From the NCBI GenBank assembly GCA_947040435.1, contig CAMRBL010000013.1, positions 1 through 35,656 on the forward strand: a stretch of 35,656 nt of DNA, given 5' to 3'. Both the position numbers and the translations under genes were made by a program. The stretch comes from an uncultured Rikenellaceae bacterium. Lineage in GTDB: Bacteria; Bacteroidota; Bacteroidia; Bacteroidales; Rikenellaceae. Positions within the stretch are counted from its first letter, which is position 1; every line of letters starts with the position of its first letter. The notes beneath the pieces are model-generated. The model saw only the letters and a program-made list of their open reading frames with translations. It did no database searches and was not told the DNA's origin. Shown piece by piece: positions 1-35,656 of this stretch.

Positions 1-72
1 ATTGGAATCTACAAAAAACGCGCACCAGTCTATATTAAAAGTAAAGGAACGTTTGGGTGTGTTGTAGTGTGA
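1..72 (+). CDS. Probable C-terminal end of a truncated upstream gene
   Basis: From the first base, frame 1 stays open for 23 codons and ends at TGA (70-72). The stretch is visibly less AT-rich than everything from 73 to 1283 and reads as ordinary protein ending in hydrophobic residues (GTFGCVVV). A strong hairpin starts 46 bp after the stop, as expected at the end of a transcription unit. The fragment is too short to assign to a family. It could still be a chance open frame. Confidence 0.35.
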   Translation: MGIYKKRAPVYIKSKGTFGCVVV

Positions 73-118
73 TTAACTCATGATTTTGGCACTATTAGGT
101 ATCAGTCTATCAATTTAG

Positions 119-183
119 TATAAATACACGGATAACGTTGTATGATAAAATAATTATCATGCAACGTTATCTGCATATTTATA
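119..183 (+). terminator. Long near-perfect hairpin, probable terminator of the upstream unit
   Basis: Arms 119-147 and 155-183 are 29 bases each and pair with only a few mismatches around a 7-base loop (148-154); the uninterrupted core is GATAACGTTG-type sequence on the left and its complement on the right. A short CTCTTTT run follows. It lies just after the truncated frame at the window start. The arms are long and AT-rich for a simple terminator, so an operator or a remnant of an inverted repeat is also possible. Confidence 0.6.
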
Positions 184-1077
184 CTCTTTTATGTATATTT
201 ATTATTGATATATTTGCAAGTAAAAAGTATTAATTTATCATTTGTTTTGGAGTAAAATATGTTTATTTTGTAAAATAATTTTGTTAGAATATATTAAATT
301 AGATATTAATTACGTTAACTAATATGCTGTTAATTATTATTTATAATAAATCTCTTTTAGTTATACTTTAGTTGTAAAATATGGTTAAAAAAATATGAAT
401 TTATATAGTTTTTTTTTGCAAATAATTGCAAAAAAATCAGTATCTTGTAGTTGTAAAATAGATGAATTCACACGGTGAATTAGGTCTATAATATTGTTAA
501 ATTTAGCTATTAAAATGGGTGTAAATTGTCATTAATTTAGGAGTCGAAATGAAGTTAAAAATGGTGAAAAAAAATAGCTAAAATAGGGTGTAATATGATT
601 TTATTTATGTATATTTGTTGCAAAATATTGAGGGAGTATCCTCATTAATATGTTTTTATAATATTGAGTTTAAGTCTCTTTTTTAGTGTGTTTATGAGAG
701 TCATTTTTAAAATTTGTATATACGTAAGTATTTAAGATATAACTAATTAACCTAATACCAATAATTAAAACTAATAATAGCCTATGTAGAGAGAAAAGTA
801 CACATTAAAAGAGATTTCATATTAATTATTAACGTATTACTTATGGTTTCGTAATTGAAATTATGGTGACTGTTGTATGAATTAGTAGATACTTCCTATT
901 GGATAGGGTGTGATATCTCGTAATATTTAAACAAAAACAAATTTTTAAACAAATTACATTAAGGTATATGACAATAAGTTTACAATACAATTCTTAGTAA
1001 CACCCTATTTACTTTATTTTCAATTAGTTAGTATTATTTATTTAGTTGTATAATATTGCTATTGTGGGGCTGTTCAC
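184..1077. other. AT-rich intergenic region, no gene seen
   Basis: About 0.9 kb with dense stop codons in all frames and no tRNA-like or family-like coding sequence. It contains several -7-like boxes (TATATTTG at 209-216 and 610-617) without a convincing -33 partner, direct repeats of TAGTTGTAAAATA near 369 and 449 with a variant near 1043, and a recurring GGGTGT-centred motif (see findings). The ten-codon frame at 549-581 has an AGGAG-like sequence before it but is too short to call. Confidence 0.6.
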
Positions 1078-1107
1078 TTGCTCTCTTCTATGTTGCCTAT
1101 ATTTTGG
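1078..1107 (+). promoter_or_regulatory. Candidate promoter of the 11-gene operon
   Basis: TTG at 1078-1080, a 19-base spacer and TATTTTGG at 1100-1107 match the Bacteroidota arrangement (TTTG-N19-TAnnTTTG) with one mismatch in the -7 box. This would give a leader of about 170 bases before the first start at 1284. Within that leader, GTGCTAGCAA (1177-1186) recurs as GTGCTAGTAA (1230-1239), and ACGTAA/TTACGT (1213-1231) forms a small hairpin. Assignment is by motif only. Confidence 0.35.
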
Positions 1108-1283
1108 TGCTGAGATAGATATCATAACTATTTTATAGATGAAAGTTTTAATGTGTTTGTTCAATTTTTTTGTCATGTGCTAGCAAGTATTAACAAAATT
1201 CAATTTATTGATACGTAAAATAAAATTACGTGCTAGTAAATGAGTTAATTCGATTGTAAATTAATTAATAAAAAATTTAAGAC

Positions 1284-3542
1284 ATGTACAAGACATTAAT
1301 CATGTATTCTCTTATTTTATCAGTAGTCCTCTTTGGTGGCTGTCGAAAAGATATCGACGCCCATTATGCAAGACCTACTTATTTATTAGGAAGTACGTAT
1401 GAATTTTTGGAGAAAAGAGGAGATTTCACTCTTTTTCTTGACGCCGTAGATCGTTCTGGATTTAAAACTGGACTTAATGGCAGTGGATTGTTTACTGTTT
1501 TCGCACCTTCGGATGTGGCAGTAAAGGCTTATTTGGCTGAAATAGGTAAAACTTCTTTAACAGAACTTACTCCTGAGGAGTTGGAACTGTTGGTCGGTTA
1601 TCATATTGTTGAGTTTTCTTATAGGCCAGAAGACTTCTTGGGATTTACTAAAACAGCTTCGTCTTTAGAGCCTGAGATTGCTGATGGATACGCACATCGT
1701 TTCAAAACACTCGCTCGTGAAGAAGTTCGAGAGCGTAAAAACCCTGCGTTAGGTAATCTTGTCGATGTATTTCAGCAAGAGAAGTTTCTCCCAATAATCT
1801 CAACAACGCTATTGAAACATAAGCGTAGTCCCGATTATGAGGCTGATTATAAATTTTTCTTTCCAGATGTAAATTGGAAGGGAGACAAAGATCAGTTTTA
1901 TGTAGCAGGAGCTGCTGTTTTAGAGAGTGGTATTCCTGTTGATAACGGATATGTGTATATTGTAGATAAAGTTGTAGCACCATTGAAAACGGTGTATGAC
2001 GCTTTTGACGATAAGCCAGATTATAGCCTATTTAGAGAGCTATATGATCGTTTTGCTTCTTTTGAATATGATCAAGAGGCAACATCTAGTTATGCCGCTT
2101 TAGGAGATAGTTTATTCGTAATGAGACATTACCTAGGACCAGCAGCAACAAGCGCAGACTTGCCAGATATCTCAGACGAATGGACAGTAAGTCCAGGTCA
2201 GTCTGATTTTGAGGCTAGAATGAGGAGAACATTCAATTCATATGTTCCTAATAACGCATCACTAGAGGCTTTCTGTAATGAGTATTTTGCAGATGAAAAA
2301 GATCCTAAAAAAATTCCTTTACTACCATTATTTTATCTTTTGTCATCTCATATACCATATGGACAAGAGATTATAATGCCTTCAGATTTTTCTAAGGGAG
2401 TTGAAGGATTATTTGGCGAGAAATGGATTTTAGGTCAAGGTGATTTGTTTGATCAAGAATTTTGTAGTAATGGTTTATTTTACGGAATCAAAAAGGTTCT
2501 AGAGCCAGCTATTTTTTCTATGATAACAGAGCCATTGTTTAAGTATGAACGCTTCTCTTTACTAGCATCATTATTCCACAAAACTCAGAATATTTTACCT
2601 TTAGTTGATGTAGATAGGAATTATTCTTTACTATTACTATCTAACACTAATCTGAAAAATACTTATGGTTATATGTTGGATTATAATGGAAATCCAGCTG
2701 ACTTAGATATCTTAGGAAGCAGAATTAAAGTTTTCCGTTATGCTGATTACAAAGATAATGATAAGGAAATTGTTGAGATCAATTTTCCTGCTCAGTTAAA
2801 TGTAGTTCAATCTCAGGTTGTTGATGGATTAATCGAGTATGAAACAGGTGAACGTAAGTTTTTCGCAACAAGTCAACCATTTACTTATCTGTATCAAAAT
2901 GATGGAGGTCTGTTTTATGAAGATACTGCACGAGTTAACATAGTAGAAAATGGTCGTTTCCCAATTTATGAGTATGAGAATGGTACTGGAAAAGGTCTTG
3001 TAATTGAAGTTGAGAATTTACTAGAGCGTAACACAGTAAATATTGCCAACCAATTGAGAAAAACAAATCCTAAATTTTACAAGGAGCTGCTTAGGGCTAA
3101 CTTAATTAAACTTGAAAATTTGGATGAAAATGGTGGAATTATTGAAGGTAGTGATTCTTGGAAGAATACAAAGTTTATTACGGATCATTGGTTGAATGGA
3201 GAGCGTTGTATGGTATTTGCACCTACAGATGCCGCATTTGACGAGAGTGTTATACCAACAGATTCAGCAGCTTTGCATAAGTATTTGAAATCTCACTTTA
3301 TTTCAGTTGATCAGAATGGAGCAGATCAGTATACGCTACCTAATTTGGGCCCGGAGAGAGAATATGATACCAAGGCAAATATTACCTTGGCAAAATTTGA
3401 AACTCTGACACTTACTTATAAAGATAGTAAAACTCTAACAGTAACTGATACGAAAGCTGTAGCAACATCTACAGATGGTAAGATTCCATTTTTTGCATCA
3501 GATGGAGTTATATTCGGAATCATTGATATGAAAAAGCCTTAA
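1284..3542 (+). CDS. Surface lipoprotein with four FAS1 (fasciclin) like domains
   Basis: First gene of the large operon, 752 residues. Residues 1-20 are a lipoprotein signal ending in the lipobox LFGGC (Cys20), followed by Arg-Lys-Asp-Ile-Asp, so surface export is likely. A clear FAS1 domain covers about residues 35-236, with the H1-type motif FTVFAPSD near 70, GYHIVEF near 103 and the closing strand NGYVYIVDK near 220. Weaker FAS1-like units follow at about 237-410 and 411-575, and a last one at about 576-752 again shows VFAPTDAAF near 641. FAS1 domains mediate adhesion or ligand binding and are not enzymes. In Bacteroidota such lipoproteins are often encoded beside SusC/SusD pairs, as here (SusC starts 20 bp downstream). 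An alternative start at Met7 would still leave a signal peptide. The ligand is unknown. Confidence 0.88.
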   Translation: MYKTLIMYSLILSVVLFGGCRKDIDAHYARPTYLLGSTYEFLEKRGDFTLFLDAVDRSGFKTGLNGSGLFTVFAPSDVAVKAYLAEIGKTSLTELTPEELELLVGYHIVEFSYRPEDFLGFTKTASSLEPEIADGYAHRFKTLAREEVRERKNPALGNLVDVFQQEKFLPIISTTLLKHKRSPDYEADYKFFFPDVNWKGDKDQFYVAGAAVLESGIPVDNGYVYIVDKVVAPLKTVYDAFDDKPDYSLFRELYDRFASFEYDQEATSSYAALGDSLFVMRHYLGPAATSADLPDISDEWTVSPGQSDFEARMRRTFNSYVPNNASLEAFCNEYFADEKDPKKIPLLPLFYLLSSHIPYGQEIIMPSDFSKGVEGLFGEKWILGQGDLFDQEFCSNGLFYGIKKVLEPAIFSMITEPLFKYERFSLLASLFHKTQNILPLVDVDRNYSLLLLSNTNLKNTYGYMLDYNGNPADLDILGSRIKVFRYADYKDNDKEIVEINFPAQLNVVQSQVVDGLIEYETGERKFFATSQPFTYLYQNDGGLFYEDTARVNIVENGRFPIYEYENGTGKGLVIEVENLLERNTVNIANQLRKTNPKFYKELLRANLIKLENLDENGGIIEGSDSWKNTKFITDHWLNGERCMVFAPTDAAFDESVIPTDSAALHKYLKSHFISVDQNGADQYTLPNLGPEREYDTKANITLAKFETLTLTYKDSKTLTVTDTKAVATSTDGKIPFFASDGVIFGIIDMKKP

Positions 3543-3562
3543 ACATTAACAATAGAATAATT

Positions 3563-6500
3563 ATGAAAATAATAAAAATACTATTACTGTTATCTTGCTT
3601 ACTACCAGTTGCTTTATTCGGTCAAGCAAAAAAAGCAGTCTCAGGTGTTGTAAGCGATGAATCTGGGACATTGCCAGGTGCGAGTGTTTACTTACAGTCT
3701 GTATCAGATAAGCGAGCATGGGACGGTGTTGCAACAAATATAAATGGAGGTTATGTTCTACAATTTGTAGATAATAAAGAATATGAGATTGTTTTTTCAT
3801 TTATTGGGTACAGAACCCAAACAATTCCATATAAAGGACAAACGGTAATTAATGTAAAACTGGTTAGTGATAGTCAGATTGAAGATATCGTTATTAGAGG
3901 AGTTCAGCGAGATGGAATGGGAATGAATTCTAAATTGACCTCTTCAGCAGTAGAGAAGATTAGTTTAGATGGTCTTAAGGATATGGCTGTTACATCTGTC
4001 GAGGGAATGGTTCAAGGAAAGTTAGCCAACGTAGATATAGTTGCAGGCTCAGGAGCTCCAGGAAGTAAAATGTCAATACGTATTAGGGGAACATCATCTC
4101 TTACAGGAGATAATGATCCATTAATTGTAATTGACGGAGTACCACAGAGTGTCTCTATCGATGATGGATTTAACTTTGCAACAGCCAATGAGGATGATTT
4201 TGGAACACTTTTGAATATGTCTCCAACAGATATCGAATCTATCACAGTATTAAAGGATGCCGCTGCGACAGCTATGTGGGGAGAGCAGGCTGCTAATGGA
4301 GTTTTGGTTGTTACAAGAAAAAAAGGAGCAAAAGGTGCCCCTAGTTTTCAAATTAAGCAAGTTGTAAAGACTTCAATTGAGCCAAAGAGAGTTCCAATGC
4401 TTAATGGACAGGAGTACAAGACTCTTATGCAGGATGCTATTTGGAATAATGTTAGAGATAACGAGTTTACTTCTTTAGGATTATTGAGTGAATATAAAGA
4501 CATTCTTTATGATCCAGCATATATTTATTTCGATGAATTTAATCAAGATACAGATTGGTTAGACCTGGTAAGACGTGTACCAATCAGTTCTGAAACTAAC
4601 TTTAATATGAGTGGTGGTGGAGATAAGGTAACTTATCGTTTTTCTGCTAGTTACTTGAGTGAAATAGGAACTACAATAGGAGAAGATTATTCTCGTGTTA
4701 ATGCGTATATGAATTTAGGTTATCGTTTTTCTGATAAATTCAATATTTCATCATCATTTAGTTATACAGATGGAGATAGAAATGGCTCAGTTGAAAGTCC
4801 AAGAAATTTGGCTTTAAGTAAGATGCCTAATATGACACCATACATATTAGATGAAAATGGAAATATGACGGATGAGTATTTTGTTCAGCCATCTTCTACA
4901 ATCCAAGGTAATTTCGCTTATACTAGACAACATCCAGTTGCAATGGCAGAGCTGTCATCTTCTAGATTTGCTGAGAAGACGTCTGCTATGGATTTCAATT
5001 TATCTTATCGTCCTTTACCAGGAATGAATATTAATGGTACAGCTTCGTTAAAGTTACAAAATTCGGTTAGGCAGGGGTATTTACCCGCAGCTGCTACTGG
5101 AGCTCAATGGTCTGATGGTAAATACAACCAAAGTCAAGAGCACCAAGGTTATTCAATGGGGTTGTATACGTCGTTGAATGCTAGTTACTATAAGAAAATA
5201 TCAAGACACTCTTTCACTGCTGCAGTAAAAGGAGAAATGAATCAAAGTTCTAATGCATCTCAGTGGGTTGTAACAAGTGGAAATAATGGACTTGAACTAA
5301 GTGACCCTACTGTCGGAGGTATCATCAGAGATATTGGTGGTAGTCTTGGAGAGTGGAGAAGTGTTGGTCTTGTTGGATCTTTTAACTTGAATCTTTATGA
5401 TGAAAAGTATAACCTCGAGTTAACTGCACGTACAGGTGGAAGTTCTAGTTCAGGTCGAAATGCACGTTGGGGAATAAATCCAGTAGTTGGATTTAACTAT
5501 AACATGCAGAATGAGAATTTCTTGAAGGATGTTGAGTGGTTAGATGAGGTTATTTTGCGTGGTAGTTGGGGTTATACACCTAAAGGAGCTTCAGGAAACA
5601 ATACTTATGGTGGAATTTATTCTGCTTTATCTGAGCAATATGTAGATATGGGAGCGCTAATTCCTTCATCTATGCAGTTAAATAGTATTGATTTTGAGCG
5701 AATTTATCAAACAAATTTTGGGTTATCTGTAGCTGTTCTAGATTATAGATATAGATTTTCTGCAAATTATTACATCAAGACAACAAAAAATCTACTACAG
5801 AGGGATATGTCTATCCCAAGTTCTACAGGATTTAGTACTGTTGCATGGTTTAATGATGGTAGTGTTCAAAATAAAGGATGGGAAACAGCAATCACTGGTA
5901 GCAATATTCTAGGATCAAAAGGTAATGGATGGAATCTAGGATTCAATGTCAATGTATCTAGTAATAAGAATGTTGTATTGGATTTACCTACTAGTTTAGA
6001 GTATCAAGAAGCAAGGATTGCTAATGGATCATATGCAAATAAGATTGTTGAAGGAAGACCTTTAGGAGCATTTTACGGATTTGATTATATAGGCGTATAT
6101 CAAAATTTAGATGAAACAGTTGCAACTGACATCAACGGTAATGTAATTAAAGATGTTAATGGAGATAATGTTATAACAACTATCAATGGTGAGAAGCAGC
6201 GTCCAGGAGATGCACAATATCGTGACTTAAATTATGATGGAGTTATAGACCAATATGACATTATTTATTTGGGTAATTCTATGCCAATTCTAACTGGAGG
6301 AGCTTCACTTTCAATTTCATGGAAGAATCTATCATTTACTACAGCACTACATTTCCGTATAGGTCAAAGTGTTATAAACCAAGCACGTTTTAATACTGAG
6401 GGTATGAGTGGTCAAAAAAATCAATCTACAGCTGTCTTGAGTCGTTGGAGATATGAAGGTGATCCTACTGATATGCCAAGAGCAATGTGGGGAAATAACT

Positions 6501-6778
6501 ATAACTCATTGGGTTCTAATAGGTTTGTAGAAGAAGCATCATTTGTAAAGGTTAAAGATCTTACTTTGGCATATAGACTTCCTACTGAATTTTGCAATAA
6601 ACTTGCAATGAAGGATATTAGACTTGTTTTAACTTGTTACAATCCATTTACTATTACTAACTACACTGGTCAGGATCCTGAGGTTCCTCTTCCAGGTGGA
6701 TTTAATAATTTAGCAATGGACAATAGTTTGACACCTAGTGCAAGAACATTTGCAGGTTCAATAACAATAAGTTTCTAA
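3563..6778 (+). CDS. SusC/RagA-family TonB-linked outer-membrane channel (first copy)
   Basis: 1071 residues with a cleavable signal peptide (about 1-20, ending ALFGQA). A carboxypeptidase-D regulatory-like beta domain follows at about 25-110 (VSGVVSDESG, then LPGASVYLQ), then a TonB plug at about 113-255 with IRIRGTSSL and the family motif PLIVIDGVPQ. A 22-strand-type barrel runs to the terminal Phe. It has no N-terminal STN domain, so it is not expected to signal to an anti-sigma factor, and none is encoded nearby. The usual YGxRAANG stretch at the end of the plug is replaced by MWGEQAANG. It should form the outer-membrane pore capped by the SusD-like lipoprotein encoded 24 bp downstream, importing a ligand with TonB energy. 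Substrate cannot be read from sequence. Confidence 0.95.
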   Translation: MKIIKILLLLSCLLPVALFGQAKKAVSGVVSDESGTLPGASVYLQSVSDKRAWDGVATNINGGYVLQFVDNKEYEIVFSFIGYRTQTIPYKGQTVINVKLVSDSQIEDIVIRGVQRDGMGMNSKLTSSAVEKISLDGLKDMAVTSVEGMVQGKLANVDIVAGSGAPGSKMSIRIRGTSSLTGDNDPLIVIDGVPQSVSIDDGFNFATANEDDFGTLLNMSPTDIESITVLKDAAATAMWGEQAANGVLVVTRKKGAKGAPSFQIKQVVKTSIEPKRVPMLNGQEYKTLMQDAIWNNVRDNEFTSLGLLSEYKDILYDPAYIYFDEFNQDTDWLDLVRRVPISSETNFNMSGGGDKVTYRFSASYLSEIGTTIGEDYSRVNAYMNLGYRFSDKFNISSSFSYTDGDRNGSVESPRNLALSKMPNMTPYILDENGNMTDEYFVQPSSTIQGNFAYTRQHPVAMAELSSSRFAEKTSAMDFNLSYRPLPGMNINGTASLKLQNSVRQGYLPAAATGAQWSDGKYNQSQEHQGYSMGLYTSLNASYYKKISRHSFTAAVKGEMNQSSNASQWVVTSGNNGLELSDPTVGGIIRDIGGSLGEWRSVGLVGSFNLNLYDEKYNLELTARTGGSSSSGRNARWGINPVVGFNYNMQNENFLKDVEWLDEVILRGSWGYTPKGASGNNTYGGIYSALSEQYVDMGALIPSSMQLNSIDFERIYQTNFGLSVAVLDYRYRFSANYYIKTTKNLLQRDMSIPSSTGFSTVAWFNDGSVQNKGWETAITGSNILGSKGNGWNLGFNVNVSSNKNVVLDLPTSLEYQEARIANGSYANKIVEGRPLGAFYGFDYIGVYQNLDETVATDINGNVIKDVNGDNVITTINGEKQRPGDAQYRDLNYDGVIDQYDIIYLGNSMPILTGGASLSISWKNLSFTTALHFRIGQSVINQARFNTEGMSGQKNQSTAVLSRWRYEGDPTDMPRAMWGNNYNSLGSNRFVEEASFVKVKDLTLAYRLPTEFCNKLAMKDIRLVLTCYNPFTITNYTGQDPEVPLPGGFNNLAMDNSLTPSARTFAGSITISF

Positions 6779-6802
6779 TTTTGAATTTTAAATATTATTA
6801 AT

Positions 6803-8377
6803 ATGAAATTAATGTTAAAAATAAGATTAATACCTTTACTTTTGTATTCAATGCTTCTCGTTAGTTGTAACGACTGGCTTGATGTTGAGCCGGTAGGGGT
6901 GCAAACTAACAAAACGTTTTGGCAAACAAAGGAAGAGGTTGAAGGTGTTTTAGCATCTTCTTATATTCAATTGCGTAAGTCAATGAATACGATGTTATTT
7001 TGGGGAGAACTTCGAGGAAATGGATTAAAGTTTGGTCCAAATTTTAAAGGCGTTGGGAGTGAGGAGTATCAATCTGATATGCGAGAGTTAAATATTCTTC
7101 CAACGAATGATATAACTCAATATAAAGAGTTGTATAAAGGAATTTCTTATGCAAATCACGTTATTAAGTTAGGTCCTGGTGCGAGGGATTATGATGTTAC
7201 ATTAACAAAGTCTTTATTGAATTCGTATCTTGCAGAGGCAGTTTTTTTAAGGTCATTGTACTATTTCTATTTGGTTCGTACATTTAGAGATGTTCCTTAT
7301 ATTACTGATGCATATGATACTGATGAAGCTGAATTTAGAGTTGATAAAACTTCTGGAAAGAAGATCTTAGAGAGCGTATTGGCTGATTTAAAGAAGTATG
7401 CTACAAAATGTAAACCTGGTTATGAAGCTGTATGGCAAACTAAGGGTCGAGCAACGAGCTGGGCATGTTATGCTTTAATTGCAGATATATCTTTATGGCT
7501 TGGTGACTACGCAGGTGCTATAGAGTATTGTGATAAATTCCCAAGCGGCACATTTAGTTTAGGTGAGATGGAAGATTGGATGGATGTTTATTATCCTGGC
7601 AACTCATCTGAAAGTATTTTCGAATTGCAGTATAAGCATGGAGATGATGGATTGCAACAAAATAATCTATTCAGCACTTTTGAGTCTGGTGGTGGTAACT
7701 TAATCGTAAGTGATTATCTTAATGATCTATTTTTGTCAATTGATCCATCTGATATTGATGTAAGAGGATACAATTTAGGATATTTGAATTTAACTAAATG
7801 TGTTTGGAAATACATAGGTACTGAGACAGATGTTACAGCTAATCAGAGGAGTGTTAGACCACAAAGTGAAAGATCGCCTAACTTTATCTTCTATCGTTAT
7901 GCAGATATTGCTTTCATTAAAGCAGAAGCTTTGATTATGCAGTCGATAGATAATATGGGACAAGCATATTCAATATTGGATGAAACAGTAAGAAAACGTG
8001 CTGGCTATAGGAAACCACTACCAGTTGTTGTATATGAACCTGAAAAAGGAGATACAGATCAAGAGATTGCAGCAGCAAGAGCTAAAATTCAAGGAGATGC
8101 TTTAAAATTAATTGTAGATGAGCGTTTAAAAGAGTTTTATGCAGAGGGCAAATCTTGGTATGATATTTTGAGAATCTCACGTGTTAAAAGTGTTGGTATC
8201 CAATATTTAAAAGATTGTTTATTACCTCATGTACCTAGTAATAAGCGTCAAATCAAGAATAATGACTTGAATAATGTTGATTTTCACTACTTGCCAATAA
8301 ATGATGATGAGATTAGAGCTTCTGGAGGTATATTAAAGCAAAATCCATTCTACAAAAAATTTTCAGACAAAATCTAA
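6803..8377 (+). CDS. SusD/RagB-family surface lipoprotein (first copy)
   Basis: 524 residues, a normal length for the family. The lipoprotein signal ends LLVSC (Cys22), followed by NDWLDVEP, the typical SusD start in which the acidic tail also acts as a surface-export signal. The N-terminal part holds the helical TPR scaffold (SYANHVIKL, LAEAVFLRSLYYFYLVRTF). The C-terminal part carries RYADIAFIKAEALI and the late family motif VDERLKEFYAEGKSWYDILR. SusD proteins form the lid of the SusC channel and bind the ligand. The gene sits directly after its presumed SusC partner and 12 bp before the next FAS1 gene. Confidence 0.95.
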   Translation: MKLMLKIRLIPLLLYSMLLVSCNDWLDVEPVGVQTNKTFWQTKEEVEGVLASSYIQLRKSMNTMLFWGELRGNGLKFGPNFKGVGSEEYQSDMRELNILPTNDITQYKELYKGISYANHVIKLGPGARDYDVTLTKSLLNSYLAEAVFLRSLYYFYLVRTFRDVPYITDAYDTDEAEFRVDKTSGKKILESVLADLKKYATKCKPGYEAVWQTKGRATSWACYALIADISLWLGDYAGAIEYCDKFPSGTFSLGEMEDWMDVYYPGNSSESIFELQYKHGDDGLQQNNLFSTFESGGGNLIVSDYLNDLFLSIDPSDIDVRGYNLGYLNLTKCVWKYIGTETDVTANQRSVRPQSERSPNFIFYRYADIAFIKAEALIMQSIDNMGQAYSILDETVRKRAGYRKPLPVVVYEPEKGDTDQEIAAARAKIQGDALKLIVDERLKEFYAEGKSWYDILRISRVKSVGIQYLKDCLLPHVPSNKRQIKNNDLNNVDFHYLPINDDEIRASGGILKQNPFYKKFSDKI

Positions 8378-8389
8378 AAAAGAGTAAAC

Positions 8390-9961
8390 ATGAAAAAAAT
8401 AATAAGTATATTTATATTGATGTTTTCAGTATCTTTGGGTTTTATATCATGTGAAGACCCCTTTGCTGGAGATGACTTTGCGGCGTATACAGAACAACCA
8501 ATAGGTATTTATTTAGATACAAAGCCCGAGTATTCTAGCTGGGTTAAGTTACTAAAGAGGGCTGACATGTATAATGCGGTAAATGTTAATGATGATTTTA
8601 CGTGTTTTGTTGCAAACAATGATGCTGTAGCGCGTTATCTTAAAGAGATTAAATTTAGTAGTATTGGTGATCTGAGTGAAGAACAGGCTAAAAATGTGGT
8701 TGCATATCATATTATACCTTTCACAGTTCTTAATCAAGAGGCTTTAGGAGGTCAAATTAATGATAAGACAGCTTCAGGTAGCTACCTTATAGTAGAAGCA
8801 GATGCAACTGACCCGACTGCGCCAAAGTATTTAAATAATGTTAAGATTATCAACTATAATCAGACTGTTATTAATGGAATTATACATGAGCTTGAAGATG
8901 TACTTCAACCGCCTTTGTATAGTGTAGGAGAGTTGATCGCTGCATCAGATCGTTTTACAATCTTTAATGAGGCAGTTAAGCTAGCTGGTTTAGATACATA
9001 CTTAAACCTTAGAGAGATTGTAGTTGGATATGGTAAAGTTATCGATTTTAAGACAGTATTAGCTGTATCAGATTCTGTTTTTAGAGTGAATGGCATCGAA
9101 AATATTGCTGATCTTAGAGAGAAGTATGTTGGAGATCCAGATGATGTTCTCAATCAGTTTTATAATTTTGTTGCATATCATATTCTTCCTAAATCATATG
9201 ATTATTCTTCATTAATTACAAAGTTGAATGAGACAGATAAAGGGAGAAATTTCCTAACATATGCTAAAAATCAATTTATTACTATAACAGATGATGGAGG
9301 TTTATATAGTACTATAAATTCACATGATCCAATCGGTAAAGAGGTTTCATTCATTCAAGAGCGTCTTAATAGTGTTGCGATTAATGGATATATACACGAG
9401 GTTGATAAGTTGATGGATATTGTAGCACCAAAAACCTACCCTTTTGAGTATGATCTTGCTACTGGTAAGGAGTTCGAAGTATTGGATTTTTATAGAGGTC
9501 CAAATACAAAGAAGATGGAGGTTTTTGAAAATGATGACTCTTTGGAGTTCATTAAAATGGTCACAATTCCTGCAGGCAAAGGTATCCTTAGGTATGTTAA
9601 TAATGGAAACGTTGTGAATATGCCTATGCATAACAATGACTGGTTGATCGTTGAGTTGGGAGATATGGGTTCTATAGAGTTCACAATTCCACCTGTTATT
9701 CCAGGAAATTATAACCTTGTATTGTATAAGTGGCAGTATGGCCCTGGTGTCGATCACTCAGCTGATAAAAGAAAACCAGGTACTACATTAGTATTAAATA
9801 ACAATATTAGAGTAGGTGAAGTACACTACGGTAGTGGAGTCTTTAGACATGTTGTAGGAAAGACGCAGATTGTTGAGATGAAAGAGAATAAATTGTTATT
9901 TAAACTAACAAAGCCAGGACCTATCGGATTTGATATTATTAGATTTGAACCAATTGAATAA
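8390..9961 (+). CDS. Surface lipoprotein, two FAS1 domains plus beta-rich C-terminal domain
   Basis: 523 residues. The signal ends GFISC (Cys21), followed by EDPFAGDD, a strongly acidic surface-export tail. The first FAS1 domain (about 35-178) shows FTCFVANNDAV, VVAYHIIPF and NGIIHELEDVLQPP. The second (about 180-340) shows FVAYHILPKSY and NGYIHEVDKLMDIV. The last 180 residues form a separate beta-rich module (LRYVNNG, then FTIPPVIPGNYNLVLYKW, ending GPIGFDIIRFEP). This resembles jelly-roll carbohydrate-binding modules and matches in outline the C-terminus of the next gene. I recall this arrangement annotated as FAS1 plus DUF5108 in Bacteroidota, but cannot confirm it here. Probable accessory ligand-binding protein of the SusC/SusD complex. 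Confidence 0.87.
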   Translation: MKKIISIFILMFSVSLGFISCEDPFAGDDFAAYTEQPIGIYLDTKPEYSSWVKLLKRADMYNAVNVNDDFTCFVANNDAVARYLKEIKFSSIGDLSEEQAKNVVAYHIIPFTVLNQEALGGQINDKTASGSYLIVEADATDPTAPKYLNNVKIINYNQTVINGIIHELEDVLQPPLYSVGELIAASDRFTIFNEAVKLAGLDTYLNLREIVVGYGKVIDFKTVLAVSDSVFRVNGIENIADLREKYVGDPDDVLNQFYNFVAYHILPKSYDYSSLITKLNETDKGRNFLTYAKNQFITITDDGGLYSTINSHDPIGKEVSFIQERLNSVAINGYIHEVDKLMDIVAPKTYPFEYDLATGKEFEVLDFYRGPNTKKMEVFENDDSLEFIKMVTIPAGKGILRYVNNGNVVNMPMHNNDWLIVELGDMGSIEFTIPPVIPGNYNLVLYKWQYGPGVDHSADKRKPGTTLVLNNNIRVGEVHYGSGVFRHVVGKTQIVEMKENKLLFKLTKPGPIGFDIIRFEPIE

Positions 9962-9969
9962 ATATTATA

Positions 9970-11541
9970 ATGAAAAATAAATTAATATATATACTACTAC
10001 TTGTTACATTCAGTGTTGGATGTGAGAAGACTTGGGATGATCATTATGGATATGAAGATGATCCTCGTATAGCAGCTGCTTCATTGACAGCTTGGGAAGC
10101 TCTTAACATTATGTCAGGATATAATGATGATAAATACTCTAAGTTTATAACATTGCTTGAGCGTGTAGGTTATGACAAGGTACTAAATAGTAATCGTATG
10201 CTTACCGTTTGGGCTCCACTAGATGAATACATTCCAGATGAAGTTATGCAGTATGCGGATTCAACAAGCGATAGTATTCTAATACAAAGATTTGTTAAAA
10301 ACCATTTGAATAGTTTACCTCTATTCAAAACAAAAATTATTGTAAGAGATCAGATCAATACTCTTGCGGGTAAATCTTTGAAAATCGATAGGCAGTATCC
10401 AAATGGACAGCTAAAAGTCTATATAGATAATAATTATATCTCTATATTTGACATTGCATGTACGAATGGTGTTATCCATCAGATTAATGGAGTTTTACCT
10501 CCATTACAAAATGTTGGTGAATACTTAGATGAGGCTGGAAAAGAGTACAAAATATTTCGAGACTCAATGAACGGTCGAGTAGAGAAAGTGTTTTCTCCAG
10601 AATTAAGTTTTCCAATTGGAGTTAATGATTTTGGACAAACTATCTATGACTCTTCATTTATTTATAAGAATTCATTATTACATGGTCTTCAACTACACGA
10701 TGAGGAGGATATTAGAACTCTTTGTTTACCAAGTGATATAGTAATCAAGAGTGCTTTAGAAGAGATCAAGCAGTATATGAGCGATATTAATCGTCCTTTT
10801 ACTGCAGTCGATACAGCTACATGTTTACAATGGATAATGGAGGCTTCAATATTATATGGTAAGGTAGATGATTATTCGCACTCTGCGAGTTATTATTCAG
10901 CTTATGGAGCTGAAATTAGACCTGCTATGCAGCTTGTAAAATCAGATTATCAAGAGTGTAGTAATGGTAATGTGTATATATATGAGAATCTATACATTCC
11001 ACGCTCTATTTTCATGTATAATGCAGAAGTCAGTCCAGTTAACTTTTTGGAAATTGCTAAGAATGAAGTTGAAATAGAAAAGGGTGTAATGGCACCTATA
11101 TGGCAATATACTGAAAATGCTACATTTAAGTTATTTGATGGTAATCAAGGGCGAGTAAAATTTTTAGAGGTTGGAGGAAAAGTTGGAGACCATCTAGAAT
11201 TCAGACCTGTACGTTTAAATAAGTATTCTGAGCCAGAAGCTATTAAGTTAATGCCAGGTAAGTATGCTGTTTATGGACAATTTTTTGGTTGGGGTTCGTC
11301 AGCAAGTACAAAACTTAAAATAAATGGTAAGGCTCAAAAATGGTATAAAGATGGTGGAGAAGTATTTCCTACAAATAACCACTCGTTTGAGTATACTACT
11401 TATCCTGTACTGGTTGATACTCTTTGGATTAAGCCGCAGGAGGGTTATTCTACTCCAACAATAAGATTTGAGGCTACAAGTGCAGCGCCTATAAGAATTC
11501 AACGAATGAAATTCCAAGCAGTTGGAAAAGATAACTATTAA
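9970..11541 (+). CDS. Surface lipoprotein, FAS1 domains plus beta-rich C-terminal domain
   Basis: 523 residues, the same length as the protein encoded just upstream (8-bp gap), and probably a diverged paralogue. The signal is short and ends SVGC (Cys18), followed by EKTWDDHYGYEDD. The FAS1 region covers about 40-345, with RMLTVWAPLDEYIPDE, VKNHLNSLP and NGVIHQINGVLPP marking the first unit and a weaker second one ending near residue 345. The C-terminal 165 residues are beta-rich (LEFRPVRLN, MPGKYAVYGQFFGW, IRFEATSAAPIRIQRMKF) and look like the C-terminal module of the preceding protein. Likely role: ligand binding at the cell surface together with the second SusC/SusD pair that follows. No enzyme motif is visible. 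Confidence 0.84.
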   Translation: MKNKLIYILLLVTFSVGCEKTWDDHYGYEDDPRIAAASLTAWEALNIMSGYNDDKYSKFITLLERVGYDKVLNSNRMLTVWAPLDEYIPDEVMQYADSTSDSILIQRFVKNHLNSLPLFKTKIIVRDQINTLAGKSLKIDRQYPNGQLKVYIDNNYISIFDIACTNGVIHQINGVLPPLQNVGEYLDEAGKEYKIFRDSMNGRVEKVFSPELSFPIGVNDFGQTIYDSSFIYKNSLLHGLQLHDEEDIRTLCLPSDIVIKSALEEIKQYMSDINRPFTAVDTATCLQWIMEASILYGKVDDYSHSASYYSAYGAEIRPAMQLVKSDYQECSNGNVYIYENLYIPRSIFMYNAEVSPVNFLEIAKNEVEIEKGVMAPIWQYTENATFKLFDGNQGRVKFLEVGGKVGDHLEFRPVRLNKYSEPEAIKLMPGKYAVYGQFFGWGSSASTKLKINGKAQKWYKDGGEVFPTNNHSFEYTTYPVLVDTLWIKPQEGYSTPTIRFEATSAAPIRIQRMKFQAVGKDNY

Positions 11542-11542
11542 A

Positions 11543-14500
11543 ATGATAAATATGATGAGAATAGTTAAAATAAGATTAGTCATGTTTTTTTGTCTTGCGT
11601 TAGGTTTAACGACACAAGGACAAAATAAAAGTAATACAGAGAAACAAGTGACATATTATAAAGTCAAGGGAACAGTGTTTTCAGATGAGACACAGAAACC
11701 TCTTGCTAATGTTATGATATCTTCAGTTGGAGCACTTAATGGAGCTATAACTGACTCACTTGGAGGATTTATAATTGAAGTACCGAATAGACGATCTACA
11801 TTAAGTGTTGCGTCATCAGGGTATCACCCTCAGAAGGTACAGGTTTTAAAGCGTGAAACACTAAATGTTTATTTAGTACCTACATCACGTAGGTTTTCTG
11901 CACGTGGCTATGAGTCAGTATTAGGATATAGAGCCTTTGACGACTATGTAGGAACAGCAGAAGTACTATCTGGAGATGATATTAGTGATGTATATTCTGA
12001 CTTAGACAATGCACTTGTAGGAAAGTTTGCAGGATTGCAAGTTACAGGTAAAGGAGGAATGCCAGGAGAGGGATCATATTTAAACTTGAGAGGAACACGT
12101 TCTCTAGTTGCTAATAATACTCCTTTGATTGTTATTGATGGAATTCCATATGATCCTTCATATGCAGTATCTTCATCAATCACAGGTTACTCTAAGAGTA
12201 TCTTCAGTATTGTATCAAGTAAAGAGGTTCAAAATGTTACACTTTTAAAGGGAGCTGAGGCAGCTATTTATGGTTCTCTAGGAAGTAATGGAGTTCTTTT
12301 GATTGAGACAGAAAAGGCTTCTGACCTTGAGACAAAGATTGAGTTCCAAGCAACCGCAGGTGTTGCAATGATTGATACACGTTTGCCCCTACTAGAAGAG
12401 ACAGATTATAAGTCTTATATTGGAGATATTGGAGCAAACAAATATCCGGACCTAGATGTATTAGTTGACAAGTTACCATTCCTTTTGGATGATCCATCAG
12501 ATCCACGCGGAAAGATCTATAACAACAATACAGATTGGCAAGATGAGATTTACGACCTAGCGTTTCAATCTGATTACCAATTAAAGGTAAAAGGAGGAGA
12601 TGCAGTTGCTAAATATGTATTAACATTGGGAACGCAGCAGAACAATGGTGTTATCAAGGGAACAAACTTGTCTAAGTACTATACACGAATGAATGCAGAC
12701 ATCAACTTTTCGAAAAGTTTGAAGTTGAATGCATCTGGAGCTCTTAATTTTACACAGATGACACTACAAGAGCAGGGTATGGCAACTTACACTAACCCGT
12801 TTTTGACATCTTTATATGAGGCACCAGTATTAAGTGTAAATCAACAGGTTTTCATGAATAAAGAAGTAGTTGAGCTTGCAGCTTTCACTCCAGTTAACAG
12901 TGAGTTAATGATGAGTAATCCAGCTGCAATCGTAAATGATGTTAAAGGTTATAGTAGCGCATACGATGCACTTATTAATGTTGGTTTAGATTTCACTCCA
13001 ATAGAGAATTTGAAAATCCAAGGAGTATTTGGTTTAACTTACTCTCATAACAAGGAAGATTTATTTATTCCTGGTAAGACATCAAGAGCAATTGCGCCTT
13101 TGATGGATACCTTGGCAGAGAATACTGTTAGAGGAGGAGTTACAACCCTTATGAACTATTATGCAAGAGCACAAGCTACTTACTCTAAGACGTACAATAC
13201 AATTCATCACCTGAATATGAATGCAGGTTATCAATTGATGACTACACAGAAGGAGACAGATAATGCATCTGGTATAAATACACCTACAGACTTCTATACT
13301 ACACTATCTAATACGTTGTCTTCACACTCTAGAAATATCACAGGTATTATGGAGAAGTCAGCATGGATGAATGGATACGCTTCTGTAGACTATTTATATA
13401 ACAATCAGTTGTTTGCTAATGTTGGAGTAACAGCAGATGCTTCATCTGCTTATGGTCCAAGCGGAAGTAATCTATATTTCTTCCCATCAGTTAGTGCAGG
13501 ATGGAAAGCAAAGAATACATTTTTGCGTAATGTTGATCTAGTTAACACCCTAACTTTCAGAGGAGAGTTTAGTGAGCAAGGTAATAGTCAATATGGGTCT
13601 CATTATGGACGTTATTACTACGTTACAGATCCATATAAGGATGTCGTAGGAACGTATCGTGACATGGTTGCTAACTCATATTTAAAACCAGAGCGAGTAA
13701 GAACTTTAGGTGGAGGAGTAGATGTATCACTACTAGGACACGTTGTTGCATTAAGTGCTGATTATTTTCAAGAGTATACTACAGATATGATTATCGCAAA
13801 GAGTACTTCAGCAGTTCTAGGAGTACCTTCTATTTATGATAATGCTGGAGAGTTGAAAACAAATGGTGTTGAGTTAAATCTACAACTTAATGTGATTCAA
13901 AAGGGCGCAGTAAAATGGAGTCTAGGAGGAAACATTGCACATTATAAGTCAAAGATTGTTGATTTAGGGGGTACGTCAGAGATCATTACAAAATATGATG
14001 ATGGAACTCAATTGATTACAAGAGTAGGCGAGTCACCTTATCAGTTCTACGGAGCTCAAGTTGAGAAAGTATTTAATACAACAAAAGAGGCAAACGATGC
14101 ACATTATGTATCACAAAATGGCGAGCAATTTGTAGCAGGAGACATCAAGTTTAGAGATGTAAATGGTGATCAGATTATTAATGACAAAGATCGTGTTATA
14201 ATTGGTGATCCAACTCCAGATTTCTATGGTGGATTTTACACAAATTTAAAATGGAAGAATTTCGGATTATATGCATATTTTAGTTATTCATATGGTCAGG
14301 AAGTTTATAACGGAGTTCGCCGTACTACAGAGGCAATGACAAATTTTGATAATCAATCTACAGCAGTTGAGAGACGTTGGATGACAGAGGGTCAAAATAC
14401 AGATATGCCAAGAGCTTCTTATGGAGACAAGACTGGTAATAGTCGTTTTTCAGATCGTTGGATCGAAGATGGTTCATATATTAAGATGAAGGAGTTAACA

Positions 14501-14704
14501 TTGAGTTATGATATCTTTAATAACTGGTTAGGTTTTTCACATATAAGTTGTTATGTAACTGCTGAGAATCTATTTGTTTGGAGTGATTATAAAGGTATGG
14601 ATCCAGAGTTTAGTTACTCATATGATAGAGCTTTGCAAGGAATTGATTATGGTAAGATTGCAAATCCTCGTAGTGTGAAACTTGGTATTAATTTGAATTT
14701 TTAA
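11543..14704 (+). CDS. SusC/RagA-family TonB-linked outer-membrane channel (second copy)
   Basis: About 1053 residues from ATG 11543, one base after the stop of the preceding gene; ATGs at 11552 and 11555 are also possible. An in-frame TTG at 11522 lies inside the upstream gene and is unlikely as start. A signal peptide is followed by a carboxypeptidase-D regulatory-like domain (YKVKGTVFSDETQKPLANV) and a plug domain with NLRGTRSLVANNTPLIVIDG and LLKGAEAAIYGSLGSNG, where SLGSNG replaces the usual SRAANG. The barrel carries DVNGDQIINDKDR and WRRxxxEG-like SusC landmarks (VERRWMTEGQNTDMPRASYG) and ends in Phe. There is no STN domain. It is clearly distinct in sequence from the first SusC of the operon, so the two channels may take different ligands or different parts of one ligand. 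Confidence 0.95.
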   Translation: MINMMRIVKIRLVMFFCLALGLTTQGQNKSNTEKQVTYYKVKGTVFSDETQKPLANVMISSVGALNGAITDSLGGFIIEVPNRRSTLSVASSGYHPQKVQVLKRETLNVYLVPTSRRFSARGYESVLGYRAFDDYVGTAEVLSGDDISDVYSDLDNALVGKFAGLQVTGKGGMPGEGSYLNLRGTRSLVANNTPLIVIDGIPYDPSYAVSSSITGYSKSIFSIVSSKEVQNVTLLKGAEAAIYGSLGSNGVLLIETEKASDLETKIEFQATAGVAMIDTRLPLLEETDYKSYIGDIGANKYPDLDVLVDKLPFLLDDPSDPRGKIYNNNTDWQDEIYDLAFQSDYQLKVKGGDAVAKYVLTLGTQQNNGVIKGTNLSKYYTRMNADINFSKSLKLNASGALNFTQMTLQEQGMATYTNPFLTSLYEAPVLSVNQQVFMNKEVVELAAFTPVNSELMMSNPAAIVNDVKGYSSAYDALINVGLDFTPIENLKIQGVFGLTYSHNKEDLFIPGKTSRAIAPLMDTLAENTVRGGVTTLMNYYARAQATYSKTYNTIHHLNMNAGYQLMTTQKETDNASGINTPTDFYTTLSNTLSSHSRNITGIMEKSAWMNGYASVDYLYNNQLFANVGVTADASSAYGPSGSNLYFFPSVSAGWKAKNTFLRNVDLVNTLTFRGEFSEQGNSQYGSHYGRYYYVTDPYKDVVGTYRDMVANSYLKPERVRTLGGGVDVSLLGHVVALSADYFQEYTTDMIIAKSTSAVLGVPSIYDNAGELKTNGVELNLQLNVIQKGAVKWSLGGNIAHYKSKIVDLGGTSEIITKYDDGTQLITRVGESPYQFYGAQVEKVFNTTKEANDAHYVSQNGEQFVAGDIKFRDVNGDQIINDKDRVIIGDPTPDFYGGFYTNLKWKNFGLYAYFSYSYGQEVYNGVRRTTEAMTNFDNQSTAVERRWMTEGQNTDMPRASYGDKTGNSRFSDRWIEDGSYIKMKELTLSYDIFNNWLGFSHISCYVTAENLFVWSDYKGMDPEFSYSYDRALQGIDYGKIANPRSVKLGINLNF

Positions 14705-14714
14705 AATTAGAGTT

Positions 14715-16490
14715 ATGATAAAGAATAAATTATTTTTATTTCTTCTTTTGTGTTCTTTTAGTTTCTCTTCATGCGAAGATTTTTTTAGCATTCAGAAAGA
14801 GGACTTACTAACAAATGAAGATAATTACAAAGAGCGTAATCAAATCTATTCAGGTATGGTTGGTTTGGCAGCAAACTTCCGAGGAGTAGTAGATGATTAT
14901 ATTATCTTGAGTGAGTTACGTGGCGATTTACTTCAGCCAACATCAACAGCTCCAGATGAGTATTGGGATATATTTAGATACAAGACAGATCAAAATAATA
15001 GTGCTGCATCGCCAGCTCCATTATATCTATTGATTGCAAATTGTAATGATTTCTTACGTAATATACGTGCCTATAACAGTGCTTATCCAGGAGGAATAGA
15101 AGAGGTTATCTATAGAGGTATGGTCTCTTCGACACTTTCGTATAGTGCTTGGGCATATCTAAATATTGGTAAATTATATGGTGAGGCATACTACCATGAT
15201 TTACCTGTTTCGGATATGAATCAAGATATGAGTAGTGGTAAATTACTAAATTTAAAATCTTTAGTGAGTCAATTGATCTCTTCTATGCAAATGGGTGTTG
15301 AAGGTATTAATGCATTTCATTATTTAGATTGGAAACTTATTGTAATGGACCCAAGTAGCATTGATGCATATAATAAATTTGATGAGACATGGTCTAGGAT
15401 TGTTATCAATCCTGACATATTGTTGACGGAGTTATATTTATGGGATGGAAACCACATTGAGGCAGCAAAGCAAGGAATTGCGGCGATGAAAGGCCAAGGT
15501 TTGTACACAGCAGGAACAAACACCAAGTTATTCAACCTAACTTCGTATACAGATGGTCATTGGGCTGAACTTTTTGATCGTGAATTATCAACAGGTCATT
15601 TAAATGAAGCTATGACTGCAATTCAGTATGACTACTCAAAGAGACAAACAAACGATTTGCAGTATTATTTTTCAAATTATGCTCCAAATATCTATCGTTT
15701 TAAGCCGACAGATATTGCATATGAGTCTTTATTTAGGATTCCTACAAAAATGCACTACTTTGAAGAAGGTGAGTTAGGTCCAGGCCGACCAGCTGATTCT
15801 ATGTTAGGTTATACCTATGATTCTAGACGAGAATCTTCGGCTATATCTATTGAGAATGGAGAAGTTGTTGTGAATAAATATTCATTAGATAACTCTAACA
15901 AGCCAAGTTTAAAAAAGAAATCATATGAACATGATGCTACTATTTATGTTTATAGAGCATCTGAACTATGCTTGATGGTAGCTGAGGCATTGAATGGAAT
16001 TGGATCACCGGAGGGTAATAGAGCCGCAGACTCATTAGTAAGTGTTGGTTTTGCTGCTTCTTGGAATGGTACTTCTAAGGTTTTCAATGCGCCATTTGAT
16101 GCACCGATATATTCATCAACTCACTTAAGTGGATCGAAAGGTATTCTCGGAAGATTAGGTTATAGAGGTAATTATACTCGTTACTATATCTCTGGAGGAA
16201 AAGAATTATCTGCTGCAGATTCACTAGTTCGTAAACAATTTGTAATGGATAGTATCATTGCACAAGAGACTGCACGTGAGTTGGCATATGAAGGAAAGAG
16301 ATGGTTTACATTAGTTCGTATGGCACTTAATAGCAATATGCCAGAGAAGGTTTCAGAGATTATACCAAATAAGTTTCCGGCAGCTTCAAGAGACCAATAT
16401 AGAGTTTGGTTGAGAGAGCCAAGCAATTGGTTTATGAAGTGGAATCACTATCCAGAAGGAGTCACTCCTGAAGAAAAGAAGAAGAAATAA
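14715..16490 (+). CDS. SusD/RagB-family surface lipoprotein (second copy)
   Basis: 591 residues. The signal ends FSFSSC (Cys20), followed by EDFFSIQKED, a typical SusD N-terminus. The SusD helical scaffold is recognisable (LANCNDFLRNI-type segment near 108-118 and SYSAWAYLNIGKLYGEAYY near 143-161). The late motif appears as IAQETARELAYEGKRWFTLV near residues 518-537. It begins 10 bp after its partner SusC gene. It is longer than the first SusD of the operon and shares little obvious identity with it outside the family motifs, which fits a different ligand surface. Confidence 0.94.
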   Translation: MIKNKLFLFLLLCSFSFSSCEDFFSIQKEDLLTNEDNYKERNQIYSGMVGLAANFRGVVDDYIILSELRGDLLQPTSTAPDEYWDIFRYKTDQNNSAASPAPLYLLIANCNDFLRNIRAYNSAYPGGIEEVIYRGMVSSTLSYSAWAYLNIGKLYGEAYYHDLPVSDMNQDMSSGKLLNLKSLVSQLISSMQMGVEGINAFHYLDWKLIVMDPSSIDAYNKFDETWSRIVINPDILLTELYLWDGNHIEAAKQGIAAMKGQGLYTAGTNTKLFNLTSYTDGHWAELFDRELSTGHLNEAMTAIQYDYSKRQTNDLQYYFSNYAPNIYRFKPTDIAYESLFRIPTKMHYFEEGELGPGRPADSMLGYTYDSRRESSAISIENGEVVVNKYSLDNSNKPSLKKKSYEHDATIYVYRASELCLMVAEALNGIGSPEGNRAADSLVSVGFAASWNGTSKVFNAPFDAPIYSSTHLSGSKGILGRLGYRGNYTRYYISGGKELSAADSLVRKQFVMDSIIAQETARELAYEGKRWFTLVRMALNSNMPEKVSEIIPNKFPAASRDQYRVWLREPSNWFMKWNHYPEGVTPEEKKKK

Positions 16491-16506
16491 TTAAAATAAT
16501 TAGATT

Positions 16507-18456
16507 ATGAATAAGATATTAAAATTAATCGGAACTATTTTACTGGTAAGTGGACTTTATAACTGTTCTGATGTTGAGTTAGATAAAAATGAGAGTCTGC
16601 TACCTACTGATCCCGAGGCAGAAAATGATGACAGAGTAGACAATGATATGTGGGCTTGGGTTGGAACTTTTCCAGGAGATGTTGCACCACTTAGAAAACG
16701 TCTAGATGATGTAAGTGTTGTTGTTAAGGGTTATGCAGAACAGCCAATTTTCAACGTAGGTAGTGAGCCAAAATATTGGCAAAGTACTGGATTGTATGTT
16801 GTTCCAGTTGAGCCAGTTGAGATTATTGTTCCTGATGTACAAGAAGGTACTCTACACTACCAGATTGGGGTTGCAGATATCGAGTTAACTGGTATTGAAA
16901 CTGGAATAAAACGTTTCGGTAATGTCACACAAAAAGGTAAGTTAACTAAAGGTTCAAATATCCTTAAACATAACTTTGGTGGTCATCTATATATCTATTA
17001 TGTAGGAGTTCCTAGCAAAACAGATGTAACATTAACTGTTAGTGGAGCTGTTAAGAGTATTGATTATATTATAGATGAAACTAACTTGGAAGAGTGGACA
17101 GTCGCAGTTAAGGATACAGTAAATCCTATGATCTGGGGCGAGTTAATCGGCAAGAATATTGCTATTACACTACCAATTGAAGAGTTAAGAAAGATTCCTA
17201 ATCCAGGAACAGTATTGCTTAATTCAGATAAGCTTGTTGGTGATTTAAGCAAATTATGGAGAGGTAATTTTACTCCAATAGATGGTGTTCAATTGTGGCG
17301 TATTTATGCAGACATGCAGTTACCTTCTAAGGTATCCACTTTTAGTGGCTACCCAGTTGGATTGGATGTTGAGAAAGAGAATATTATTAAAGCTTTAGCT
17401 GGAGTTGGAGTTGAAAGTGACCGTAAGCATATTTACAATGCTATTGGAAAGAATTATTTGACTCCATGGTATAAAAGTAATTTGCTTTCACCAGTTATTC
17501 CACTCTTGAGTACATTCTATATTTATAATCAGAATTCAGTATGGCCAAGTGATTTTGATGTTGCAACCTTAACTAATAATCCAAATATTGGTATCAATGG
17601 ATATATTAACTTGGAAGAGGGAGTTAAATTACGAATGCTTATTCAATTAGCTCAAGAGTACGGTTGGGGTCTATTTACTTATGTTAATAATGCTCTTATA
17701 AGTGAATTTGCCACTACAGTAAAAGTAGGTGTAAAACCAATTCCAGATCAGATAAAGAATGATTGTTTTGCAATCGCAGTATCTGAATATGCTAGTACGG
17801 ACCTTGCAGAGTTTTTTGACTCATGGAATTTTACAGTAACAAATTTCTCTAGAGACTATATGGAAAAATATTCAGCTCCTACTTCTAAATTTTGGACTGA
17901 GTTTACTCTAGGTGTCCCAGTAGTTGATAAAGGTTTAGTTGCAAAGAAATTTGTTAGACCTAATCCATCATTAGTAAGAGATTCAGTTTATTCTCCAAAG
18001 GAGTGGATTTGTGATGGAAGTTCTTTTAACGCAGGTACAAAATATGAGAATTTATTAGATGGCAATGTAGCGTCAGTCTGGCATAATGATTGGCAGGGAG
18101 GAACTGGAAACTTCTTTCCACATGATGTTTTCTTTAATTTTAATGCGGAAAAAACTCATGAATTAGAGTTCAATTATATCACAATAAATCAAAAGAATGG
18201 TCAGAATAGAGATGAAGTTGAAACTAAAGAGTTTCAAGTAGCTATTTGGAAAGAAGGTGATTGGGAGTTAGTTGATAATGGTCGAGTAATGTTCGCATCT
18301 AAAAATGATGGTGTTCAGCAATTTTATCTTAAGGATATTTATAAGACAACGGCCGTTAAGTTTATTATGCTTAATACACATAAAACTGCAGATGGAACTC
18401 GTGGTGAGGAAAATGATTGTAATCTTGCTGAATTTAGAATTGGATTAATAAAATAA
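16507..18456 (+). CDS. M60-peptidase-like lipoprotein without the zinc motif, discoidin-like C-terminus
   Basis: 649 residues. The signal ends GLYNC (Cys20), followed by SDVELDKNE. Residues of about 60-475 follow the layout of M60 (enhancin-like) proteins: an N-terminal beta domain (LYVVPVEPVEIIVPD), then WGELIGKNIAITLPIEEL near 208, SGYPVGLDV near 280, LRMLIQLAQEYGWGLF near 376, and a helical tail with DLAEFFDSWNFTVT near 437. The family's HExxH zinc site, expected between the GYP motif and the helical tail, is absent; there is no HExxH anywhere in the protein. The last ~160 residues look like an F5/8 type C (discoidin, CBM32-like) domain with YENLLDGNVASVWHNDW. Known M60 members cut mucin-type glycoproteins. 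I infer a non-catalytic binding derivative. Assignment to M60 is from remembered layout, not a search. Confidence 0.72.
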   Translation: MNKILKLIGTILLVSGLYNCSDVELDKNESLLPTDPEAENDDRVDNDMWAWVGTFPGDVAPLRKRLDDVSVVVKGYAEQPIFNVGSEPKYWQSTGLYVVPVEPVEIIVPDVQEGTLHYQIGVADIELTGIETGIKRFGNVTQKGKLTKGSNILKHNFGGHLYIYYVGVPSKTDVTLTVSGAVKSIDYIIDETNLEEWTVAVKDTVNPMIWGELIGKNIAITLPIEELRKIPNPGTVLLNSDKLVGDLSKLWRGNFTPIDGVQLWRIYADMQLPSKVSTFSGYPVGLDVEKENIIKALAGVGVESDRKHIYNAIGKNYLTPWYKSNLLSPVIPLLSTFYIYNQNSVWPSDFDVATLTNNPNIGINGYINLEEGVKLRMLIQLAQEYGWGLFTYVNNALISEFATTVKVGVKPIPDQIKNDCFAIAVSEYASTDLAEFFDSWNFTVTNFSRDYMEKYSAPTSKFWTEFTLGVPVVDKGLVAKKFVRPNPSLVRDSVYSPKEWICDGSSFNAGTKYENLLDGNVASVWHNDWQGGTGNFFPHDVFFNFNAEKTHELEFNYITINQKNGQNRDEVETKEFQVAIWKEGDWELVDNGRVMFASKNDGVQQFYLKDIYKTTAVKFIMLNTHKTADGTRGEENDCNLAEFRIGLIK

Positions 18457-18460
18457 AATT

Positions 18461-20056
18461 ATGAAAAAAATAATATTGCTATTTACTTTATTATCTGTTT
18501 TTTTAGTTTGGAATTGCAGTGATAAAATTGAGGCAGCAGATGAATGGTCTTCATCTGCGAGAACTTGGGAAGACAAGTTAGGAGACTACAGAGGTACGCT
18601 TGATATCTTGGTAGACGGTTTAGCTATGGATACAGTTGTTCAACAGGTTTCTTTTGTTGGCGATAATTACAATAGAGTAAGTATGTCTATAGAAGACCTC
18701 TTTATACAGGACAAGCGTTATGGTACTGTATACTTCACAGAGTTGTCTTTTAAAGAGGAGAATGGAGTTATTAATATCAAAGGAACTCAGAATTCACCAA
18801 CATCAACATCTTTTGGTTTGGTAACTTTTGATATCGTAGGTAAGGTTAAAAACAATGTTCTTTCGTTTGACTTAACTATTAATGGAGTTGATATCAAAGA
18901 GCTTCAGTTGAATATGCGTAATGCTCGAATGATTGATAAGTTTCCAAACAGCGCTACATATATTGAGAAGGCTTTTGTAGTAGAAGAGGATCTTAATCGT
19001 CCATTTATTACGGGAACTCCAGCAATTTCTTCCCACCAGGTAACTATCTTTGTAGCAGATTCATTAACTATTACAGATAGTACATTCTTTTGTGTACGAC
19101 CAAAATTTGAGTTATCCCCAGGGGCGTGGATTGAACCAGATCCAACTATGAACTGGACTGTAACACATAATACTAATCCAGATATTAAAGATGCTCCTAG
19201 TATAGCTACAACAGACAGTTTATATCGTTTCACAGAGAAACTTGATATGTTTGGTAATAGGACTATGTATTTTGAATTGAAAGTTTGGGCTGAGGATTCA
19301 ATCAATTTCCGTGAGTACCGTGTCACATATGCAAAATCTAATGCGATAAAGATCTCTCTTTTCCATTGGGAAACTCGTGACGGGTACCGTGAACCTATCG
19401 CTGGATGGGCAACAAATAACGGATATTTTAAGACTTTGTCAAAAGATGTACCACTGTTTGCAAATAGATATGCTACTCGTGTATTAGGCGGTACTATCGG
19501 AGAGATTGGTGCAACAGTTAGAACAGGAGTTACAGGAACAGTTAAGGATTCTAACGTTGTAGTAGTATCAGGAAAGTTGTTTAGAGGAGTCTTTAATTTA
19601 GATTCCCTTAACACGCCAAAGAATGGAGAGCTACATGGCGTTCCATTTAGTAAGCGTAAGCCGGTATCACTAAGAGGCCAATTCAAGTATATCCCAGGAT
19701 CTGTATTGTATCTTGGCGATTCAATCTTACCCGATTCAATCAAAGGACATACAGATAGTTGTTATATCGAAGCTTTTCTTTATGAGTCACCTACTGCAGA
19801 TTCGTATCTAGATAGTTTAGATTTAGATGATCGTAAAATAGTTGGACATGCAAAGTTTGTATCTGGTAAGTCATATGAATTTAGAGATTTCTCAATGAAC
19901 TTTACAGTTAGAAATTGGGTTCCAAATAGAAGGTATCATTTAGGTATTGTATGTAGATCTAGTGGTAAGGACGAATATAGAGTTGGAGCACAGGGTAGTG
20001 AATTGACAGTTTCAGGATTTGAGATCATGTCGACACAAGTATTAAATGAATATTAA
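18461..20056 (+). CDS. Lipoprotein with calycin-like N-terminus and PCMD-type C-terminal domain
   Basis: 531 residues, starting 4 bp after the preceding gene. The lipoprotein signal ends LVWNC (Cys19), followed by SDKIEAADE. Residues of about 40-155 form a beta domain beginning GDYRGTLDILVDG, similar to Bacteroidota calycin-like lipoproteins. A linking region follows at about 165-290. From about 300 the sequence matches the PCMD family (putative carbohydrate metabolism domain) in outline: GWATNNGYFKTL, VVSGKLFRGVFNLD, GVPFSKRKPVSLRGQFKYI, then FRDFSMNF near the end. PCMD proteins are surface lipoproteins found in polysaccharide-utilisation loci and are thought to bind glycans; no catalytic activity is established. 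The gene context agrees with a surface binding role. Confidence 0.78.
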   Translation: MKKIILLFTLLSVFLVWNCSDKIEAADEWSSSARTWEDKLGDYRGTLDILVDGLAMDTVVQQVSFVGDNYNRVSMSIEDLFIQDKRYGTVYFTELSFKEENGVINIKGTQNSPTSTSFGLVTFDIVGKVKNNVLSFDLTINGVDIKELQLNMRNARMIDKFPNSATYIEKAFVVEEDLNRPFITGTPAISSHQVTIFVADSLTITDSTFFCVRPKFELSPGAWIEPDPTMNWTVTHNTNPDIKDAPSIATTDSLYRFTEKLDMFGNRTMYFELKVWAEDSINFREYRVTYAKSNAIKISLFHWETRDGYREPIAGWATNNGYFKTLSKDVPLFANRYATRVLGGTIGEIGATVRTGVTGTVKDSNVVVVSGKLFRGVFNLDSLNTPKNGELHGVPFSKRKPVSLRGQFKYIPGSVLYLGDSILPDSIKGHTDSCYIEAFLYESPTADSYLDSLDLDDRKIVGHAKFVSGKSYEFRDFSMNFTVRNWVPNRRYHLGIVCRSSGKDEYRVGAQGSELTVSGFEIMSTQVLNEY

Positions 20057-20065
20057 AAAATATAC

Positions 20066-22405
20066 GTGATGAATATTATATTAAGACTGATAGTTTTTGT
20101 TAGTGTTCTTTCGGTTTTCTTCATCTCTTGTAGTGAAGAAAACCCGGAAGGGCCTGTAAATACAGATGTAACTAAGATGGTATCTTTTGCACAGGATACA
20201 TTCTTTATAGAGGAGGACGCAATTGATACTACAATTACTATCGTTGTACCTAAGTATGTAAATGGAAAGGTTTATATCACTTTAGGATCTACAGATGGTA
20301 GTGCAGTTAAAGGTTCTAATTTTGTTCTTAGAGAATTAGAGGCAATAATTCCAGTTGGAAAGGCAAGTGTTGAAATTCCAATTGAGACAATTAATGATAC
20401 TCTGATGAATCTAAATCGTGATTTCAAACTAGAGATATTAAGTGTCAAAGGCTTTGCTTTTGCAGGTACTACTCGTCAAAAGTGTGTTGTTGTTATTAAA
20501 AATGATGATCATCCTAAAGAGGCAACTGCAACATTCATAAAATCTGAGATTGAGGTTTATGAGAATGAAAAAGTGTTAGAGATTCCATTTAACATTATCA
20601 AGGGCAAGTCAATCGTCAAGTTAAAGGGAGATGCAATTGTAACTTTTGCAGCAGCACTAGGTATGGGAAATGCTACTAGTGATCACTTTAGGTTCAGAGA
20701 TGGTGGAAAAGTTTTCATGAAAGAAGGAGATTCAACTGGCGTTGTTATTATTGACCTAATAAACAATGATAAAGCTAAGCCAGATTTTGTATGGGCATCA
20801 ATTCGTATTTCAGAAACAGAAGGTGTATTTCCTGGTGATGATCATTGTAAATTGATAATAAACAATGATGACATTGATAGGCAAATGGCTTTTTCTGAGA
20901 TTAAAACTAGTGTAGCAGAAGATGCTGGTGAGGTTGAGATTTCTGTTGTTATATCAGGAAAGCCTAAATTTGAAAAGCCAATTATCAAGGGTCAACTAGC
21001 ATTTAGAAATCCAGGTAGCCGTTTGAAGTTTATTGGAGATTCTATTTTTAGTGTTAGAGGAGATACAACACTAACATTTAAAGTTGCAATTGAAGACAAT
21101 AAAGAGTATGGAGTTTGGGGAGATACAATCGACTTTATAGGAGTTGAGAATGTGACTACTCCCAAAGCAACTAAAACTATGATCATTGATATTGTTGACA
21201 ATGAGCGCAAGATTAAATTTGAATCAGTTAAGATTAGTGCAAATGAAGGAGATCAGGAGCAAAAGAGTTTGATGATTCCAATTTTGTTGGAAGGTGGAGT
21301 TGCTTTGTATGATACAGATGTTAAAGTCTCTATCGGCAACAGCAATACTCTAGAGGGTCAGTATGATATTGTTAGTGGAACAGATCTAACAATTCTTAAG
21401 GGTCGTGATAGAGTTGAAGTTGAGGTTAAATTCCGTCACCTTGTAGATGCTGCGGACAGATTTTTCGAGTTGAATATATCTAGTACTCAGGAGCATACTT
21501 CTGTTGTAAGTGGAGAAGGTAGTATGTGTACATTACATATTCTGAATATAGACCCTAACGTTGCATTTTCAACATCAGCTGACGTTATGAAATTCAACAA
21601 TACTTTAGACACTATCTATATACATGGTAATAATCTAATTGAAGCTTCTAATGTTGAATTATCTGTAGTTGCTACAGAGGGAGTTACTTATGTTGGACAA
21701 AAAGTAATTCCATTGGCTAAAGGTAGTAGTATACATAAGATACCTGTTAAGGTTGATTTTGATCCCAATGTTAAGGTTGGACAGTTACAATTTGAAATTT
21801 CTAGAGTTACAAGTGACGACATAGAGGTTGAAGGTGTAATTAATTCTAGTTTCTCTAAGAGAACATTATTTGCTCTAAATCAAGATAAAGCTGTATCAAC
21901 TTATGTTACTAAGCCAATGAATGCAGACAATACTGGAACTGATCCTAATACTAATTGGAGAGTTGTATATTATTCAACTCAAGAGACAAACGAAGGTACA
22001 TGTAAAGATATTATTGATAACAATAATGATACACATTGGAGTACAAACTGGGCTGGCGGTGGAACGTTAATTGATGGAGTAACTCCAGATAAAGCTTTCC
22101 CAGAAGGACCTTATACTATTATATATGATATGAATAGAGTAATTCTTTCAGATAGTGTTGAGATGGGTGCTCGTCTAAGTAATTTAGGTGATTCACATGG
22201 ATTGGATGTCTATATTGGTGATTCAGAAGCTGTCGATGATCCATCATGGAAATTGATATGTAGCATCGATAATAAAACGACTAATGTAAAAAGTGTGAAA
22301 AAAGCTTCAACCAAAGTTGTCGGAAGGTATGTTAAGCTAGTTATTCCTGAAGGAGCAAGAAATAATATTGCATGTTTGGGTGAATTTAGGCTTTTTGGGT
22401 ATTAA
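20066..22405 (+). CDS. Lipoprotein with Calx-beta-like repeats and discoidin-like C-terminus
   Basis: 779 residues. The signal ends VFFISC (Cys22), followed by SEENPEG. About five beta-sandwich repeats of 105-120 residues follow (roughly 36-150, 151-270, 271-380, 381-497, 498-605). The first two close with the Calx-beta-type signature VVVIKNDD or LIINNDD, and each opens with a (V/M)xF(S/A)-like strand and an acidic turn such as FFIEEDAID or TSVAEDAGE. Calx-beta domains often bind calcium. The last ~155 residues resemble an F5/8 type C domain, with DIIDNNNDTHWSTNW near 648 and a closing YVKLVIPEGARNNIACLGEF. The likely form is a stalk that presents a terminal binding domain above the cell surface. 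It is the first of two such proteins at the operon end. Confidence 0.78.
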   Translation: MMNIILRLIVFVSVLSVFFISCSEENPEGPVNTDVTKMVSFAQDTFFIEEDAIDTTITIVVPKYVNGKVYITLGSTDGSAVKGSNFVLRELEAIIPVGKASVEIPIETINDTLMNLNRDFKLEILSVKGFAFAGTTRQKCVVVIKNDDHPKEATATFIKSEIEVYENEKVLEIPFNIIKGKSIVKLKGDAIVTFAAALGMGNATSDHFRFRDGGKVFMKEGDSTGVVIIDLINNDKAKPDFVWASIRISETEGVFPGDDHCKLIINNDDIDRQMAFSEIKTSVAEDAGEVEISVVISGKPKFEKPIIKGQLAFRNPGSRLKFIGDSIFSVRGDTTLTFKVAIEDNKEYGVWGDTIDFIGVENVTTPKATKTMIIDIVDNERKIKFESVKISANEGDQEQKSLMIPILLEGGVALYDTDVKVSIGNSNTLEGQYDIVSGTDLTILKGRDRVEVEVKFRHLVDAADRFFELNISSTQEHTSVVSGEGSMCTLHILNIDPNVAFSTSADVMKFNNTLDTIYIHGNNLIEASNVELSVVATEGVTYVGQKVIPLAKGSSIHKIPVKVDFDPNVKVGQLQFEISRVTSDDIEVEGVINSSFSKRTLFALNQDKAVSTYVTKPMNADNTGTDPNTNWRVVYYSTQETNEGTCKDIIDNNNDTHWSTNWAGGGTLIDGVTPDKAFPEGPYTIIYDMNRVILSDSVEMGARLSNLGDSHGLDVYIGDSEAVDDPSWKLICSIDNKTTNVKSVKKASTKVVGRYVKLVIPEGARNNIACLGEFRLFGY

Positions 22406-22425
22406 TAAATAATAAGTAGATTGAA

Positions 22426-24378
22426 ATGAAAATATTTTTAAATACTAAAGTATGTATGAAGAGTTTTAGTTGGCTTTTTGTATTGTGTATAGTTCTGAGT
22501 GGTTGTAATGACAAGACTACGGGACTAGGAAATAATTCACTATCGTTTGATGTTGATAGTATGGTTGTTTTAGACGATGTACGTGTAGAATTTTTACAAA
22601 TAGAACTTACAGAGCCTTTGACAGAAGCATGTAATATTTATATAACAAGTAGTATTGAGGAGTCTAAACGTTTCTCTTTTCCTGAGTATATCAGACTTGG
22701 AGAGGGAGCGATTAGAGGAAAATATCCAATATACGTAACTGAGAATAAATTTTCATCACTAGATGTAACTACTATTTTTACCTTTGATAAGGTAGCAGGA
22801 CCGGCAGAAATTGATGCAACAAAGAAATCAATTAAGTTTACCATTAAAGGTAAAGCAAATGCTGGAGCAGTTGTTATTGGTTTTGAGGATAATTTTTATT
22901 CTGTAGGAGAAGATGAAGAATATTTTGAGTTACCGTTTAAGATCCAAGGAGTATTAGAAGATTCTGTTAAATTAAAAGTGAAAGCTCTAAATGGAACAGC
23001 AGTTGTCGGTACAGATTTTTGGTTTGGAGCGGGTAACAAGAATTCTAATTCGGAAGGATATGTTCAGCTAACTAAAGGAGAGGAGTGGAATTTCATTCCT
23101 ATCTCAATTATTGATGATGGTACATCAGCTCTAGATAGAACTTTTACTATTACTTTAGAGAGTCTTCATCCAGTAGATAAATTAGTTAATATTGCACCTA
23201 CACAGAATGAATGTGTTGTTACTATCCGTAATATTGAGAGACGCCTAAGAGTTACAGACTCACTTGTAGAGGTTGGAGAATACATTGGTAAAATTAATTA
23301 TAATTTTAATTTAACTGCGACAGTTCCAGCAACCGTAACTGCTGATATAGTTGTTGATGAAAAATCAACTGCAATTGAAGGAAAGCATTTTAGATTCATA
23401 CTAGAAGATGGTCAAACCAAGCCTACTATTGAAATTGCGCCAGGCGAGACAAGTTCTGGTATCAAGATTGAGATTCTTGATGAGTCATTAGGTAATGAAG
23501 ACAGAAAGCTTTTCTTAAAAATCATTAATGCAAAAGGAGTTGAAGTCTCTGCGAAATATGGTATTGGAGAGGTTATTATTCAGAATGATGATAACTCTGT
23601 AGGATTTGCCTCTTCGGAAGCGGTTATTATTTCTGGAGAAGTAATTAAGATACCTATTTCAGTTGTAGGTACTCTTGATGAAGAGTTACAGTTCGTATTT
23701 GAAGTTGTTGATGGCGAGGGAAATGCTACATCACCAAATGATTTCATTATTCTTTCACCTATTGAACCAAAAGTAATAGAGGGACAATCTACTGCTTATC
23801 TTTCAGTATCTACAACATTTACAAGTAAATCAAAGAATTTTTTACTTAAACTAGTTAAGATCAAGGGTACAGGAATCTCTATTAACTCGGTTATTGATCA
23901 AAATCGTCGTTACTGTAAAGTAAATATGTTGGGTAATATAGATAAAACACAATGGAAAATTATTGATTCAAGTGTATCTATGGATTCGGATCCAGTAGGG
24001 AAACTAATTGATGGAGATATTACTACTTTTTGGCATAGTAGATATACTGATGCAACATCTGCTGCACCATGGTTCTTTGTAATAGATATGACGGAGACAC
24101 TGCCTGTAAACAAGCTTTTATTAAATGCTCGTTCAAACCAACAGGATTCACGTCTAATTGTAGTTTATCTTTCAGATTTACCATTGGATAAGGATTCTCC
24201 TGATTGGGTGGAAATATTGAACTATAGATTTCCAACAGATCCATATGCACCTAATCAAACATTAACAATACCAGGAGGGCATACTGGGCGATACATGATG
24301 TTAAAAATATTAGAAGGTCGTTCAAGTGATCCAAAGGTTTCAGCATTCTGTGAGATTACAGTAAATCCAAAAGACTAA
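22426..24378 (+). CDS. Lipoprotein with Calx-beta-like repeats and discoidin-like C-terminus (second)
   Basis: 650 residues, the last gene of the operon, with a terminator 65 bp downstream. The lipobox IVLSGC puts Cys at 27 from the first ATG; an ATG at 22456 (Met11) would give a shorter and more usual signal peptide, so the start is uncertain. About four beta repeats follow (roughly 38-145, 146-270, 271-385, 386-500), with Calx-beta-like ends (VVTIRNIE, VIIQNDDN). A discoidin-like C-terminal domain (about 505-650) carries VGKLIDGDITTFWHSRY and a final RYMMLKILEGRSS. Architecture matches the preceding gene with one repeat fewer, so the two probably arose by duplication. No enzyme motif is visible. 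Confidence 0.77.
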   Translation: MKIFLNTKVCMKSFSWLFVLCIVLSGCNDKTTGLGNNSLSFDVDSMVVLDDVRVEFLQIELTEPLTEACNIYITSSIEESKRFSFPEYIRLGEGAIRGKYPIYVTENKFSSLDVTTIFTFDKVAGPAEIDATKKSIKFTIKGKANAGAVVIGFEDNFYSVGEDEEYFELPFKIQGVLEDSVKLKVKALNGTAVVGTDFWFGAGNKNSNSEGYVQLTKGEEWNFIPISIIDDGTSALDRTFTITLESLHPVDKLVNIAPTQNECVVTIRNIERRLRVTDSLVEVGEYIGKINYNFNLTATVPATVTADIVVDEKSTAIEGKHFRFILEDGQTKPTIEIAPGETSSGIKIEILDESLGNEDRKLFLKIINAKGVEVSAKYGIGEVIIQNDDNSVGFASSEAVIISGEVIKIPISVVGTLDEELQFVFEVVDGEGNATSPNDFIILSPIEPKVIEGQSTAYLSVSTTFTSKSKNFLLKLVKIKGTGISINSVIDQNRRYCKVNMLGNIDKTQWKIIDSSVSMDSDPVGKLIDGDITTFWHSRYTDATSAAPWFFVIDMTETLPVNKLLLNARSNQQDSRLIVVYLSDLPLDKDSPDWVEILNYRFPTDPYAPNQTLTIPGGHTGRYMMLKILEGRSSDPKVSAFCEITVNPKD

Positions 24379-24442
24379 AAGGATTAATAACTATTATACA
24401 TAAATTGTGAAATATTTAATTTAGATATTAACAATATAATTC

Positions 24443-24482
24443 AAAAAGGCACGCAAGAGAACTTCTCTTGCGTGTCTTTTTG
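24443..24482 (+). terminator. Intrinsic terminator of the 11-gene operon
   Basis: Arms AGGCACGCAAGAGAA and TTCTCTTGCGTGTCT pair around a single central base (real loop a few bases wider), flanked by A's on the left and TTTTT on the right. It is by far the most GC-rich hairpin near the operon end. Confidence 0.9.
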
Positions 24483-24610
24483 GTTATTATATTATCTATT
24501 ATATTGGATCCAATAAACATTCTATAATTAGAGTAAGTTTATTTATAATTATCAAAAGATCTATCTATTTACTACCTTACCTTTCATCATATTGCCCTAT
24601 ACATATGAAT
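24483..24610. other. Spacer between two convergent units, contains a 14-bp palindrome
   Basis: AT-rich DNA between the operon terminator and the terminator of the minus-strand porin gene. The only structure seen is the perfect palindrome TATTGGATCCAATA at 24502-24515. No coding sequence is supported. Confidence 0.5.
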
Positions 24611-24642
24611 AAAAAAAGTCGGAAGAGATTATCTTCCGACTT
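24611..24642 (-). terminator. Intrinsic terminator of the DcaP-like porin gene
   Basis: AAGTCGGAAGA (24616-24626), a 5-base loop and TCTTCCGACTT (24632-24642) form a perfect 11-bp stem. Read on the minus strand it is followed by a T-run (24611-24617), placing it 55 bp beyond the stop of the minus-strand gene. Confidence 0.9.
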
Positions 24643-24697
24643 AGGTATTATACGTAATTTTTTATTTTAAGTTTGTATTTATCATATATATCAATAT

Positions 24698-26017
24698 TTA
24701 GAAGTTCAATTGTACCATCATTTGCGCGCAGTTTGCATGAGCTTTTGCATTGTTTGCATTCTTTCTAGTTCCATATAAGTATTCAGCGCCGATATTTAAT
24801 GCTGGGATAATGTTGTAGAAAACATTTGCTACAACGTATTTAGATAATTTATATGTGTCTGGGGCTTGAGCAAAGTAGTTATTATCACTCCATATTTGTA
24901 CTTGGCTGTATGCGCCATTCATTTGCCATTTATTTGTGAGATTAACTTTTAGTCCAGCCATCCATCCCATTGTCGGAAGAGTTTGTAGTTTTCCTTTGTA
25001 TTGAGGATTTACGACTAAATCATACCCCTTTCCATTAATATCTTGAATGTAATTCTCTATACCTTCACCATAAACTATTTGACCGAACGCACTAATTGAT
25101 TTATGCATTTTAATATTACTACTAATCATTGCGCCCCAACCTATTTCTGTTTCATTACTCATATTTGTATTGTCGTAATACTCCATTGCTCTAATAATTC
25201 CAGATGCACGTACATGACTATTATTGTTATTCCAACTGTACTGAGCGTATAATGGTATATCAGGAATACGTTGAGGAATTATATGTGCTTCAGTACCTGG
25301 AGTTGTTGCGCTTACTCTAGGCATCTCTGCTGAAATTGCAAAATTCCAGTGAGGTGTAATATTAAAGTTATATCTTACCATTAGATTTCTGCTGTACGTA
25401 TATGCATTTGGACCTTCAAAGTCAATTGTATTCGGTGCTGCTTTAAGGTCAACAAAAGTCGTTGCTGTTTGTCCCAACGTAACACCTTTAAATGCTACAT
25501 ACGCCTCTCTTAGGCGCAGTGATGTTCCGTTTCCACGAAAGTCTGTCTCTATATACCCCTCAATTGGACCGAGGATTCTACTTTGAATGATTGTTTTAAA
25601 GAAGAGTCTAGTTGTACTAGCATCCATCAGCAGACTCTGTTTATTTTGCGAAGTTGAAGTCATTGGTATTGCTGAAGTAACGAAATCTTTACTATCTATC
25701 ACACTATTCCAATTGTAAGCAGTTCTAAAATTCACGAATCCACCAATTGCGAATATTGCTTTAGCAGATGGAGCAGCTATAATAAAGTTAGGCACACCAG
25801 ATTGTTGAAATCCTTTTTTTATAGTTTTGGAGTATGTCTCAACAATTTCACCTTTCATGAGCCATATATTCTCATTTTTTTTATGAGAACCTATAATGAG
25901 TACATTATTGTGATTTTTGTAGTGATAATTATGTTGCTTTCTCTCTTTAGCCAACACATCTACTGTTGTTAGGCTTATGATGGCCGTAGCCATCAATACA
26001 GTATTGATTATTTTCAT
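24698..26017 (-). CDS. DcaP-like outer-membrane porin
   Basis: 439 residues with a signal peptide cleaved near residue 23 (TVDVLA). The mature protein is a beta barrel ending in Phe (MMVQLNF). The region TRLFFKTIIQSRILGPIEGY, then ETDFRGNGTSLRLREAYV, GQTATTFVDLKAAPNTIDFE and SRNLMVRYNF is the hallmark order of DcaP-like porins. These trimeric channels admit dicarboxylates or other small solutes in proteobacteria; the substrate in Bacteroidota is not known to me. The gene stands alone, has its own terminator and points towards the large operon, so it is probably regulated separately. A short hairpin (ACTCT/AGAGT, 26046-26060) lies in the likely 5' untranslated region; I found no convincing -7 box for it. 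Confidence 0.8.
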   Translation of the reverse strand: MKIINTVLMATAIISLTTVDVLAKERKQHNYHYKNHNNVLIIGSHKKNENIWLMKGEIVETYSKTIKKGFQQSGVPNFIIAAPSAKAIFAIGGFVNFRTAYNWNSVIDSKDFVTSAIPMTSTSQNKQSLLMDASTTRLFFKTIIQSRILGPIEGYIETDFRGNGTSLRLREAYVAFKGVTLGQTATTFVDLKAAPNTIDFEGPNAYTYSRNLMVRYNFNITPHWNFAISAEMPRVSATTPGTEAHIIPQRIPDIPLYAQYSWNNNNSHVRASGIIRAMEYYDNTNMSNETEIGWGAMISSNIKMHKSISAFGQIVYGEGIENYIQDINGKGYDLVVNPQYKGKLQTLPTMGWMAGLKVNLTNKWQMNGAYSQVQIWSDNNYFAQAPDTYKLSKYVVANVFYNIIPALNIGAEYLYGTRKNANNAKAHANCAQMMVQLNF

Positions 26018-26242
26018 AATTTTTTTTATTAATTAATTTATACTCACTCTTATTGAGAGTAGAGACAAGTTTCGTGCCATTAAGGTTTTTGTTTGTTCAT
26101 AATCTCCGTGATATAAATTTGTTTTTATTTCTTTATGTAGTATCAATATTGTTCAAAGAGGTCTATTATTTATACATATTTGTGCTTATTTTTGTTAAAA
26201 AGCTAATATTACCACTTTTTTTCAATAAAATAGGTCAATAAA

Positions 26243-26273
26243 TTTGCACATTAAAATTTTATGCCTATCTTTG
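26243..26273 (+). promoter_or_regulatory. Consensus Bacteroidota promoter of tRNA-Val
   Basis: TTTG at 26243-26246, a 19-base spacer and TATCTTTG at 26266-26273 match TTTG-N19-TAnnTTTG exactly. The -7 box ends 28 bp before the tRNA, so a short leader is expected. Confidence 0.85.
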
Positions 26274-26301
26274 TGTCATCATTAAGAGATTAGTGGTTAA
26301 C

Positions 26302-26376
26302 GGGAGTATAGCTCAGCTGGTTCAGAGCATCTGCCTTACAAGCAGAGGGTCCTTGGTTCGAATCCATGTACTCCCA
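26302..26376 (+). tRNA. tRNA-Val (anticodon UAC)
   Basis: A 75-nt cloverleaf. The acceptor stem GGGAGTA/TACTCCC is perfect, the D arm reads TAGCTCAGCTGG, the anticodon stem TCTGC/GCAGA encloses CTTACAA with anticodon TAC at 26337-26339, and the T loop is TTCGAAT. The discriminator base is A and CCA is not encoded. The T stem CTTGG/CCATG has one U-U mismatch (positions 50-64). Confidence 0.96.
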
Positions 26377-26383
26377 CAGCAGA

Positions 26384-26417
26384 AGACAATTACAGAGATG
26401 TAGTTGTCTTTTTTTTG
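26384..26417 (+). terminator. Intrinsic terminator after tRNA-Val
   Basis: AGACAATTACA (26384-26394), loop GAGA and TGTAGTTGTCT (26399-26409) form an 11-bp stem with one G-T pair, followed directly by eight T's. It begins 7 bp after the tRNA, indicating a single-gene tRNA transcript. Confidence 0.9.
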
Positions 26418-26480
26418 TTATATATACTGTATCAATCAGAAATTTAGGTTGTGCTGTAATATTTTCTTTGTTATATTTTA

Positions 26481-26488
26481 TATCTTTG
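26481..26488 (+). promoter_or_regulatory. Candidate -7 box upstream of coaE
   Basis: TATCTTTG matches the -7 consensus, but no TTG sits 19 bases upstream. It is the best box in the 218 bp between the tRNA terminator and coaE, which otherwise holds nothing recognisable. Confidence 0.35.
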
Positions 26489-26635
26489 TATATCTTGTAG
26501 AGTCAAATAGTATGTCTTATACTCATTAGAGTTTAATTTTGTTCTACATTACAACTATAAATAAATAAAAATTGTGGATAATTAGTTGAATGGATCAGAT
26601 ATTGTGTTTACAAATATTATTAAATATAACAGATA

Positions 26636-27232
26636 ATGCTAAGAATAGGGGTAACAGGAGGGATTGGTAGCGGTAAAAGTATAGTATGTACTCTTTTCAA
26701 TAGGTTAGGAGCACCAGTTTATAACTCAGATGCAAGAGCAAAAGAGCTAACCAATAGTAGTCCGCAAATAATAGATGGAATAATAGAAATATTCGGAGAG
26801 CAATCCTATCTAAATGGAGTGTTACAACGTAAATATATAGCATCACAAGTATTCGCGGATTCAACTATATTAGCTAAATTGAATGGATTAATCCATCCAG
26901 TCATAGCAGAAGATTTTAATCTGTGGTGTCGCCAAATGGAGAGTGTCGGTGCTGTATATGTTATACTTGAAAGTGCCATACTATTTGAAAGTGGCTTTGC
27001 TTCTCATGTAGATGAAGTTATCTGTGTTTCAGCTCCCGTTCAGGTAAGAATAAGTAGGGTAGTGAATCGAGATTGTTTAACTAGTGAAGAGGTTCAATCT
27101 AGGATAAACAATCAACTTAGTGATATTGACAGGCGTTCTAGGTCTAAATATAACATAGTTAATGATGGTCATAGTCTCATTATGCCCCAAATAGTTAAAT
27201 TGAATGCTATCTTTGGAGATGAAAAAGTATAA
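26636..27232 (+). CDS. coaE: Dephospho-CoA kinase
   Basis: 198 residues, normal for the family. The N-terminus has the P-loop TGGIGSGKS (residues 7-15), followed by the family motif VYNSDARAKEL. The central segment contains HPVIAEDF and VYVILESAILFESGF, and the C-terminal part VNRDCLTSEEVQSRINNQLS matches the lid region of CoaE. It phosphorylates dephospho-CoA on the ribose 3'-OH, the last step of coenzyme A synthesis, in the cytoplasm. It overlaps the following folP start and leads a four-gene plus-strand operon. Confidence 0.96.
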   Translation: MLRIGVTGGIGSGKSIVCTLFNRLGAPVYNSDARAKELTNSSPQIIDGIIEIFGEQSYLNGVLQRKYIASQVFADSTILAKLNGLIHPVIAEDFNLWCRQMESVGAVYVILESAILFESGFASHVDEVICVSAPVQVRISRVVNRDCLTSEEVQSRINNQLSDIDRRSRSKYNIVNDGHSLIMPQIVKLNAIFGDEKV

Positions 27233-28049
27233 TACGTACCTAGATTTATCTAGCCCTAAGGTGATGACTATAATAAATGTCACCCCAGACTCTTTCTATG
27301 ATATAAGTAGGAAAAACAGTGTAGAGAATATTTCGCATGCAGTTCAAACAGCCATAGAGAGTGGTAGTGATGTTATCGACATCGGGGGCTACTCGTCTAG
27401 ACCAGGTGCAGAGGATGTTGCAGTACGAGAAGAGATTCGTCGTTTATCTAAGGGAGTTGAGTGCATTAGGCGAATTGATTCTACCATTCCGATCTCTATT
27501 GATACCTTTAGAGGGGAAGTTGCAAGATTTATAATTGAGAATTATGGTGAATGTATTATCAACGACATATCTTCAGGAGAGATTGACCCTACCATAATTG
27601 ATATTGCAGCAAACTACAACGTACCTTATATTGCGATGCATATGAGGTCAAATCCAAAAATGATGCAGAACTACACTCAATATGAAGACGTGGTTAGAGA
27701 GGTCAAGGAGTTTTTTAAGAGTAAGTTGTTAGATCTAAAAAGTAGAGGAGTTGACAATGTTATTATAGATCCTGGTTTTGGCTTTGCAAAAGATGCTGTA
27801 CAAAACTTCCAATTGGTTGATGGTTTGTCAACTCTTTCGGATTTGGGGTCCCGTATATTAGTAGGTATCTCTCGAAAGTCTATGATCTACAATACTATTG
27901 ACACCACTCCAGAAGATGCTCTTATCGGGACAACAGCACTACATTGGCAGCTTCTTGTAAATGGTGCAAATATATTGAGGGTACACGATACAAAAGAGGC
28001 CGTACAGGTCGTTAAGTTATATAATGGATATAAAAAAGCGTTAAAATAG
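27219..28049 (+). CDS. folP: Dihydropteroate synthase
   Basis: About 276 residues from ATG 27219 (MKKYNTYL). An in-frame ATG at 27204 adds five residues; either start overlaps the end of coaE (by 14 or 29 bp), suggesting translational coupling. Family signatures are VMTIINVTPDSFYD near the N-terminus, DVIDIGGYSSRPGAEDV, ISIDTFRGEVA, NDISSG, PYIAMHMR, IIDPGFGFAKD and ILVGISRKSMI. It joins the pterin pyrophosphate to p-aminobenzoate in folate synthesis and is the sulfonamide target. The gene directly downstream begins on the base after its TAG stop. Confidence 0.96.
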   Translation: MKKYNTYLDLSSPKVMTIINVTPDSFYDISRKNSVENISHAVQTAIESGSDVIDIGGYSSRPGAEDVAVREEIRRLSKGVECIRRIDSTIPISIDTFRGEVARFIIENYGECIINDISSGEIDPTIIDIAANYNVPYIAMHMRSNPKMMQNYTQYEDVVREVKEFFKSKLLDLKSRGVDNVIIDPGFGFAKDAVQNFQLVDGLSTLSDLGSRILVGISRKSMIYNTIDTTPEDALIGTTALHWQLLVNGANILRVHDTKEAVQVVKLYNGYKKALK

Positions 28050-28700
28050 ATGATAATTACAAAGAATATAAATAAAAGTTACGGTGAACTATCTGTATTA
28101 AAAGATGTTTCCTTGGAGATTAATCGAGGCGAGATTGTGTCAATAGTAGGAGCTAGTGGGGCGGGTAAAACCACTCTACTACAAATCATGGGTACACTCA
28201 GTAGGCCAGATAGTGGAACTATAGAGATTGCGGGTCAAAGAGTAGATAAACTCAATGATGCGACGTTATCTCATTTCCGTAATCAAAATATTGGTTTTGT
28301 TTTTCAATTCCATCACTTACTTCCTGAGTTCAATGCTCTTGAGAATGTATGTATTCCGGGTTATATCGCAAAAAGAGATCGATCTGAAGTTACAGCAAGA
28401 GCAAAAGAGTTACTTGAGTTATTAGATATGCAAGATCGTATGTACCATAAACCATCAGAGATGTCGGGAGGCGAGCAGCAGCGTATTGCGATTGCGAGAG
28501 CACTGATTAACTCCCCCTCTGTCATTCTTGCAGATGAGCCGTCGGGGAATTTGGATAGTAAAAATAGAGAAGATCTACACAAGTTATTTTTAACACTAAG
28601 GGATACTCTTGGTCAGACGATTGTTATTGTTACTCACGATACACTCTTGGCAGAAAAAACAGATAGGCAGATTGTCATGAAGGATGGTATTATTTTATAG
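28050..28700 (+). CDS. lolD: LolD-type ABC transporter ATPase
   Basis: 216 residues forming one complete nucleotide-binding domain: Walker [10 protein letters not shown] (about 34-42), Q-loop region [18 protein letters not shown] typical of LolD, signature [15 protein letters not shown] (about 138-152), Walker [12 protein letters not shown] and the switch VTHD. The LolD/MacB-type ATPase normally works with LolC/LolE-like permeases to release lipoproteins from the inner membrane. No permease gene lies in this window, so the partner must be encoded elsewhere. It abuts folP with no spacer. The assignment as LolD rather than another MacB-like ATPase rests on the FHHLLPEF motif and size. Confidence 0.88.
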
Positions 28701-28717
28701 ATTAATATTTTTATAAT

Positions 28718-29491
28718 ATGGATAAGTTAGAACTAAAAGAGTTACTAGACACTTTACACAATAAATATAATGACTCTAGTTTCATTGAGTCTGATCCTAT
28801 ATCTATACCTCATCGCTATGATTTGAAAGAAGATATTGAGATTAGTGGATTTCTGGCCTCAGTTATATCATGGGGAAATAGAAAAGCAATTGTAAATAGT
28901 TGTTGTAGGATGATGGATTTTATGGATAATTCGCCTTATGATTTTACGATTAATGCATCGGATAAAGAGTTAGATTCATTAAGTAGTTTTGTTCATCGAA
29001 CATTTAATGGAGCTGATTTTAGGACATTTATTCTTGCGATAAGGGGTATCTACATGGAGCATGGAGGTATTGGGAATTTATTTGAGCAGAAGTGGCTTGA
29101 GTACGAAGATATGCGTCCAGTACTATCTGACTTTAGAAAGGTATTTTTCGATTTAGATCATGAAAAGCGTAGTGAGAAGCATCTATCATCAATAGATAAG
29201 AAGTCAGCGTGTAAGAGGTTGAATATGTATATTAGGTGGATGGTTAGACGAGATTGTAATGGAGTTGATTTTGGTCTTTGGGATAAGATTCCGATGTCTG
29301 CATTATATATGCCTTTAGATGTTCATACGGCTAACGTTGGTAGGGAGCTAAACTTGCTTACTCGCCCTCAGAATGATTGGAGAGCAGTTGAGGAGCTTAC
29401 TCAGTCATTAAGAGAGTTTTCACCAGAAGATCCAGTAAAATATGATTATTCTCTATTTGGTGCAGGAATAAATAAAGAGTTTAAAATATAA
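28718..29491 (+). CDS. TIGR02757 (DUF2400) family protein, function unknown
   Basis: 257 residues, soluble, with no signal peptide. Recognisable family features are DPISIPHRY near residue 26, EISGFLASVISWGNRKAIV near 42, CKRLNMYIRWMVRRD near 164, IPMSALYMPLDVHTANVGRE near 189 and the C-terminal PEDPVKYDYSLFGAGINKE. The layout, helical with an R-W-M-V-R-R-D motif and a late Asp/His pair, recalls HhH-type DNA repair folds, but activity has not been established to my knowledge. It is the last gene of the coaE operon, 17 bp after lolD. A tandem repeat array begins 7 bp after its stop. Confidence 0.9.
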   Translation: MDKLELKELLDTLHNKYNDSSFIESDPISIPHRYDLKEDIEISGFLASVISWGNRKAIVNSCCRMMDFMDNSPYDFTINASDKELDSLSSFVHRTFNGADFRTFILAIRGIYMEHGGIGNLFEQKWLEYEDMRPVLSDFRKVFFDLDHEKRSEKHLSSIDKKSACKRLNMYIRWMVRRDCNGVDFGLWDKIPMSALYMPLDVHTANVGRELNLLTRPQNDWRAVEELTQSLREFSPEDPVKYDYSLFGAGINKEFKI

Positions 29492-29497
29492 CAAACT

Positions 29498-29724
29498 AAA
29501 AGTTCCCTGCGATCACGCAGTGCGGCCCGCATAGGGCAGTTCCGACAAACAAAATAAAAGTTCTCTGCGACCACGCAGTGCCGCCCGCATAGGGCAGTTC
29601 CGACAAACAAAATAAAAGTTCCCTGCGACCACGCAGTGCCGCCCGCATAGGGCAGTTCCGAAAATAAACTAAAAGTTCTCTGCGATCACGCAGTGCGGCC
29701 CGCATAGGGCAGTTCCGACAAACT
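29498..29724. repeat. Four tandem GC-rich hairpin-forming repeats (57-58-bp unit)
   Basis: Units start at 29498, 29556, 29614 and 29671 (periods 58, 58, 57). Each begins AAAAGTTC(C/T)CTGCG and ends CATAGGGCAGTTCCG; the 43-base core of unit 1 is about 67% G+C in an otherwise AT-rich window. Each core holds the hairpin CTGCG-loop-CGCAG, a second small hairpin TGCGGCCCGCA (weakened to TGCCGCCCGCA in units 2 and 3), and an outer CCCT/AGGG pairing. Units 1 and 4 share one variant pair (GATC, TGCGG) and units 2 and 3 the other (GACC, TGCCG). There are no unique spacers, so this is not a CRISPR array. Function unknown. Confidence 0.92.
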
Positions 29725-29745
29725 ATCACTCCTAACTAACAATAT

Positions 29746-29790
29746 GAAAAAAAAAGAGAGGAAACTATATTTAGTTTTCCTCTCTTTTTT
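29746..29790. terminator. Bidirectional terminator between convergent genes
   Basis: A-run plus GAGAGGAAACTA (left) and TAGTTTTCCTCTC plus T-run (right) form a long stem with one bulged base. With T's on either strand's exit side it can serve both the TIGR02757 gene on the plus strand and the DUF2795 gene, whose stop lies 2 bp away on the minus strand. Confidence 0.88.
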
Positions 29791-29792
29791 AT

Positions 29793-30014
29793 CTAGTACT
29801 CCTCTTCGTTGAAGAAAAAGTCCTCTTTACTAGGGTAGTCAGGCCAAATGTCCTCTATACTTTCATATACTTCACCATCATCCTCGATTTCATTTAGGTT
29901 TTCAATCACCTCTAAAGGAGATCCAGAACGTATTGCATAATCAATAAGTTCATCTTTTGTTGCAGGCCATGGTGCATCCTCAAGCTTCGAAGCCAATTCT
30001 AGTGTCCAATACAT
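29793..30014 (-). CDS. DUF2795-family small protein
   Basis: 73 residues, acidic, no signal peptide. It begins MYWTLELASKLEDAPWPATK and continues DELIDYAIRSGSPLEVIENL, then EDIWPDYPSKEDFFFNEEEY at the C-terminus. This nearly invariant small protein is, from memory, widespread in Bacteroidota and usually annotated DUF2795. The helical N-terminal part resembles the segment of DUF2795 thought to bind nucleic acid, but no function is established. It sits 51 bp after pduO, with its own candidate -7 box, and ends at the shared bidirectional terminator. Confidence 0.92.
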   Translation of the reverse strand: MYWTLELASKLEDAPWPATKDELIDYAIRSGSPLEVIENLNEIEDDGEVYESIEDIWPDYPSKEDFFFNEEEY

Positions 30015-30047
30015 ATCTTAAATTATTAAAGTGTTTTATTTAATTTG

Positions 30048-30055
30048 CAAAAGTA
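30048..30055 (-). promoter_or_regulatory. Candidate -7 box for the DUF2795 gene
   Basis: Read on the minus strand the sequence is TACTTTTG, matching TAnnTTTG, 33 bp before the start codon in the 51-bp gap after pduO. No clear -33 TTG is seen, so support is partial. Confidence 0.45.
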
Positions 30056-30065
30056 TATTAAATTT

Positions 30066-30626
30066 TTATTTTTCTACTATCCAGAGCTCTTCTTTTATCT
30101 GAAAAATAACATTTAATTTACGACCTAATACATAAAGGTAGTCTGATAGTCTATTTAAATAAACTATTGCACTTTCCGATATAGGGAATTCTGCTGCCGC
30201 ACTGACAGCTCTCCGTTCAGCTCTTCTGCATACAGTTCTGCATACATGAGAAAGTGAGATTAATACATGTCCTCCAGGAATTGTAAATTTTTCTATTGGA
30301 GTCAGAGAGTTTTCTATTGTATCTATTCTGCTTTCGATATAATTAATTGTTTTATCACTTATATCGGCTACTTTTTTTTCCATAGAAGTATCAATAGCTA
30401 GCAGAGCCGATAGCGACATTAGTGTGCTCAGCGAAATAGTTAAGTCCTTTTGGAATTCGTCTAAATTACTCTCCGACAGAGCCATTTTATCTCTCAATAG
30501 GGCTATATTTGCCATTAGTTCATCTACGGTTCCATACGCTTCAACTCTAACATCATCTTTAGTAGTTCGTTTTCCTCCAATCAAAGAAGTCGTCCCTTTG
30601 TCCCCAGTTTTAGTGTAAACTTTCAT
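30066..30626 (-). CDS. pduO: PduO-type ATP:cob(I)alamin adenosyltransferase
   Basis: 186 residues, typical for the PduO/MMAB family. The N-terminal motif TKTGDKGTTSLIGGKRTTKD and VEAYGTVDELMANIAL form the ATP-binding region. The C-terminal helices contain HVCRTVCRRAERRAVSA and YLNRLSDYLYVLGR, with the arginines and Asn/Asp residues conserved in this family. It transfers the adenosyl group of ATP to cob(I)alamin to make coenzyme B12, probably for methylmalonyl-CoA mutase or similar enzymes, none of which is in the window. It starts 5 bp after the shortened methyltransferase-like gene and is likely co-transcribed with it. Confidence 0.93.
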   Translation of the reverse strand: MKVYTKTGDKGTTSLIGGKRTTKDDVRVEAYGTVDELMANIALLRDKMALSESNLDEFQKDLTISLSTLMSLSALLAIDTSMEKKVADISDKTINYIESRIDTIENSLTPIEKFTIPGGHVLISLSHVCRTVCRRAERRAVSAAAEFPISESAIVYLNRLSDYLYVLGRKLNVIFQIKEELWIVEK

Positions 30627-30631
30627 AGTAA

Positions 30632-31159
30632 TTATAATTTAAAGTGTTGTATCGGTAACTTATTATCACAATAAAAAAGCATAAAACGTCGATTGTCAAT
30701 AGTTAAGTATTTATCACTATTTATGTGTTTAGTACACATTTTAAGTCGTTTTTTATTACTTCTAGGGTGTATTACTACAACAGGTATGCCAGAGTTAAGT
30801 GCCCTCTCTAATATTTCATCAATTTGGTGTGTCTCTACGCTATCAGATATTATTACTATACTATGTTCACTCTCTGGGTTAAAATGATTACTATTATTAA
30901 AGATAAAAAAAGTACTATATGAGCAGTGTGTACAGAGGTTCTGGAGCTGTCTTGACGATCTATGGTCACATGCCTCAGCTCTAAGAGCGTTGTATAGTTC
31001 TCTATTTTGCGAAGCGAACTTGTACTTCATAAATACTTTACGTATTATATCGTATACAAATGGAGAGTGTACCCCATGCCCCCTAAAGTGCTTTATTCTT
31101 AGCGTACTTTCGGTGTATAGTATAGCTCTAGCAGCTTTATTTTTTATCTTTAAATACAT
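30632..31159 (-). CDS. Shortened, possibly degenerate SAM-methyltransferase-like protein
   Basis: 175 residues. The N-terminal part carries RIKHFRGHGVHSPFVYDII, the signature start of a Bacteroidota family of about 220-250-residue class I methyltransferase-like proteins. The end, YLTIDNRRFMLFYCDNKLPI plus QHFKL, also fits the C-terminus of that family. The middle, where the glycine-rich SAM-binding loop should be, is short and reads LQNLCTHCSYSTFFIFNN with no DxGxGxG-like motif. It may be a non-catalytic relict that is still translated, since the frame is intact, or a divergent member with another role. It lies 16 bp after the flavoprotein gene and 5 bp before pduO. Confidence 0.6.
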   Translation of the reverse strand: MYLKIKNKAARAILYTESTLRIKHFRGHGVHSPFVYDIIRKVFMKYKFASQNRELYNALRAEACDHRSSRQLQNLCTHCSYSTFFIFNNSNHFNPESEHSIVIISDSVETHQIDEILERALNSGIPVVVIHPRSNKKRLKMCTKHINSDKYLTIDNRRFMLFYCDNKLPIQHFKL

Positions 31160-31175
31160 AAATTCATCTAAAAGT

Positions 31176-32438
31176 TTACTCTCCTAAAAGTTGTCCAGCT
31201 AATGCTCCTGTTGAGAATGCCACTTGTAGGTTGTATCCCCCCGTATCGGCATCAATATCGAGTACTTCACCTGCAAAGTATAATCCTTTTACAATTTTAG
31301 ATTGGAGTGTATTTTGGTCAACATCATTAACGTCAACTCCGCCAGCAGTAACAATAGCCTCTTCAAATGGTCTATAATCAGTAATATTGATTCTAAAACA
31401 CTTTAGTTGCGCTATTAATCTAGTAATGTCTGAATCTTGAATATCTTCAAGTTTCGTCATTATAGGGATGTTTATGCCCTTAGCAATTGGTTCAACGAGT
31501 AGCTTCGGAAGGAGTTTTCTTAGCAATTCGTGGAACTTTGCAACAGGAGGTAGTTCCGCTATTTCGCGTTGAATTCTCGCCTCTATCACCTCTTCAGTTA
31601 GAGCAGATTTAAGGTCAATTTTAAGTTCGACACTTTTTTCATCGATAATTGCATCAACCGCGTCACGGCTCAATTTTAATATCACTGCTCCTTCAATACC
31701 TCTAGCAGAGAATTGTACTTCACCGAATTCCGTTCTGACCTCTTCGCCGTCAATAACAAGAGCAACGCTTACGTTCTTTAGCCACACACCGTCAAGTGAT
31801 TTTGCTTGTTCGTGTTTGAACTCCAGAGGGACTAACGAAGGTCTTATCTCCTCAATTTTATGTCCCAAGTCATATGCGAATTTGTATCCGTCCCCAGTTG
31901 ACCCAGTAGCAGGATACGATACCCCTCCAGTACAAACAATCACATTACTACACTCTTCACGTCTAGTGTATCCTCTTTTGTTTACTACTTCGACCCCAAT
32001 GACACGGTTTGCGACAGTTGTAATTTTAGAAACTCGAGTAAAACACTGAATTTCGACCCCTTTATCTTTATTCCAATATACGAGAGCATCAGATATATCC
32101 CAAGCTTTTCCGCTCGTAGGGAATACCCTTTCGCCTCTTTCTATTGTCAGGTCGACTTTACATCTTTTAAAAAACCCTAATAAGTCATTATTATCAAATG
32201 CTTTGTATGATGTTCTAAAGAACTCTGCATTTGTTTTAATCTTAGAAAGGAACTCTTCAGTCTCTTTCATATTAGTTAGATTACATTTACCTTTTCCTGT
32301 GATGCAAATTTTGCGACCAGGTTTTTCCATTTTTTCGAGTAGTAAAACACTCTTTCCGTCTCGTGCGGCAACACCTGCGGCCATTAGACCTGCAGCGCCT
32401 GCACCTATTACAATTACGTCGTACACAATAAATTTCAA
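31176..32438 (-). CDS. HI0933-family NAD(P)/FAD-dependent oxidoreductase (YhiN/BaiN-like)
   Basis: 420 residues, usual length for the family. The N-terminal Rossmann motif is VIVIGAGAAGLMAAGVAARD (residues 9-28), followed by the family-specific EKPGRKICITGKGKCNLTN. Other landmarks are VIVCTGGVSYPATGSTGDGY, VQFSARGIEGAVILKLS and the C-terminal FAD site GLYFAGEVLDIDADTGGYNL plus QVAFSTGALAG. Members are cytoplasmic flavoproteins; the physiological substrate is uncertain (some relatives act in bile-acid or fumarate-type reductions). It is the first gene of a minus-strand cluster with the methyltransferase-like gene and pduO. A TATCTTTG box lies 11 bp upstream of its start. Confidence 0.93.
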   Translation of the reverse strand: MKFIVYDVIVIGAGAAGLMAAGVAARDGKSVLLLEKMEKPGRKICITGKGKCNLTNMKETEEFLSKIKTNAEFFRTSYKAFDNNDLLGFFKRCKVDLTIERGERVFPTSGKAWDISDALVYWNKDKGVEIQCFTRVSKITTVANRVIGVEVVNKRGYTRREECSNVIVCTGGVSYPATGSTGDGYKFAYDLGHKIEEIRPSLVPLEFKHEQAKSLDGVWLKNVSVALVIDGEEVRTEFGEVQFSARGIEGAVILKLSRDAVDAIIDEKSVELKIDLKSALTEEVIEARIQREIAELPPVAKFHELLRKLLPKLLVEPIAKGINIPIMTKLEDIQDSDITRLIAQLKCFRINITDYRPFEEAIVTAGGVDVNDVDQNTLQSKIVKGLYFAGEVLDIDADTGGYNLQVAFSTGALAGQLLGE

Positions 32439-32448
32439 TTATTTTTTA

Positions 32449-32456
32449 CAAAGATA
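32449..32456 (-). promoter_or_regulatory. Candidate -7 box for the HI0933-family gene
   Basis: On the minus strand this reads TATCTTTG, an exact -7 consensus, 10 bp before the ATG at 32438. No obvious -33 TTG is found. A very short or leaderless transcript would result. Confidence 0.5.
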
Positions 32457-32478
32457 CACTAATTGATAGAATTTTGAC

Positions 32479-32486
32479 TATTTTTG
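32479..32486 (+). promoter_or_regulatory. Candidate -7 box for nusB
   Basis: TATTTTTG matches TAnnTTTG 34 bp before the nusB start. TTG at 32463-32465 is too close (13 bases) to be an ideal -33 element. It is divergent from the minus-strand box at 32449-32456. Confidence 0.45.
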
Positions 32487-32520
32487 TGGTCGAAAAAGAT
32501 TATAAAGTTCTATTCAAATT

Positions 32521-33459
32521 ATGTTAAGCCGAAGATTATTAAGGATTAAAGTCGTAAAGACACTCTATGCGCACTTTAGATCAGAGTCAGATTCATTGAT
32601 AGGTACCGAAAGAAACCTAGTCAATAGTGTAAATAAGACATACGATCTCTACCATCAAATGCTATCTTTGGTTACAGAGGTGGCTAAGTATGCAGAAGAG
32701 AGAGTTGAGTTGGGAAAGAAAAAAAGACTTCCAACGCCAGAGGATTTAAATCCCAATATGAAATTTATAGATAACGCTCTGATAACACAGCTGAAATGCA
32801 GTGAAGATTTGAACGATTATTTATCAAGATATTCATTGGGTTGGATCAAGTTTCCAGAGTTAATTAAGAGTTTGTATAGCTCAATGATTGAGGCAGATTT
32901 CTATAAAGCTTACATGGATAGTGCTGAGAAATCGTACAAGTTAGATGTTCAATTCGTCAAGGATTTTTATCTTAATTTAGTAGAAGATAATGAACTACTT
33001 GAAGATATTCTTGAAGAGCAGTCTATTCTATGGTGTGACGATTTAGATTTCTCGTTGATTATGGTTATCAAAACGTTTAGTTTGTGTAAAGTTAATCAAG
33101 GTGAAATTCCGCTTCTTCCTAAGTATAAGAATTATGAAGATGAAGAGTTTGCAAAAGTTCTATTCAGAAAAGCGCTAGTTAACAATAAGGAGTATTTTGA
33201 ATATATTGAGAAATACACTCAAAATTGGGATTTCGATAGGATTGCATATCTAGATACTATAATAATGGATGTTGCAATGGCAGAGATTTTAGCTTTTCCG
33301 TCTATTCCCGTTAAGGTTTCACTAGATGAGTATATTGAGATATCGAAATATTATAGTACCCCAGGCAGTAGTGTGTTTATTAATGGTGTTCTTGATAAGA
33401 TTGTGACAGCTCTAAATGGTGAGTCAAAGATTGTAAAGGTCGGAAGAGGAATATTATAG
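32521..33459 (+). CDS. nusB: NusB-family transcription antitermination factor (long Bacteroidota form)
   Basis: 312 residues, about twice the length of the E. coli protein, which is usual for Bacteroidota NusB. It begins MLSRRLLRIKVVKTLYAHF. A long N-terminal helical extension includes KKKRLPTPEDLNPN near residue 75. The NusB core occupies the last ~130 residues: FRKALVNNKEYFEYIEKYTQ-type helix, NWDFDRIAYLDTIIMDVAMA, EILAFPSIPVKVSLDEYIEI and the terminal signature STPGSSVFINGVLDKIV. It binds boxA RNA with ribosomal protein S10 during rRNA transcription. It is followed by a terminator and then the DUF1573-yajC pair, an order I recall as common in the phylum. Confidence 0.94.
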   Translation: MLSRRLLRIKVVKTLYAHFRSESDSLIGTERNLVNSVNKTYDLYHQMLSLVTEVAKYAEERVELGKKKRLPTPEDLNPNMKFIDNALITQLKCSEDLNDYLSRYSLGWIKFPELIKSLYSSMIEADFYKAYMDSAEKSYKLDVQFVKDFYLNLVEDNELLEDILEEQSILWCDDLDFSLIMVIKTFSLCKVNQGEIPLLPKYKNYEDEEFAKVLFRKALVNNKEYFEYIEKYTQNWDFDRIAYLDTIIMDVAMAEILAFPSIPVKVSLDEYIEISKYYSTPGSSVFINGVLDKIVTALNGESKIVKVGRGIL

Positions 33460-33477
33460 GTATTTAAGATATTTAAG

Positions 33478-33525
33478 AGCCAATTTAGATTAATATATAT
33501 ATATTATCTAAGTTGGCTTTTTTTT
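33478..33525 (+). terminator. Intrinsic terminator after nusB
   Basis: AGCCAATTTAGA (33478-33489) pairs with TCTAAGTTGGCT (33507-33518) with one G-T pair; the inner TA-rich part (33491-33506) is itself palindromic, so the stem is long. A run of eight T's follows. Confidence 0.88.
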
Positions 33526-33631
33526 ATATCACTATCAACGATTAAGTAGTTTGAGTTTTGGATTTGGGCAAATATTCTAGCTGTTTGCACTCCAGAATTC
33601 GATTTTATAAATGATATTTATATTTTGTGAA

Positions 33632-34057
33632 ATGAGAGTTCTATTAGTTACTATACTATCAATGTTACTATTTTCTTGCATGACAACAAGAAAGAAAGAT
33701 GGAGATAAGGTATCACCTTTTAAGGGAAAAGTGTTGTGTATTCATCCCGACTCTACGCCTCTAATCGACACTATTGATTTTGGTCGTATAAGTATGGGAG
33801 AGATGGTTGAGCAAACAATCCGTATAAAAAATAGTTCCATTGAAAAACCTTTGGTTCTGTTGAGTCATGACACAAATTGTGGTTGTACGACACTTGACTA
33901 TGATAAAAAGCCTATAGTTCCAAGTAGCTATAAGGATGTTACATTCACGTTTAATTCAAAGTTTGCAGATGGAGGCAGACAGTTGAAACTAGTTAAGATA
34001 TATAGCTCCTTTATGAAAAAGCCGTTTAAATTCTATGTAATGGCTCAAGTAGATTAG
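33632..34057 (+). CDS. DUF1573-domain lipoprotein
   Basis: 141 residues from ATG 33632 (MRVLLVTILSMLLFSC). The in-frame ATG at 33611 adds seven residues that do not look like part of a signal peptide, so the downstream start is preferred. The lipobox Cys is residue 16. The mature part has the DUF1573 Ig-like pattern: IDTIDFGRISMGEMVEQTIR, IKNSSIEKPLVLLSHDTNCG then CTT, and VTFTFNSKFADGGRQLKLV. The NCGCT motif is the family hallmark. The function of DUF1573 is unknown; it is an ASPM-SPD-2-Hydin-like beta domain in Bacteroidota envelope proteins. It lies between nusB and yajC. Confidence 0.9.
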   Translation: MRVLLVTILSMLLFSCMTTRKKDGDKVSPFKGKVLCIHPDSTPLIDTIDFGRISMGEMVEQTIRIKNSSIEKPLVLLSHDTNCGCTTLDYDKKPIVPSSYKDVTFTFNSKFADGGRQLKLVKIYSSFMKKPFKFYVMAQVD

Positions 34058-34066
34058 GAAACTGAA

Positions 34067-34109
34067 GTTTTCAAATTTAATTGAAAACCTTGGTTTTATT
34101 TTTTTGTCT
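34067..34109 (+). terminator. Weak terminator after the DUF1573 gene
   Basis: GTTTTCAA (34067-34074), loop ATTTAA and TTGAAAAC (34081-34088) form a perfect 8-bp AT-rich stem, with a T-rich run shortly after. A second small hairpin, GACTAAA/TTTAGTC, lies at 34118-34134. Either may only be partial terminators. Confidence 0.5.
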
Positions 34110-34141
34110 ACAAAAACGACTAAATTTTTTAGTCAATAGAG

Positions 34142-34171
34142 TTGTTAATTGCATACAAAAATATATCTTTG
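34142..34171 (+). promoter_or_regulatory. Consensus Bacteroidota promoter of yajC
   Basis: TTG at 34142-34144, a 19-base spacer and TATCTTTG at 34164-34171 fit the sigma-ABfr consensus. The leader to the yajC start would be about 70 bases, rich in A and T. Confidence 0.8.
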
Positions 34172-34246
34172 TAGTGAGATGTATAATATATGGCTCAAAT
34201 ATTTTTCGAATCAATTTATAAATGTGTAATATAAAAAATTAAAAAA

Positions 34247-34570
34247 ATGAATCTATTTCTTCAAGCAGATGCAGTTAGTGGTCTTATGGGCGGCGAAAGT
34301 TTCCAGTTTATCTTCATGATGGTACTTATTTTTGGTGTAATGTATTTTTTTATGATACGTCCACAACAGAAGCGCCAAAAAGAGTTAAATAAATTTCGTG
34401 ACTCATTGTCTAACGGTATGAAAGTAATTACTGCAGGCGGTATTTACGGTACAATTAAAGAGGTTAAAGAGGCTTATGTACTTATTGAGATCTCTAACAG
34501 CGTTAATATCCGTATTGACAAAAGCATGATTATGAAGGATAACACAGACTTGGCTAATCAAGCGAAGTAA
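34247..34570 (+). CDS. yajC: Preprotein translocase accessory subunit YajC
   Basis: 107 residues, typical YajC. A single membrane segment (FQFIFMMVLIFGVMYFFMI, about residues 22-40) is followed by the family signature RPQQKRQKELNKF, then a cytoplasmic part with SNGMKVITAGGIYGTIKEV and VNIRIDKSMIM. YajC associates with SecDF and SecYEG and supports protein export. The gene has its own consensus promoter and a terminator 23 bp after the stop, so it can be transcribed alone. Confidence 0.96.
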   Translation: MNLFLQADAVSGLMGGESFQFIFMMVLIFGVMYFFMIRPQQKRQKELNKFRDSLSNGMKVITAGGIYGTIKEVKEAYVLIEISNSVNIRIDKSMIMKDNTDLANQAK

Positions 34571-34593
34571 TCAAGAGATTGTGTAAAAAAGGG

Positions 34594-34630
34594 CTGTTCC
34601 AGAATGAAAATTTTGGAACAGTTTTTTTTT
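34594..34630 (+). terminator. Intrinsic terminator after yajC
   Basis: CTGTTCCAGAAT, loop GAAA and ATTTTGGAACAG form a 12-bp stem with one G-T pair, followed by nine T's (34622-34630). Confidence 0.93.
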
Positions 34631-34686
34631 GTAATAAATATTATTTCTGATGGTTATATTTTTTTTGCTATTTGCATTGAGAATAT

Positions 34687-35208
34687 CTAATATATTAGTA
34701 TCCCTACAACTCCCGCTATTACAATGAGTATAATAGGGTTTAACTTCAATAGAGAGAGGATAAAAGCGCCAGCTAAGATGATCCAGCTTTTGTAGTCAAT
34801 AAATGTATTAGGCGTTAGGAGGAGAACTCCTGCGGCAAGAATCATACCTATCATCATTGGTTTCATTCCATTAAGTACCCCCGTTACATATCTATTATTT
34901 TGTAGTTTAAGGTAGAATTTAGTTATGAGGAGCATTATAGTCAATGCAGGCAGACACACTGCAATAGTAGCAATAATTGATCCCCATATATCCCCTGTTA
35001 CAGTATATCCAATATAAGTTGCGCTATTAATTGCAATAGGGCCTGGAGTCATTTGTGAGATTGCAATTATGTCTGTAAATTCGCTATTTGATATCCACTC
35101 TCTCGACTCTACTACTTCGTGTTGAATCAACGAGAGCATTGTGTAGCCTCCGCCGAAGCCGAAGAATCCAATTTTGAGGTATGTTAAAAAAAGCTGAATA
35201 TATATCAT
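34687..35208 (-). CDS. Half-size chromate transporter (CHR domain), second of a pair
   Basis: 173 residues from ATG 35208-35206. An open frame extends upstream to 35301 but that part is antisense-like overlap with the neighbouring gene, and MIYIQLFLTYLKIGFFGFGG is the normal N-terminus of the family. One CHR domain is present: FGFGGGYTML, HEVVESREWISNSEFTDIIA, QMTPGPIAINSATYIGY, then several hydrophobic segments to the end. Short-chain CHR proteins are encoded in pairs and are thought to act together as one anion (chromate or other oxyanion) transporter. The start overlaps the stop of the upstream half-gene as ATGA, indicating translational coupling. Chromate itself may not be the natural substrate. 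Confidence 0.92.
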   Translation of the reverse strand: MIYIQLFLTYLKIGFFGFGGGYTMLSLIQHEVVESREWISNSEFTDIIAISQMTPGPIAINSATYIGYTVTGDIWGSIIATIAVCLPALTIMLLITKFYLKLQNNRYVTGVLNGMKPMMIGMILAAGVLLLTPNTFIDYKSWIILAGAFILSLLKLNPIILIVIAGVVGILIY

Positions 35209-35656
35209 TGTTTTAAAGTTTTGTTTATGTACCAAACGTGTAAAACACCTGCGATAGCACCAAGTACAATGAATACAATTGGAGATATTCCCAGTAGCCA
35301 TACAGCTAACGCAGCAGCAATTGCGACACCAATTTTGTAGTATTGCATCCCTTTAGCGAGGCTAAAAATAGGTGTTAAAATCAGAGCGACAACAGCGGGT
35401 CTAATCCCTTTAAAAGCTGCCGTTACGGTCTCATTATCTCTAATATTACTAAAGAACATTGCAATAATTAGGATGATAGAGAAAGATGGTATTACAACCC
35501 CCAAAATAGAGACTAGTGCACCTTTGAATCCAGATAATTTATACCCCACAAATACTGCGGTATTTAGAGATATTGGACCGGGAGCAGTTTGTGCTAGTGT
35601 AAGTAGTTCAAGGAATTGATTTTTTTCGATCCATTTACGGTGTTCTACAATTTCGC
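35205..35656 (-). CDS. Half-size chromate transporter (CHR domain), first of a pair, 5' end outside window
   Basis: The frame is open to the window edge (first complete codon visible near 35655), giving about 149 residues without the N-terminus. The visible part begins EIVEHRKWIEKNQFLELLTL and AQTAPGPISLNTAVFVGYKL, the family's conserved region, corresponding to HEVVESREWIS and QMTPGPIAINSATYIGY in the downstream gene. Four or so hydrophobic segments follow. A GTG at 35549 is internal, not the start. The stop TGA overlaps the next ATG. The two halves are paralogues and probably form a heterodimer in the inner membrane. Confidence 0.92.
   Translation of the reverse strand, partial: EIVEHRKWIEKNQFLELLTLAQTAPGPISLNTAVFVGYKLSGFKGALVSILGVVIPSFSIILIIAMFFSNIRDNETVTAAFKGIRPAVVALILTPIFSLAKGMQYYKIGVAIAAALAVWLLGISPIVFIVLGAIAGVLHVWYINKTLKQ

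Follow-up and report, generated by a model that had tools for sequence, protein, structure and literature searches.

Two Rikenellaceae genera share a dispersed REP-like repeat that folds as a hairpin plus a pseudoknot

A GC-rich tandem array in a 35,656-nucleotide stretch of DNA from an uncultured Rikenellaceae bacterium (contig CAMRBL010000013.1; the whole stretch is called the window below) is one site of a large dispersed repeat family. The family is REP-like, occurs as far as searched in two Rikenellaceae genera of gut bacteria, and is undescribed in the sources searched. We consider it probable that these repeats are a non-autonomous interspersed family whose folded single strand is moved by an enzyme acting in trans, with arrays arising by slippage or recombination. 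The window's own genome (G000) is a 2.2-Mb draft in 208 contigs, 84.6% complete; it was compared mainly with that of a sister species (G001). Both belong to genus g1, and the second Rikenellaceae genus is referred to as g8. Copies were located with a covariance model of the repeat (R1) and a second model (R2).

As originally predicted, the array lies directly after the stop codon of a DUF2400 gene and ahead of a terminator-like hairpin. Tandem Repeats Finder placed it at 29490-29723 (period 58, 4.1 copies, 92% matches, score 398), bearing out the claim of four tandem units of 57-58 bp. The four units run head-to-tail over 29502-29715, with starts (GTTC) at 29502, 29560, 29618 and 29675 and spacings of 58, 58 and 57. 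The features of the site are as follows.

28718-29491, + strand: upstream gene of the DUF2400 family (PF09674, 2e-82), assigned by domain match
29491-29496, + strand: first copy of the direct repeat ACAAAC, ahead of the array, read from the sequence and recurring at 29718-29723
29502-29542, + strand: core of unit 1 (R1 match 29499-29547, 70.1 bits), with the fold given by covariation: GTTC C, then H1 CTGCG(ATCA)CGCAG at 29507-29520, S1a TGC at 29521-29523, L1 G, S2a GCCC at 29525-29528, S1b GCA at 29529-29531, L3 TA, S2b GGGC at 29534-29537, and AGTTC
29560-29600, + strand: core of unit 2 (R1 match 29557-29605, 73.0 bits), with loop ACCA, L1 C and T before CTGCG
29618-29658, + strand: core of unit 3 (R1 match 29615-29663, 72.2 bits), with loop ACCA, L1 C and C before CTGCG
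29675-29715, + strand: core of unit 4 (R1 match 29672-29720, 70.7 bits), with loop ATCA, L1 G and T before CTGCG
29718-29723, + strand: second copy of ACAAAC, behind the array, read from the sequence
29750-29791, no strand assigned: terminator-like hairpin with a T run, read from the sequence, also found in the sister species and unconnected with the repeat

The linked variants noted earlier were found again in A-B-B-A order, units 1 and 4 carrying GATC with TGCGG and units 2 and 3 GACC with TGCCG, as was the C-to-T change in units 2 and 4 (CTGCG is preceded by C, T, C and T in units 1 to 4). The spacers follow the same order, AACTAAAA preceding units 1 and 4 and AAATAAAA preceding units 2 and 3, and it is therefore whole unit types that are linked, as expected from duplication of units inside the array. 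Both linked variant bases are unpaired, one in the hairpin loop and the other in loop 1 of the pseudoknot, and a test across the family found no linkage between them. The direct repeat ACAAAC is the likely seed of the tandem duplication in the window. On the minus strand an open frame spans the array; coding was rejected, since with a spacing of 58/58/57 the units are not in the same frame. Elsewhere in the window, positions 1284-24378 hold a long series of SusC/SusD-like outer-membrane and lipoprotein-like genes, by a visual reading of the translations alone.

A pattern search of the window's own genome returned 17 matches, while R1 recovered at least 59 copies there and at least 59 in the sister species, as well as 134 matches in 0.67 Mb of chosen loci from two g1 genomes. 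Two complete G001 contigs, together 417 kb, carry 20 intact copies and 30 that are intact or decayed; extrapolation from these 417 kb suggests about 115 intact and about 170 intact-or-decayed copies per sister genome. Decayed copies are common; base counts below refer to a set of 164 copies that have up to five departures from the core. Searched for genome-wide, as the original prediction had advised, the core thus has many intergenic copies in both its own genome and the sister species. Its spread over many loci excludes the single-locus alternative. It also refutes a local replication accident at one locus, to which we give practically no credence: the tandem units are bracketed by ACAAAC, as such an accident would have it, but the same core recurs at dozens of places in the two species, and again in a second genus.

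With R2, a diverged branch was detected in seven g8 genomes, including the two-contig genome G063. The remainder of the 268-genome Rikenellaceae set yielded essentially no matches beyond g1 and g8, and none came from the 294 other genomes sampled across the order. A match in g16, inside a coding region by eye, and single matches in g22 (E about 1e-3 to 1e-5) were taken as chance or unverified. The viral contigs and plasmids searched contained no copies. No Rfam 15 covariance model matched over the window array at gathering score, the matches elsewhere being chance miRNA matches only, and searches of the open-access literature turned up neither a description of the family nor a pseudoknot REP.

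A copy measures approximately 41 nt and comprises GTT(C/G)-N, a 5-bp hairpin (H1) with a four-base loop (AYCA in g1), an H-type pseudoknot and AGTT; the pseudoknot consists of S1 (3-4 bp), L1 (one base), S2 (4 bp) and L3 (2-3 nt). The foot tag is GTTC in 106 of 164 copies and GTTG in 39 of 164, and is of the CTCCG type in g8. An alignment of 57 copies supported H1 (5 bp), S1 (3 bp) and S2 (4 bp), with S1 and S2 interlocked: pairing holds in 98.1% of cells, both sides change in 6 of 12 pairs (30 such cells), and the covariation score is 0.133, as compared with 0.059 shuffled (0/500) and at most 0.086 when slid. The variants of H1 are CTGCG/CGCAG, GTGCG/CGCAC, CCGCG/CGCGG and GTGCC/GGCAC, the last two being g8 forms together with GTGGC/GCCAC. 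S1 occurs as CGC/GCG, TGC/GCA and CTC/GAG, to which g8 adds CGCC/GGCG, GCC/GGC and ACC/GGT; S2 occurs as GCCC/GGGC, GTCC/GGAC, GCCA/TGGC and GCCT/AGGC, to which g8 adds GCGC/GCGC. A descriptor of structure only, with no sequence demand except AGT after S2, gave 136 matches in g8 vs 0.4 in shuffled sequence, and 82 vs 4.6 in g1. The structure is maintained by compensatory change in all three helices and across genera.

The idea of a structured unit therefore stands, the structure being conserved, but the fold is a hairpin plus a pseudoknot and differs from the one proposed. The outer CCCT/AGGG pairing, supposedly kept by a G-U pair, had to be abandoned: its first base varies (A 94, T 41, C 26 and G 3 among 164 copies), and the true partner of GGGC is GCCC inside the second element, where 99.1% of cells pair and compensatory changes are present. 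The lengths of S1 and L3 are coupled, an S1 of 3 bp going with an L3 of 2 nt and an S1 of 4 bp with an L3 of 3 nt. In a pseudoknot of this kind L3 crosses S1, so the coupling would be predicted by the geometry. Minimum-energy folding by itself picks H1 plus an S2 hairpin, and the element may accordingly form two alternating hairpins in place of a simultaneous pseudoknot.

We examined the placement of the 134 copies from the chosen loci of two g1 genomes, which make up about 71 clusters, six overlapping a predicted gene and seven lying at sequence ends. Co-directional gaps hold 36 clusters, convergent gaps 24 and divergent gaps 5, against a background of 134, 49 and 57 of 240 intergenic gaps; divergent promoters are avoided. 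Of the clusters in co-directional gaps, 15 read in the sense direction and 18 in the antisense (p=0.73); among 32 untied cases, 27 have the repeat closer to the stop codon than to the following start. In G063, 66 of 71 copies fall outside larger ORFs, though 79% of that DNA is coding. These data show insertion just after stop codons without regard to orientation, which would be tolerated because coding sequence and promoters are spared.

The absence of an orientation preference and the REP-like placement argue against a strand-specific RNA function. A structured RNA in mRNA 3' regions, which would block 3'-5' decay or attenuate read-through and whose fold would be kept by selection on the transcript, is unlikely in our view, although several observations fit it: the RNA-like H-type pseudoknot with its L3/S1 length coupling, the position of copies just past stop codons, the many orthologous sites kept in both species, and a strand bias in S2. 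G.T and A.C departures number 27 vs 27 in H1, 29 vs 31 in S1 and 30 vs 9 in S2 (p=0.001), thus favoring G.T on the + strand in S2; as one of three tests, on copies that are partly related, this gives only a hint that S2 matters on the + strand. On the other side, antisense copies would show the wrong strand (18 antisense clusters vs 15 sense), the element has no U run and is followed by a separate terminator at the window, and no Rfam family matches. Tandem pseudoknot repeats are similar in form to ToxI (PMC8860590), but a type III toxin-antitoxin RNA array can hardly be entertained for about 70 dispersed loci in both orientations; the genes near the window array encode DUF2400, DUF2795 and a cobalamin adenosyltransferase, and no toxin.

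Comparison with the sister species revealed differences in occupancy at two sites in the window.

29492-29748, + strand: segment present in G000 and missing at the orthologous G001 site, where the stop codon abuts the terminator hairpin (by comparison)
28701-28717, + strand: empty site of 17 bp in the window, at which G001 has a three-copy array of the family

The three-copy array lies between an ABC transporter gene and the DUF2400 gene, one gene from the site of the window array. Syntenic sites are filled in both species in 12 of 16 and 11 of 14 cases, often with copy numbers that differ; the empty ones number 3 and 2. Insertion or loss therefore occurs, but transposition is slow, most orthologous sites being filled in both species. 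The flanks are about 15% diverged, because of which target-site duplications are unreadable, and an insertion cannot in every case be told from a loss. As to other features of a MITE from a DDE transposon, the core is without a terminal inverted repeat and has direct GTTC at both ends. Taken together, these comparisons show dispersal, turnover and presence/absence differences at orthologous sites, and the many intergenic copies, the lack of orientation bias and the empty orthologous sites support the REP/MITE-like option raised in the original prediction.

Local arrays contain duplicated flanking DNA of their own. At one G000 site a GTTCCCTGCG footprint stands in place of a copy present in G001, and this footprint and the ACAAAC brackets of the window array point to slippage between short direct repeats. 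At L139:3111-3122 (G000) only AGTTCCCTGCG remains, and at L116:10985-11025 (G001) there is a full copy; the remnant looks like what a deletion between the element's terminal direct repeats would leave behind.

Arrays, intergenic position and orientation independence would also suit a protein-binding array in duplex DNA, like BIMEs with gyrase, IHF or Pol I, spread by ordinary duplication. We hold this to be improbable: duplex binding has no need for compensatory change in stems as short as S1 and S2, and about 70 loci with empty sites require a mover.

The search for that mover went against the expectation of a RAYT transposase. Y1_Tnp (RAYT, PF01797) had 0 matches in G000, G001 and eight g8 genomes, with positive controls; these genomes are 70-98% complete. 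The absence is weak for the draft G000 alone and stronger for all ten. The family is therefore not half of a standard REP/RAYT pair. Y1_Tnp is present in 5 of 268 Rikenellaceae genomes, none of them element-bearing. The TnpB domain was not found in the element-bearing genomes examined, reverse transcriptase (RVT_1) is absent from the three best examples, G000 (85% complete), G001 and G063, and Y2_Tnp (IS91-type) gave no match, but its control search was also silent. RAYT and TnpB/OMEGA were rejected as partners, as no such gene occurs in the element-bearing genomes examined; reverse transcriptase, and with it a retron, DGR or group II origin, was rejected on the lack of RVT_1 in G000, G001 and G063.

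REP, BIME and REPIN sequences are short, GC-rich, structured intergenic repeats with more than 100 copies per genome, which stand alone, in tandem or as inverted pairs and show both compensatory changes and differences in presence between genomes (PMC2817692, PMC3733652). The family described here is likewise short, high-copy and extragenic, with stem-loops under compensatory change. It differs in having a hairpin plus a pseudoknot, whereas a REP is one imperfect palindrome, and in lacking a GTAG/CGTC tag and, in every element-bearing genome examined, a RAYT. As it has neither the tag nor a RAYT, we do not file it as a REP member; it may work like one. CGTC-tagged REPs have no dedicated transposase and a single stem of 8-9 bp (PMC3733652). 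They resemble our family as REP-like repeats without a known mover, and differ in their CGTC tag and in the single stem in place of a pseudoknot.

The nearest described relatives are repeats of the Bacteroidetes TnpA-REP subclass 2.6 / RAYT group 5, which have 'atypical secondary structures' (PMC6006769). These too are from Bacteroidales, with two hairpins joined by a linker, and with tandem arrays at some loci; a GTT(C/G) foot is present at group-5 loci L242-L245, L255, L257 and L268, and a GCT-type foot at others. Their sequences are different, the 30 loci examined showed no such pseudoknot, and neither g1 nor g8 has the gene. At L242-L271, in other Bacteroidales, group-5 RAYT genes lie between inverted two-hairpin repeats, an example being GTTC-GGGCGGATT-TGC-AATCCGCCC, a linker with TATAA, and GGATT-TGC-AATCC; L254 and L258 hold tandem arrays with units of about 30-35 bp.

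Our family could be a relic of such a system, in which a RAYT-like HUH transposase (perhaps of group 5 / subclass 2.6) was lost while the copies decay and expand locally. The two-hairpin repeats flanking group-5 genes, several with a GTTC/GTTG foot, the tandem arrays at some of these loci, the abundance of decayed copies and the fact that no RAYT remains would all be in keeping with this. We nevertheless rate a relic as quite unlikely: the hairpin-pseudoknot was not found at 30 group-5 RAYT loci, which yielded only one descriptor match, AT-rich and chance-like, and intact species-specific arrays argue that the family was still active once the two species had separated.

In the reading that we prefer, of a folded strand moved in trans, the substrate recognized and moved would be single-stranded, most likely ssDNA exposed at replication and possibly RNA. 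A trans-acting enzyme, which may since have been lost, would recognize and move the folded copy. The pairing of S2 beside AGTT might act like the guide or cleavage-site pairing of REP and IS200/IS605 ends. The latter are similar, by analogy only, in their short hairpin with an adjoining four-base pairing, and differ in that neither TnpA (Y1) nor TnpB occurs in the element-bearing genomes here. Slippage or unequal recombination would then lengthen and shorten the arrays, the short direct repeats involved being ACAAAC around the window array and GTTC-CTGCG within copies. More tentatively, and we would not yet bet on it, the family may be a mobile repeat with an ssDNA (or RNA) pseudoknot signal and a mover other than the known REP transposases, at more than 100 sites per genome in two genera.

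What defines REP-like repeats is a simple hairpin with its tag, together with a RAYT. The family combines REP-like copy number, placement and arrays with a hairpin-plus-pseudoknot fold, and has no RAYT. It makes two questions testable: what enzyme is behind the movement of orphan REP-like repeats, and can ssDNA folded as a pseudoknot serve as a transposition signal? It also explains why GC-rich arrays occur between the genes of these AT-rich genomes, and cautions against taking such arrays for local regulatory RNAs.

Several arrangements of copies were observed besides simple tandem arrays. In G063 (L090-L107, e.g. L107:3419-4347), subtypes A and B alternate in inverted orientation about 130-170 bp apart, forming BIME-like modules with terminator-like inverted repeats in between. 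An inverted pair of elements surrounds an AT-rich segment at the same site in G000 (L016:1504-1678) and G001 (L122:8149-8316), with an extra copy in one of the species. Finally, a longer shared 3' extension (..AACTGTCTCCGACGGGAAACTTTGAAAA..GAAAACT.CGTTTTC..) accompanies the arrays at L144:12200-12590 (G000) and at L119:11150-11350 and L163:8075-8400 (G001), and looks as if another interspersed repeat had been joined to the element.
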